The translations under genes were made by a program, and so were the position numbers. From Chytriomyces cf. hyalinus JEL632 (lineage: Eukaryota > Chytridiomycota > Chytridiomycetes > Chytridiales > Chytriomycetaceae): a stretch of 64,000 nucleotides of DNA. The notes beneath the pieces are model-generated. The model had not been told where the DNA came from, made no database searches, and saw only the letters and a program-made list of their open reading frames with translations. The stretch spans positions 333,736 to 397,735 of the forward strand of contig JAIWWG010000024.1 in the NCBI GenBank assembly GCA_025435555.1, given 5' to 3'. The first letter of the stretch is position 1. The number at the start of each line of letters is the position of its first letter. Positions 1 to 64,000 of the stretch are shown one piece after another.

Positions 1-40
1 ACAAAAACGCGGCCGATTCCGTCTCTCATACAAAACTCTA

Positions 41-1901
41 ATGACTGCTCACGTTCCATTACAAGACCCAACAGGCACAACATCCACAGCGGCCATGCTC
101 CTTCAAAAAGCGCACGAAGCAAACCTGGCCGAATATGAAGGACACAAAATCAATCGAAAACGGCGGTTAGAGGAAATGGAGGGGCAGCCGAAACCGTTGA
201 ATGTACATTATGTCCTTCGACCTCTACCGCAGGCGAATTTGGGCGTTGCGTCTTCAAGTTTGTCTTCAAAGGGGAATGGCGGGACTGAAGTGGAAGCGGT
301 TGCGTCTGGATGTGTGTATAGGAAGGCGGAGGAAGTCTTGCCGTTTGCTTTATATAACCCGGACTGTAGAGAAGACATTTCATGGAACGTTGCTGCGATG
401 CAAGCTATGGATGTTGCTGGATCTTGGGGTAACAAAGAAAAAGATGCTCTTTTTAAACGCGCCAAAAAAAGAAACTTAAAATCATGTTTTGCGCATATTA
501 GGTTGTCCTTCTATCCCTGGTCAAGATGCAGCGGAACCAGAGGAATGCGGGTTATGGGGATCTGTTATCGAAGCCATGAATTTGCCGCCAAGACCGACAG
601 ACCTCGCGCCGAATCTCGGGGAAATTCATCCCACGCTCACTCAAAAACCCGTTTCAAAACCAAAGCCACATTCATTCAACATTCAAATGCATTCCACATT
701 ATCATCAACAGCATCTTCTGCGGACGAAGGCAGCGACGCAGAAGCACTCGCAGCCGCCGGGGACCCATCAAACACGGCCCCATCCGGAAAAATCAGCCAA
801 GACGTCTGGGGTCTCAAAAAAGAGCCTTCAATCGTACCCAATCTTCTTGTTCAAATTGGCGCATCCAACTGGGGTGGCAGCGATACCCTACGCCCACCCG
901 TCCTCGGTCGGTTTGACTCGTTTTTGCAGCGTTTCCGGTTGGGTAGTGAGCGTATCCAAGTTGGAGATATTGTTCGATTGAGTGGGAAGAGTAGTCATAT
1001 GCGAGGTGCGTATGGACGGCTTGTGCAGCGGCGAGCGTTGGTTGTTCCGCGGGAAAAGGATTTGGAAAAGTTGAAGGCGGAGCAAAAGAAGCGGTTTGAG
1101 ATGAATCGAGGGGTAGCATCGAATTTGCGCGGTGTTTTTGATGCGGCAGTTTCGATGGGTGTTGCTTCGAAAACTGAGGGGGGGCATGGAGAAGTTGTGA
1201 AAAAAGTGGCACTCAAAATTGACGAGAGTGGAATTGCAAGTGTTGTTGAGTACACTGAGGAAGTGGTGGTGGGCAATGGAAATGAGAATCCCGAATTGTC
1301 GAGTGTGCCCGACGTTGCAACAGCGGGAGAAGCGCCTTATGGAATCACGCTCCCTGCAACAGATGGAGTCGATTACCTGGAAGTATCGTACATTGTCTTA
1401 CGGAGACCGCAAGCCGTTGCACCCATACCTTGGCGCGGAGAAAAACACGAATCTTGCTCAGTTGCAACTGTACTGCGGCCCAGCGTGCATTTGACGGGCC
1501 GTGTGTATCATCGAATTCCTGCAGACGGGCGAGCTTCGAGAGACGTGCCGTTGTGGTATCCTACGGGTGAAATTCGAACAGTGAATGCGGTTGCGGGAGA
1601 AGTGTTGTGTCGAGCTCACGCGCAATTTCCGAACCCAACTTTGGTATGATTGATGATATTATTTTTTTTATTCTTTTTGCTTGTTTGTTTTCCGGTATGA
1701 TTCTAATTTGTTCGCTGATTATAGACGGGCATGTCGGCGACAGGCGGAGCGGGAGGTTGGAATGTAGTTACAACTCTGGGACAAACAACAACAACATGGG
1801 CAATTAATGTGGGCGGAGTCGGGCAAGGATGGAAAGGTGCCGGAGTTGAAGAAACCACGTTCTGCGGGAATCGGCTGACTGTATTGGATGAACGAGAGTG
1901 A
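41..1901 (+). CDS. Putative chromatin/silencing factor, possibly Clr2-like
   Basis: Three exons (41-428, 502-1643, 1725-1901) give a 568-aa protein; the intron at 429-501 joins the two frames exactly, and the second intron has a CTAAT branch site. No signal peptide or membrane segment is visible. The N-terminus is charged, followed by a Ser/Ala-rich low-complexity stretch. Around residues 270-300 lies a segment containing RIQVGDIVRLSG, and near residue 440 another containing HLTGRVYHRI. These resemble the pattern of fungal Clr2/BAH-like silencing proteins (lGaEpI.VGD.VRL and l.GdvY). This match rests on remembered family patterns and is weak; it could equally be an uncharacterised nuclear protein. 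The first ATG at 41 is close to the window edge, so an upstream exon cannot be excluded. The downstream neighbour is convergent. Confidence 0.5.
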
Positions 1902-2121
1902 GAGCAAAAAATAAAAATGGCGAGTTTGTGAAATGTCGTTCTGGATACCGTTAGCTTTTATAAACAAAGCTAAAAAGCATCGAGAATTGTGAGAGTTTTA
2001 AAGTTGTTGTTTACGCGGGTATGTATTTACTGATTTTCACATTACGCAACAAGACGAGGCATGGTTAACGACGTTAACGCCACCACTCACGCCTCGACAC
2101 ATTAAAAAAGGCGCCAAAAAA

Positions 2122-4191
2122 TCACAACTCAAAGCTTTCCGTAAACACATGAAACAAACACGTCTCATCACTTTCTTGCACGGCATGCCACTGCACACTC
2201 GAAACAAGCTCAGCAGGCCCTGAAACAATAACACCACAATCCCCGACAAACTGTGCACTGGCATACCTCCTCTGCTTCAGCTCCGTGAATAAGCGACCAT
2301 ACTCTGGCCGTTTGCCAAACACGACTCGGATACGAGGAACATTTCCATTCGCGACATCAGCAAGCGCGTCTGAATGCGTTTGTTCACCCATCCAGCCGCT
2401 CAATAGTGCATCATCTTCCCGCGAGAGACCAGCCTCTGTGTCGAGATTCTCATCATTGCCGCCGCCTTCTTGTTGTTGCTCCAATGTTGTCATGCTTCCC
2501 GAGTCTTGCTCCTCCTGCGTCACATGGATCAGCACAGAGACTCCCGCACGCGCGCATGCTATTAGGTCGTCGATTGCCCAGCCCGCGTGTCTCAGACACT
2601 TGACGCTCCAGACAAGAATTCGTTCTTGATGCTTGTTGGCGACTATTGCCGGTGGTGCATCGTCTAGGCTGTGGCAGCAGCCACTTCCCTCCGTGGGAGA
2701 CACGCTGCTCAGTAGTAGACTTAGTACGGGCGTCACGCCGATTCCGCCTGCAATGTACATGTACGCGCCAGCCGAGTTTCGTGAAAAGTATGAGTGTGCG
2801 TGGGAATGGCCGTACGGACCGTCCATGTGCATGAGCAGTGGGGATAAGGAGTCTGGGTTACAGAGTAGCCGTGATGAAGCGATTGCATTCAGGGCTCGCG
2901 GGAATGGTCCTCGACCACTGAACACGATGCGGCATCCTGTGCATGGGTGTTCTTGGGATAGTTTAGTCGACTCAGAGCAACATGGAGAGGTGCTTTCGGT
3001 GTTGGTCAGAGTTGGTGAGTGCGAGGAAAGAGATACGGGGTGCCATTTTGTGGAACTGATCTATGTGCGCCGAAGAGAGTTGGTATTTCTTTGGTCAACA
3101 AATATGAGGGCGGCACCACTTGCTTACCTCGGGGATGTTGACAAAGACGAACTGGCCGGGTTTGAAGCCGCCATGCTGGCAGAGAGGCGGGATGCATACG
3201 GTCAGCATAGTTGTGGAGGCTGACTCGGCCGCGTCGTGGAGCGACTCCACGGCCAGGACTTTGACTCTCCGCGTTGATTTCATCAAACGAATGCCTTTAT
3301 CGACAATGTAGAGTGCAAGGGGGCCCGTGAGGTAGGGAAGGGCAGTTGTTGGTGTGTGCAGATAGACAAGAGTTAAAATGATTGGAATAGTGAGAATGTG
3401 AAGGGTGTAGAAGAGCAGGTACGCGTATCTGCGCACGGGATAGAGTGAGGAGAGAAAGACGAGGAGCATGAGGCTTGACGCTGCAAGGCCGTATCGATTT
3501 CTGATTTGGGTTGATGAAAGGGACGCTTCCACATGATCTGTCAAGACAAAGGTCAGCGTCATTCATACACGGTGTTATCGCTCTATCCAAACTCACTGCT
3601 TTGCATCCAGAGAATAAAGTAGGAGATCGAATGGACCAAGGCCAGAATCACTGCAGCCGACGCCGTCCAAATGTGCCATTTAAGCGCATCCTTAAAGGAC
3701 GTGTTGAGCAGGACTGTTGCCACGAGCGAGTTTCTTGTGGGTAGTGCAAGCGCAAGTGCTGCATACACAACTGCAAAGCGGCCCATGCGCTGGTGGCCAA
3801 CATCAGATGTGACGTTGGGATCTAGGGCAGTGCCCAGGCTGAACACGAGAAGAAGCGTGACTATGGAGACGGACTGGATACAGACGAGCGAAGAAGCCAT
3901 CGAAGCGATCTTGCTGAGTGTGCTGGCAGGTTCGGCGGACCCTTTCGGGCGGGCAGTCGTTGCATGTGAGGAGGTCATCCTCCAGTTGACGAGCTTGTGT
4001 ACGAATACGGAGGAGGCCGAGTGTCTCACACCAGCCCTACTTCTTAAGGTGAAGCGCGGAAGGAGAGCAGTGGCAAGCAGGTGTATAGCAATGATGGCGG
4101 CCTGGCATGCAGCCAGCACCAGTGCTGCGCGTAGGTTGTCGTTGCCAAGGACCCAGGCCACGGGCGAGTCGGCGAAGGCGATGGTCGGCAT
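2122..4191 (-). CDS. Ferric reductase / NADPH oxidase-type transmembrane flavocytochrome
   Basis: Three exons on the minus strand (4191-3597, 3537-3128, 3060-2122) encode 647 aa. The N-terminal half has several membrane segments. Paired histidines about 14 residues apart occur in two helices (WH...ALVH and LH...VYLH), the usual bis-heme arrangement of ferric reductases and NOX enzymes. The second splice junction creates the FAD-binding segment WHPVSLSS. The NADPH site GGIGVTPVLSLLLS and a C-terminal SGPAEL segment follow, so all redox parts are present. The family moves electrons from NADPH through FAD and two hemes across a membrane to Fe(III) or O2; the substrate cannot be told from sequence. 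A Gln/acidic insert sits between the nucleotide motifs. The gene is divergent from the cyclin gene across 423 bp. Confidence 0.88.
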
Positions 4192-4614
4192 GTCCTTGGT
4201 TGGGAATGAGAGACTTTTGCGCTTCTTGAAATCGGAATGAGCGACTTTTGCCGTTTTTTGTCATTTGGTGCAACGTTTATTCCACATTCATTCATTGCGT
4301 TTGCTGTTTCTGAAGGGGCGGCCAGAGGGAGAGGGGGGGTGGAGGGGCAGAGGAGAGGGGTAGAGGCGGAGTGGGAGTGTCTGCTGTAAGAGAGGGAGTG
4401 CAGCAGCGGTACGTATGGCATGCATGCATGCTGGCATTCACACGTACTCTGACGCAGGGGCAGCTGCGACCAGGATCCGTTCCGCTGAACACGACTTGTT
4501 GGCAATGCTTGTTTGGGTGCCCTCTTGATGCGCACGCACTCAAATCCCAACTTTTGTCGTCGCAAAAAACAATAAAAATATTTGGCCAGTGCCACCCCCA
4601 CCCCACCAACAAAG
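4192..4614. promoter_or_regulatory. Divergent intergenic region between ferric reductase and cyclin genes
   Basis: This 423-bp gap separates two divergently transcribed start codons and must hold both 5' UTRs and promoters. It contains a G/A-rich stretch near 4320-4375, a CATGCATGCATG run near 4420 and an AATAAAAATA A/T patch near 4571-4580, just before the cyclin start. No further coding sequence is supported. A long open frame that runs through here in the frame of the cyclin gene is not expected to be translated. Confidence 0.4.
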
Positions 4615-7505
4615 ATGGAGCCTTCATCTGGCGCACCGCATTACGCAGCACCACACGGCGGCAGCAGCAGAGCAGTCAGCGTGAGCGCAACCAGGCCGGA
4701 CAAGAGCGTCGCCAGCATCGGAGCTGTCCCGCGATTGCCCGAGAAGCAACCGAACCCAGATCCTCGTGCAAAGAACCCAAATTCAAAGTCTACTCGTGGC
4801 GTAGACAGGCTGATGGCAGACCTAACAGGTGGGTTGATTTGCCAATCGGGAATTTAAAAAAATGCAAGTGCTCATCAGTGTGCCAATCCCGCGCAGACTA
4901 CGCGTGTCGCTGCTTACCCTCGTTATTCGTCGGGGTCGGCTCTACACATGCTCAGACCAACCAGAATCTCGTAGCCATCTTGAAAGCGAACAGAAGCCCG
5001 CCACTGTCTCCAATCAATCCGCCTCCAGCACTCAGCGCGTTTATATCTCGCCTCATTAAGGTCTGCCAATGCGAGATGACCTGTATCATGTTAATATTGA
5101 CCCTGGACTCCTTCCTTTTTTTCTTACAGCGAACTCAGCTCTCGCACTCAACCTTGGTACACGCACTACTCCTTTGCCATAAACTTCACTCGCGAAATCC
5201 ATTACTGCGAACTACGTCTTTAGAATACTCCGCTTGTTTCGTATCAAACTCAAAAAACAATAGCTCAATGTCAGCACAGTTTGATCCCGCTCTCTATTTC
5301 AACAACCCATGGCTGTGCCATAAAATCTTCCTTGGTGCCCTCATTGTTTCTGCAAAAGTTCTCTATGACGACACGTACGACAATGCGGCATGGTCCTCAG
5401 TGTCTCAAGGGATCTGTGCAAGCGTGGCCGATGTGAATCGATTGGAAGCCTGCGTGCTGGGATGTCTTGATTTTGATGCAGGTGCGCATGTGTCACGGCG
5501 CGAGTGGCTGGCTTTTTGCAGTTTTGTCGGCGCGCGAGTAGCGAATTCAAGCGAAGACGATACTGCGGAAGCTGTTGCAGTTGCTTCGCGGGAGGATCAC
5601 GATGGGAGGCGTGAAAGCAATGTGACGGATTCTACTGCGTATTCACGTACTTCGAGCGAAGCTTCTCTTTTGACGAGCCCAACGTCGAGTACGAGTGGAA
5701 GTGGTAGTATGAACAGCGCGTTCAAGCACAATCTGCAGAAACTGAGCAACCTAGCTGCATGGACTCGAACTGTGCAAAGCCCACCGTCTTTCCTCCCTTG
5801 GAGGAAGAGAACTTCTTCTGCCAATACGGACCTTCATAAACATAGCGATCAGCCTTCTTCGGCCTCCACTTCTTCTTCGTCACTCAATATCGCGCATCAA
5901 TCTTGTAATCAAAACAATGCTGGTCCTTTGAATCTCAATTCCACAGACACATTAAGTTCCTTTGAAGATTATCAGCCTCCATATGCCACAGGAATTGCCC
6001 AACCACCTTTGCGGCAACCTGCAACAGCTCCAAAGTCTATTCTATTACCGCAACCCCATCACTCTGAACCACGCTCCCTGGCACTCCAACTCATCCACGC
6101 AGACAACACCACGCTCGTTTTCGGTACCGACTACCTTGCCGGAACAAACACGGACCGCGTAATACTCACATCGTTTGAAGAAAAACGCGATGAAGTCAAC
6201 GCCCTCGTTGCCGGATACCGCGAATCTGTTCTCTCCGCCAATGTCCCACCGGAACGAGAAGAGTTTGTACGTTGGGAGGAGTGGAAACGGTGTAGCCCAT
6301 TGTACCGGTTACAAGCGGAAAAGTTGCGTGTCATTGCTCTTGCGAGTGCTGCGAATGGTAGCGTGCGCCCCAGTGACCCGGTGACTTTTTTCAGTCGACA
6401 GCAGCAGCATCAGCAACCGCGTGTGTCCATTCCGTCGTATGAACAGCAGCGTAGTGCTACGCGGTATACTGAAGGGTTGTCTGGGACGATTGGAATGGAT
6501 AGTGCAGTGGAGTTGCAGCATGATGGGCGGTTGATGCGGTCCAGTGAATTTGGTAAACCGCATCATCAGCTGCAAAATCAGCATGAGATGCAGCAAATGT
6601 ATAGTAACGGGACTACTGCTGAAAATAGTCGAGAGAATAGTGCAAAAATGGGAGGTGGAAGGGGTGGGAAGAATATGTTTGTGCGTGAGGGATGTGAGCA
6701 TGATGGGAATGGAGAATGTAAGCGAGGTAGCGATAGTGGGGCTTGGGGTTGTGGAAGCGGTTCGGCGGGGTTTGAAGTACTTGGTATGAGTGGAGGAGGA
6801 GGGTTAGGAGTTGGAGGCGTTGCAGGAGGCAGTGAGGTTGCTGCCGAAACGGGTAGAAGCGGTGGAAATAGAAATCTTGAATCGAGCTTGTTTTTGGAGT
6901 CCATGATGAGCAGCGGCACTGTTCTTGAAGAAGGTGTCGCTGGTTGCGATTTTGAAGATGATGGATTCCAGTTTGTGGATTCTGTATCGGGGGGTCGAAA
7001 TGGAACAGACGTGAGCTTGTCAAGTGATGGAACCGTGTTCCCATGGAGTGGTGCCGGGAGGCTGAAAACGCGTTTGTATATGCCACAGCAGCTCCCACGT
7101 AGCAGGGGCACGAGTGGTGGCGCGGTTGGAGCGGGTTTATTAGCAGGGTTTGGCGCTTCAGCCTTGTCATGTTTAGATGAAAACGGTGACGATAGTGGCG
7201 ATCAAGATGACTGTGACGAGGAGAGCCTAATGCATGACGAGGGAATCTGTTTTGCTGGTGTGGGCGGTGTCACTGGTGGTGGAGGATTGACTGACGACCT
7301 GTTGTCGTACAACCCCACAATCAGTAGCGAATGCGAATCCGCGGCTGCACTTTCGGAAACGACCACGTCCGATTCTAGTGTGCGCCAGCATTTTGAGCTG
7401 TTTGAGCTTTCGAGAACTCTGAGCGGTGTGAGTCTTGCGGATGCTGTTGCGCGTGATGTGAATGAGTTTGAAGGGAGCCTGTATTCTCCCTGGCTGGATC
7501 ATTGA
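4615..7505 (+). CDS. Pho80-like cyclin with very long low-complexity C-terminus
   Basis: Exons 4615-4828, 4897-5060 and 5130-7505 give 917 aa. The cyclin box spans the two short exons and the start of the third: SAFISRLIK joins RTQLSHSTLVHALLLCHKL, followed by HKIFLGALIVSAKVLYDD and VNRLEACVLGCLDFD. This is the pattern of PHO80/PCL-type cyclins, which bind Pho85/CDK5-like kinases in nutrient and cell-cycle signalling. The rest of the protein (about 650 residues) is low-complexity: Ser-rich, then Gln-rich, then a Gly-rich block near 6640-6870, with acidic patches near the end. Yeast PCL cyclins are about 300 aa, so the tail is unusually long. The ATG at 4615 was chosen because upstream starts in frame are not ATG. 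The donor at 4829 and acceptor at 4896 are inferred from phase. Confidence 0.75.
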
Positions 7506-7967
7506 TTTGCTTGGTTTTGATGCTTTGCCATCAAGTGTACAGTTCCTCTGTCTTTTTTCGCTTTTGATTTTTATGGTTATGCTTTAATCCCGTTAATCCT
7601 TTCCTGTGTAATGTGGGCTGTTGCTTGCCGTCCCTCCCTTCCCTTCGCTTGCCAGTCCTTGTTGCTAGACACCCCTCACGCCTGTACATAAACGAGGAGG
7701 CCCTGTTGTTCAACGACGCTGGCAGACGGAGCATCCCTGAACTTGATATTACCTTTTGCTTTGTACTTGAATAAAATTAGCAGTGCTGTTTGTACTATGG
7801 GATCAGTCTCATTGTTGTGTGGAATCCAAAAAAAAAAAAATCGATTCCAACCTCGCGTTCGAACCACGACTTGTCAGTTTCCCCCACGCGTCGTTTTCCA
7901 CCGAACTTGAAGTAGCCAGCAGCCAACACCAGCACCATCATACTCTCACGCGGTCTCTGCCAGTTCG
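7506..7967. other. Intergenic stretch, no gene recognised
   Basis: This 462-bp gap lies between the end of the cyclin gene and the start of the RGS gene, both on the plus strand. It should contain the cyclin 3' UTR and the RGS promoter. There is an AATAAA at about 7770 and a run of A at 7828-7840. Short open frames exist in all directions but none has a recognisable domain or splice logic. Confidence 0.4.
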
Positions 7968-10900
7968 ATGCAACAGCTGCACCCAAAGTCTCCCAGCCTG
8001 AGCTTGGCGAACCTTCAATTCCACGGTTCCCAAGCTCATCTGCACGCAGATCCTGAAGATTTTGAGCGACACCAACGCGTTCTTAATAAGCGGCATGAAC
8101 GAATCACGTCACACTTGGACTGCTTTATTCGGCTGCAAGTTTGTCTGGATCGGCCTGAAGTTTCGTTCCATATTGTAGCTGATCGCAGGAATACGATTGA
8201 ATATTTGACCCATCAGATTGAGGCAGAGTTGCGTTTCTTTTTTTTTTCTTTTTTTTTTCTTTATTTTTTTCTTTTGAAGGGGACTTCTCAACGTCTCATT
8301 TTTTTGCGCGCAGATACGTGTACCAATATGCGTTCCCGATATCCGAAGAAGGAAAAGACACGGCACCCATCGAAGGCTTTATCCCGCTTGAAGTCGGAGA
8401 ACTCACGGCAAAGAACAGCGTTGTTCTCAAGTACGAGGATGTGATTGGCGAGTCGCTCGATGCAGACTTGCTTGTGAACGTTGTGAATGTGTTTGAAATC
8501 AGTTGAGACCTCCCCTTCACGTTTTTTCATATGTTTTTTTACTTTGGGAGTTGATGTGCTGTCCTCCTTTCTTTTACAGACGGGGTGATTCCGGCGGAAC
8601 CCAGCGAGGAGTTTGATGTGGTCAACTTCGGGCCCATTGACTTGGCTGAGGAACCCGAACGCGCCGTCTCGAAACGTCCAACAATATCAAACTCGTTGTT
8701 CATGGCACCACCAGAGAGCACCAATACAGAACGCCACTCAGCCATCAGTTCTGCCTCCCGTCGCAAGAGTAACCAGTCCCGCCGCCGCTCCATCATGAGC
8801 ATCTTCACCATGTCAGCGGTAAAAGAACCCATGCCCAACATGGACGACGCGCTGTTGTTTGAAATGCTCAGGAACTTGGTTGGCATTGAGATGTTGATTT
8901 CCTTCTGTCTCACAGATTTCACTGTTGAGAATCTGTTGTTTTGGTTGGACGTGCAAGTGTTTCGATCATGTCCAGAAAACTTGGCGTCGCAGTTTGGGGG
9001 GTATATTTATAACATGTATCTTGTCTCGGATGCGCCGGTGAAGGTGAATGTGACGGGTGATTTGATGTATGACATCAACGCGGCCATTGTGAACCAAGTC
9101 GGTGTGGATATGACCATGTTCGATGACGCGCAGCAGCATGTTTACTCCCTCTTGAAGATGAAGACGCTTACACGCTTCAAAAAGAGTAAGCTGTATTCCA
9201 GCTTTGAAGCGTATCGGTCAAAGAGTTGAGTTTTCTGAATTCTTGCTTCCATTGTTTGAACGCAAGAACAAAAATACTTACAACTCTGCTCTCGATCCCT
9301 CCAACCAACGACATGCTAAAATAGACGAAGAATTATATAAATCCAAATCTTTCGCTGGCAAATTCTACGACGGGCTCTGTTTCAAAAAGCCACCCAGCCT
9401 CGGCGAAGACGCGCCGAAAGCCGAGAAGCAGCAGTCCGGCACTGACGGCGACGGCACATACCGCGATATTGTCCTCGAACGCGTCGTACAAAGATACGCG
9501 CGCGATTGCCGCTTCTTTGATGAGCACGGATACTACGCCGATCCCGACCACAGCAGCGAAATCGACCGCACGCAGCGAAAAAAAATGGAAAAGAAGTTGT
9601 CGAAATTCTTTGGCGAACGGCCTGGTGCAAGTGACTTGGACAGGCAAAAGTACATGATTGATTGTTTGAAAAAGGCTGTGGCGGATACGAATGCACAGGC
9701 TCTCTTGTCGCAGTTTGATCAGGAAACGAGTCACGGTGCGAGTGATGCTTCTTCTTCAGAGTTGCCTGGTGTCAATGCGGATGGATCTGTCAATGTTGCT
9801 GTGCTCAAAAAGAAAAAGTTTGAAAAGTTGGTTGACTTTTTCGGGGAGCCGTTGCCACGAGATGAGCGCAAATTTTTGAACAACGATCACATGCTGCAGT
9901 ACCCGGAGAATGCGGCACTTGCAAAATATAAATCACATCCTTCGCTCGATGCATTGGATGAGGCCGTGGACACTGTCAACGACTTGACACCCGATGAAAA
10001 GCGAAACATGACCAAAAAAGCGCGCAAAATTATCAACGTGCTTGGAGATCAATCGGCAGAGAAAAAGTTGAAAGAAACCCGCGGTTCAGTACTCATGCCG
10101 CGGCCTTCTGGTTCCTTCATCGCGAACGCCGTTAAATCGACTGAAAACGAAGAAACGAGTGCTCAGGTGGACACACCCTTGCAAAGTTATATTGACCAGC
10201 TGTCTGGCAGTATGAGCGACTCCTCAGAAGATTCGGGCGAAGAAGGAGTGAACCCGAACCCCGAATTGACTGAAGAAGAAATGAAACAAATCCGCAAACT
10301 TCGCAAAAAACGACTCTCCAAGTTAACTGCATTCCTCGGCGAAGAAGCGGGCATGATTGAAGTTGCCAGCACCCCAAACGCGGCCAAACAAAATCTGACC
10401 AAAGAAGAAAAAGTTCAGCAGCGCAAACGGCTTCAAAAACTCGAACGCATGATGGGCGAGCTTGTCACGACAGATATTCTAGAAAATGCGTTGGATGTCA
10501 CGGAGGCAGATTACCCAGTTGTTGACCCTCGAGGGCGGAGGTTTTCGCAAAATCCTAATACTTCGCCAGTCAAGAAAAAGCCCATGACTGTATTTATTGG
10601 GTTTGACCCCATCAACGAATTGAAGGAAGTTAGAACGGTGAATGCGGCGGCCCTCAGCGAAATCCCGACCATTAACATTCCTGCCCCACCCACGGATCGC
10701 AAACGCGCAGCCAGTAAACACCATGAAAACCTGGTCAGGCTCAACAAAATGCTTCAAGAGGAAAGCATCCACCGTGCGTTGGACTTGATGGACGAGATGC
10801 TCGATTTCAACATTGACGCCGTGAATGCCATCAAGAGCAAAAACGTGCGCAAAAAGAAGCTCAAGAAGTTGCGAAAGTTTTTCGGAGACACTTTGAACCC

Positions 10901-11126
10901 GGTTCAACTGTTTGAACAGAATGTTGTGGCTGAACTGGAAATGACGATTGCTGATGAAGTGGAAGATCCCGAGGAGTTAAAAAAATTGAATGAAGAGCTG
11001 ACTACCCTGCGCGGCCAAGTTGCGTTGCGCGTTTCTGAGCTTCAGCAAGGTTGGGACGAACGGCAGTCTCGAAGATCCCAAGTTTCGGTCGATAGACCTT
11101 CGGTGAACTCTACAAAAGAACTATAG
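7968..11126 (+). CDS. RGS-domain protein with repeated KLxxFFGE motifs
   Basis: Four exons (7968-8227, 8314-8501, 8580-9224, 9325-11126) encode 964 aa. Residues about 45-145 look like a ubiquitin-fold/Ras-binding-like module (weak). Residues about 230-360 are an RGS domain, including FTVENLLFWLDVQVF, DAQQHVYSLLK and the terminal RFKKSKLYSSFEAY; RGS domains accelerate GTP hydrolysis by G-alpha subunits. The C-terminal 600 residues are charged and carry about six copies of a basic helix-like motif ending in F/L-G-E/D, for example KKLSKFFGERPG, KLTAFLGEEAG and KLRKFFGDTL. The third intron (9225-9324) was found from phase: it removes an in-frame TGA directly after the RGS domain. The donor of the first intron (GTTGCG) is weak. 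The gene is convergent with the coiled-coil gene, 114 bp away. Confidence 0.82.
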
Positions 11127-11240
11127 CATGCCTTTGACCTCATTGCCCTTCACCCTTTTTTCTTTGTGTGTCTGTTTACCCGCTCAGTTTCAAAATCATT
11201 AAATAGCGCATTACTTAACAACTTGTTTACGTTTACTTAT

Positions 11241-14200
11241 TTAGTACTCTTTGTCAGCTTGAGATTCAGCGCCACCACTTGCCGGTCTTTGAGCTCTATT
11301 TTCAGCCAAATCAACAATCCGCTCCAAATTCGGATCACGTCCCGTTTCCTTTCCCCGCTGATCAAACAAGTTGGGTTTATGAATATTCACTCCTGATGGA
11401 TTACTTGACGTGTAGTCGTTGTACCCTCCACCTCCTCCACCTCCGTACATCCTTCCTCCCAGTTCCCCCTGCAGTTTCGATGTGAGTATCCTCAATTCGC
11501 TGATTTCCACACCCAACCGGTCCAGCCTTGAATTCAGAGGACTGACTGAAATGGAAACTGCAGCATCCAGGCCCTTGTTGTTGACTTTCGTTGAAGTTTC
11601 AGCTTTCGTCGCATTCAGCTCCTTCTCCAAATGAGCAATGTCGCCGCGCAGACGTTCTTCAATGTCAAATTTCAGTTTTCGAAGTTCGCCCCACATTTGG
11701 TCCAATGCTTTCGGGATTGTACTTGTTCGAGAATCGAGCTCTTCGATGCGTTTGGAGTACGTTTCACGCCATAATCGGACGGTGGATGCTTGGTCTTCAG
11801 CTCCTTTTTCAAGGGTTACTCGGAATTCGCGCAGTTTTTCACGAATAGTTTCTTCCGTTTCATGAAGAGAGAGTTTGGTTTGTTCCAGAGAAGCAGCTTC
11901 GACATCCTGTTGGGCTGAAATCTTTTGGATGGATTTCACAAGATCGCTGTGCAACTGTTCAATCGTGATTTCGTCTGCTTTCCTCGCCAACGATTCTCGC
12001 ACATCTGCCACGGATGTTTCCACACGTTCCGTCTCGGCGCGTGATTGATCTGTCCATCGCTTTTTAAAGTCTTCAATCTGCACTTCGAGTGCGCGAATCT
12101 CTTTCGGGAAGCCTTCCAGTTTCTCGTGCAAATCTTTCACTTGTTGTGTGAAAATGTCTTTTGTTTTTGAAATGGTTAAACTGTTTTCGGAAACGAGAGT
12201 TTCGACTGTGGATGTGAACATTTGGATACGCGAGCGGCTCGAGTTTTCGGATTCTGAGACGCGCAGTTTCATGGTTTCGACGCTGTTTTCGATTTTGTCG
12301 GTGCGTGCTTGGACAGAGTCGAGTGCGCCGTTGATGGATGCGACCATTTCTTCGACATCCTTTTTTTTTTTTTTTTTTTTTCATAAGTTGGGTTGTGTCA
12401 AGAAAATAAGATCCATTTGGGTGATGTGTACTTACGTCGTGCATTGTTTGACTGATTTCTGTCTTGGCTTCAGCAATGGCAGTGCTAACGTCGCCAATCT
12501 TGTCCTGCAAACTAAACACAATATCCGACACCCGTTTTTCCGAGTCTTCAAGTTCCAAACTCGTTGCTCGGAGCGACACGTTTTCTTGCACCGAGCGTAG
12601 CGTCTCTTCCCATTCGAGCAATTTTGTCTCGGTTTCGAGCGACATGTTTTTCATGCGGTCGTCTTGATCCGCGAGGCTTTTCTTGGTTGCCTTTTCAGAG
12701 ACTTCTGTTTTCAGAGATTCGAACGCCTCGTCCAAGCTCACGTCCTTCAGTTGAAGATTAAGGATGGCTGTTTTGAGGTTGGATTCGTGTTCTTCGAGTT
12801 CCTTGCGCGTTGTTTTGTCTGACACGTCTTCTTTGAGGTTTATAATTGTTTCATCGATTTCGCTGATGCGCGTATTTATTGCCAAATTGAGGGCTTTGAA
12901 GCGGGATTCTGTTTCTTCGAGTTCCTTTTTGGCGCATTTGAGTTCGAGGTCGTCCCGCAAATTCATTACTTGTAGTTGGGCACCGGCAATGATGCCTTTG
13001 ACAGCTGAGAGTGATGCATCCAGACGCGCTTCGAGATCTGCGGCATCTGTTTTTGTGAGCCGGAGTTCCAGTTCTTGTTTGAATGCGGACATTGTGCTTT
13101 CGCTTTGCAATGCGCGGAAATTGAGTTTTTCTTCAAGTTCTTGTTTCATGAGCTCGGCGTTTGTTTCAGCTTGTTTGAGTTTGGAGCCGAGTTCATCCAC
13201 GTTGAGAAGTTCTGTGGAAAACTTGACATCGACACGGGATTCGAATGCTTCGAGAGATGCTTGGGCAGAGCGGCCCATTTGGTCCACTGCCACGTGTGCG
13301 AGCCGGATCTTGGCGGTTGTTTCGGTGTCGCTTTCGATGATGCGTTTTCGGAGAAGTTCCATTTGTGTTTCGAGGTCGTCGATGGAGCGTGTTTTGGAGG
13401 CAATGAGTTGTTCGGTTGTCTTTTTGATTTCATCTTCTAAACGCACGGCACTTTCGCGGGACTCTTCGACAGCTTCGGCGATGGCTGACATGGCCCGCTT
13501 TTCAATGTTTGCTGATGTGGATTCTTGCTCAGAGCGGATGTCGGTGATGACTCGGTCCGTTTCCATTCGGGATCGGATCTCAGCACGAAGCACTTCTTCG
13601 ATGGACGACAGTTTCTGGTCGCTTGTCCGCTCGACAAGAGAGACGGATTCTTTAAGCGCCTTGATGGCCGTGCCAACGCTCTGCCGCATATCTGTCTGCA
13701 TGTGCTGCATCTCTTCAAACTTCTTGAGCACGGCCTGTTGGATGATTTTAAATCCGTCTTCCACTTCCGTCTTGATCTGCGCTTCAAACTTTGCGCGGTT
13801 GATTTTCTCTTGCGAGACCGTGTCGTCGACGGCCATGAGTTGGCTGCCGATTTTGTCCGAGGTAGCGCTGAGGGCGTCTTTAACGCTCTTGTCCATGGCT
13901 CGCAAGTCGTCCATGACGAGTGCGAGAGTGCGTTCTCTGTCCATGCGTTCTCGGTCGAAAGCGACGCTTGCTTGGAGCCGGGCGGATTCGATTCTGTCAG
14001 TGGCGTCTCGGTCTTGCGCAGAGAGAACCTTGAAGGAAAAAGAGTTCAGCTCTATTGTAATCCAAATCACTTCAAACAGCCCACACCTTCCGCATCTCGG
14101 CGTACAAGTCGCGCATGCCGCCCTCAAACTGAAACCTCGCCCGCGCTTCCGCATCGACGCGCTGTCTTAGTTCAAGTAAAGCCATGTCCATCTTCTTTGC

Positions 14201-15426
14201 AAGAGCGTCCGCACTGGCACCGACAGCATGATGAAGTGAGTCCAACGCATGGTCATGATCTCGAATCACTCGAAGTGCGTCTGCGCTGCGCTGTTGCTCG
14301 TGCTCAAGGTCCTTGGCTTTACTGCGCACCTCGCTGCCCACCTCGGAGGCCATGAGAGAGAACGACTCAACCTTATACCGCAGTGCATTAATCTCGTCCG
14401 CAAGAAGTCGCTGCTTGTCGCCTTCCTCGCTGTCATGGTACTCGAGCGTCTTTTGTCGCGCCACGAGATCAGAAACAATCGTGTGTAGTTTGAGTTGCCC
14501 CTTTTCCAGCTTCATGCCCATCTCTTGTGTCAACTGTGTGGCTTTTCGGTCGGCCTGGTCCGCCTGCCGTGCCACCTCTTTCATGCTCACGCTCTCGGCG
14601 GATACCATCTCGGTGAGTTTTTCGACCTTGGCAGTGAGAGTTGCGATTTGAGATTTGCCGACTTGCACTTCGGCTTCGAGCCATCCTCGCGACCTTCGCT
14701 CGTTTTGAAGCTGTTCTTCGGTGAACCGCAGTTTTGCGACAAAGTCGTCTGTGATTGCTGATGTCGCTTGGAATGTTGGTATGTCTGATTGAAAGTATTG
14801 TTGTTGTTGCTGTTGCTGCTGCTGTTGTTGTTGTTGCTGGGGTTCCGGCGGTTTGAAGTTGTTGTTAAATTTCGATGCAGAGGGTATAACAGATGAAGAT
14901 GTAGTGTACTGCATGTCTTTGGGTTGCTGCTGCGTCAAGAGATTCGTGCCATACGCATTGAGTCGCGGAGTTTGCATTTGCGCGACGGTTAGATTCGAAG
15001 CGGGTGGGTATGGCGATGAGAACATGGTCGGTTGTTGTTGAGTTTGAGTTGCGAATGGGTTATTTGTCGGTGGATAGAAGGAGCGGTCTTGAGGTGGATA
15101 CGCGTTTCTCTGAAAAAAGGGAGTGAGTTTCTTTTTGAATAAGGGGCAAAGTGGCTTCGATGTGGTTGATACCATGTCGTTGTTGGCGCCGATGAGGCTT
15201 GAGCTTTTTTGGTACTCTGCCATGTCGTTGCGTTTCTCGGCGAGTTTCCTTAATAAGACACGGCGTAGAAAAGGAATGTTTTGTATTTTGTTGTACGAGC
15301 GCGAAAAAGAAAGCGTCACCTGTTTTTACTCTCAGCTTGCTGCACGAGCAAAAAGTCTTTCAACGCGCGATCGTTTTCCTGTTTTTGACGCGTTCGCTGG
15401 TCGATCGCGTCCCAACTGACGGACAT
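11241..15426 (-). CDS. Long coiled-coil protein, possibly ciliary or basal-body
   Basis: Four exons (15426-15320, 15248-14087, 14028-12436, 12359-11241) encode 1326 aa. The first exon was found by phase and carries a normal ATG. The N-terminal 140 residues are Pro/Gln-rich with a run of about 14 Gln. The following thousand residues are almost continuous heptad-type sequence rich in Glu, Lys, Ala, Leu and Ser, with repeated segments such as KKELEETESRFKALN and RKELEEHESNLKTA. The C-terminus has a Gly run (GGGGGGGYNDY) and is polar. No enzymatic motif, signal peptide or membrane segment is seen. A structural role is likely; a role in the flagellum is inferred only from the overall type and the organism. 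The third intron ends in a run of about 22 A before its AG. The gene is divergent from the R-SNARE gene across 293 bp. Confidence 0.7.
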
Positions 15427-15719
15427 TTCTGTGCCTTACAAGCTGCGCGCGTTGTGTTTTGTTGTCGTTGTTGGAAGGTGGGTTCGCCTGTTCTTTGGTG
15501 TCCGTAATCTTTTTTTTTTCCGTGAACGCGAACAAAGAAGTCGATGCGTAAATCTCTTATTTTAAAATACGATCACGTTAATATCTAGATTGGTTTTTAA
15601 CGACGCTTCGTTTTTATTGCTTCTATTTTTGGGAACAGAATCCGCGCTTCCCAATCAGAACAGTTGAAAAAAACAGTCTCTCAAACAATACCACCAACAA
15701 AACCACCCTTGCCGCAACA

Positions 15720-16324
15720 ATGAGCTCCCATTCAAGGACTACCACGCCAGAGCCAAACCAGGCGCGAAGCAACAAGGCAGCCGAAGTGCAGAACCAGGTT
15801 TCATGTCTTCCCACTTTGACTCCACCCACATTTCCAAATAACGCTTGCCTTTGTCCACTCTCCCGCCCAACGAAATCGCAGGTCAACGAAGTGATGGACA
15901 TTATGCACAACAACATTGAAAAAGCGGTTGCGCGTGGGGAAAAGCTTGAATCCATCAGTCATAAGGCTGAAGATTTAAAGAATGGCGCTGCGAAATTTAA
16001 AAAGAATGCTGTGAAGCTGCATGACAATTTGGTGAGAGAGAGTTTGACTCTTTACTGACGCGTTTTTTGGAGTGTTGTGTTGACGTTTCCTTTTCTTTAC
16101 TCTGGGCTCACTTTAAACACGCACCCTACGCAACGCTTGCTTGGATGATGGGATGACGCGCCTGCAGTGGTGGAAGGTAAACGCTGCTTCTAGTTCATCA
16201 TCAGCGCTGTCTGACACACGCGTTGCAGGACTTTAAAATGAAGGTGGTGCTGTTCCTCATCGCAGCGACTGTCATTGGCATTGTCGGCTATGCCATCTAC
16301 GCGCAAACGGTGCCGCAGAAATAG
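15720..16324 (+). CDS. R-SNARE, synaptobrevin/VAMP family
   Basis: Exons 15720-15797, 15882-16031, 16168-16176 and 16229-16324 give 110 aa. The SNARE helix begins VNEVMDIMHNNIEKAVARGE, with the zero-layer Arg (VARGEKL), and ends at VKLHDNL. A 9-nt microexon supplies Trp-Trp-Lys, the conserved membrane-proximal WWK of VAMPs, and the last exon gives DFKMKVV followed by one C-terminal membrane helix. v-SNAREs of this type sit on secretory or endosomal vesicles and pair with Qa/Qb/Qc SNAREs. The N-terminus is short and polar, so this is the brevin (Snc/VAMP2-like) form and not a longin. PDCD2 starts only 64 bp downstream on the same strand. Confidence 0.93.
16168..16176 (+). other. 9-nt microexon of the R-SNARE gene (WWK)
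   Basis: The nine bases TGGTGGAAG are flanked by CCTGCAG upstream and GTAAAC downstream and restore the family-conserved Trp-Trp-Lys between the SNARE helix and the membrane anchor. Without it the frame is kept but the conserved juxtamembrane residues are lost. Confidence 0.85.
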
Positions 16325-16388
16325 CTGCGTCCTTGTTCTGTGTTGTGTTTAAATAAAGTGGTGGATGAGAAAAAAAAGAAAGAAAGAG

Positions 16389-17817
16389 ATGCAAATTACG
16401 CTCGGGTTTGTCGAAGCAGATCCAAGCGGCGGATCGCTGCATCCAGACACCATCAGCGATGCAGAAGACATCCCACACAAGGTAACGTGGCCCACCAGGT
16501 TGGCATTCAGATGCTGCTCTGGCTGACTCGAACCCAAACTAGGTTGGTGGGAGACCCTTGTGGCTGCGAAAAAATCAACCCATGGATGCCGAACGGGTGA
16601 CTTGCACGAAGTGCAGCAGCGTGATGGTCCCGCTTGTTCAGGTTCGAGCGCATTTGAATGTCTCTGCACTGACAACACTGGCAGTTTTGTTTGACGCTTT
16701 CCCCTTCCCTCAGCTGTACACTCCCGACGATTCTGTCAAAGAAGCATATCTTCGCATGGTGTATCTGTACGCATGTAAAAACGGGACGTGCAAAAGGTGC
16801 TTGACTTGAAATGCGAAAAGCTATATCACTCAACACATTTTGAATGGAACACACAGCTTCAAATGCTTTCGAAGCCAACTCCCTGAATCAAACTCTTTCT
16901 GGCCGCACGCATCCGAATCAGAAACTCCACTTCTTTGCACAGTGTGTGGTTTGAAGGGGACCAAGACTTGCACTGGATGCCGTGGAGTGCATTACTGCAG
17001 CAAGCAACACCAAACTATCGACTGGCCCACGCATAAAACTAGCTGTGGTACCGATACTCGAAGCAACACTCAAAGCAACCACAATAACTCAAATGCACTG
17101 TTTAACGAGTTGGAAATTGTGACGGAACCAGAACCTGCCGCTGATGCAGACGCAATTGCGGTCGCAGCGATGGAAAAGCGCGCGGAAGGAGCCGATCTGC
17201 TTGAGCCTTTGAAGGAGGGCGAGGAAGTGCTCGATGTGCTGGACGACAGAAACGCGACTGAGACTGTTGTCGATGTTGATGACGCATTTTTGGGCTTCCA
17301 GACGCGGGTTGAGAGGGAACCTGAGCAAGTGATTCGGTGGGCGCGAGATGCTGGTGACGATGACGTGGATGAGGAGGATGTGGAGGAAGATGAAGGGGAT
17401 GCCGTTTTGTGGGCTTCTGATTTGGAGAAGCCTGATGTTGCGAAAGATGTTGGTTGTTGCCGGTATTGTTTGAAGGAGAGGACGTTTGAATTTCAGGTGC
17501 GTTTTGCTGTTGGTCGCATTTTTTCTTGCGTTTTGTGAATCTAACTCCGAGTCTCTCGACAGGTCATGCCTCAATTGCTGAACCATCTCCAGATTGATCA
17601 TGCTTCGGATAAGGCGTTTGACTTTGGGATCATTGTTGTTTTTACTTGTCCTGATCGGTGCCAGCCTGTCGAAAATGGGGTTGAAGTTGCATACATGGAA
17701 GAAGCCGTGTTTCACCAGAATTTCAGCGTCAAGGGGTTGAATGACCGGATGAGACAGATGGGCATGGGAATGAGGATGGACTTGGCGGAGGAGGAGGAAG
17801 AGAATGAGCAGGAATAA
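16389..17817 (+). CDS. PDCD2: PDCD2 (programmed cell death 2) protein
   Basis: Five exons (16389-16481, 16543-16641, 16714-16796, 16857-17496, 17563-17817) encode 389 aa. The N-terminal part has the family pattern GFVEA..., KVGGRPLWL, CTKCSSVM and LYACKNGTCK, followed by CFRSQLPE. A MYND-type zinc finger follows (CTVCGLKGTKTC, YCSKQHQTIDW, HKTSC). The C-terminal PDCD2 domain includes CRYCLKERTFEFQVMPQLLNHL and DRCQPVENGVEVAY. PDCD2 proteins are conserved in eukaryotes and are known as chaperones for the 40S protein uS5 (RPS2) in ribosome assembly. The linker between MYND and C-terminal domain is strongly acidic. Length and domain order are normal for the family. The gene ends 48 bp from the convergent flavin-reductase-like gene. 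Confidence 0.93.
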
Positions 17818-17865
17818 AGTATCTATTTTAAAAGTGACGATTCCAACTTCAGTTCATGGTTTGTT

Positions 17866-18663
17866 TTATGCTTCCTCCTTTTTCTCGCGTCCTTCTTCTG
17901 CCTCTTCTACCGCTTCAAACGGTGCCGCCGCCGCAAACACTTTTGTGCCCAAGAAAGTCAAGTAAGGCGGCGGCGTAACTCCCGTGACTGGATTTCGGAT
18001 CGGGGCAAAGTTTTTCCCATTCCAATACTCGGACTTGCAGAACGCGGCGCCAATCACACAATGCAAGATCAAATGTCCATGTCGCTCTTGAATTTCGTCA
18101 ACACGGCAAATCAAATGCGCAACGCTTTGTGAAATGGCAACTAATCCGTGTTTCCGCGAAAACGCTTCATCTGCAAAGTCTTCTTTCTTGCGGGACCGTT
18201 TTGGACCTCGATCGGCGGTTGAGACATCCTCGGTGGCGGTGGGAGCTTGGAAACTTTTCCATCCGGGTGAACATGTTTTGATTCCCAATGTTTTCAACTT
18301 GTCTTTGGTAGTTCTCCCTGAGCAAGAGCCTATATCCACCACCAACTTCTCAGACCCATGCACCGGCACAGAGAGAGTAAAGAACGCGTTCGAATAATCC
18401 AGCCCATGAATGCGCGATAACAAGAGTTCAGCCGAGTATCGCCCTTTATTCATGGATGCGATAAAGTGGCCGCTGTTGTCGATGGCTGTGAGCCAGCTGA
18501 TGGTCATGACGTTTGTTTCTGGGAGGCTCGGTTGTGCGGGTTCATTAGCGGGAGGAAGGATCGTTGCGGGTGTGGGTATGGATGTGGTTGTGAGGAGGCA
18601 GACTGGGTTTGCGTAGAGCATCCGAGAGAGCATTGGCTTTGGGACTTGGACTGTGCCTGTCAT
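17866..18663 (-). CDS. Flavin reductase-like (FMN-binding split barrel) protein
   Basis: A single exon from the ATG at 18663 gives 265 aa. The N-terminal half matches the flavin-reductase-like family: RMLYANPVCLLTT, NVMTISWLTAIDNSG, IASMNKGRYSAELL. This fold binds FMN and is found in NAD(P)H:flavin oxidoreductases and flavoredoxin-like proteins. A basic KRSRKKE insert lies in the middle, and the last 25 residues are Glu/Lys-rich. An upstream in-frame start exists, but it would overlap the neighbouring TAM41 gene; the ATG used here leaves only 25 bp between the two divergent start codons. Substrate and partner are unknown. Confidence 0.8.
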   Translation of the reverse strand: MTGTVQVPKPMLSRMLYANPVCLLTTTSIPTPATILPPANEPAQPSLPETNVMTISWLTAIDNSGHFIASMNKGRYSAELLLSRIHGLDYSNAFFTLSVPVHGSEKLVVDIGSCSGRTTKDKLKTLGIKTCSPGWKSFQAPTATEDVSTADRGPKRSRKKEDFADEAFSRKHGLVAISQSVAHLICRVDEIQERHGHLILHCVIGAAFCKSEYWNGKNFAPIRNPVTGVTPPPYLTFLGTKVFAAAAPFEAVEEAEEGREKKEEA

Positions 18664-18688
18664 TTTTAAATAAATTTTAGAATAAAAA
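18664..18688. promoter_or_regulatory. 25-bp gap between divergent start codons
   Basis: The ATG of the flavin-reductase-like gene (18663, minus) and the ATG of TAM41 (18689, plus) are separated by 25 bp of very A/T-rich DNA. Either both 5' UTRs overlap or transcription of each gene starts inside the other. Confidence 0.5.
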
Positions 18689-20114
18689 ATGTTCCAACTG
18701 CGACTGAACGTGATCGCACGCAGCAACTGCGCTGTGACGACACGCTGTGTCAAACGAATCAACTTTGTGCGCGGCGATGCTTCAAAAGCAGCCACGACGA
18801 CTCAAGAACAACACAAACAGTCCTCGGACGTCTGGGCCTCAGAGCATCTGCAGCACATTCTCCAGCACTTTGACGCTCCAATCAGATTCGCCGCCGGTTA
18901 CGGATCAGGCGTGCTCAAGCAGGACGGGTACGGCCTCAACCCGAACGTTAAGGTACCTCATTGCGACTCATGCATTCTCTGACTAAGCGGGTTTAAACGC
19001 ATACAGCCGCCGATGGTGGATCTCATCTTTGGAGTGACGCATCCCGAGCACTGGCATTCGCTCAACTTGCGCCAGAACCCGTCGCATTATTCGTTCGTGT
19101 CGGCACTTGGCGCGAAATCTGTGACGGCTCTGCAGGAAAAGTGGGGAGCTTCCATGTACTTTAATCCGGACGTTCTGATTGGTGAACAGGTGTTGTCGTT
19201 TTTCGAAACGGAAAAGCGCGTTTTATTGAATGGGAAAAGCTGATCTTTTTTGCTCTGTCTCAGAGGATCAAATACGGCGTCATCTCAATGAAGCATTTGA
19301 TTCAAGATTTAAACGAATGGAACAACTTTTACGTGGCGGGTCGGTTTCAGAAACCTGTAAGATCAAAGAGAGGAGTATGGGAGAAAAAATGCAGCTTATG
19401 CAAAAAAAAACCCCATCTTTCGCAGATTCGAATTCTTCGAGGAGATTCCCGCGTGAAACTTTCCAACGACGAAAACTTGGCCAACGCGGTCCGCGTAGCG
19501 CTGCTCCTCCTGCCACCGCAATTCTCTGAATACCAGCTATACACCACCATTGTGGGTCTCTCGTATCTCGGCGACTTTCGAATGATTTTTGGGGAAAACC
19601 CGAAAAAGGTGGAAAATATTGTGAATGCGCAAGTAGGATATTTGCGGGTCTTGTATAAACCCGTGTTGAAGGATCTTTGCGATCATTTCGTTGCTGGGAT
19701 TGAGAGCGTTTCTGCTGGGGAAGAAGTGCAGGCGTTGGATGTGCAGAAGGTGGTGTTTTCGCAGAATATGGATGCTAAGTTGAGAGGTGCGTTGTTGTTT
19801 GAGCTTCCAAAGACAGTGCGGGATAAGGTTTTGGCGGCGTTTCATAAAAAGAGTCGTATGGACACTGTGGTGTCTGCATTGGATCTTTCTCAGAAAGCTG
19901 CTGCCTCAGATTCGATTCAAAGCATGGTCAAGCAGGGTGCGTTGATATTGTGCGGCCTTGGTTTTCAGGATGTTTAACCAGGTTTTGTTTCTTTTCAACA
20001 GCCATTGCAGAGACCGTGCGTGGGCCTGCACTGACGCAGTCGATCAAAGGACTCATTACAGCGGGGCCGACAAAGTCGTTTAGATACATTGGAGAAAAGC
20101 TGTCGAAGCGGTAG
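18689..20114 (+). CDS. TAM41: Mitochondrial CDP-diacylglycerol synthase TAM41
   Basis: Five exons (18689-18952, 19007-19189, 19264-19356, 19426-19936, 20002-20114) encode 387 aa. Diagnostic segments are FAAGYGSGVLKQDGY, MVDLIFGVTHPEHWHSLNL, MYFNPDV, KYGVISMKHLIQDL, LRGD and, near the C-terminus, QSIKGLITAGPTKSFRYI. The GYGSG and MVDLIFGV segments belong to the nucleotidyltransferase-like core. TAM41 makes CDP-diacylglycerol from phosphatidic acid and CTP on the matrix side of the inner membrane, feeding cardiolipin synthesis. The basic N-terminus rich in Arg, Ser and Thr fits a mitochondrial targeting peptide. Length is normal for the family. It is divergent from the flavin-reductase-like gene and lies 170 bp upstream of a transposon. 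Confidence 0.95.
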
Positions 20115-20261
20115 ATTTTGTGCACGTTCTTTTAGTCTCTTTTCGAAAGAGGGCGTTGTTCTTTCTCGCTGCTGTTGATGCGAAGACAAACTCGCGCGTC
20201 TGAAGGAAAAATACGAAACGCCGTCTCGGGTGCTTGGTTGAGCGTGTCTCTTGTTTGCACT

Positions 20262-20270
20262 TATAAAAAT
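20262..20270 (+). promoter_or_regulatory. TATA-like box, probably of the uridine-kinase gene before transposon insertion
   Basis: TTATAAAAA lies just left of the transposon. If the transposon and one copy of its 9-bp target duplication are removed, this box sits about 60 bp upstream of the uridine-kinase ATG with a pyrimidine-rich leader between. With the transposon present it is about 5.9 kb away. Confidence 0.4.
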
Positions 20271-20275
20271 CCACA

Positions 20276-20284
20276 TTTTTCTTT
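20276..20284 (+). repeat. Left target-site duplication (9 bp)
   Basis: TTTTTCTTT directly precedes the left inverted repeat and is repeated exactly at 26086-26094 directly after the right one. Nine bases is the usual length for Mutator-superfamily insertions. Confidence 0.9.
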
Positions 20285-20489
20285 GGATTTAACTAAATGA
20301 CATCCATGGACGTCACTGTTATTCGACATCCAGGACGTCATTTAGCGGTAACACCCATGGACGTCATTTAGTGCCAGCTGTTAGATGGCATCCAGGGCTG
20401 AAAACACCACAAAACAATGGTTCCAACTGTAGAAGTGTTTGGTTGGAACGGTAACAGTGGCACATGTGAAATAAACGTTTGCTGTAATG
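20285..20489 (+). repeat. Left terminal inverted repeat of the MULE (205 bp)
   Basis: It starts GGATTTAACTAAATGACATC and is the reverse complement of 25881-26085. It contains three closely spaced related boxes, CCATGGACGTCA, CCAGGACGTCATTTAG and CCATGGACGTCATTTAG (about 20304, 20330 and 20355), which are candidate transposase-binding sites. Sequence homology stops sharply after GCTGTAATG. Confidence 0.95.
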
Positions 20490-21019
20490 CTGTCTGGTGA
20501 CTGCTGGGGAAATAATACAGTTTCTCACCGACTTATCATATGCCGCAAGCGTCGAAAGGTTGGTGAGGAGTTTGGCACGTTGACAATAAATCGGCTTGGT
20601 CTTTTTTTTAGTGAACGGAACACACAGCAAATTGATTCTAGAAAAATGCTGGAATCCCTCACAAAGGAAAACCTCATAAATCACCGGTGTTTGCTGGAGA
20701 GTGCTGAGGAGATTGTCAGGGAATTTCTGAACAGGCGTGATATAAAAACTGTATTTTAATTCCCACATCACTCCAACCACTCTCGCCGCAGCTGCTTCGA
20801 GTCAAAGTGCGCCGCGTGCATTGCACCACCCCCGACCGCAAACACCTGCGTCCCGACTTGTCCCGAGACAGCCTCCTGCATCCCGGCTGTTCCGACCGAG
20901 GTGGGTGGAGGGAGTGATCGATCTGTCTGTTTTTTTGGAAGTTTTTGTGCATGGAAATTACAAGACCTTTTTGAATCAAAAATTCAGCAAGAGAAGCACG
21001 TTTATTTAACAAAGGTCGG
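20490..21019. other. Transposon interior 3' of the transposase gene, with a GC-richer coding-like patch
   Basis: Between the left repeat and the stop codon of the transposase. AATAAA on the minus strand near 21005 can serve as the transposase polyadenylation signal. From about 20768 to 20930 base composition becomes GC-rich, and the minus strand holds a short open frame (ATG at 20881, 37 codons, stop at 20768) containing GQVGTQVFAVGGGAMHAAHF. It resembles the last exon of a host gene carried inside the element. Evidence for expression is absent. Confidence 0.35.
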
Positions 21020-24000
21020 TCATTTTGAAGAAGCTCCTGAAGATGTCGATGGTGAAGAAAAGGCAGCGCTATCGGATGATGGCGGATTGGTGGATTTTTT
21101 TGCAGATTTCTTGCTGGCAGGGTTTTTTTTTGGTTCAGTTGATGATCGTTTGCGTTTTGTTGAAGGTCGACCTTTTCCAACCGTCGAAGGCGGCTCTTGG
21201 ATGTCGCGAATTCCAATAAACTGATTCAAAAGATTGTTCAGTGTTGAATTCATTTCTTTCTTGAATTCGTCTCCTTTTTTGCTGGCCAGTTCATAAATCT
21301 TGTTCACTGTTGCCATTGTATTCGCATGATGGATCCTGGAATCCTTTTCAGCTTTGGATATTGTTGAAGGGGGGGCAGGTGTACAATGATTCAACGCGCG
21401 ATGCAAAGGAAGCATAAGTAACTCAGGGCCGTGTGATGTCGGTGGCATCCATTCCAATTTTGGTTGGCGGGAAATTCCAACCCACTGCGATAGAGGTGCA
21501 TTGTTGAAATATTCTTCCTTCAGAAGCCTTGGGTTCACCAGGTCAATGCAGAATAATGCTTCGGTAAACTTTTGGAGTTGAACTGCCCAAAAATGTTCAC
21601 AGAGAATACCGCAAGAAAATTGCGACAGGTCAGAGCAAATGGATGTCCCGTTTTTAAGAAGTATCACATATTGACCAGCAGAATTCGTCCGCGCTTTCCA
21701 TGTCACGTGGTAAATGGACCGCACATTTTCGACGCCAATAGATCCCAACAGCGATTGGGTTGACAGAATTCGATTGGTGTGCCGATTGATTCCCGCTTCA
21801 GACAATGCAGCGCATCTATGATAGCTTGACAAGAAGCCATTTCCCGAGACGCCATTTCCAAACTCTTCCAAGCCGTCTTTTGCTGGTTCTGTGTGGTGGT
21901 CAACAACAATGTCCAAAATACTCTCTGCGAAAACTTCCTCCACCACCATCATAGTAGCTTGAACCATTTTTGCCTTGGTTTCATTCAAGCACCAGTCACT
22001 GGTAAAGTGAAGGAATTAATTATAAAGAATCGAGTTTGAAAGCCTTCTTACCTAGAGTAATTTTTCAAAACAGCAATGCACGGTGAAAAGGGAGATGTCA
22101 ATAGATTGACTTCTGCCGCAGAGCAACTTCGCGCAATTTGTTCTGCTGAAAATGCGCACTTGTCTTTGTAACTTTCCCGCAGCTGTTCAATTTTCTTTAT
22201 GTGATCTTCCAGCGTCAGAGCACCCCCTGAGCCTGCTTTCAGTAGGTGCTGGTATTTTTCTGCAGTGCCTGTTGATTGGGATCCCATTGTGAAGACTTGT
22301 GCACAGTAAGGGCGAACCCACTTTTCACGTGATCCAAACAGGCGACCAAGGTAATTCAGAGCATGATCACGATTAGAAGTATTGAGTATCAAAGAATCAA
22401 TGTGTTGAAGGAGTCTGTCCCATTCGTATTGGAAAGCCTGCTCAGTAGCCGAACTGTGCGCCAGCCATAAGATTTGAATTGCTTGTACGTAGCCTTGGCC
22501 AAGTCGTGATTTCAATCGCTTCGGCCAATTGACAATGCCAAGATGGTACATGCAGTACATGTGCCGGATTTGGTCCTTGAAACAATCTGAGTCCATCACA
22601 GAATCAATAGCAGGATCCTCATCCGTCAACAACACATCTGGGAGCATGCCGAAAAGGAATTTGCAGTTGGAAAACACCCAGTCAAATGTTTCGGTAGTTT
22701 CGTGAACACAGATCCCATGGAGAACAGGCTCTCCTCGATTTTCGTTTGTTCTAATCAGCATTGTCATTGATTTCACGTTCTTAACAGCTCCTTGAGTCAG
22801 GTCAAACCATGCCACATCATGGTACTTTTTGAATGTCTCTATTTGGGCAGTAGTGCACCACAACAGTGCAGTTATTTGCTGATGGCAATTCAGTTTCACG
22901 CGGTAGTGGTACCCACAAGAATCGAGATATTCCAGGCCGCGAGTAACTCCTAACTCATCTGCGCTACCCGGGTTGTCAGCTTGACGCACTTTTGCCACAA
23001 AGTTTGCAAAGTCCACGTAGGGGGATAATCTTGGAGGTGCAACACCCTGTTTAACAGCATCGTGCTTTTCAATGGATGCAACAATCTGCCTAATGGCAGC
23101 TGGTTTGTGTGTTTTTGCCAACGCTTCAATCACTGGCACGTGTTTTTCATCGATTCCACGCGAAATTCCGTATCGAGCAGTCCATTGCATACGTTCAATG
23201 GTGTGGTTATGCCCTTTTGACTCTGTGGCCATAACTGCCCGTAATGTTGTGGCTGATGGTTCTGTTATTTTCCAGTAACCGTTGGATTGAGGTTTTGACG
23301 CCGTAAAGATGAACTTGCAGCCACAAAGTTTTGAGGAAGACAGTCGACTTTTGCTGAGATCATTGGTGTGCTTAGATTTTCGATCACCAGCCTTGTGGCA
23401 GCTTAATCGAACTACAAAGGGAAAAGGATGGGGTCATCATTACTGGTGTTTTAAATGCACATGATGTATTACCTCGGCTGTTTTTATCCTTTCCGTAGAC
23501 CTTCATTGGCATTCCAAACTCAACCAAGAACAGTTCACAAAATGTTGTTGTATATTCTTGGTAGTCTTGCGATTTAAAGTTGACAATCCAATCAATAGGG
23601 TCCTCCGATGCAGTATTGAATCCATTTCCAGCGTTGGAGAAAGGTAGATCATCAATTTTGACACTTGTACCAGGTTTGCTGGGAGTTTGCTGAGTTGCAC
23701 GGAATTCGCCAGCCTCAGTTGATGGAGTACTGATTGCATCTTCATTCAGACTACTGAAGAATGTTGGTAGCATTGCTGTGTTTCGATGATTCTGTTAATG
23801 AGTGGTCAAATATGCGATTCCTTCAAACTACTGTGTTCACCTGGAGACAATGGATAAGGTGTTGGTGGTCGAAACGGTTGAAACGGTGTGTTTCTTGTGG
23901 ACACCACTGGAACATCATAGCTGCTTTCTTCTGCACCTGTGCTTGTTTCTTGCTTCTTGGATTTAGGCGTTTGTCCACTGGTAGCATCGTTGCAGTCACT

Positions 24001-25462
24001 GGTAGCATCGCTGCAGTTCTTTTGAAGGAGAACTTGCAGTAACGCAATCCGAACAGCCTCCGAGTCCTCAGCTGTATGCTTCACACAACCAAACAAAGCC
24101 ATTTCTTCAAGCGCAATGACAACACATGGTCCACAGTTGTAGCCATCTCTCTGATGTGGGAAATTGTGGAAACTAAAAGTGCTGTGACAGAAACAGTTCA
24201 AAGACAACACCAAAGAAGAAGCAAATCAAGGTGACTCACTGAAAAGCAGCGATACTAAATGGACATCCCATTTGTTGCGCAATTTTGTCTACAGCTTGTA
24301 TCCAGTTTTCAGGCAATTTCACTGAAGGACTTGTCTTCATCGGGTTGCCAAACAGAATCCTTTTGCATTTTAGATCCACAAAACCAGCAGTCCAATGGTT
24401 TCCATTTATATGTGTTGGAACCAATAGTTTTCCTTCTTCCCAATTGAACTGCTTCCCTGCTGTCGATAATATTGGGATGCTATCAACAGCCGCCTCATTT
24501 TGAATGGCGCACGTCATTGCCTCAACATCAGATCCTCTAAAACAAGTTCAAATACAGTATTGAATGTCGAAAACTATGATGAACCTCCTTAAAACCACTC
24601 ACTTGACCTCTGCGACATTGGTTAAGTTGCACGACTTGATCAAATACTGAAATCCTGCACTGATTGCTGTGTCGTTCAACCATGAATTCCCAACAACACT
24701 CATTATATCTTCGAACATTTGCGTGCCATGCTTCAATAGCTTCAATTGTTGCTTCACATTCGCAAGGGCATCACAGTTTTCGATAATGCTTGCACCGAAT
24801 GCCACCAGTCCCTTATTTTGCAGTCTCATTCTGTTCATATTCAGGTGTGTAGATTTACGGCTCTTTGATGCGGTGCTGTCCAACCATTTCAGTGCTTCGA
24901 TTGCCTTGTTTCGTTTTTTGCTCAAGCTGTGGTATTCAAGCTGTCCGCTCAGCTCTGCATCACTGAAAAGAAGTACGCACTCTTGTTTCCCCTGCTTTGG
25001 ATACAAAAGTGCTCCTGCACTCATTGGAATCTTGAGCTTTTTGGTTCCTTTCGTAAGCTTCCGTCTTGCTGCCGTAATCCAAGATTCGGGAAGTAGCCAG
25101 ATATGCTTCACACCGTCTGACAGAAAACTGCAGCTTTTAACTGGTACATAGTCGGTAGATTCAAGGGTAAATGGTAGCTGAACAACGCGTGTCATGTTCC
25201 AACTTGATTGATCTAGTGGCGCTCCAACGGTGGGAATATTTGCACATAGTAGCTGCTCCAGGCTGGCATTTCTGCTGAGTGCAACGGCTGTATGCTGAGA
25301 TAACTCGGCATCACTTTGATCGCAAAGACTATCCAGTTCCTTGTCAGAAGATACGAGGGATACGATTTGACAGCTTTCTTTGTTCGTGTTTTCCTTGTCA
25401 TTGTTCAAATTGCGCGCGCGATTCGATTGTTTCGTGTTCTCATTGCCATTGTCCGCATTCAT
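21020..25462 (-). CDS. Ulp1 protease - FAR1 zinc finger - MULE transposase - SWIM fusion protein
   Basis: Six exons (25462-24603, 24536-24240, 24172-23841, 23775-23473, 23411-22052, 21998-21020) join in phase to 1376 aa. The N-terminal 250 residues are of unknown function. A Ulp1/C48-like protease follows: WLNDTAISAGFQYL, a His in THINGNHW, FGNPM where an Asp is usual, and QRDGYNCGPC with the Cys. Next is a FAR1/WRKY-GCM1-type finger (LSCHKAGDRK, LCGCKF, KGHNHTIE). The MULE core follows with VAWFDLTQG and VLLTDEDPAI for two of the DDE residues and IRHMYCMYHLG. The C-terminus has a SWIM finger (SCGILCEHFW) and a Lys/Ser-rich tail. The start at 25462 is the first good ATG; an extra 5' exon near 25560-25715 is possible. 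One acceptor (24173 or 24182) is ambiguous. Confidence 0.85.
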
Positions 25463-25880
25463 GCCAAAGTTTGCCTGTGCCAAAGGCAGACGCGCTGTTG
25501 AAAAAGCAACATGTTTGAATGCATACAAATCAAATGAAAGTGCACTCAGTAAGGTGGGCGCTTACAAGCAACAGTGGCAGTTGTTGTCCTTGGCACAAAC
25601 GTCTTGTCGGATCCATTGCCGAAAAGCGACCTTCAAACCAGTTGCCATCAGTACGTTGTTGGCAGGAGTATAAATATAAATGAATAACGCAGTCTGCTGT
25701 GGACTGACCTGACATTTTGACGCATGCGAGAGAACGCGCCTTTCCGAAATTTTTGATTCAATAACCAAGCAAAGAGAAAACTTGGACGCGGTTTGCACCT
25801 TCTACTCAGCATGTGTAAAGAAGCAATTAGAATGACGTCGCAAACTGGGAGAGTGTGAAATTTAGTTTCTCAATACTGAC
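25463..25880. other. Transposon 5' region upstream of the transposase start
   Basis: This 418-bp stretch between the transposase ATG and the right inverted repeat should hold its promoter and 5' UTR. GTAAGC and GTCAGT donor-like sites on the minus strand and a CAACAG acceptor just before the coding exon suggest a spliced leader, but no upstream ATG exon fits the phase cleanly. Confidence 0.35.
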
Positions 25881-26085
25881 CATTACAGCAAACGTTTATT
25901 TCACATGTGCCACTGTTACCGTTCCAACCAAACACTTCTACAGTTGGAACCATTGTTTTGTGGTGTTTTCAGCCCTGGATGCCATCTAACAGCTGGCACT
26001 AAATGACGTCCATGGGTGTTACCGCTAAATGACGTCCTGGATGTCGAATAACAGTGACGTCCATGGATGTCATTTAGTTAAATCC
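25881..26085 (-). repeat. Right terminal inverted repeat of the MULE (205 bp)
   Basis: It is the exact reverse complement of 20285-20489 as far as can be read by eye and ends in GTTAAATCC. It drives outward toward the adjacent kinase gene. Confidence 0.95.
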
Positions 26086-26094
26086 TTTTTCTTT
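26086..26094 (+). repeat. Right target-site duplication (9 bp)
   Basis: TTTTTCTTT, identical to 20276-20284. It lies 38 bp upstream of the next start codon. Confidence 0.9.
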
Positions 26095-26132
26095 TTCCCC
26101 ATCTCCCAACCAACCACCCACACACACTGCAG

Positions 26133-27210
26133 ATGCCCTTCTTCGTTGCCATCACTGGAGGCGCAAGCTCAGGCAAGAAGGAAGTATGCTCCATCATTGT
26201 CGACGAGCTCAAGACCAGCACGGGCGATGACTCCCGCAAAGGTACTGTTGCCTCCACCTTCTCGAAAGCCACAACCCACTCAAATCTTGGAACTTTCGTT
26301 ATTCGGGGAAACCTGAAAACAAACACATGCATACACACAGTCGCCGTCATCAATATGGAGAACTTTTACCGGAACTTGACGGAGGAAGAAGCTGCGGCGT
26401 TGCCAAAGGACGAGTACAACTTTGATCATCCTTCTGCGATTGATTTCGACTTGCTTGCGGCTGGGCTCGATGCAATTTCGAAGGGAGAAGCGTTTCAGTT
26501 GCCGAAATGGGACTTTCGCGAGCATCGGAGGTTTGTGTTCAGATTTTTGTGTGTGGTGTGTGGCTGGCAAACTAACTTGAACACACACTCTCTGAACAAA
26601 CTGACTGACTTGGGAATCGTGTCCGCAAAAAAAAAAAACCAGACTCGAAGAAACCACGTTGGTGTCGAGCCCTGATGTCGTGATTGTTGTTGGAACGTTA
26701 GTGTTGTTTGATGCGCGAGTTCGAAGCCTGTTAAACTTGAAAGTATTTGTGGTTCGTATTGTTTTGTTGTTGTTGGAAGGTTTTCCGCCGGGCTGCTTAC
26801 AAAAAGCTATTTTTTTTCATTTCAAAAAAGGATGTGGACTCTGACCTTCGTTTGGCGCGTCAAGTGATTCGGGATACCGAGGAGCGATACACGAAGCCGC
26901 TTGAATCTGTGCTGGAAACTTATATTCATTTCGTGAAGCCCAGCTTTGAAGATTTCATTCTGCCGGTTTGTGCACCTCTTTTTTTTTTTTTCTGTTGCGG
27001 CCTCGTTCGCGTTTGATGACGCGGTTGCTGTACATTACGCAGACGAAAAAGTTTGCAGATGTCGTTATTCCAAGGGGTATAAATAACAAGGTTGCCATTA
27101 AACTGATGGCGACGCATTTGGTGGACATTTTGAATGAGGCCCGTCGTGGAGCTGTGTTGAATGCAACAACGGCAGCATTGGATGGCGTAAGTCTCGGTGT
27201 GCAGGTCTGA
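26133..27210 (+). CDS. Uridine kinase-like P-loop kinase
   Basis: Five exons (26133-26241, 26341-26530, 26643-26751, 26831-26965, 27043-27210) encode 236 aa. The protein starts directly with the P-loop region FVAITGGASSGKKEV. Uridine-kinase signatures follow: VAVINMENFYRNL, YNFDHPSAIDFDLL, VVIVVGTLVLF, DVDSDLRLARQVIRDTEER and ADVVIPRGINNKVAIKLM. The family phosphorylates uridine and cytidine in pyrimidine salvage. The P-loop is unusual: the Ser/Thr that normally follows GK is Lys here. Length fits the short uridine-kinase form without a UPRT domain. A MULE transposon ends 47 bp upstream of the ATG, so expression may be changed. The gene is convergent with the CEP162-like gene, 102 bp away. 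Confidence 0.88.
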
Positions 27211-27312
27211 GAAGGGGACTTGCGTTTTTTGATCGTTAATGTTTCGGGGTTTATTATAAAAAAAAGGCGCGCATTTCGAACAATAAAATGAATGGCTGCT
27301 GCTGGAATGGTT

Positions 27313-28595
27313 TTATACACATCGAATGCCCTGCTCTTTTCCCATCTTCTCCAATCCTTCTACTAAACGATCCATCTCATCGCGAAAATACATCATTTCT
27401 CGGTCCTTTTTCTCCAAAAGGGGAATGTACTTTGCCTTGACGCGGGCTACTTCACCCTCTGCGTCTCTCCTCGTCAGATGAATAAGTTCTTGCAACTCCA
27501 ACTCGCGTTTTCGAAAACCCGTCTCCATCTCCTGGAGCATAATCTCAAGCTCATTGAAACGTCTCCGATCAGGCGGCCACGAGCTCCTTGCCACTTGCAA
27601 CTGTCTCTGAAGATCAGCGTTGAGAATCTGCAGTTCTTTGACAGTTTCTTTCATTGTTTCTAAAGATACACGTGTCTCGGACAAGTCCTCGTATTCTTTG
27701 ACGTTTCGAATCCAGGTGGTCTTTTCGTGTTCAAACTCTGCGCATTTTTGTTGCAGCCGCGTGACTTGCACTTCTGCGTCTGAGAGTGCACGTTGCAGGC
27801 GGCGCACTTCGGCGTCCAAAAGTGCGGCGGTCGCGGATTTTGTTTCGTCTCTGAGCATCGAAAGCGCGCGTTCATGGTGCGCGAGAGCGATTTTGGCGGA
27901 TTCTTCTTGTGCTTGTTTTAGGATTGCAATTGTGTTTTCGTGCACGGATTTGCGCGTTTCTTCGCTGATTTCGAGTCTTTTTTTTTTTTTTTTTTGTTGT
28001 GTGAGGATTAACTGCGCAACATCGCAAAAAACAAGTCTGATCAAATACCGGTTCTTCAGGTCGGCATTCTCTCCTCGCAATGACTCGACCTCCATTCGCA
28101 ATTTATGGATTTCAGTCAATAGTTTCTGCTCCTCTCCTGCGAAAACGCGCTCATGAAACTCTTTCCGCAGCGACGAAATCTGTCCAAAAAAGAATGCATC
28201 AAGTGGCAATTCAACAAAAGATATCAAACTCAAATCCGGCACACCTTTTTCTCATAACTCGTCACCAAAGCATCTCGCATCTGCGCACGCAATGCCGCCT
28301 CCCGCTCCGCAGCAGCACGATCTGCTCGCATCGTTTCCATTGTAGTCGCTTGACCGTCGACCATATTCTCGAGTTCAACAATCCTGGAGCGTAGTTTCGC
28401 TTCACGTACTTTATACGCGCGTGCGATCGAAGACTCGGCTTTGGTTAAATGTTCAGAAATGTCGGCGTCCGTTGCTTCAGTCAACTTTTCGTGGTACCGC
28501 ATCAATAGGTTTTCGAGTTGCCATTCAAGGTCATGGAGATGACTTTCTTCGTTTCGACTGGGTGATGAGGATGTGGGTTTTTTTCGTTGCGGTGC

Positions 28596-28651
<56 letters not shown>

Positions 28652-31600
28652 GCTGCTGTTGTTGTCGCGGTGATGATTTTACTTCGAGGATTCTTTGCTG
28701 CAGTTCCGCCACCTTTTCGTCATATCGAGACTTTGCAGCTGCCGTCTGCAATGCATGAAAATGGTTTGTCTGAGTTTAAAAAATTCAAATACCCAACTCA
28801 CCTCATTCTCCATAACTTCAAGTCGAGAATTCCACAACGCTTCTCGCTCTTCCACATCATTTTGCAGCCGCTTAACGTGGTCTTTCAAGTGCCTAATATA
28901 CACGGCCTCTTCCATCGATGGCTTGTTTGCAACAATCAACTCTGACAGAGACTCTTTCCACCATTTCGATTGCCGCGACACTTTTTCTTGCAACTCAGAA
29001 ACTAGTTTTTCCAAGTCTTTAACGCGCTTGCCTTCATTGACGATAGATGTGCGGCCTTTGCCAGAGATTTCTCTTGATGCCTTTGGTTGCTGAACGGGTT
29101 CCACCAAAGAAACTCGACTTTCCAGCTGGGAATCATACTGCTGCTTTTCCAACAGCATTTCCTTCAAAGAAACTTCTCTTTCAAGCCACACTTCCAAACC
29201 AACAATAAACGCCTCCAACCGCTGCTTTTCCGCCGTCCACCCTTGCTTCAAAGCATCCACTTCTTCTCGAGAACATCCTTGAAATGATTCAAGTTGATGC
29301 GTTGCATCGCTCAACTGTGCTCGAAGTTTTGTAATTTCTCCAGTGAGTCGTTCTTCTCGGTTCACAGCATCGCGCGAGTGGGATGCGAGTTTTTCTTGAA
29401 GCTCGTCCACACGTGCGGCAAGCTTGACAGCTCCGAAATTTGAAGAGGAATTGTGTTGCTGTGTGTGTGTGGTTGAGCCGGGTTCACCGGCGTTGGTTGC
29501 TTCATTGTCTGTGTAGGCTGTGCCTTGTTTGAGGGCTTGGATTTCGCGCTGCAAAGTTTCGATTCGGAGAAATGATCGGCTTTCGGAGTCTTTGTGGATT
29601 TTTTTGAGTGTTTTGACTTGGTCTGTGAGTTTTTCGTTTTCATGTTGGTACTGCAGCAGGTTATTTTAGAACGCAAGTTGGGGTAACAGTGAACATTATG
29701 AATCAAAGTCAGTTACCCCTTTGATTAGATTTTCCTGCTCCAAAATCTCCTTCTTGACCCGCTCAATGTCCTCCTGTGTGGCCAGTGCCAGCGACTTTGG
29801 ATCGCTACTCTGAAGACGCGTTGAAGAGAGACCCAAATTATTGATTTTGGCTTCCTGTTCGCGCAAGTGTTCCAGAAACACAATTTCTTCACGCAGTTTT
29901 GCGTTTTCAGATTCGGCTTCTGTGAGCTTTGCTTGGAGTGTGCGAACTTCTTCAGAATTGGAAGAGATCGGCATCGCGGATGACGCGCCAATCAACGGGC
30001 TTGTTGATTGCGCATGCACAATTGGAACGGTTGCTGCTGCCGCTACTGGCTGCGCGTGCGGGAAAAACAGATCCATCGGATGCTGCACTTTGTTCAAAAT
30101 ATTCTTCAAATCCGCCATAAGACTCGGTGTATCTGGGTCATGGCTCGGCGACGCGTTGTCTTGTTTTTTGGGGGACGGTGTAGCCCGATCCAAAAACGAA
30201 AAGGTTTTGCGCGTGGGACTGGACGGTGCTGAAGGGAGTCGTTTGATAGGCGGCGGTTTGAAAGGGATGCTCGTGCTGCCGCCTGCTGAAAATTTTGCAG
30301 TGTTGGTGGAGATTGCAGATTTGATTTTTGCGTTGGCTCGTTGGAGGATTGCTTTTTTGGTGGATGCGGAGGCGGTTGGTGCAGAAGAGAAGCTGAATCT
30401 TTTGGCGGGGACGCGTGGTTCGGCGGATGGGGCCAGATTTGCTGAAGACGTGGACGGACGTGGAATGAGAGATGGATTCGAAGGTGGGCGCGAGAGTGGC
30501 TTCGTGGTTTTATCGTTGGATGGGTTTTGGTGTGATGGTTCTTTGGCTTTTCGATCAGATATCGGGGCAGATGACATTAAAAAGTCGGAAAATGTTTGAT
30601 AGGGGGAGCCGTTGAAATCTAATTTTGCGTTTATGGATCTAGATTGGCTGGTTGGTGGCGCTTCATTCAGCTCCGGTTTCTCACTCGCCAGGATGTTTTC
30701 TGTTTCCAGCGCACTAGCTTCAACGGCAGATTTTGGTTGTTCAGGTGATGACAGGCAAAATGAAGAGTCCTGCATTGGGGAAGATTGCCGAGACAAGTCG
30801 TTGATTTGTTCTGCTGGAGTTCGAAGTTAGTCACAAAATTAAAAGAGCATACGCATCGCCTACCAGTGTCAAGTTTGGGAAGTGGAGGTGGTGCAAGATC
30901 CGTAGTTGTTAGTTGCGCGTTGCTTGAAGCATGACTCTCGCTGTCCGCATTATTTTCTGCCTCCGAGTGGCTTGATTTCTCCGAGCTTGAATCGAAAGGG
31001 ACATTATAAATATTGGCTGGCGGATCATGTTTTGCAGCGCCAGCATCATAAATGTTCGAATCCACAGCTTCTGAAACTTGCTGAACTTCGGGTGCAAGTT
31101 TTTGTGATGCGTCGAAAGAACCAGAAATGGGAAGATCAACTGCTGCAATCGCAGACGCTTTCAAGCCAGTTGAAATTGCCTTAAATGAGCTTTCATCAAT
31201 GGCTTCATCTGCATCTATTTTTGCCGCATGCGAAGGATTTTCTGCGGGGACTTTTAATATCTCGACAGCTTTCAAGGGCGAATCCATGGCTGATCTCGAT
31301 GTTTCTGATGAACCAAAAAAGAAGGATTCGTTTTCCGGTTTCGACTGAGTATCATTCTTTAGCACATCGTTCAGTGGATTCACAGGTCCAGTTGGAGGTG
31401 GGAGATGTCCGATTTCCGGGGATGGAGGAAACGCATTGTTTCGAAGAATATGATCGAATGGGGCTGCGGTATCATTTGCGACAGCAACATCGCTTTCGTC
31501 AAATTCAAATGAATAGGCGTCACTGGCCATGTCCGTTTCTTGATTCGGTTCGGCCAATTTCTCCTGAGAGTGTGGAGGAGACAGAAATGACGAGTAATTT

Positions 31601-32383
31601 TGTGATGGACTTGGGTCATTATCCCATGGGTTGTTTTGGTTCTTTGTAGGAGAATGCGCAGCATCCGGGGCCAAATGTTGGTTACCAGTGACGGAAATTT
31701 CACTGCGTATGCTACTCGCGTCTGATCCATAGTGCTCTGAAATGGAATTATTCGGTGATGCGTTGTTGTTGCTGCTGCTGATTGGTTTGTTGGTTGTGGG
31801 CAATTCGTGCGTTTCAGATGAATGAGAGACATTGGCTAACTCGACAACAGCGGTTGAATTCTCGGGAAGAAGTGTTTCTGAAACCGGGGGCATGGTTTCG
31901 ATATTCTTTTCTGCCAAGAGAGCATTGATAAAGTCGCGCGTATCTTTCAAATCCGCGTCGTTTATCTTTGGAGAAGGCGCATGGCTCGAATGCGCTGGTG
32001 CATGGATCGGTGAATCAATGATGGGCTCAATACGAGTATCGGTTTGTTTCGCTGCCGGGGTTGATTTTGCTGCCTCGATGTTTTTTGGTTCTGGGGGTTC
32101 TTTCGGCTTCGCTTCTGCGGGTTCCTTCTTGAGCCAAGCGTCTCTCCCGCTTTCCTTCTCTGGTTCTTCTAAATAAGCGTCTGATGTTTCGTTCTCTTTC
32201 CCTTTCTTGGTGTCAGTGTTTTTGGTGCGGCGCGCTTCCCGCTTTGCGCTGTTCGGAACCAAGCTTGGTGAGAACGAGGTGTGTGTGTGTAGTTGTTGTT
32301 GGTGTGTACCGCATCTCTTCCAGGCGCGCTTTGTTTGCAGCCAGTGCATGGGTTCGGTCCTCTCCCTCGGGCTCAGAGCCCAT
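27313..32383 (-). CDS. Large coiled-coil protein, CEP162-like (putative centriole/cilium protein)
   Basis: Seven exons (32383-32310, 32248-30864, 30813-29717, 29650-28802, 28745-28245, 28179-28049, 27976-27313) encode 1566 aa. The N-terminal half (to about residue 780) is disordered, rich in Ser, Pro, Glu and Asn. The second half is coiled coil with LIKGYQHENEKLTDQVKTL across a splice junction and YIRHLKDHVKRLQ. Segments like these are remembered from CEP162, an axoneme-recognition protein of centriole distal ends, and the domain order fits; this is suggestive, not proven. A Gln run of about 23 residues, encoded by CAA with a few CAG, interrupts the coil at 28598-28668. No membrane segment or catalytic motif is present. 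Neighbouring thioredoxin-NDPK genes also point to the cilium. Confidence 0.65.
28598..28668 (-). repeat. CAA trinucleotide repeat (poly-Gln) in the CEP162-like gene
   Basis: About 23 consecutive Gln codons, nearly all CAA on the minus strand (GTT on the plus). A long uninterrupted triplet tract of this kind is prone to length change between strains. Confidence 0.9.
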
Positions 32384-32489
32384 CTTACTGTAATCTGGTT
32401 TGTAAATATTTAACGTTCGTAAAGTCAGGCAGAACCTTTCTGTGTAAAATGCCGCGAGTGTCAGATCGATCAATGAGGTGACGGAACTG

Positions 32490-33117
32490 ATGGAGTACGC
32501 AGCCGTGAGCCTCCTCGCCCACAGATGCGCACCAGGTCGAGCGCCTGAATACCTGCTGCGAATGATAAGTTCACTCAGGAGTCTTCTGGCTCCTCTTGAG
32601 AGCAGTCGATACTCGGTGCCACGCCAACAACGAGCCTCCAATATCCTCCCGAATGGCCGCGAGCTGTTTGATCGATTACCAGAGCAGCAATTTAAAGAAG
32701 AGCTCATGCTTTCGAAGCTGCAGTTCACGCATGTGTTCTCGCTCATTGAACACCACCCCGTGTTTCATTCCACTGGGCGCAAGCCTCAAACGGATCCATT
32801 CTTGCAGTTGCTCATCACGCTCAATCGAATTGGTTTTCAAGGCAATGCTACTGCGTACAGCAAAACGGGCCGATTCAGTTCTATTAGCGTTGGCAGTCTT
32901 GCCAGTTTTACAAAACGCGTGTTTACGGCCATAACGTCCCTCGAGGATGAAGCCCTGCAATGTGCGAATCTATCAAAACAAGCAGCAATCCAATCCGCTC
33001 TTGAGAGAAAGTACGGCCTTCCAAACAGGTCTGGATCCATGGATGATACACCCAATCGATAAACGGCCACCAATTTGCGCATTCAATTTCCACCGAATAA
33101 GCCGAAATGGGAAGAGC
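32490..33117 (+). pseudogene. PIF/Harbinger-type (DDE_4) transposase relic
   Basis: The open frame 32490-33062 (190 aa) resembles the N-terminal, pre-catalytic half of HARBI1/PIF transposases: SKLQFTHVFSLI, TDPFLQLLITLNRIG, SISVGSLASFTKRVFTAI and GLPNRSGSMDD. The usual continuation G-x-x-DGTH is damaged, and the frame ends at 33062. Related sequence (PIDKRPPICAFNFHR) continues in another frame to about 33117, indicating at least one indel. The rest of the catalytic domain is missing, and no inverted repeats were found. It sits between the start of the CEP162-like gene and the 3' end of the first thioredoxin-NDPK gene. Confidence 0.65.
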
Positions 33118-33259
33118 TATGTAAGAGCGCATGGGGCTCGTTTTTGTGTGTGTGGTTGCCAAGCAACTAGACTTGCTGGAATACAAATCGCGTTTATTTC
33201 ATTCTTTGCTGCGCGGACTTCACATTGTCAAAATATCGTTTGTTTCAAGTGGGGTTCAA

Positions 33260-36200
33260 CTACTGCGCGAGAGTGTGCGAGCTGTCCGACGCGAGGATCG
33301 TGGATGCGTCGCTGCTTGGATCACTCGCGTCTTTTTCGTTGCCCAGTTCATGTTTGCTGTCATCAGCTTGAGCATCTGAAATACAACTCTTTCTTAGTCA
33401 ACGCATACACTGGTTGTTATCGTAGAGAAGTCACCTGAATGCCCATTCTCGGTTTTATGAGCTTCCACTGCATCTTGCGAAGGTTCACTCTTCTCGAAGT
33501 TGACGGCATCGGATGCATCAGGTTCATGGCTGCCTGTTTCGGCGGAATCGCCTTCGTGTTGGGGGGGGCTGGGTTCTTCTCGATCATCTAGTAAATTGAG
33601 ATTGCCTTGGGAATGATGAATTTCGTTTGTATCCTCGGCAGTGGCAGGAGTAGTTTCTTGTTGCTGCACTTCGTTTTGAACATCAGCTTCTTGTTGGTGC
33701 GAGTTTTCAACACGGAGCGATGAGTTCAACATATGTGCCGTGCTCGCGCGCGACTGAGCCAGCGATGTTCGAAGCGAAGTTGATCGAGACCCCGGACCTG
33801 ACGGGAAATGATTCTCGTTCAAGTTCAGTTTCTTGACCGATCCCATATCTACGGCCGTGTCCGGTTTGACAGTGGCAACTTGCGAGTCTGTGTTTACGTT
33901 GAAGATGATGTTGATTTCTCGGTCGGCGGACTCGGGTGAGTCGGAGCCGTGCACGGCGTTGGTGGAACCGTCTGTTCCGAATTTAGCCCGGATTGAACAT
34001 GGCGCTGTTTCGCGAGCCGTTTCACTGTTTGTTGGGCCTGCGTTTGGAGCGAGTTTAATTGGATGAAACAAAACCGGGGCATCAGATGGTCTTACCAGTC
34101 AGGTTTCTCCATGCCTTTACACCAGACGGACCTTCCAGAACCATGGCATAAATGGGTGCGCTGCTCATCCATGTCGTCAAATCTTCAAAGAAAGGTTTGC
34201 CTTCGTGTTCTCGGTAGAATTCCTGTGCCATGCCCAATGTCATGTGCAGTTCCTTTTCATTCAGGATCGTTAGTTTGCATTGCTTCAATTTGCTGATAAT
34301 ATGGTTCTTGTGAGTGGGATGTGCGTCTGGCTTTATCAGCGCCAGAGTTGTTTGCGACGGCGGCATGGAGGATACTTCACCGCCGAATACGAGGTTGATT
34401 TCGCGGTCGGCTGAGATGGTGCTGTCGGATCCATGCACTGCGTTCAAGGAACCGTCAGTGCCAAAGAGTGCGCGAATACTGCTCAGAGTGCCATTAGAAT
34501 AGCCATGAATGACAATGTACTTAAACAATCACACCTTGTTGGGCTTTCCTCCCGCGCTTTTTCACTGTTTGTGGGTCCTGCCAAATTTCGCCATGCCTGA
34601 ACTCCGCTAGTCTTTTCCAGAATCAAAGCATAAATCGGAGCGCTGCTCATCCACCCCGTCAGTTGACCGTAAAACTCCTTCTCTGCGTGCTCCTTGTAAA
34701 ACTCTTGCGCCATCTCGAGGCTGAACTGAATCTCCCTCTGCTCAACAATCAAGAAACCGTCTTCAACGATTCTATCGACAATTGCTTGCTTCTTGTCGGG
34801 GTATGCATCCGGTTTTATCAAAGCCAGCGTCCGTTCAACAAATGGAGGCATATCTTCCATCCACAGACGCAAGTCTTCCTCAGCGGCTTTCGCGGCATTG
34901 TCCATACGCTGGTGCTCCAATATCGCGAAACTCATGCGCATGCTGGAACTAACAAGTTGTGCTTTTGAACCGGCACGAGAAGCTTGTAGACTTCCAATGG
35001 GAGATTTGAAGATGGAAGAACGAGACGCGTTAGTGTTCAAGTAGTGTGGGAAGAATGATTGGAGTTGTTGGATTGCCAAGTCGACGGTTTGTGAGCCGTG
35101 GACTCCGTTGGATGAGATTGTTAGACCGAACTGAGCGCGTAAGCTTTACGATAGAACACGTAATGAAGAATGTTAGGATATGTGATTTGTGTAGTTTTTG
35201 AAAGGGAAGCGCTACTTACGACATGGGGCAAGTTTTGCGGGCCAATTCTGGGTCGCTGGGGCCCAGCATTTCCGTCCAACCTTCAATTGCGTTTTCTCCT
35301 TTGATCATGAGACAAAGCACCGGAGCGCTGTTGGCGATTCTTGCGTTAATAACAGTCAGAAATCCATCAAAGCACTCACTTCATCAGCGACTGCACCGAC
35401 TCTTCAAACAACGGAGTCTCCAAAAACTCGAGACTAAGTTCCTGCGCGCGCTCCACATTCAACAGAAACTCGTCCTTCTTGGCAACCTTGTAGCCACGTG
35501 ATACAATGCGCGAGATGATGTCGTCGACGCGGAGCATGGCTTCTGGCTTGATGACGGCCAGCGTTTTTTGGAGGAGACCGTTGCTTTGAGAGGATTTTGG
35601 GTTTGTGGGCGGCGTGTATTCTAGTGTATTGAATTGGGTTTCTGTGCCAAAGATGAAGGCAAGTTCGCGGGCCGCGCTGACTGGGCCGTCTGATGCGTGG
35701 AATGAGTTCATGAGGCGGTCGTTTCCATACATTCCGCGTAGTCTTTTTTGTTTTTTTGCGGGTTTCAGTAGTCTGTATCTTCGATTGGCTTGAAGTCAAA
35801 AATGTTGCTTACGATTTCGGGGCATCAAGTTTCGCGTCCTTTGGATCTCTTGGACCCACTATCTGGCGCCATTCTTCAATAACGTTTTCTTTCGAAAGTT
35901 CAAACGCCAGAACAGGGGCGCTGTTTTTGGCGTGAGTGTGAGTATAACGACATCGAAAAAGAATTCAGTTAGTCACCATGATATATAATCCACAAGTCGG
36001 TCAAAGTAGTCCATCCCAGCAGCCTCCCTGTACAATTCTTGGGCTTGTTCCTTTGTCAGCCAAATCTTTTTCACCTGCAACACGTGTATCCGGTGCCGGT
36101 AGAGCGACGACACAACTTCCTCCAGGATGCTTGGCATCATTGCATCTGGTTTCAGCATGGCAAATGTTTGTTCATGGTTGGATCTGTCAATTTCCATGTC

Positions 36201-37099
36201 TGCTTGGGCTTGTGCTGATGTTTCGGAGGTAGATGCACGGCGTGTGTCCAGCTGGGACTCGCGGCGGGAAGATGGGTTCGATTTGCATGCTTGCGAAGTC
36301 TCTTGGACTATCGGTTCCGGCTCCGGTGGATTTAAAAAGTCAATAATGGGACGCGTTAATTCGTCAGGAGCGCACTGTTTAGGAGCCCGTATGAGATTGC
36401 AACTCTTGGAGATGCGTGTTCGGAAGTCAATAAACTTTTCACCTGTACGTGCGGTAACCCTTGCTCTTCCAGCTGCATTTGTTCTTTGATGGTTCGTTCG
36501 ACGAAAGGCGCATTCGCCCCACGCACGACTCGGATAAGCAGCTTTCCCTGGATATTCAACCAGCCAAGATTTCCGTAAACGAAGAGGTTACGCGCGCTGT
36601 TGGAGAAAATTGCCTTACAAAAAAGAAGGCAAACACTGGACAAGATTGATTCTGAATGTGTTCAAAACAGGAAATGTTGTCGGTGATGGCCTGTTCCGTG
36701 ATTGAGTGACGAGCGCGTTTATTCAAAAGCATGCGAAACAGAGAGCTCACTTGCACAAAGGATATATTTTCGCCGTAGTCGACTTTATATCTGCGTAGAA
36801 TCGTTTGCATTGCTTCGCATGGTCCGGCAAACTTGGCTGTGAACCGAACCGCAATTGTCTGATCAGCATGGATGCATATAAAGAGGTTCGAACGCGTTAC
36901 CGAAAACATCGATTACTAAAGTGTAGTTGTTGTTGTTGGGAATGGATGTTGTTTGAAGGCGTTAAGTAGACGCGTTGTTTGACCAGCTCTGCGCAACGTA
37001 CGCACCGATAAGTCCCGGTTTGCCGATCATGGAAAGAAACTCGGCGTTGTTGTGGGCCGCGGCCATGACCGGAGCAACTTCAACTTTCTTGGTTGCCAT
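33260..37099 (-). CDS. Thioredoxin + 4 NDPK-domain protein (NME8/TXNDC3-like), paralog A
   Basis: Thirteen exons (37099-37006, 36915-36901, 36836-36751, 36690-36619, 36547-36443, 36374-35977, 35920-35813, 35742-35380, 35327-35220, 35143-34535, 34478-34096, 34037-33435, 33375-33260) give 1019 aa. An N-terminal thioredoxin fold (KPGLIVIDVFAKFAGPCEAM) keeps only the second Cys of CxxC. Four NDPK domains follow, each with a KPDA/KPEA strand and a His in NSFHASDG, NGVHGSQT or NAVHGSDS. In animals, thioredoxin-NDPK proteins of this class (usually three NDPK domains) belong to axonemal dynein arms. The last 200 residues are polar and acidic. Intron positions match paralog B directly upstream, showing a tandem gene duplication. 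Confidence 0.85.
36901..36915 (-). other. 15-nt microexon in thioredoxin-NDPK paralog A
   Basis: Fifteen bases encoding V-I-D-V-F across split codons of the thioredoxin beta strand, flanked by CTTTAG and GTAACG. A microexon of the same length and phase occurs in paralog B at 41772-41786. Confidence 0.8.
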
Positions 37100-37204
37100 G
37101 TTTGTGATGTTTGTTTGATCAGAAAATTTGCTAATTTTTTATTGAAAGCTTGAACAACCAAAACTCAATGTCACCAACTACTACATCGCAGTAAGAAGAT
37201 TAAG

Positions 37205-40200
37205 CTACGCGTCTGCGGCTGGAGAGGCATCTGCTGGCATGACTTGCGCAGAGGCCGCGCGTGATCCCGCTGTCGACACGACTTTGGATGCTACTTTCGA
37301 AGCAACTTTCGAAGACGGTTTGGTGTTTGCTGTATGAGGTGAACCCGTGTTTTCGGCAACGGCTGATGCCGATGCAATTCGAGATGCGGCCTGAGAAACT
37401 TCAGTCTTTGAAGCAACCTTTGAAACAACTTTTGAACCACTGCTGGATTTGGCCTCACTGGCGCCTACTCCAGCAGCTGCAGATGTAATTCTGGTTCCGG
37501 GATTTGATATCGCAGCTTGCGAAGCTACTTTTGAAACTCCCTTTGACTTTGTGGCATTGGCGTCATGTCCATCAGTTGACTTTGCTGCGGACATTACTCT
37601 TGACGCGGAATTTGAAACTGCTTTTGATGCGGGAATCGACTTTACATTGGATTCATTGTGAGAGGCGCCATCTGCAACTGGAGAGACTTCATCACCAAAA
37701 ACAACGTGAATTTCGCGTGCAGCAGAGGTTGGCGAGTCGGACCCGTGTACTGCGTTCAGTGATCCGTCAGTTCCAAACATTGCACGTAAAGAGTATGCGG
37801 CTGTCTCCCGTGCCGTGTTGCTGTTTGTGGGTCCTGATTTATATTCATTGTAAGCCTGTTAGAATGGATTTTCAAAAGGAAAAACGCGTAAATCAAACCT
37901 GCAAGATTTCGCCACGATTTCACTCCGGCTTCCTTTTCCAACACCATGGCATAGATAGGAGCACTGCTCATCCAAGTGGTCAACTCCTCATAGAACCCTT
38001 TACCCTCATGTTCATGGTAAAACTCTTGTGCCTTCTCTTTAGTGAATTGGACTTCACTTTCCTTGATAATTTTGAAGCCGTCTAACTTGATTTTGGCAAT
38101 GATTTCATCCTTCTTGGTCGGGTACACATCTGGCTTGATGAGTGCCAATGTGCGCTGCCTCTCTGGAACAGAAGAGACTTCGGCTCCAAATACAATCCCG
38201 ATTTCTCGCGTTGCAGAGGCTGGGGAGTCTGATCCATGCACAGCATTGTGTGTGCCGTCGGTACCGAACGTGGCTCGGACACTGAAAACGACCAAAGTCA
38301 GTTCATCCAAGTTCAAAAAATTTGACTGCAGAGGATCTCACCTCGATGGGCTCTCTTCCCTGGCCTTGTTGCTGTTGGTCGGACCCGCCAGATATCTCCA
38401 GGCTTTGATTCCTTCATTCTTTTCCAGCACCATCGCGTAGATGGGTCCGCTACTCATCCACGTGGTCAATTCACCATAGAAACCTTTTTCTGCGTGTTCC
38501 TTGTAAAATTCTTGCGCCATCTGCATGTCGAATTGAACCTCGTGCTCTTCAATCACAGTGAACCCATCCGCACGAATCATCTCCATAATCGCATCCTTCT
38601 TGTCCGGGTACACATCGGGTTTGATCAACGCCAACGTTCGCTGCACTGGTGGCGGAAGCTCTACAGGTAATGCGGCTACACTAGCGACTTTACCCATACC
38701 AGAATGGGCTTGCGGCTTAGCTTCACTGGTACGAGGACTCGAAGTTGCTTGGGGAGACACATCATCTCCGAAAACAACGTGGATTTCACGGGCGGCGGAG
38801 GTTGGTGAGTCGGAACCGTGCACAGCGTTCAGTGATCCGTCAGTACCGAACATTGCACGTAAAGAGTATGCGGCTGTCTCCCGTGCCGTGCTGCTGTTTG
38901 TGGGTCCTGATTTATATTCATTGTAAGCCTGTTAGAATGGATTTTCAAAAGGCAAAACGCGTAAATCAAACCTGCAAGATTTCGCCACGATTTCACTCCG
39001 GCTTCCTTTTCCAACACCATGGCATAGATAGGAGCACTGCTCATCCAAGTGGTCAACTCCTCATAGAACCCTTTACCCTCATGTTCATGGTAAAACTCTT
39101 GTGCCTTCTCTTTAGTGAATTGGACTTCACTCTCCTTGACAATCTTGAAGCCATCTAACTTGATTTTGGCAACAATTTCATCCTTTTTGGTGGGGTACAC
39201 ATCTGGCTTGATGAGTGCCAATGTGCGCTGCCTCTCTGGAACAGAAGAGACTTCGGCTCCAAATACAATCCCAATTTCTCGCGTTGCGGACGCTGGGGAG
39301 TCTGATCCGTGCACTGCATTGTGAGTGCCGTCGGTTCCAAAGGTGGCTCGGACACTGAAACCGTGCAACATCAGACAACTTACACTGAAAAAAAAACATG
39401 GAGTATGATGTCACCTCGATGGACTCTCTTCCCTGGCCTTGTTGCTGTTGGTCGGACCCGCCAGAGACCTCCAGGCTTTGATTCCTTCATTCTTTTCCAG
39501 CACCATCGCATAGATAGGTCCACTGCTCATCCAAGTTGTCAATTCACCATAGAAACCTTTTTCTGCGTGTTCCTTGTAAAATTCTTGCGCCATCTGCATG
39601 TCGAATTGAACCTCGCGCTCTTCAATCACCGTGAACCCATCCGCACGAATCATTTCCATAATCGCATCCTTCTTATCAGGGTACACATCCGGTTTGATCA
39701 ATGCCAACGTTCGTTGTACTGGTGGTGGAAGCTCTACAGCCACGTTTGCCGTGTTTGCCGCCTTCATTGCGTTACGCTGTGTTTCTAGCATGTCGACACT
39801 TGCGCGTAATGCTGAACTCGCAAGGTGTGCTTTGGATCCTGCGCGAGACGCTTGTAGACTTCCCATGGGAGTTTTAAAGATGGAAGTACGAGAAGCGCTT
39901 GTGTTCAAGTAGTGTGGGAAGAATGATTGTAATTGTTGGATTGCAACGTCCATGGTTTGGGATCCATGAACACCGTTTGTGGTGAGAGAGAGACCGTATT
40001 GAGCTCGGAGTCTGTGCCGATATTGTTAAAGAGGGTAGAACTATTTTTGCCAATGCATTTTTGGATAGATGGTGCAACTTACGACATGGGGAAAAGTTTT
40101 CTGGCGTCTTCAGGGTCGCTTGGTCCGAGCATTTCCATCCACCCTTCAATCACGTTTTCACCTTTCAGCATCAGCGATAGAACCGGGCCACTTATAAAAC

Positions 40201-42292
40201 AAAGGGTAAAAATAAGTGTCACTTCAGAAGAAAACCCAAAGGAATTACCTCATAAGCGCCTGCACAGATTCCTCAAACATTGGCGTTTCCAAAAACTCAA
40301 CACTCAATTCCTGCGCTCTTTCGACATTAATAAGTCCCTCATCCTTTTTAGCCACTTGGTATCCTCTCGCAACAATTCGAGCGATAATCTGGTCAATTTT
40401 TTCCATCGCCATCGCTTCTGGCTTAATGACGGCTAAAGTTTTTTGTGGCAGACCATTGCTTTGAGAGGATTTAGGGCTCGCTGGTGGGGTGAATTCCATC
40501 ACGTTGAATGGAGTTTCACTATTGAAAATGTATGCAAGCTCCCTGGCTGCGCTCACTGGGCCGTCAGAAGCATGGAATGAGTTCATCAGGCGGTCTTGAC
40601 CGTAGAGCCCGCGAAGGCTAGTTTTTATGGGGGGAGATGATTGAGTTGTTTGCAAAGACTTTGGTGTGCTTCAAAGAAACTCTTTTACGATTTGGGGGCG
40701 TCGGATCTCGCGTCTTTGGGGTCTCGTGGGCCAACAACCTCTCTCCACGCGTCTATTCCGCCATCTTTGGCAAGATCCAAAGCAAGAACTGGAGCGCTGC
40801 GAAGCATATAAAAAAAGTTGAGATTTTGAAGGAATTTAAGAAAATATTCGCACCATGTGACGTAGTCAACCAATCGGTCAAAGTAGTCTTTTCCTTCCGC
40901 TTCCTTGTAAAGCTCAATGGCTTGCTCTCGGTTGAGCCAGAGTTTTTTGACTTGCATCACGTCAAAACGATGATGATGAAGCAACGCAATCACATTTTCA
41001 AGGATACTTGGCATCATAGCATCAGGTTTCAACAATGCTAGTGTATGTTCTGCAGTTGTAGGGTCGTTCAAAGGCGTAGTTGTTGGGATATTGAACGAGG
41101 ATTCGCTGACAGAAGCGCGACTGGGAGCGTTACGAACAACTGAGGGGATCGGTTCTTTCGAAAACTTTGATTTGTCGTCGCTTTCTTGAGGGGCAGTATC
41201 TTGAAGAGGCGCGTCTGGCGCCAAAAGAGATGCGATCGGTTGAGTGGTCGAATCCAGCATAATCTGTTGAGATTACCATTTGCTCAGTTTTCATTGGTGT
41301 CAACAAAGACCAGTGTTTTACCTGACGATGCGGTTCGTTCTTGTTGTGCAAATCGATTTGTTCCTTGATTGTCCTTTCAATAAGAGGGGCATTGGCGCCG
41401 CGAATAATTTTGACCAGGATTCGATTCTGTGTGCATGGCTTTGGTTCAGAACGAGGGATTTTCATGCAAATGAAACTCACGTAAAAAAACATGAACGTCG
41501 GGCAAGAGTGATTTCTAAAGCTTTCTAAACACGAAATATAATCCGAAACTCCCTGATGGACCCAGTAATCGCGAGTTAATATTTATGGTAGATTTATGGG
41601 AAGAATAAACAGGCGGGCCTGCACCTGAACAAAGGCAATCTTGTCGCCATTTTCTTGCTTCAATCTTTTGAAAATCGCGGCCATGGGTTCGCAGGGCCCC
41701 GCAAATTTGGCTGGAACAAAAAAGAGAGTTCAATATAAAAATCCAGTGTTCAGATGTGTGGGATCGCTCACAGTAAACGTCCATGACTGCAAAATTACGC
41801 GAAAATTAGAATGTGCGAGTTTGTAAAAAGTAAAGGAAAAGGGACAGGTGATTTACCTCTGAGTTGATTTGGTTTTGAAAGAAGGGCAACGAACTCTTCA
41901 TCGCTTGAAGCGAGCACGGGCGCAGCAGGCTCGCCTTTCTTTCCAAACTCAGCCATTTGAGATGTGTGTGTAGTAGTAGAAGGTAGCTGGAAACCAGGAG
42001 GAAAGCAACAGTTGTCGACGGTGTGAGATTCAAGGTTGGCTTCAGGTTGCTGGTGCTGGATGTCCGGTGCAACGGCGTCTGATCGAAGCAGATAGTATAC
42101 TAGGAGCGCAGTGAGTGCTGGAACAAGTACGGTAAGGGTCCTGGCGGCAAAGAGGCAGTTTCCGAGGGTGCGAAAAAAGCCAGTTCTTGGAAGGGATTTT
42201 CGTGTCGATCCCGAAGCATCGAACGCATTTCGTTGCGTGCTTTGTTTGTGTGGCTGAGCAGTGGCAGCAACGGACTTGCGACTGCGACGCAT
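37205..42292 (-). CDS. Thioredoxin + 6 NDPK-domain protein (NME8/TXNDC3-like), paralog B
   Basis: Fourteen exons: (42292 or) 41956-41857, 41786-41772, 41710-41625, 41552-41481, 41426-41322, 41263-40854, 40796-40689, 40617-40249, 40190-40083, 40011-39415, 39354-38972, 38906-38342, 38281-37899, 37833-37205. From the ATG at 41956 the protein is 1309 aa. The thioredoxin domain reads VMDVYSKFAGPCEPM, with one Cys. Six NDPK domains follow, all with the active-site His (NSFHASDG, NGVHGSQT, NAVHGSDS). Domains 5-6 are a near copy of 3-4 from an internal tandem duplication. The C-terminal 150 residues repeat Ser-Lys-Val-Ala motifs. The frame is also open upstream to an ATG at 42292, which would add 112 residues with one membrane segment; this start is uncertain. 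Axonemal location is inferred from the family. Confidence 0.83.
37691..38666 (-). repeat. Internal tandem duplication, copy 2 (period 1072 bp)
   Basis: Aligns base for base with 38763-39738 at a constant offset of 1072 bp. It covers the 3' part of exon 12, exon 13 and the first part of exon 14 of paralog B. Exons and the 65-bp intron are almost identical; the other intron has diverged. Confidence 0.9.
38763..39738 (-). repeat. Internal tandem duplication, copy 1 (period 1072 bp)
   Basis: Partner of 37691-38666. Similarity stops on one side after GGAAGCTCTACAG and on the other near the AAAACAACGTG segment, so the duplicated unit is about one NDPK pair. Confidence 0.9.
41772..41786 (-). other. 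15-nt microexon in thioredoxin-NDPK paralog B
   Basis: Fifteen bases (TC ATG GAC GTT TAC T) between TTTTGCAG and GTGAGC, encoding the thioredoxin strand V-M-D-V-Y. Same size and phase as in paralog A. Confidence 0.82.
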
Positions 42293-42406
42293 GGACAAGC
42301 TGAGGTGGTTGGTTGTTGAGGGTCACTGCATTCGAGGCAAAGGCGTGGGCGGGGTTCGATAAATATTTACCAAGTTACAAAAATATTTAAAATCTGAAGT
42401 GAAACG

Positions 42407-44505
42407 ATGAACATTGGCAAGAAACTGGGGCAGCTGAAGCAGGTGCGTCGACAACGGCATGCGAGATAGACAAACTGCTAACACCTCCCTCTCGAATGCA
42501 TGCATGCAGTGGACTGGTACCGTCGCGGCCTTCTTCTCGCTGTTTGCTTACACAACTCACACACCAATTAGGCGAGAAAATGGGCGGTGCTCACCGCACG
42601 GGTGGGTCGTGTCTGAAGGCTCATCTATCGCTGATCGTCTATTCCATTGCAAACCAGAGACTTCCGAGGAATTTAAGCAGCTGGAGCTCGTGACCGAAGT
42701 CCGCAAAGAGCACTATGAGAAGCTCGAGAGCCAGCTGCACCTGTTTATCCGTTCCATCAGTGAGTCTGCCAACGCATTCCATCCCGCACCGTGCTTCCGT
42801 GGATGCGCCATCCTGGGCTTTGTCCATGTCTCCATTCCAAAAAAATCCCAATTATTGCGGCTGTTCGTGTCTCACATTTTCTTTCCAGGCAAAGGCGACG
42901 GCAAAGAAAAAGACAGATCGCCAATGGACATGTTTGGATCTGTCATGACAACTGTTGGAACCAGTCTCGAACCGTCATCTTACAGTTAGTATGTGTTTCA
43001 CACTGTTTCTTGCAACCTAACCGCAACCCTTTCTTCCCCAGCAAAGGCACTCACGCAGTGCGGTGATGCACACGCAGAAGTTGCAAACTTGCAGCGTAAT
43101 TTTGTTAATGCCGTCAAGGACGGTTTCGGCGAAGAAATGGCTCGTCAGATGCAGGACGTGAAAGACTATTCGGTACAAATCCCGCCTGCCTTTTTATGAA
43201 CGACTTGAATTTCTCACGCCGTCTTCCGTGCAAAATCAATCGCAGAAACTGAAAGCGAAGCTCGAAAACCGCCGCCTGGACTATGATGCTAAAATGAACA
43301 AGGCTCAGAAAGCCAAGGTTGCCTCGCCAGCGTTGGAGGAGGATGTCCGTGTCGCTCAAACAAAATACGAAGAAACTCTGCAGGATATCACTGCGCGAAT
43401 GATTGCATTAAACGCGAATGAAGATGATCAGTTGACGGAGTTGGTTCATTTCGTGGATGCTGAGGTCGAATTTTTCCAGTCAGGCTTGGAAGTGCTGCTG
43501 AAGTTGCAAAAGGAGTTCACTGGGTACAGATAGGCTCTTGCTCATTATCTTTTCAATTTGTTAACGATTCCCTCCCCCGCCACATAGAGTATCACGTTCT
43601 CGGCACACTGCTACAAAAGCCGAATTTAAGCGAACAATCTCTACGGCATCATCTATGTACGACGCTGGGCACAGGGAATCAAGTTACTCCATTTCACACA
43701 CACCAGCCGTCACTCCACCTCTTGGCGGCGTTTCAAGCGCCGGCCGAGTCACTCGAAGTAATAGTGGCTTCGCTATCGGAACAAGTACTGGTGGTCCACC
43801 TCCCCTACCCAATCGGGATCCTGTCTGTGAGTTGGCTGCATTCTCATTTCCCATCTCGCTGACTCATTTCAATTCAGCTGCGCCTCAACCTCCGGGAGGG
43901 AAGCAAACAAAGGCGTTGTATCAGTTCGATGCTGAAGGGCCAGGAGAATTATCAAGTACCCTTTTCTTTTGTTCCTTAGCTGATTGTTTCATTAACACAT
44001 CGAAACTACAGTTCGCAAGGGTGATGTCATCAATGTGATAGAAGAAGTCGACGAGGGGTGGTGGATAGGAGAACTCGCAGACGGCTCAGGTCGCCAAGGC
44101 ATGTTCCCCGCAAACTACTGTGAAGTCATTGAATTGCAACCCCTTGTCGGTCGAAGTGCACCCCAAGTTCCGCCACCCTTTTCGTCTTATGGAAGTAGTG
44201 CCCCAGCGTCTCCACGGCTGAGTTCCAGCTCAAGCTCGAACGGTGCTGCTCAGCAGAGGGGATACGGATATGGCGCTCAACCTGTCAGTTCTGCTGCAGT
44301 TCCTCCGAGGGGTGTTGCAGCGGTTCCATCGAGACCTGTGTACGATGGAGGCAGTGCAGAGTATGCGCCTTCGTGTGGGACGTGTGGGTGTGCAGAGTTT
44401 TTGGAGAATGCTTTCAAGCCTGGACAGTGTCGCAGCTGCTTTCACAAGTTGAGTTGGTTTCATTCCCGCCTTTGGTCTCCGCTGATCCAATTTTTCAGGC
44501 ATTGA
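42407..44505 (+). CDS. BAR-SH3 adaptor protein with C-terminal Cys motif
   Basis: Ten exons (42407-42446, 42572-42601, 42658-42759, 42889-42984, 43042-43172, 43246-43523, 43588-43826, 43878-43955, 44012-44447, 44499-44505) encode about 478 aa. The N-terminal 250 residues form a BAR domain (EKMGGAHRTETSEEFKQLE, coiled helices, VDAEVEFFQSGLEVLLKLQ), which bends membranes in endocytosis. An SH3 domain follows (KALYQFDAEGPGELS, EGWWIGEL, GMFPANYCE). The C-terminus ends in CGTCGCAEFLENAFKPG and CRSCFHKH, a Cys/His cluster seen on many fungal SH3/BAR proteins; the last two residues come from a 7-nt terminal exon. The donor of the first intron is uncertain: the strong CAG|GTGCGT site does not keep phase, so a weaker site four bases later was used. 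Confidence 0.85.
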
Positions 44506-44776
44506 GTCGCATAACACTTTGGCGTTATTCATTCCTTCAACTTTCACATTTTCGTCGAACACATTTTTTTTTGTCCCTTGTTCATGCGCAATATAAAATG
44601 AGTTGCTGCGCGTTGGTTGCATATCTACTCAAACAAAAAACAAGCTGTGACAAAAGAAGATGGTTATGTTTTTATTTGAATTCTACGAAAAATAAAACGC
44701 GATGGCTTCGAAACTTGTGCTTCGACAGCGTGCATCTGGCTGAACTTGAACTGTACGTCCCCCCCAATGCGACTAT

Positions 44777-47700
44777 TTAGTCTGAATCATCCTCATAGGC
44801 TTGAGCGCTGAATAAATCATCTGCAGAAATAGGCACTTTGCCTGCTTCCTCCTCCTCCTCCTCACCACCAGCACCGTAATCGTCAAAATCAAAGTCGTCT
44901 GCATCCTTCCCATCCAACCCCTTTTCGGCTCCATAATCTCCCAAATCAAAGTCGGATCCTTCCATACTTGCGTCGGCAAGCAGTTTATCAACATGAGTTT
45001 CGTCTTCCACAGAGTCCACCTCTTCGTTTGCATCTTCACCAAAATCTGAGAATTTCTCTTGAAGCAGGTCGTCAAGCTTTGATGACGCTTCTAGCTCCTC
45101 GACTTCCTCCTGGTGGTTTCGTTTTCATTAGACTGAACTCGTTTAACCAATCAAAAGGTGGGAAATGTACCACTTCGTTAGCAGCGTCGAATGCCAAACT
45201 TTCTGAGGAACTTGTAGTCTCGCCCCCGTACAACTCAGTTTGGTCAAAGTTGTCTTCGTTCCTGTCAGATGAATCGTCGCCGTAAATCGCAGCTTCGAAA
45301 TCTTTCACAGGATCAGAAGGTTCAAGGTCCAACTCTGAATCTCCTAATGAAACGGAGTTTCATGTTAAAAAAAAACTGAATGGTTCATGACATTTTAAAA
45401 ACAATACAAACCAGGCAAAGCCATGCTTCCAAACTCTGGTGACAAGGAGTATTTTGAAAGATCGGCGCTGAGTGCAGTGGTTTCTGCCAAATCGATTTGC
45501 TCTGTTGATCGAAAACGAGGTTAGAATGCAGTTATGTGAAGGCCAAGTTGCGATTTCGTACCATCCGAGAAACCAGCTGATGAAAACATATCCTCGTACA
45601 GTGCAGATGCTTGCAGGGAATTCAGCACTGAGTCCCGCGACTTCATCAAGTCAGAGCCATCAGCAGCTTGATTGACGGTTTCCTCAAGTTTTGGTTCCAG
45701 AAACACGTCCAACTCATATGAAGCTTGTTTTGAGGTATCTGCCTCAACAGTGTAGGGTTGTTCAATCACAATTTCTTCATCGGAAGGAAGCGCTCCCAAC
45801 TCTGCAATAACTTCAGATTCTGATAGCAGGCTTGTCGTCTCTTCCACAGTTATTTCTTGGGCGGATGAGATTTCAATGCCCAACTCTGTTAGAATGTCCT
45901 CCTCAGCCAAAGAATCGGAGAACTCTTGAATCACGGTCTCTGCGATCGCCTTTGATTCTGTTTCACTGATCTTTGACAGAATTGGTACAGATGGAGCAGC
46001 ATATGTCGCGGTCGCGAACACATCGTCTGCACCAGGCGCATTGGCCGTAAGAGGGGTATGATTGACTGCGCAATAACATTCGTTTAGAACAAGCCGTTTT
46101 CGGATGACATGAAAAGTATGAGCAACGAGTTTACCTTCTCTGGCGGTAACTGGGATCTTGGCGTCCAATCCCTTCACGGCTTCAGCATCTTTGATGTTCG
46201 ATGAGATAGGCGCACTCTCAGGATTCAACACCCTGATAGCCTCGTAGTGTCCCTCCAATGCAAGTACGTGACCGATGGAATAACAACTCTCGGAGTAACC
46301 GGCCGATTCATGCTGACACTGGTAAGAATAACATGATGAGCCTGGAGTCACAGCGGCAAGCTTTTCTGGAGCATCCACAACGCTTAATGCAGGGGTAATC
46401 AAAGTTTCTGGACTTTTTTGGATGGCGATTTGTTTGACCACCTCCAGGGTTGGATTACGAACAATGATTGGGTTGAGTTCATCAGTGTCTTCTTGCAAGT
46501 GACTGATGGAGTAGCAGGATGCCCCGCCAGTTTCGATTCCGTTCCTACATGAGTAAGAATAGCAACCTGATTCGTGGTTGCCATCCATGATGATGACGCC
46601 TTCAATAATAACTGCCTTCAAACTTGCTGGTGGGATCGAACTTGAGTCGCTACTGAGGATGTCCAAAGATTTGTGTGTTCCTTCTTGAACCACAGAGCGG
46701 ATTTCTGCTTCATCATGGATCGCGATGTCAGAAATTTGACGCGTTGTCACAGCGTGGAAATCGTCAACGGCATTCACTTTGCTTTGAAGAGAGAACAGGT
46801 CTTCCTGGTCAAGAGTAGAAATCTCTTCTTCCTCCAGAGCAATAATCTCGTTTTCCTCAGGAGCGACATCAGCAGCAATGATCTCGTCGTCCTCAGGAGC
46901 GGTTAACTCGTCGACTTCAGAAACAGCAATCTCTTCGTCCTCAGGAGCAATAACCTCGTCCTCCTCAGGAGCAATAATCTCGTCCTCCTTAGGAGCGGTA
47001 ATCTCTTCGTCTTCAGGAGCAGCAATCTCTTCTTCCTCAGGAGCAATAATCTCAGCCTCGACAGGAGCAGCAGCAATTCTATCCTCATCGAGAGAGGCAA
47101 TCTCTTTGCTTTCAGGAGTGTACATGTCTTCTTCTTCAGGAGCAGGAATCTCATCCTCGAAACGAGTAGATACCACATCGTCTTCAGGAGCGGTAATGTC
47201 GTTGTCCTCAGCGGTAATCTCGTCGTCCTCAGGAGTAGTAATCTCGTCATCTTCAGGAACAGTTATCTCATCCTCGGCAGGATCAGCAGTAGCGGAAATG
47301 TCTTTGTCTTCAGGCACAGCAATGTCTTCCTCGAGAGTAGTTGGAATCTCCTCGTCAACAGTAGCTGCCATCACCTTGTTTTCAGTAACAGTGCTTTCAA
47401 AGTCAGCACCGTCATTAATGCTGAAAGTAGGCGTAACAATAATAATCGGGGACACTGGGTTTGGTTCAACGTCGCTCTCTTCTTTGGGTGGCAGCTCTTG
47501 ATTTTCGCCGGTCTCTTCATCAAGCTCGTATTCTCCTTCACTTTCTTCTTGTACAGATCCCATTGACTTTGCGAGAGCATCAGACGAGAAACTGTTGGTG
47601 TCATCAAGAATACGCGGTGTTGAGTTTGCACTGAACAGCAACGACGCTCTTGTAAAGCCGGCTTGGCCAGGGGCCATGGACGTCCTTTCACCCTTCACCA

Positions 47701-50700
47701 TTTGAGAGATGGCCTGTTTGGCATTCTTTTCAAATTCGGCGCGGAGGGCTTTGTTTTCGCGCTCCTTCATCATGGCGGCAGCAAGCTTCTCCTCCTCTTC
47801 TTCAAGGCGCTTTGCTTCTTCGTTTGCTTTTCTACGAGTCTCTTCCATTTCTTTCTGAATGGCCTCAAACGATGTTGGGGCAGATCGTCCAGCTGGTTCA
47901 CCCAATTTTCCGACGCCCAGGTAGCCTCCAGCGCTGTTGACCATGCTTGTGACGGTTTTTGAAAGTGGCTGGAGCATCGACATCCGCGCTGGTTTCGGTG
48001 CTGAGGCAGGAATTTCAGCAACTACGGATTCATTGCTGATGGCGCTTTCAGGGCTCATGACAAAGTCGTGAGCTTTGCTGTCAAATTCTTCAGATGCCTT
48101 TTCCAATGCGGCTTTCAGATCTGGAACGCTTGCACTGGCGGATAGCCTTTCGCTCACGACAAGGTTCAAAATACTGCTCCTGCGGCTGTTGAATGATAAA
48201 ACGATTAGTACACAGGAGAACAGGATGGACTACCGTTATTACCGATGGCGCGCTTCAAATTCCTTGAACGCCCGTGTAATTTTTTTAAACGCTGGGTTTA
48301 ATTCTGCAGGGTGGTGGTACACAGGCTCATACAAAGCAGAGTCGGCCGGAACAAACTATTTCATTACAGATAAGCGAAAGAACGAAAGCCGAGTTATAGA
48401 AACACTCACATGAACGGCGCCGAGTTTGAACATTTCTCCCTCGCCTGGAATGCGTTTCAAATCAATGTAACACGTGTTGATGCTACAGAGCGTCTTGATG
48501 TATCCCAAATGAAGGTTCACAACTCCCAATCCAGCAAGCTGTTTATGTTCTTCCGACGGGAAGTAGCGAATGAATCCTCTCAGCACTTCCAACTCTGGGT
48601 CAATGACTTGCTTAGAACCCTCATTTGCACCGCAAATAAACTGAAGCTGAATCTGCTGAGTTTCTGTCTGAAGACCGCCCACGTTTGCGGGGATTTCGAT
48701 TTCACAGATCACTTCAAAGACACCTCGCGGTAGCCCAGAATCAAGCCGGAGTAAACCGACGTGACCGTGCGACCCAGAACCCGTGGTGAACTGCCACTGG
48801 TCTGAGGAGCGAGAATTCAGTTCCAGCCGGTTCTGGTTCATCTTTGTGATGACGGATTGGTTCCATCCCTGAATCTCAAACTCCTGAAGTTCTTGAGGAT
48901 CTGATGCAAAACCTGGTGTTGTGATGGGATGAACTTCCGCCGAGTTGGATCCAGCAGTGATCATGTTGGAGATTTTGGAAGCAGAAGAAGAGATTAAGTT
49001 TCTGACGGCTCCTAGTCTTGTTTTACTGGATGCAAACACTTTGGAAGATGGCCACTGAGAGAGGTAATTGTTAAATTTGGTTCATCATCCAAAAAGCAAG
49101 AACACACCTTTCCGTGAAGATGAACTAAAGTGAGGGACCCATAAATGTCCAAAACGCTCAGATGCCGTGCCCCAAAGACGAAGCACGCAACTTTTGGAGG
49201 CGATGAAATCATCCACAAATCATGCACCCACACAAGGTCACCAGTGGAAGTATTATGAACAGTCACGCGTTTGTCTTCTGAAAATGACGCGACAGTTGCG
49301 TCATCCGAGGACCAGCAGATTGCGAGTATGGAGAAACTGGACGACTGCTTGTCTGGATGAGTCATCAGCGTCCGTTTAGTTTTGCTGTCCAAGAACCAGA
49401 TTGTTGCTTGACCCTCCGATTCTCCGGTGGCAACGTGCTTGTCATTGCTGGATGAGAAGGCCACTGCAGTTGGGCGGCTGAGATTATAGTCGGAAAGTCC
49501 GTTCGTGGACCAAAGGCTGGATGATGACCAGCGGTGGTAATTGGCTGCCATTGACAACGATCCTCTCTCATTGGAGGACACTTCCACAGGATAAATGAGA
49601 ACTGTCAATGCATCAAGGTCTTCAGAGTTCCCATCCCAAATGACAACTGTCTTTTCATCCAACGTTGCAGCGACCGCACGGCTGCCTCCATGCGCAGCAG
49701 ACAGGGAGGTTACACGGCCGTGCTTGAGATGCAGAGACTTCAATGGTTTTGGCTCAAATGTTTGAGGAGACCATTCCCAAAGATGCAATGATCCGTCTTC
49801 GTGCCCAGTGACAAAAGTCAGAATCTCGCCGGCTGGTGCCTCTTTCGGGTTTACTGAAGTTATCGTCGTAGGTACGAAAGTGACTGAAGTCGGGCATGAA
49901 ATTGTGGAGAGTTCTCGGAGATCCAGGGACGCAACCAGGCCATCCTCGACTTTTTTTGAGTTCCATAAGCCCTTAATCCACGCCCGCTGGTCAATGGAGA
50001 TGTTGTCATTGTAGAGAAGCGTGACTTGGCCTTGATCCGTCACCGCAATTGTGAACGGCTTGTCGGGATGGTTACTAATCGCAACCACGATGTCCTTGTA
50101 CATGGCCCCTTTGGTCGGGGAGTTGTAACCTTCCTCTGACACCACATCATATGTTCGAACCTTGGATTTGCCTTTTCCTTCAGACAAGGAAATCTCAGTC
50201 CTGTTCTCGGAAATCGCCCATCCAAGGACAGAGCTCGAGTTGACGACGGGGCAAAGTCCCTGAGATAACGCAGGCAGAAGGGAGATGTATCGAACTGTTG
50301 AATGGTCTCCCAAATCATTGATGGCCCAGACTTGACTTGTTCCAGAGTCGCCGTCGGTAACAATCGTTAAACGATTACGCGAAAAGTGGCAAATGGGTTG
50401 CTCGGCATCTGCGCCCAAGATTGTTCCCATGTGCATGAAAGTTGGCAATTCCGGCGTTTCCTTTCCAGGCTTTTCTTGCGATTCAGTCAATCCAAGAATG
50501 TGAATCACTCTGCCCTCGATCGGAACAATTGCAATCTTGGATCCATCCGATGAAAGAGACACGAATCGGACAGAGTCGATTTCAACATCAGCGCGAGCTA
50601 CCGGCTTTTTGGAACGAAAGTCAATCATTGTGTAACCCTTTCCGTCGTCATTTGCTACTAGGACTAAAGGTGACTTGTGCGCGAGAGCGAATCGGGCACA

Positions 50701-53700
50701 TCCGTCCACAGGAGGATCGCTATGCGCCTTTGTCGGAATGTATTGCAAGAATAATCCACTGTCTGCGTCAGAGGCCAATTCGTCCACATCGAGGAGAATA
50801 AATAGATCACGGTACTCATCCCAGAAACCCATCGTGCTGTATGAAGTACACACAGGTTGTCTCGGATACTGGGATTTGATTGCCCTCAGCACTGTGAATG
50901 AGCCTGCATCCCAGAGAACGATTCGACCGGGTTCGGATCCGTCTGAACCAGTGACAACACATCCATCATCCTTTGTCCATGCAATTGCTGTAATGATATC
51001 TCCATCTGGCAACGATGGGTCTTCAGCTCGTCGCAACTGAGACAAATCGGTGGTTTTCAAAAAGGTGAGCGACCGCGACGCAACCGCAATCATTTTTCCA
51101 CTGCGCGAAAAACAGCAGGTAAGAGGCATTTGCTGCTCATCTTCATTGATTTCCAGTACACACTGCCGGCGAAGACGTGACCGCTCCTCCGGTAACACAG
51201 CAGTGGCCCTGTAATCAATCTCAAACAGTAGCAACGCAGGAACCATGTCATACACTTTGATTCCAGCAACCGCAATCAAGCTTCCAAAAGTATCTCGGCC
51301 CGTTACAGTGAGTTCGTGCGATTGATCTTCGTATTTAAGGATCGCAACTGGTTCGCCTCTGGATGTGGGCTTGTTGAGCCACTCGGCCCAGTTCAAATCA
51401 GGTGCACGGGATTTGACCCATTGACGGGCATCGCCAGAAAGAACAGACGTGGTGTACAAGTTGGCGGCAAGAGGAATCAACTGGCGAGGAGATTTTGAAA
51501 GAGCGCTGTAATTTGTGATCAGGAATCGGTAGTCTGCAGGTGATGAGGTTGTGAGTATCAATACCCATTCAACTACCCGGAAAATGCTGGGAACTGTGAT
51601 ACAAACATTCAGTGAGTTGCGCAGAGTATACTGTATCCCCCATATGATCCAGCGAGTACTTGTAACAGGCCAGAACTTCGTCAAGCAGTCCCGCGTCAAT
51701 TGCCGCGCCAATGTAAGATATGTTTTGGAGCGTTTTAACTGCTTCACCCATAGTCGCACCACCTCCGTTCAGCAAATGCCATCCAACAGATGCAATTCGC
51801 CGTTTGTTGGGCTTTGACGCAATCAACAGTGTCTGGTGGAAGCCGAATGATTTTCCAGTTTTGCCGGCATCTTTGCTGTTTTTGTCGAGCCAGTAATTTG
51901 ATAACGCGCGATGAATTGAGAGTGATCGATCGTCGTGCAAGTATCGTTCGATAGCGACTTGCTTGAAGACTGAGTTTGACCTGATAAACAGGTTAGTTGG
52001 CTTGCTTTCAACCACTTCTGGATTTTCACGAAAGAGATCTTACCAATAGTATGTCTCCATCCCGCAAATAACTTTGATATGAACACAAGAGCCGAGGCTG
52101 TCCAAGATCTTGCCAACCATTTGGCTATTGATTCGCAACACAGTGGGCTCATGAGCCTTATTAAAAAACGCCAGTTCGTCAACAATGAAACCGAGACATA
52201 GCGATCATGAAAGACTTACCCTGTACAAATCCGTAAAAACATCCATATCGCACGAGATGACATCCGTCAACTCGTTTTTACTCAGCCCGCACCGTGCAAC
52301 AGTTAAATACGAGCAGAGCTTTCCTACAAACGCGTTTCCATATCGAAGCTCAAGCGACTCGAGAATGTCCTCAAAGAGTCCAGAAATTGTCTCGGCCTTC
52401 AAACGTGAATGCTCTGACAAGTCAAATGATGCCCATTTGGAGGCATACATGTCCCACGCTGTTTGAATGTATAACGGCATGCATGAGGATTTGCACTTTG
52501 CGATGAAGAGTGACATTTGGTCTTCAGTAAGTTGGCGCTTGTTGGACGCCAACAGACTGGAAACAAACATCTGAGATTCTTCAGGTGTTAATGCTCCCAA
52601 CTCTAAGTAACGTGCATGCGATACAGTTGATTCTCTGGAGCTGGCTGGAGTGAGAGCGGGATACTTTGTGCAAAGGTTGAGAAACAAGGAGTGTTTTTTG
52701 GAAACTGGAAGCGCGGAAATGATCAATTTCACGTTTGAGGGAAGAGTTGCTGGGAGCCAGTCAATGTTCAGTGGATCACTTCCAGTTTCGATTCCACATA
52801 GACCATCGAGAACCTGTCCGTTTTATCGTTGAGATAATGGGTGGCAGCAAGAAGAACACAACGCGCACAAACCAGAAGTAATGGACGTTCGGCGCTAGCT
52901 AACGCCATTGCCATCCGAAGCCCCATTTTAAGTCCATTCGGCGACACTGGCGGCCAAAATTCCAGAATTTCAAACAAGTGTTCAGAAACGGAAATCGATG
53001 TAGAGTCAGAGGCATTCGACAAAGCTTCAATTTCATCCGAGATTCTGGCTCGTAGGTCGTCAATTCCGTACAACCGCGTAATTTGATTGCATAGAGATGA
53101 AATTGTTGAGTTGACGTTTGAAGAGTCCAAAGTTTGGCCGATAAATCGAAATATAGTGGTATATTTGCTGGTCGGGGTGGACGCGTCTAAAACTGTTTTC
53201 GCAAGCAACGCCGATTTTCCGATACCGGCCGGACCTATCATCGAGACGTCTTTAGTTTCAATAATGATCCAATGATTTCTTTTTCTTTACCGTATAAAAT
53301 GAGAACGTTCTCCGTTGCATCGCCAGAGTTCAGAAAGCGAGAAACCTCTGAACGGACACCCTCTCGACCGGCAAAGGTTTGAACATATCGTTTTGCGATA
53401 CTACTGTGCCGCGCAATTTCTGCTTCAAGAAGATCGGCTTTGCTTCCGAGTTTCGTTTGATGATTGTAATGCTTCAAAATGCTCTCGGCCAGAACTTTGG
53501 CAACATCATCACAAAACGATTTCATGTAGGCTGCATGTGCTTTATCTGAAGTTGGAGAAAATCCAGTCTGATCCGTCGCGCTCCACGGCACTGAGAATTT
53601 TCGATTCGATCGCAACTGAGAAGCAAGACTTGCCAAAGATGACGGGTAGTCATCAAAATAAAGTGCATCCGAGACACCATCTGCAAGTTGAGTAAAATTG

Positions 53701-54962
53701 CGCCTGCACAACATTGTCAGAGTTGTTCACCAGAGAGGCAAATTCCGAAACTTGGCACTCACTGGAAGCAGAAATAACGGTCCAGATATTCAGCGTCCCC
53801 AACGGCAAGGATCTCTTTATCCCGGCTTGTCCGAGCATGCATCACTTGGATGTCCGTCGATGAAGAGTAAATCGTGTTGTAAAGGTCGCTGTCATGCGAA
53901 ATTTCGCCCCTCGCGGAACCCTCTCTCAGTACTTCGATAAGTTCGCGACGAGAAAACTTCCATGCCTCGGAGGCTTGTGCAGAAACAATAGGATCGCTCG
54001 ACGATATTCCATCAATAATTGTCTCCGCAGGTCGAAGGCGGTAGACAGAAGGGTCGGGATTTGTATCGAGCGCAAACCACTTATGGAGTATTTCAGAGTC
54101 GCTTTCATCGAGCGAGTTTGCAATCTTTTCGAATTCAGTAAGGGAGATGGTCTGTGGCAGCGTTGGGCGTCCGTATCTGTCGCCTATTAGTTGTGGGTCA
54201 GTATCGTGGTGACTTAACATGAGAACGCCTACGCACCCAGGAAGCAGAAAAACGCCGGTCCAAATGACGTGTCGATACTCTCTTGAAGGGCTTTGTTTAC
54301 AGACTTGTGGAAGATGGAACAGTTAGTTGAAGCAAGAAATCGCAAATGAGAGGGACTGTTACTTCTGCATCTCCATACAAGCTGTCATTCGGAATGTTCC
54401 ATTTCCTGGGAGCGACAACTGTCAGTAAAATATGCACAGGCGGAATATTGTCGACTCACGGGTCAATGACTTCGAAATCCAGGTCAAGAATACGGCAGAA
54501 TCTGCGCATGAAAGGCCACACATCTTTGACAAGAGCATTGCGTTCCCATTCCCAATCTACGCAATATAAAACGCAAGATTGTTGCAGACACGGCGCATAT
54601 TTTACGTTAGCAAGAGGTCATCAGAGAGTGAGAAAGAGAAGTGCGATGGATGGAAGGTTTAACAGAAACTGACCAGTATCGCCACACGAGATGAAGAGCC
54701 TGACAACTCCCGATGATTTTGCGGTTCCTTCCGACCGATCTCTTTCCGCGGCAGCTGCAGCGATGAGGGCGGCGAAGGCGGGCCTCATTTCCCGCACAGG
54801 GGCGCCGTCGAAGCCATTAAAGACTAGCGCGTTGTTTCTTGCCGTGGCCTTAGCGGCTCCTCGTGCAGGGACCTGGTGCGACGCATGGGAGACGGTGCTC
54901 GTCGGACTGGTCGGGGCTGGCTCTTGGGGCGGTGCTGTCTCCCCGGATGGCTGGTTGCCCAT
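44777..54962 (-). CDS. Giant NWD-like NACHT-WD40 protein with acidic C-terminal extension
   Basis: Eighteen exons give 3045 aa: 54962-54674, 54556-54460, 54405-54363, 54303-54237, 54183-53763, 53703-53291, 53234-52873, 52813-52220, 52156-52044, 51980-51577, 51533-49108, 49054-48410, 48355-48243, 48185-46135, 46065-45562, 45501-45412, 45343-45171, 45109-44777. Residues about 80-150 (VRLFISCGDTG, WERNALVKDVWPFMRRFC, DFEVID) match the N-terminal module of NWD1/NPHP3/TEP1-type NTPases. The NACHT domain has Walker A LYGPAGIGKSALLAK (about 443) and Walker B LLLVLDGL. WD40-type repeats cover about 940-1740. A beta-rich segment, a charged helix, acidic repeats and two CYSYxC motifs follow. The joint at 48243/48185 (TACTAAT branch site, correct phase) links the WD40 part to the acidic part. 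STAND NTPases of this type act as signal-triggered switches; ligand unknown. Confidence 0.8.
46780..47360 (-). repeat. Degenerate acidic minisatellite-like repeat in the NACHT-WD40 gene
   Basis: About twenty imperfect units of 21-30 bp encoding a pattern like E-I-x-A-P-E-x-D-E, repeated over about 190 residues. Units share TCAGGAGC and CTCGTC on the plus strand. The opposite strand has a long open frame made of Ser that is an artefact of this repeat. Confidence 0.85.
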
Positions 54963-55349
54963 TCAATGATTTGTTGCAAATTGGATTTATGTGTCTTGTG
55001 TTGTTTCGTTTAAACTTAAAGGCCAGTCCGCGCACTTTCGAATATATTTATGACGAGGGATGATGCTAACCCCTTGCATGAAGCACGGTGGTATATTCTG
55101 GAGTCCCCTCAGAACGCGCTGTGGGAACCGCTTGAATTCTGACCATTGTAAAGGTGAAATCTGTCAAGCATCCGCTACTCCCCTGGTCATTCTCGCCTGA
55201 ACACAGAATATGAAAGGTGCAAGCCAAGCAAAACAAAGTACTCAACAACGAATGTCGCTCTGTCTTATTCTAAAATAACTTGGCTAGCCTCACATAAATA
55301 TGGCATCCTGAACAATGAACAGTTCAAGATCTGGGACCACATGTATGCT
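54963..55349. other. Intergenic stretch, no gene recognised
   Basis: This 387-bp gap between the start of the NACHT-WD40 gene and the end of the next minus-strand gene has no open frame with a recognisable domain. It should contain the NACHT-WD40 promoter and the neighbour's 3' UTR. Confidence 0.4.
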
Positions 55350-56265
55350 CTACGGCTTTCCTCTCCCAACCTGGCATGATTTTCCTGAAACCATCACCTG
55401 AGAATCATTGGTGGAGACTGTTTGATCTTCCCATGCCCACTTGGGGGCATTGCGGCTACCCGTCTTGAACAACCTGGAACCCACTCCACGGCTCAAGTTA
55501 GCGCATGTACTGTTTGCTCCGCCTTTGGTTTGAAATCCATGCATTGGTACTGACGCAGAATTGGGTTGTATTTTCATCGTCTTCATGGGCACCGCGTGAA
55601 CGGCATCTTTCGAGGTTGTAACCGTTGTTTGACATGCATTCAATCTGTTTTGCACCGACAGTTGCTGAAAACGGGCAGAAAGTGAATGCCTGTGTGGTTC
55701 AACAACAAACTCTGGTTTCTGTACTTGCAGAGATTTGTGTGTCACTTCTCCTGTTGACAGGTGTAGTTGGCTGACGCGCTGTCCGTATTTATCAGATCTG
55801 AAGGCGGTCCCATTGATGTTGTTTTCATAGTCGTACCGCCACTTGTACATAACATCCGAGATGCGCTTCATGGCACAGCGCATTTCCATGACTTCCATGG
55901 CGCCGTCCTTTGTCAGAGGTTCAACTGTTGCTGGCTTCCTGTCGTACTCCTCGGCGGAGTATGAAAAGCCAACATCGACCCATCCCCAGCTGGTGTTCAG
56001 CATTAATGTTCGTGTTGAATGTGGTTTGTTGCGGAAGTTAAAAGTCAACTTACAAATTCACCTTCTTGGGGACCCCTTTCAAAGAGGAGCTGTCTTTTGA
56101 ATCCGGTTCTACATCCAGGGTAGCGCCTGAATCCTGCGTACGTATTGTTGCGGGACCGTTTCTTTGAAACTTGGATTTTGGATCAAGCGACTGGCTGGTG
56201 GCTTGGTCATTGTTTGAATGCTGAAGCAAACTGCCGGTATGACTGCGGGGGCCTGCGGCAGACAT
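55350..56265 (-). CDS. Conserved-looking hypothetical protein
   Basis: Two exons (56265-56054 and 55989-55350) joined in phase give 283 aa. The N-terminus is polar and disordered. The intron junction creates VNFWGWVDVGFSYSAEEYDR, followed by PLTKDGAMEVMEMRCAMKRI and MYKWRYDYENN. This block, with an E-Y-D-R-x-P-x-x-x-x-P-L-T pattern and a helix after it, looks like a conserved short domain of fungal proteins whose name I cannot give. The remainder (about 150 residues) is basic, low in hydrophobics and probably disordered. There is no signal peptide and no membrane segment. Function is unknown. Confidence 0.6.
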
Positions 56266-57442
56266 ATTGGGGCCAAATTGCGTGGGGTACTGGTGTGTGT
56301 GGGGGTGGTACTGGCAGCGCGAGCAGAAGGGTTTCCACTCGGCGGACTTTACTGAACTTTAATATAAGAAAACGGGTCTTTGTTGCGGTTGCCTTTGTTT
56401 AAACAAACTTGGACATAAACTACTTTGTTTTTTCTCGTTGTTTCGTGCAGGGTCATTGTTGCCTTTGTATGTCCTTTGTTCAAGTGGCGCTACGTTGGAT
56501 TTAACATTTTCTGCTCGCGTTATCAAGTGGGTGGAGCCGCGAGGTCGGTAGAGGCAATGGTTGTAAGGTTAAACTTATTTCTGTTATCCGTAGGCTGGTT
56601 TGCGCTGGATGGATGGTTGTTTTGCCCAGTTTCCAAAAACGGGTACTTTGCAATCTTGGGGGTCCGAGGGTGGAATGGATCCGAGTGTCTGGAAATTTTT
56701 TGAATCCGGTGGAGAGAGAACACGGAAGAACAGGTCGTTGGGATAACGTAACAGGGGGTTCAAGTCTGCCATTTTCATCGCAGATATCGAACGGGTGAGT
56801 CAAGTTCTGAGTGATTGGGCAATTTAGTGCTCGTTTGGGTTGGGAACAAGGACATTGGTCACATGCGATGCTGAAACGGCCCTTCTGTGTCTGCATGCGA
56901 GAGGGGGATCATGGTATCGCCCTCAAAAATCGCATGAACAATGGCACCAACGCTGGGGATTCCAACAAAATGTTCAAAATTTTTACTGTCCAAGAACCAG
57001 ATCGTTGCTTGGCCCTCCGATTCTCCGGTGGCGTTGAAGGTCTTGCGCGCCATGGCGAACAGAAAACAGTTCCCCTCTCCTTGTTAGGATAGTGATAGCT
57101 CCCTCCCGGTTTTTGTCGCGTTCTTGGACAGTTATGTGCAAGATGTTTCATGAAGCCACCAGTAATTTCACATCTGCATTCCGTGCGGGGGTGCAGTCCG
57201 CGGTGTGACGTTTTACCATTAAGACGGCGAGGAAATGGACATGATGGCGCGTTGCTGTTGGAAACCAACAAACCAGTCTTGTATTCCTTGTCTTGAACTT
57301 CCTGTCATTCAAGGAGGCCGGCTTTTCCAAGGGTATGAAATGAAAAGTGAGCCAGGTGTTCAAACAAACCCAATTTATTCAAGATCCACACTTATTTTTA
57401 AATTGGGCAGCAAACGATCAACCAATTCACAATCGCATTTGA
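56266..57442. other. Intergenic region with a stray fragment of the NACHT-WD40 gene
   Basis: This 1177-bp region between divergent genes holds no supported gene; short open frames on both strands lack domains. The only recognisable item is the 47-bp WD40 gene fragment listed separately. It probably also holds the promoters of the HET gene and of the minus-strand hypothetical gene. Confidence 0.45.
56986..57032 (-). repeat. 47-bp copy of a WD40 segment from the NACHT-WD40 gene
   Basis: On the minus strand it encodes ATGESEGQATIWFLDS, the same as the WD40 part of the large gene at 49385-49431, with about two base differences over 47 bp. Similarity ends abruptly on both sides. Confidence 0.85.
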
Positions 57443-59140
57443 ATGGAGGCAATGAACCTGCCCGCACAGCATGACAGGGTTGATTCTGGGATCCAGCTTG
57501 TAACGACCCCGGATAAGGATGAAGGTGAATTCGTTCAAGTCCTTCCCGACGCGCACGGTCTGCTTCCTTTGATTGAGAAAGCCTGCGCGATGACGACCGG
57601 TCTGCCCAAACCATGTTGCGCAGCGGGGCAACTGGAACTGGTGCTCAAGAAATGCGACGAAGCGAGACCGTACATTGCCGTTTCGCACGTGTGGGGTACT
57701 CAATGGGATGCCGGTGAATGGACCGACCCAAGCCTCAAGAAAGCAATTCCAATCACAACTCGTGTCAAAATTGAAAAGCTTTGGATCAACGAAATACCCT
57801 CCAGCGCAAACAAGAACAACTTGAGCAAGCTAGCTTTCCTCAGCACTCTGCTCAACGCGAGTTCTGAGAACGTCTGGTTCGACTGGAAGGACAACAATCA
57901 ACATGCCTCGGCCATGATGCACGAGCAAGTCAGGCACTTACCTGAGGTGTATCGGAATGCCACTCTCACGGTCATCATCCATACCTGCAGCAGCTGGCGC
58001 GCTGCTTTGAAGAAATCAATGTCTGCAACGTCCCCCGAGGATATCGCGAAAATATTCAATGAGGCTTTGAATCGATCGCGGTACCGAAGCCGCGTATGGA
58101 CCCTTCAAGAAGAAACCCTTAGTCGAACCAGATGCCATGTCTTGGCGGACGGAACCGGGCCATACATATGCTTCAGCCGACAAACATTCGCGCAAGTCAT
58201 TAAAAATCCCGAAGCGATGGCAGGATGGGACAAGAGCCCTGAATTTTCTGATCTTTTGGATACTTTGTTCGGCAAGCTTTCCGCCGAGAAAATGTCGATG
58301 GCAGAGGCTGAGAAGACGTTCATTCAACCAGCAACTCTTGCGAACAGGTCGGCTTCTGTTTCCAAAGATTTGTATTTTGCCATTGCGCTTCCTTGCGGGA
58401 TCGATTTGGGACTATCATACGACCAAAGTGACCGAGAAGTTCTGCTGGTTTGGGCAAAGTATTTGCTCGAAAGAAACTACCTCACAACGTGTTGGAGAGG
58501 GACCTCGTCAAGATATCATGAAATGATTGTCAATCCCAACAGTGACGATGCCGAAGAGTTGGCCGAGTCGACCTTTTGGTCACCATTCCGAATCCCTCCC
58601 GCTGAACATCCAGAAGACTCAACTTTCGTCATTGAATCATTTCAATCCGCCGCTAGACTCACGTATGATAATCTGAGCACGTGGAATCACGGTGGACTTT
58701 ATGGCGGCGAACTTACTGTGGATGGCTGTCTCTGTTTATCAGTGCATCCTTTGGAAAGACTGGCAGCTACCACACAAATTGGATGGTTGGATAATGGAGG
58801 GATAATCAAGGTTTATGCGCAATGGGTTGAATTTTCACCGTTCAGATGGGGACCTGGCGCTGGAAACTCCGAACCGAACGAAACAACCACAACTGTGACC
58901 TTCAAAGTGTTTGGATATCCTCTGGAAATCACAGTGAACGAAGCCTATAGCGAAAAGTTGTTTGCAGCCATCTCCTTTCACAAGGGCTCCCGCCAGCTCC
59001 TGCTGGGTCTGAAAACAGAACGGGTCGGATACATTCAGCTCTTGTGTGCCACACGTCAAGACTACCTTGGCTTGGCCCAAGACACCTTTGCATTCCAGGC
59101 TTGGGATGCGATGAACAGAACTAAAATTTTTCTCTGTTGA
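57443..59140 (+). CDS. HET-domain (heterokaryon incompatibility-like) protein
   Basis: One uninterrupted exon gives 565 aa. The N-terminal half has the HET pattern: PYIAVSHVWGTQW, then NVWFDWKDNNQ in place of the usual W-x-D-x-x-C-I-x-Q, then LPEVYRNATLTVI and RVWTLQEE. HET domains are TIR-like modules found in fungal cell-death and non-self recognition proteins. The C-terminal half has no recognised domain, and no membrane segment is present. The absence of introns contrasts with nearly all neighbours and is typical of lineage-specific, fast-evolving fungal families. The Cys usually found in the second HET motif is replaced. A role in incompatibility in this organism is inferred only from the domain. 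Confidence 0.8.
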   Translation: MEAMNLPAQHDRVDSGIQLVTTPDKDEGEFVQVLPDAHGLLPLIEKACAMTTGLPKPCCAAGQLELVLKKCDEARPYIAVSHVWGTQWDAGEWTDPSLKKAIPITTRVKIEKLWINEIPSSANKNNLSKLAFLSTLLNASSENVWFDWKDNNQHASAMMHEQVRHLPEVYRNATLTVIIHTCSSWRAALKKSMSATSPEDIAKIFNEALNRSRYRSRVWTLQEETLSRTRCHVLADGTGPYICFSRQTFAQVIKNPEAMAGWDKSPEFSDLLDTLFGKLSAEKMSMAEAEKTFIQPATLANRSASVSKDLYFAIALPCGIDLGLSYDQSDREVLLVWAKYLLERNYLTTCWRGTSSRYHEMIVNPNSDDAEELAESTFWSPFRIPPAEHPEDSTFVIESFQSAARLTYDNLSTWNHGGLYGGELTVDGCLCLSVHPLERLAATTQIGWLDNGGIIKVYAQWVEFSPFRWGPGAGNSEPNETTTTVTFKVFGYPLEITVNEAYSEKLFAAISFHKGSRQLLLGLKTERVGYIQLLCATRQDYLGLAQDTFAFQAWDAMNRTKIFLC

Positions 59141-59302
59141 GCAGCGTCAACCGGAAGTATCATTAACTTTGTTGCTCGCATGTTAAAAAAATAAAGACTT
59201 GCGCGACTAAAATCAATCCACACTTTCTGCGTGATATCGATTTAAAACATAAAAAATCGCTGTTTTTTTTGCAGTTCGTTCGCAATTTAACTTTATTTAT
59301 TC

Positions 59303-59822
59303 ATGACCTCTCTTGAAGATGGGCTCCTCAATGCCCGTGGCATTGCGTTGGATTCGAATTTCTCGCTCACGCAAAACGAGCCGCTTCCTGTTGCTGTGCT
59401 ACAGTATCAGCGGCTTGAGTGGTCTGAATTGAATTTTGCAACAGCTGCCGTGGACAAATCGAAAGTTGGGCTTAACCGGATAACGCTTCGCAATGAGCAA
59501 GAAATCTTGAGCGCCCTTGTGGAAGCGTTTGAAGGAATTCTTTCGGGCTTTGCTGTGAAATCTGACGAGCTAACGGTGCAATTAGAGTCGAATACCCACA
59601 AACAATACTCGGACTGTTGGATGGCTGCACACGGAACAGGAAATTCTTCAAGCTGCCTTGAGCAAAGCCAAATTTCTTTTGGGACTGTTGGCATGCGCCA
59701 GTTGTGGAAAAGTGGAAGAGGATTCCAAGGGCTGTTCACGATGCAATTCCGTGTCGTATTGTAACGTGGCTTGCCAAAAAGCTCACTGGCCTACTCACAA
59801 ACTGACTTGCGTGAAGAAATGA
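59303..59822 (+). CDS. Small MYND zinc-finger protein
   Basis: Two exons (59303-59575 and 59640-59822) give 151 aa. The 64-bp intron (GTGCAA...AACAG) restores the frame needed for the zinc finger; without it the protein ends at 59764 with an unrelated tail. The C-terminal 45 residues form a complete MYND finger: CASCGK, CSRCNSVSYC, NVACQKAHW, HKLTC. MYND fingers bind proline-rich peptides or nucleic-acid-associated partners. The first 100 residues are helical and unrecognised (LLNARGIALDSN, YQRLEWSELNFA). Small MYND-only proteins like this are frequent in chytrid and other early fungal genomes, often as families. Confidence 0.75.
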
Positions 59823-60047
59823 GATTGGCATCCGTGAGGCTGCCTTGATACAGTGTTGAGTGATGTGCGGATTGACGCCGGGGAATAAAAAACGACCCAA
59901 GGATCGCCAATGAGTTTGCTTCCATTTTGCGTTTATTGACGCCGTGACTTTCCGATTCAGTAGAAAAAGTTCCTCACGTTAAAAAAATGGTTTATTTGCA
60001 AGTCTACCAAAGACCCATCGTGCTGCACTCCTCAACTCACTCGCCAT

Positions 60048-60509
60048 TCAGCGCGTTTTGTCCTTTGGAAAATAGTATTCAAGGGGAGACATTTTGTGTA
60101 CATCATTGAAGCACCCAGCAGCTCCAGCAGCGCTTCCCACAGCCACAGCGCCAATGGGCCCTGCGAGGATGAATCCAAGAACACTTCCGGCGAGAGCACC
60201 ACAAATCGTCCCATTGTTCTTCACTATCCTTGCAAGCAGGTCCGATGCGCGCCGTTCAAGTTTCCTGTGCTCCTCTTCCAAGTCAAGCTCCATGAAATCC
60301 CTTGGATCCCTGTATGACAAGTTTGCATCGAGCGATGCCTCGTAAGTCTTGCGATCTCTAGTAAGCACCAGGACGGCGTATGTGAGGTCGTCGCGGTGAG
60401 ATTTGTTCGTCGATTCACTGTGCAGCTTGAGGTAGCTGCAGGTGATCTGCAGTTCATTGGCGCTACGGTTGACCTCGAGCTGGTCATACAACGTGTTGTG
60501 CGTGTACAT
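60048..60509 (-). CDS. J-like domain / glycine-zipper protein, copy 1
   Basis: One exon gives 153 aa. The N-terminal 60 residues (NTLYDQLEVNRSANELQITCSYLKL, LTYAVLVLTRDRKTYEASLD) resemble a J domain in layout (short helix, YxxLEV start, later Y-A-x-x-x-L) but the HPD tripeptide that stimulates Hsp70 is missing. The second half is a Gly/Ala-rich hydrophobic segment (GALAGSVLGFILAGPIGAVA) of glycine-zipper type, which could insert in a membrane. The next minus-strand gene has the same arrangement, so the two are tandem paralogs. Function is unknown. Confidence 0.6.
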   Translation of the reverse strand: MYTHNTLYDQLEVNRSANELQITCSYLKLHSESTNKSHRDDLTYAVLVLTRDRKTYEASLDANLSYRDPRDFMELDLEEEHRKLERRASDLLARIVKNNGTICGALAGSVLGFILAGPIGAVAVGSAAGAAGCFNDVHKMSPLEYYFPKDKTR

Positions 60510-60745
60510 TTCTTGTGGGAGGCTTCTGTTGGGCTCTGTTGACCCGAGTCTGCTTTATGTATCTCGCGCGCAAGGCAGTGTTCAATTGCTTTGAACATGA
60601 TTCTTGAACATGATTGTCACACGTGTGAAGGTCCATGCAGTCCAAGCTGCTGTGAAATGGACACCAGCCAGGACTACTTCCACAACGCCATGAAACATAT
60701 ATTCAAAGGCGCATAGCACGGGAACAGGATGTTGAAACGACTGAT

Positions 60746-61267
60746 TTATGTGATTTGTTTCACGCATGCGACCAAATATTTCTGCCCATCCGCCCAAAAG
60801 TTTTCCCTCTCTGCTGGAGTCAGCGAATCATAGTATTCCGATACTGACTTCCCATGTTTGTCTCGCAGTTTTCCTGCACCGTGTCCGGCAGCTCCACCCA
60901 CCACAAATCCGGGCACTCCTGCCACTAGCAAGCCAACAACCGCTCCGGAAACACTACCCAAAGTGGCATACATGCCAAAATCAGAGGTCTCGCTTCTCTT
61001 GAATTCCCTGTTCACTTGATCATATAGATTGGATAATTCCTGACTGCTCGTCGGCGGTGGCAACTGGGTTTCCTGCTCTGAGCCGTTGCGGCGGCATTCA
61101 AAGTCCGCCGAGATGGCAACGTAAGCCCTCGCAAACTGCTGGTACTCTGAGCTCGTTCGACTCAAATTCTTGCACAAGAAGAGGAAGCGGCGCTGCACGA
61201 GTTTGAACGGCGTCTTGGGGGTGACTTCCAAGAGGTCGTAGCAGCGTGCAATGGCGGTGTCTGACAT
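60746..61267 (-). CDS. J-like domain / glycine-zipper protein, copy 2
   Basis: One exon from the ATG at 61267 gives 173 aa. The N-terminus (IARCYDLLEVTPKTPFKLVQRR, SSEYQQFARAYVAISAD) has the start and end pattern of a J domain but lacks HPD. A Gly-rich hydrophobic stretch (LGSVSGAVVGLLVAGVPGFV) follows. The C-terminus (GKSVSEYYDSLTPAERENFW) aligns with MSPLEYYFPKDK at the end of copy 1, confirming common descent. Overall similarity between the copies is low, so the duplication is not recent. Confidence 0.6.
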   Translation of the reverse strand: MSDTAIARCYDLLEVTPKTPFKLVQRRFLFLCKNLSRTSSEYQQFARAYVAISADFECRRNGSEQETQLPPPTSSQELSNLYDQVNREFKRSETSDFGMYATLGSVSGAVVGLLVAGVPGFVVGGAAGHGAGKLRDKHGKSVSEYYDSLTPAERENFWADGQKYLVACVKQIT

Positions 61268-61509
61268 TTGTGTGTGTTGTTCTTTTAGTTGTTGAAAGCG
61301 GGAATGCTTATGTACGTTTTCGACGATCTTCAACCTGGGTGAACAACATGCGTCACACAAAATTTGTTCAACCAGTTCAATATTCCAAAGAGTCGCAGGC
61401 AACCTGTTCATCTTTCTCGTAACCTGACCGAAACCTCCCTCGTAACCTCATCGTATTCTTTGGAATTTGTTTACGGTCAAGACGGCGATGTGGTGTGCTG
61501 CGTTGGATG

Positions 61510-61860
61510 TCATGATTTGAAGAAAAAAAAAAAAAAAAAAAAAAAAGAATGCGCCGCACGATCGCATGCGCCCCACACGAAAACGCTCAGGCGTTGAGGA
61601 AGAGAGGCAATGATCTCCGGGTCGAATTTGTTTTCGATAGTCGCGCATCTGCCGTGTTTGTGAAGAATGCGGGAGTAGGTCCCAAGTGCGCGGCGCGTTC
61701 CGATGGAAAATCTGAAAAGTTTCCATGTATCAATTGCATGCAGGGCCAAAGTTCCGCCGGGTGGTCACATGTACTTGTAGTAAGGAACAGCGTGGCACAA
61801 CGGCAGAACATCATCGCCGCCCACGAAGAATGCAATTCGGTCTAGGATCTCCGGCGACAT
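61510..61860 (-). pseudogene. F-box-family gene fragment
   Basis: From the ATG at 61860 an F-box-like start is read (MSPEILDRIAFFVGGDDVLPLCHAVPYYK). A possible intron (61774-61712) leads to RALGTYSRILHKHGRCATIE and IIASLPQRLSVFVW, segments that look like the second conserved block of F-box protein families expanded in chytrids. The frame then runs into a run of about 20 T, read as poly-Phe, and stops. At about 95 aa it is far shorter than expected, so I take it as a truncated or decaying copy. An in-frame extension upstream to 62091 exists but lacks domain support. Confidence 0.4.
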
Positions 61861-63254
61861 GGCTTCGAGCGTACGTCTTGAGGGCGTGAATGTATGTGTA
61901 TGTTTCGGGAGTACAGCAGCGACGGCTGATGGGCAATCAGCCGTTGAGAGCAGTGGTGAAAGGAGGGAGCTGTTGATCCTCTCGAATGATGGCATTTGAA
62001 GAAGTCTGCGGAGAGAGTTGATTTCATCGAGCAAATCCTGCCGAAGTGTATTGTTTGCAAGCTTGTGCCTTTTGCAGCATGTACACCGCAAGATCTCGAA
62101 CTTAATTTTCTGAAACCATCGGCATGAGGCTTCTTGTTGAAGGTTGGTTCAAGTATCCCCAGACACTGGCTTTGTTGAAAATGAAGGTGAAAATTCTTGT
62201 GTCGCATCAACCAGCGTTCCGACCCGATTGGTCCGTGCTGGACGACTTGTCGGTACAAATGGTGGTGGCACGCAGTACGAGGGTTTGTGACTTGAGGACT
62301 ACAACGATGATTTTGGTCTAAAAAGATGTTTATTTGCCTTGTGGAAGCTCTACCATTTATACCCTTTGGAATAGAACATGAAAGAATCACTCATGGGTGG
62401 AAAATCGTGGGTATCTCCATGGTTTTCTATTTTTTCATGGTAGAAATTATAAAGAACCGAGATGGAAATCCCCCGAACGTCCCCAAAGACTGTTGGGCCT
62501 TTACCAATCCAAAAAGTTACGATTTGAATAAGAAACTATCCAACCAACGTCCAAAGTGCATATGACTGTACCCTTGGACCTCTGACGGGGACTCTCCCAC
62601 CTGGGCAGGGAGCCATGGGTCCAAGTGATGGTGTACAGGTAAGCAGCGCTGCCTGCTGTCCATGTACGTTTCAGCGTGTCAGTTTGACTGTGGTGTACTA
62701 ACTTTGAACTTTGCTTATGCAAGATCTGGGTCCTCAAGTGCCGCCTGTCCAGGCTCAAACCTTTGTTTCAACTACACAAGCTATGTACTGGTGTGTTTCT
62801 GCCAAATGCTTGGTGTTGCAGGTAGTTTGGCTTAGTACTGTTGGTATTCTCTAGAGTGATAGAGTCTGACACCTTATGACGACTTGGTGAGGGTGTCATG
62901 TGATGGTGTGTTATCGTGGTGGATCGTTTAAGGTCCCAACTTTGTGTAAATAAAGCTTTATTGGGGTCTTGGCAGTATGCCTCACACCTTCTCATCCAGT
63001 GACCATAAGTAGCCGTGGATGGCACGTGGGTGCTCGTAGGACTTGGCAGATGTGCCAGAGGCCTGTGTGTGTGATGGACAGTGTGTTATCGTCCCTGTGG
63101 CTTGTCTATATTTACACGAAGTCTTGTGTATTTCACATCTTTGTTACGTATGGGGTCTGCAGGTGCTCAAACACCTGTTTCCCACATCTTCATGCATTCC
63201 AGAGATTTTGAGCTCTCCTTTATGTTGAGTACATGAGGAGACCGCTGGTCCACC
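61861..63254. other. Gene-poor stretch, nothing firmly recognised
   Basis: About 1.4 kb without a supported gene. A plus-strand open frame at 62124-62321 (65 aa, LLVEGWFKYPQTLALLKM) could be a remnant of a repeat protein. Around 62560-63230 base composition and codon-like structure are non-specific, with several short frames on both strands. No tRNA, rRNA or terminal repeats were seen. Confidence 0.4.
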
Positions 63255-64000
63255 TTGACCAGGATCCGCAACACGACTGACTTGGCCGACCTGCTGATCA
63301 CGCGGGACAAACAGCTTCAATTGAGTGGGTTGGAGGTCTACGATGGGTCGCAACAGATTGATGCAATCAACAGAATCAGCTACCCATTTGAACCCGGACT
63401 CGTGTATCCCAGAGTACCCATCTTCTTATTCTTCGCGTCAGAGTTCCAAGTTCTGCGCGAAAGTGTTTTGAGCCAAGGGACGCTGCGGGATTTAGAGACC
63501 AAGCTAGGATCGGGCGACATCACTGCTGTCACACCCAGTAGATGGAGCGCCAAAGCAATCAACCGGAAGTTCGGTGGAACTGTTGGACACAGGGCCTTCG
63601 TCATACCACACTGTGTAGACGTCACAAAATATCTCGTCCTGGACGCAGAAACAAGGGTGCAGACGTGTCAAATACTAGGAATCCCAGACGCTGCGTTTGC
63701 CTATCTCAGCGTGGGTGCCATGACTCCAAACAAAAACACTGTTGGCTTGTTGGGGCCATTTTACAACCTCGCCCTCCTACGAAACGATGTTTACCTTATC
63801 CTCAAAGGCGTCGGTGCTCTACATTCGTGTGAACAGAGCATCAATTCCGTGATTGAAAACCTGGTTCGCTCAACCCACACCGTTTCAAAGCCAAAATACT
63901 GCCTCGCATCATGTTCATCGATACGCTGTACGGGTACCGACAGTTGTGCGAGCTTTATAATGCTGCCGATTGCTACGTGTCCGCTTATTTGGCCGAAGGA
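63255..64000 (+). pseudogene. Decayed or frameshifted glycosyltransferase (GT-B type), runs off the window
   Basis: One frame is open from about 63255 to the window end. It reads AVTPSRWSAKAINRKF, AFVIPHCVDVTKY, LGIPDAAFAYLSVGAMTPNK and VYLILKGVGALHS, the order of motifs in GT4-like glycosyltransferases (TPS.WS, hGVD, LG.P..af.flnvGamt.nKg, lvLKG). The next expected block, RIMFIDTLYGYRQLCELYNA followed by ADCYVSAYLAEG, is present but in another frame from about 63905, so an indel lies near 63890-63904. Deviations from consensus (HCVD for HGVD, NKNT for NKG) also suggest relaxed selection. No start codon or upstream exon was found. The 3' part is outside the window. Confidence 0.6.

Follow-up and report, generated by a model that had tools for sequence, protein, structure and literature searches.

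We consider it probable that the element occupying positions 20285–26085 of the 64-kb stretch of DNA analysed here (hereafter the window), with its gene on the minus strand (Table 1), is an intact and apparently autonomous cut-and-paste Mutator-like element (MULE), whose predicted protease would remove SUMO-like modifiers at the DNA to which the protein is bound. The assignment to the MULEs and the intactness of the full-length element, both put forward in the original prediction made from the nucleotide sequence, were supported by the analysis described below.

Table 1. Positions of the features of the element in the window
Feature	Position	Strand	Description
Left target site duplication (TSD)	20276..20284	.	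TTTTTCTTT; 9 bp, perfect
Left terminal inverted repeat (TIR)	20285..20489	+	205 bp; three GGACGTCA motifs; letter-by-letter comparison of arms
Exon 6	21020..21998	-	SWIM-like motif; basic, Ser/Pro-rich tail
Exon 5	22052..23411	-	Bulk of FAR1-type match; putative MULE DDE core
Exon 4	23473..23775	-	Linker; start of FAR1-type region; in-frame ATG at 23773
Intron 3	23776..23840	-	65 nt, GTGAAC...ACACAG; fusion junction
Exon 3	23841..24172	-	Ulp1 Gln393 and Cys399, then linker
Exon 2	24240..24536	-	Ulp1 His334 and Asn351
Exon 1	24603..25462	-	N-terminal region, then start of Ulp1 domain (WLND at 261)
Right TIR	25881..26085	-	205 bp, identical to left; letter-by-letter comparison
Right TSD	26086..26094	.	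TTTTTCTTT; 9 bp, perfect

Comparison of the two arms demonstrated that 205 of 205 nucleotides are complementary (100%), and with a match at every base a chance inverted repeat was ruled out. The repeats without visible difference and the 9-bp duplication that had been predicted were thus both borne out. Long TIRs are among the features by which MULEs are recognized, and the TSD lies within their range of 8–10 bp, typically 9 bp. The chance that two random 9-mers from the window are identical was calculated to be 2.4e-5, although the TSD evidence is weaker than this value suggests, since the pyrimidine-rich TTTTTCTTT occurs seven times in the window. In the left TIR, GGACGTCA lies at 20308, 20333 and 20359, with spacings of 25 and 26 bp. 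A Tam41 gene and a uridine-kinase-like gene flank the insertion site, a gap of approximately 0.2 kb. The element shares no repeat of at least 60 nt with the remainder of the window, and scanning the window for Rfam families and tRNAs yielded no matches. As for the recent mobility that had been read from the identical ends, none of the 205 paired positions shows a detectable change since insertion; however, when a DNA transposon inserts, neither TIR is made as a copy of the other, unlike the case of LTRs, and thus the identity of the TIRs is no clean clock.

Six minus-strand exons joined in phase to give exactly 1376 aa with neither a stop nor a frameshift, as had been predicted. All five introns are of the GT-AG type and 53–67 nt in length, similar to the seven candidate introns of 56–74 nt found elsewhere in the window (scan range, 45–110 nt). 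For intron 2, a second in-phase acceptor at 24182 (CACAG) would add 3 aa to the protein.

To assign domains, the whole 1376-aa protein was searched against Pfam profiles (E up to 1), and isolated segments were searched separately. The four modules of the original prediction were retained in the order Ulp1, FAR1, MULE and SWIM, with the Ulp1 match clear and the others less so. Namely, Peptidase_C48 (Ulp1) was detected at E 2.8e-7 (31 bits; cut-off, 20.7), and the MULE family (PF10551) at E 7.7e-6, with 26.7 bits, just below the curated cut-off of 27.6; the ZSWIM1-3 RNaseH-like family was likewise found below its cut-off (E 1.7e-5). The FAR1 (WRKY-GCM1) finger was absent from the whole-protein search (E up to 1) and was matched weakly, below cut-off, from the isolated segment alone (E 0.016; aa 590–648, crossing the 597/598 junction made by intron 4), with C602, C627 or C629, H665 and H667 as its candidate residues by eye. 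No Pfam model of SWIM matched the whole protein or the isolated segment (E up to 10), and this module is a motif reading, CSDLSQFSCGILCEH at aa 1170–1186, in which the second Cys of the CxC is absent. A DUF261 match in the isolated SWIM segment (E 0.078) was taken as chance. Within the putative DDE core, D801 and D861, with 59 residues between them, and a C/H motif at 881–887 were recognized by eye, and none of the eight Glu candidates listed was assigned as the catalytic one. An AlphaFold2 model of exon 5 alone had a mean pLDDT of 37.8, and no claim made herein rests on it. In the N-terminal region, matches to DUF6767 (E 0.05) and to an unnamed phage family (E 0.25) were both regarded as chance. 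A SIM-like stretch, IVSLVSSDKELDS at aa 33–45, readable in two overlapping registers, is only a hint, because shuffled sequences do as well (54 of 500 when the whole protein was shuffled, and 13 of 500 when the N-terminal 245 aa alone were).

The protease is predicted to use His334, Asn351 and Cys399, together with Gln393 at the position of the oxyanion Gln. Among PDB entries, yeast Ulp1 matched the protease best (E 1.1e-5), and Asn351 stands where this enzyme has the catalytic Asp of its His-Asp-Cys triad. ASFV pS273R, the triad of which is His-Asn-Cys, also has Asn at the aligned position (alignment E 0.026).

In searches for relatives, viral contigs gave two stretches fitting the pattern of the exon-5 protein and four for the Ulp1 domain, none of which was confirmed, and no match to the exact 21-base TIR motif. 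Similarly, none of 20 stretches from bacterial and archaeal genomes was confirmed, tblastn against plasmids gave no match, and neither the PDB (exon-5 protein) nor NCBIfam returned any entry. These misses say little about eukaryotes, since the collections consist of viral, bacterial, archaeal or plasmid records.

The best gene model fuses the protease to the N-terminal side of the transposase, as had been predicted, yet the fusion hangs on the splicing of the 65-nt intron 3, the donor of which (GTGAAC) is weak. If this intron were retained, the protease frame (507 aa) would stop at 23808–23806 and a transposase frame (879 aa) would have its own ATG at 23773, the two lying 32 nt apart. We think it doubtful that intron 3 is unspliced or only sometimes spliced and that two separate proteins are made. 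The lack of G at +5 in the donor, the location of the join in a low-complexity linker between domains, and the occurrence of the ULP of plant MULEs as a frame of its own in the available portion of PMC2528002 are all consistent with this arrangement. On the other hand, 32 nt from stop to ATG is too short for a terminator and a promoter, the length of intron 3 fits those of the other four, and intron 4, located within the FAR1 match, likewise has no G at +5 (GTAATA). Furthermore, among 11 in-phase GT-AG joins of 40–120 nt at the intron-3 region, CAG|GTGAAC...ACACAG is in our judgement the most intron-like.

The TIRs, the TSD, the open six-exon frame and the Ulp1 and MULE family matches are direct readings. 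In the mechanism that we propose, the zinc fingers of the single protein would recognize the GGACGTCA motifs repeated within the TIRs, the DDE core would cut the DNA, and insertion would take place with a 9-bp stagger. At the bound DNA, we infer, the N-terminal cysteine protease (His-Asn-Cys with Gln) would strip SUMO or a similar modifier from host silencing or repair factors or from the transposase itself, and transposition would thereby be favoured. The identical TIRs, the TSD, the 1376 open codons, the Peptidase_C48 and MULE matches, the yeast Ulp1 match in the PDB, the FAR1 match (E 0.016) where such a finger would be expected, the kept His, Gln and Cys, the intron sizes, and the recurrence of Ulp1 and OTU domains in unrelated transposons all favour this reading; counted against it were the MULE score just under and the FAR1 score well under cut-off, the unmatched SWIM, the unassigned catalytic Glu, the Asn in place of the yeast Ulp1 Asp, the weak intron-3 donor and the low exon-5 pLDDT. 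An inert protease, hitchhiking with no part in transposition, seems unlikely to us. Captured host sequence is frequent in MULEs, the ULP-bearing families of grapevine are not monophyletic according to the available part of PMC2528002, and the Asn substitution would also fit a dead enzyme; nevertheless, the protease frame is open over three exons with its His, Gln and Cys kept, pS273R shares the Asn, and Ulp1 or OTU domains recur in several unrelated transposon groups, as far as the accessible text of PMC2836005 extends. The original prediction further held that the protease may process its own transposase. That the protease precedes the transposase within a single frame would suit such a role. 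Viral relatives cut polyproteins, which was also counted in favour. The sole Gly-Gly in the 1376 aa, however, sits at 993–994, inside the transposase part, with none in the linker between the protease and FAR1; self-cleavage that frees the transposase was thus left unsupported and rejected as the main role, and we regard it as very improbable. A more elaborate version of our preferred mechanism appears quite unlikely as a whole: the zinc fingers would bring the protease to both the element ends and the target, where erasure of SUMO-like silencing in cis would license transposition, and retention of intron 3 would act as a switch, determining whether free protease or fusion protein is made.

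Several known systems resemble the element, as judged from the available portions of the sources. Ulp1 in Mutator elements has been reported from plants, hydra and lancelet (PMC2836005), and a legend in Bao et al. (2010) describes an alignment of Ulp1 domains in Mutator transposases (PMC2836005), so that the one-protein fusion itself seems to be known. Ulp1, described in the original prediction as a passenger in some plant elements, is thus not only a passenger elsewhere; its presence in KDZ elements, also stated there, was not confirmed, the words Ulp1 and KDZ occurring together in none of the 20 literature matches listed out of 43. The hydra and lancelet elements (Repbase; PMC2836005) belong to the same superfamily, with animal hosts as against a probable fungus here. 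An Ulp1-type protease is likewise carried by plant MULEs (Kaonashi/KIU in Arabidopsis, melon, rice, grapevine), and by some Jittery-like families (PMC2528002, PMC13317346). The grapevine ULP, which may point either way, is located downstream of the transposase frame, whereas the protease of the present element precedes the transposase in a shared frame; in melon and rice both orientations also occur (PMC2528002). The Arabidopsis KI-MULEs have no TIRs and carry the ULP reverse to the transposase gene (PMC2528002, PMC13317346), in contrast to the in-frame protease and TIRs found here. In Ginger1, Ulp1 or OTU is also fused to the transposase, but the latter is Gypsy-integrase-like and the protease C-terminal (PMC2836005).

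With regard to the transposase, some groups of MULEs have a FAR1 finger and many have a SWIM finger. FAR1 occurs in half of the members of a Hop sub-group (plants, oomycetes and fungi; TIRs of 30–220 bp), and plant Jittery has an N-terminal FAR1, a C-terminal SWIM or CCHC and TIRs of 39–292 bp (PMC6446971). The main text of this survey of 1631 elements mentions neither Ulp1/ULP, protease, peptidase, OTU nor chytrid; in the accessible part of its table, an ovarian tumour gene is listed for one element. The Muta elements of Aedes aegypti likewise have short subterminal repeats (10 of 12 long-TIR families) and TSDs of 8–9 bp, and the Muta5 gene, with three exons, is also intron-bearing; they differ in their transposases of 416–554 aa and in the FLYWCH finger that 13 of the 14 families carry, and no protease is mentioned for them in the portion of the source available (PMC5225508). 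The available portions of PMC12730594 and PMC6875170 contain no useful mention of Ulp1 or protease.

The pairing of Ulp1 with Mutator is itself already known from plants, hydra and lancelet, as far as the accessible text of PMC2836005 shows, which also notes the recurrence of the modifier-removing Ulp1 and OTU domains across unrelated transposons and has proposed a role in transposition. To the plants and two animals the present element adds a probable fungal host. A compact, seemingly intact element with the protease in frame means that a single protein could be used to test whether the protease activity plays a part in transposition.

The element was found to be bounded by terminal inverted repeats (TIRs) whose 205-bp arms were 100% complementary and, compared letter by letter, identical, in agreement with the original prediction of repeats without visible difference. 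This pair was the sole inverted repeat of at least 60 nt reported across the 64-kb window, and no direct repeats of at least 60 nt were detected between the element and the rest of the window. As was also predicted, a 9-bp target site duplication (TSD), TTTTTCTTT, directly abuts both borders. Two random 9-mers from the window would be identical with a probability of 2.4e-5; the TSD word is of low complexity and occurs 7 times in the window, and thus the TSD alone constitutes good, not overwhelming, evidence. Taken together, the long TIRs and the TSD are the signature of a Mutator-like element (MULE).

Between the two TIRs and between the two TSD copies, zero changes were observed over 428 bases, which caps the divergence since insertion at roughly 0.7% per base, provided that the TIRs were identical at that time. 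Since TIRs, unlike LTRs, are not copied from each other upon insertion, this bound is softer than an LTR-based one, and the identity itself may be a product of assembly collapse. Each TIR carries three GGACGTCA motifs (those of the left arm being spaced 25 and 26 bp), and the word was absent from the remainder of the window on either strand (6 of 6 copies in the TIRs). MULEs are known for short subterminal repeats, which a passage of PMC5225508 describes for 10 of 12 long-TIR families of Aedes aegypti, and we infer that the motifs are putative transposase-binding sites. As single-stranded DNA, 194 of 200 shuffled versions folded less well than the TIR itself (z -2.3), probably because of an internal inverted repeat of the TIR (40-nt arms, 75%).

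As summarized in the table, the element encodes a gene on the minus strand, the six exons of which join in phase, as anticipated, into exactly 1376 aa. All five introns (66, 67, 65, 61, and 53 nt) are of the GT...AG type, and neither stops nor frameshifts were found in the joined frame. An intron scan of the window (45–110 nt, bridging reading frames, with G at +5 required) returned ten rows, namely, introns 1, 2, and 5 of the element and 7 candidates outside it, all on the minus strand and 56–74 nt long; introns 3 and 4 were unreturnable because the scan demanded G at +5. For intron 2, the scan picked an alternative acceptor at 24182, likewise in phase, which adds 3 aa.

Features of the element and its surroundings (window coordinates)
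Feature	Position	Strand	Remarks
Tam41-like gene	stop 20112-20114	+	last exon; Pfam E 3.5e-54; stop read from sequence
TSD copies	20276-20284; 26086-26094		
MULE	20285-26085		
TIR arms	20285-20489; 25881-26085		205 bp each
GGACGTCA motifs, left TIR	20308; 20333; 20359		
94-aa frame	20475-20756	+	overlaps left TIR; antisense to 3' side of gene
Stretch between left TIR and gene	20780-20920		by eye, higher GC than remaining element
Six-exon gene	25462-21020	-	1376 aa
Intron 3	23840-23776	-	65 nt
Uridine-kinase-like gene (PRK)	likely ATG 26133	+	Pfam E 6.3e-9
Duplicated stretches	34527-40624		three, ~4.87 kb apart, 75-76% identity; 300-nt repeats nearby at 94%
Repeat array	46761-47300		24-bp spacing; codes acidic repeat within 902-aa frame
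HET domain protein	57443-59140	+	Pfam E 8e-7

Support for the four modules originally proposed for this protein differed. With the whole protein, Pfam Peptidase_C48 (the Ulp1 protease) matched aa 319–412 above its cut-off (E 2.8e-7, 31 bits vs 20.7), whereas the two transposase matches, MULE (aa 813–888, E 7.7e-6, 26.7 bits vs 27.6) and ZSWIM1-3 RNaseH-like (aa 761–846, E 1.7e-5, 25.2 bits vs 27.2), fell slightly under theirs. FAR1 was not matched by the whole protein, and the isolated segment 545–705 gave a match at aa 590–648 well below the cut-off (E 0.016, 16.3 bits vs 28.1). No SWIM model matched; ICSDLSQFSCGILCEH at aa 1171–1186 resembles the SWIM pattern without the second Cys of CxC. 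Reading by eye placed the ligands of the fingers, two catalytic Asp residues (the first two, 801 and 861), and a C/H motif at 881–887; no residue was assigned as the catalytic Glu. Exon 5 alone gave no confident fold with AlphaFold2 (mean pLDDT 37.8).

The closest solved structure to the protease was yeast Ulp1 (1euv, E 1.1e-5), in alignment with which the WLND motif, His, Gln, and Cys were retained and Asn351 occupied the position of the Asp. Next among the solved structures came African swine fever virus pS273R (E 0.026), which has Asn at the aligned position; the triad of this viral protease is described as His-Asn-Cys. From the retained His, Gln, and Cys together with Asn351, the protease therefore looks catalytically competent, of the Asn type. 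The suggestion that it processes its own transposase was not upheld: self-processing is unlikely because the sole Gly-Gly, at 993–994 in exon 5, lies past the Pfam MULE match.

Whether protease and transposase form one protein hinges on the removal of intron 3. Were it retained, the protease frame would stop after 507 aa (stop 23808–23806), and an 879-aa transposase frame would follow with its own ATG at 23773, 32 nt past the stop. This two-protein reading is favored by the weak donor of intron 3 and by its position in a linker, where homology is of no help. On the other hand, 32 nt is too short for a second promoter, the length of intron 3 fits the remaining introns, and intron 4, which is spanned by the FAR1 match, equally lacks G at +5. 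Among the 11 in-phase GT-AG joins of 40–120 nt at this stretch, CAG/GTGAAC...ACACAG (65 nt) was in our judgement the best fit to the other introns. We thus regard the N-terminal fusion as probable, albeit with these two reservations.

The element lies between the Tam41-like and uridine-kinase-like genes, in what would have been an intergenic gap of ~208 bp (170 left and 38 right, one TSD copy counted), and thus just upstream of a gene, where Mutator elements often reside. The uridine-kinase-like frame starts with GASSGKKEV, which looks like an altered P-loop. GC content of the element's coding sequence was 44.9% (third positions 42.7%) vs 49.3% (49.9%) in nine open frames picked elsewhere in the window, and CpG observed/expected was 0.75 in the element vs 1.00 in the rest; these values are compatible with past methylation or foreign origin. 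The 94-aa frame gave a weak 5MP1/2 HEAT domain match under the cut-off (Pfam E 0.0039) and 0 matches against PDB, and is perhaps a captured host fragment, or chance. Farther along the window, the duplicated stretches suggest tandemly duplicated genes, and the HET domain, typical of fungi, points to a fungal host, perhaps a chytrid.

The pairing of Ulp1 with Mutator elements is already known: it has been published for hydra, lancelet, Arabidopsis, maize, rice, and melon, and a figure legend mentions Ulp1 in Mutator transposases (both in passages of PMC2836005). In grapevine elements, ULP lies downstream of the transposase (excerpt of PMC2528002), whereas the protease here is predicted to be N-terminal. 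In a survey of 1631 MULEs, FAR1 and SWIM are listed for groups from fungi and plants, and the words Ulp1, ULP, protease, peptidase, OTU, and chytrid are absent from its main text (PMC6446971). No fungal Ulp1-MULE fusion was recognised among the literature matches listed, mostly outside subscription journals. As far as these searches go, the N-terminal protease arrangement with FAR1 in a probably fungal host is a new variation on this known pairing.

The original observation was confirmed, and its interpretation partly supported. By analogy with its families, the DDE core would drive cut-and-paste transposition. As precedents for the protease, Bao and colleagues suggested that Ulp1 and OTU domains take an active part, e.g., in repair activation (passage of PMC2836005); the VANC proteins of Arabidopsis VANDAL elements bind repeated element motifs and erase silencing marks (excerpt of PMC10398659), and some VANC genes carry a Ulp1 domain described as of unknown function (excerpt of PMC13317346). 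Less securely than cut-and-paste, the protease may act where the DNA is bound, stripping SUMO or a related modifier either from silencing or repair factors of the host or from the transposase itself.
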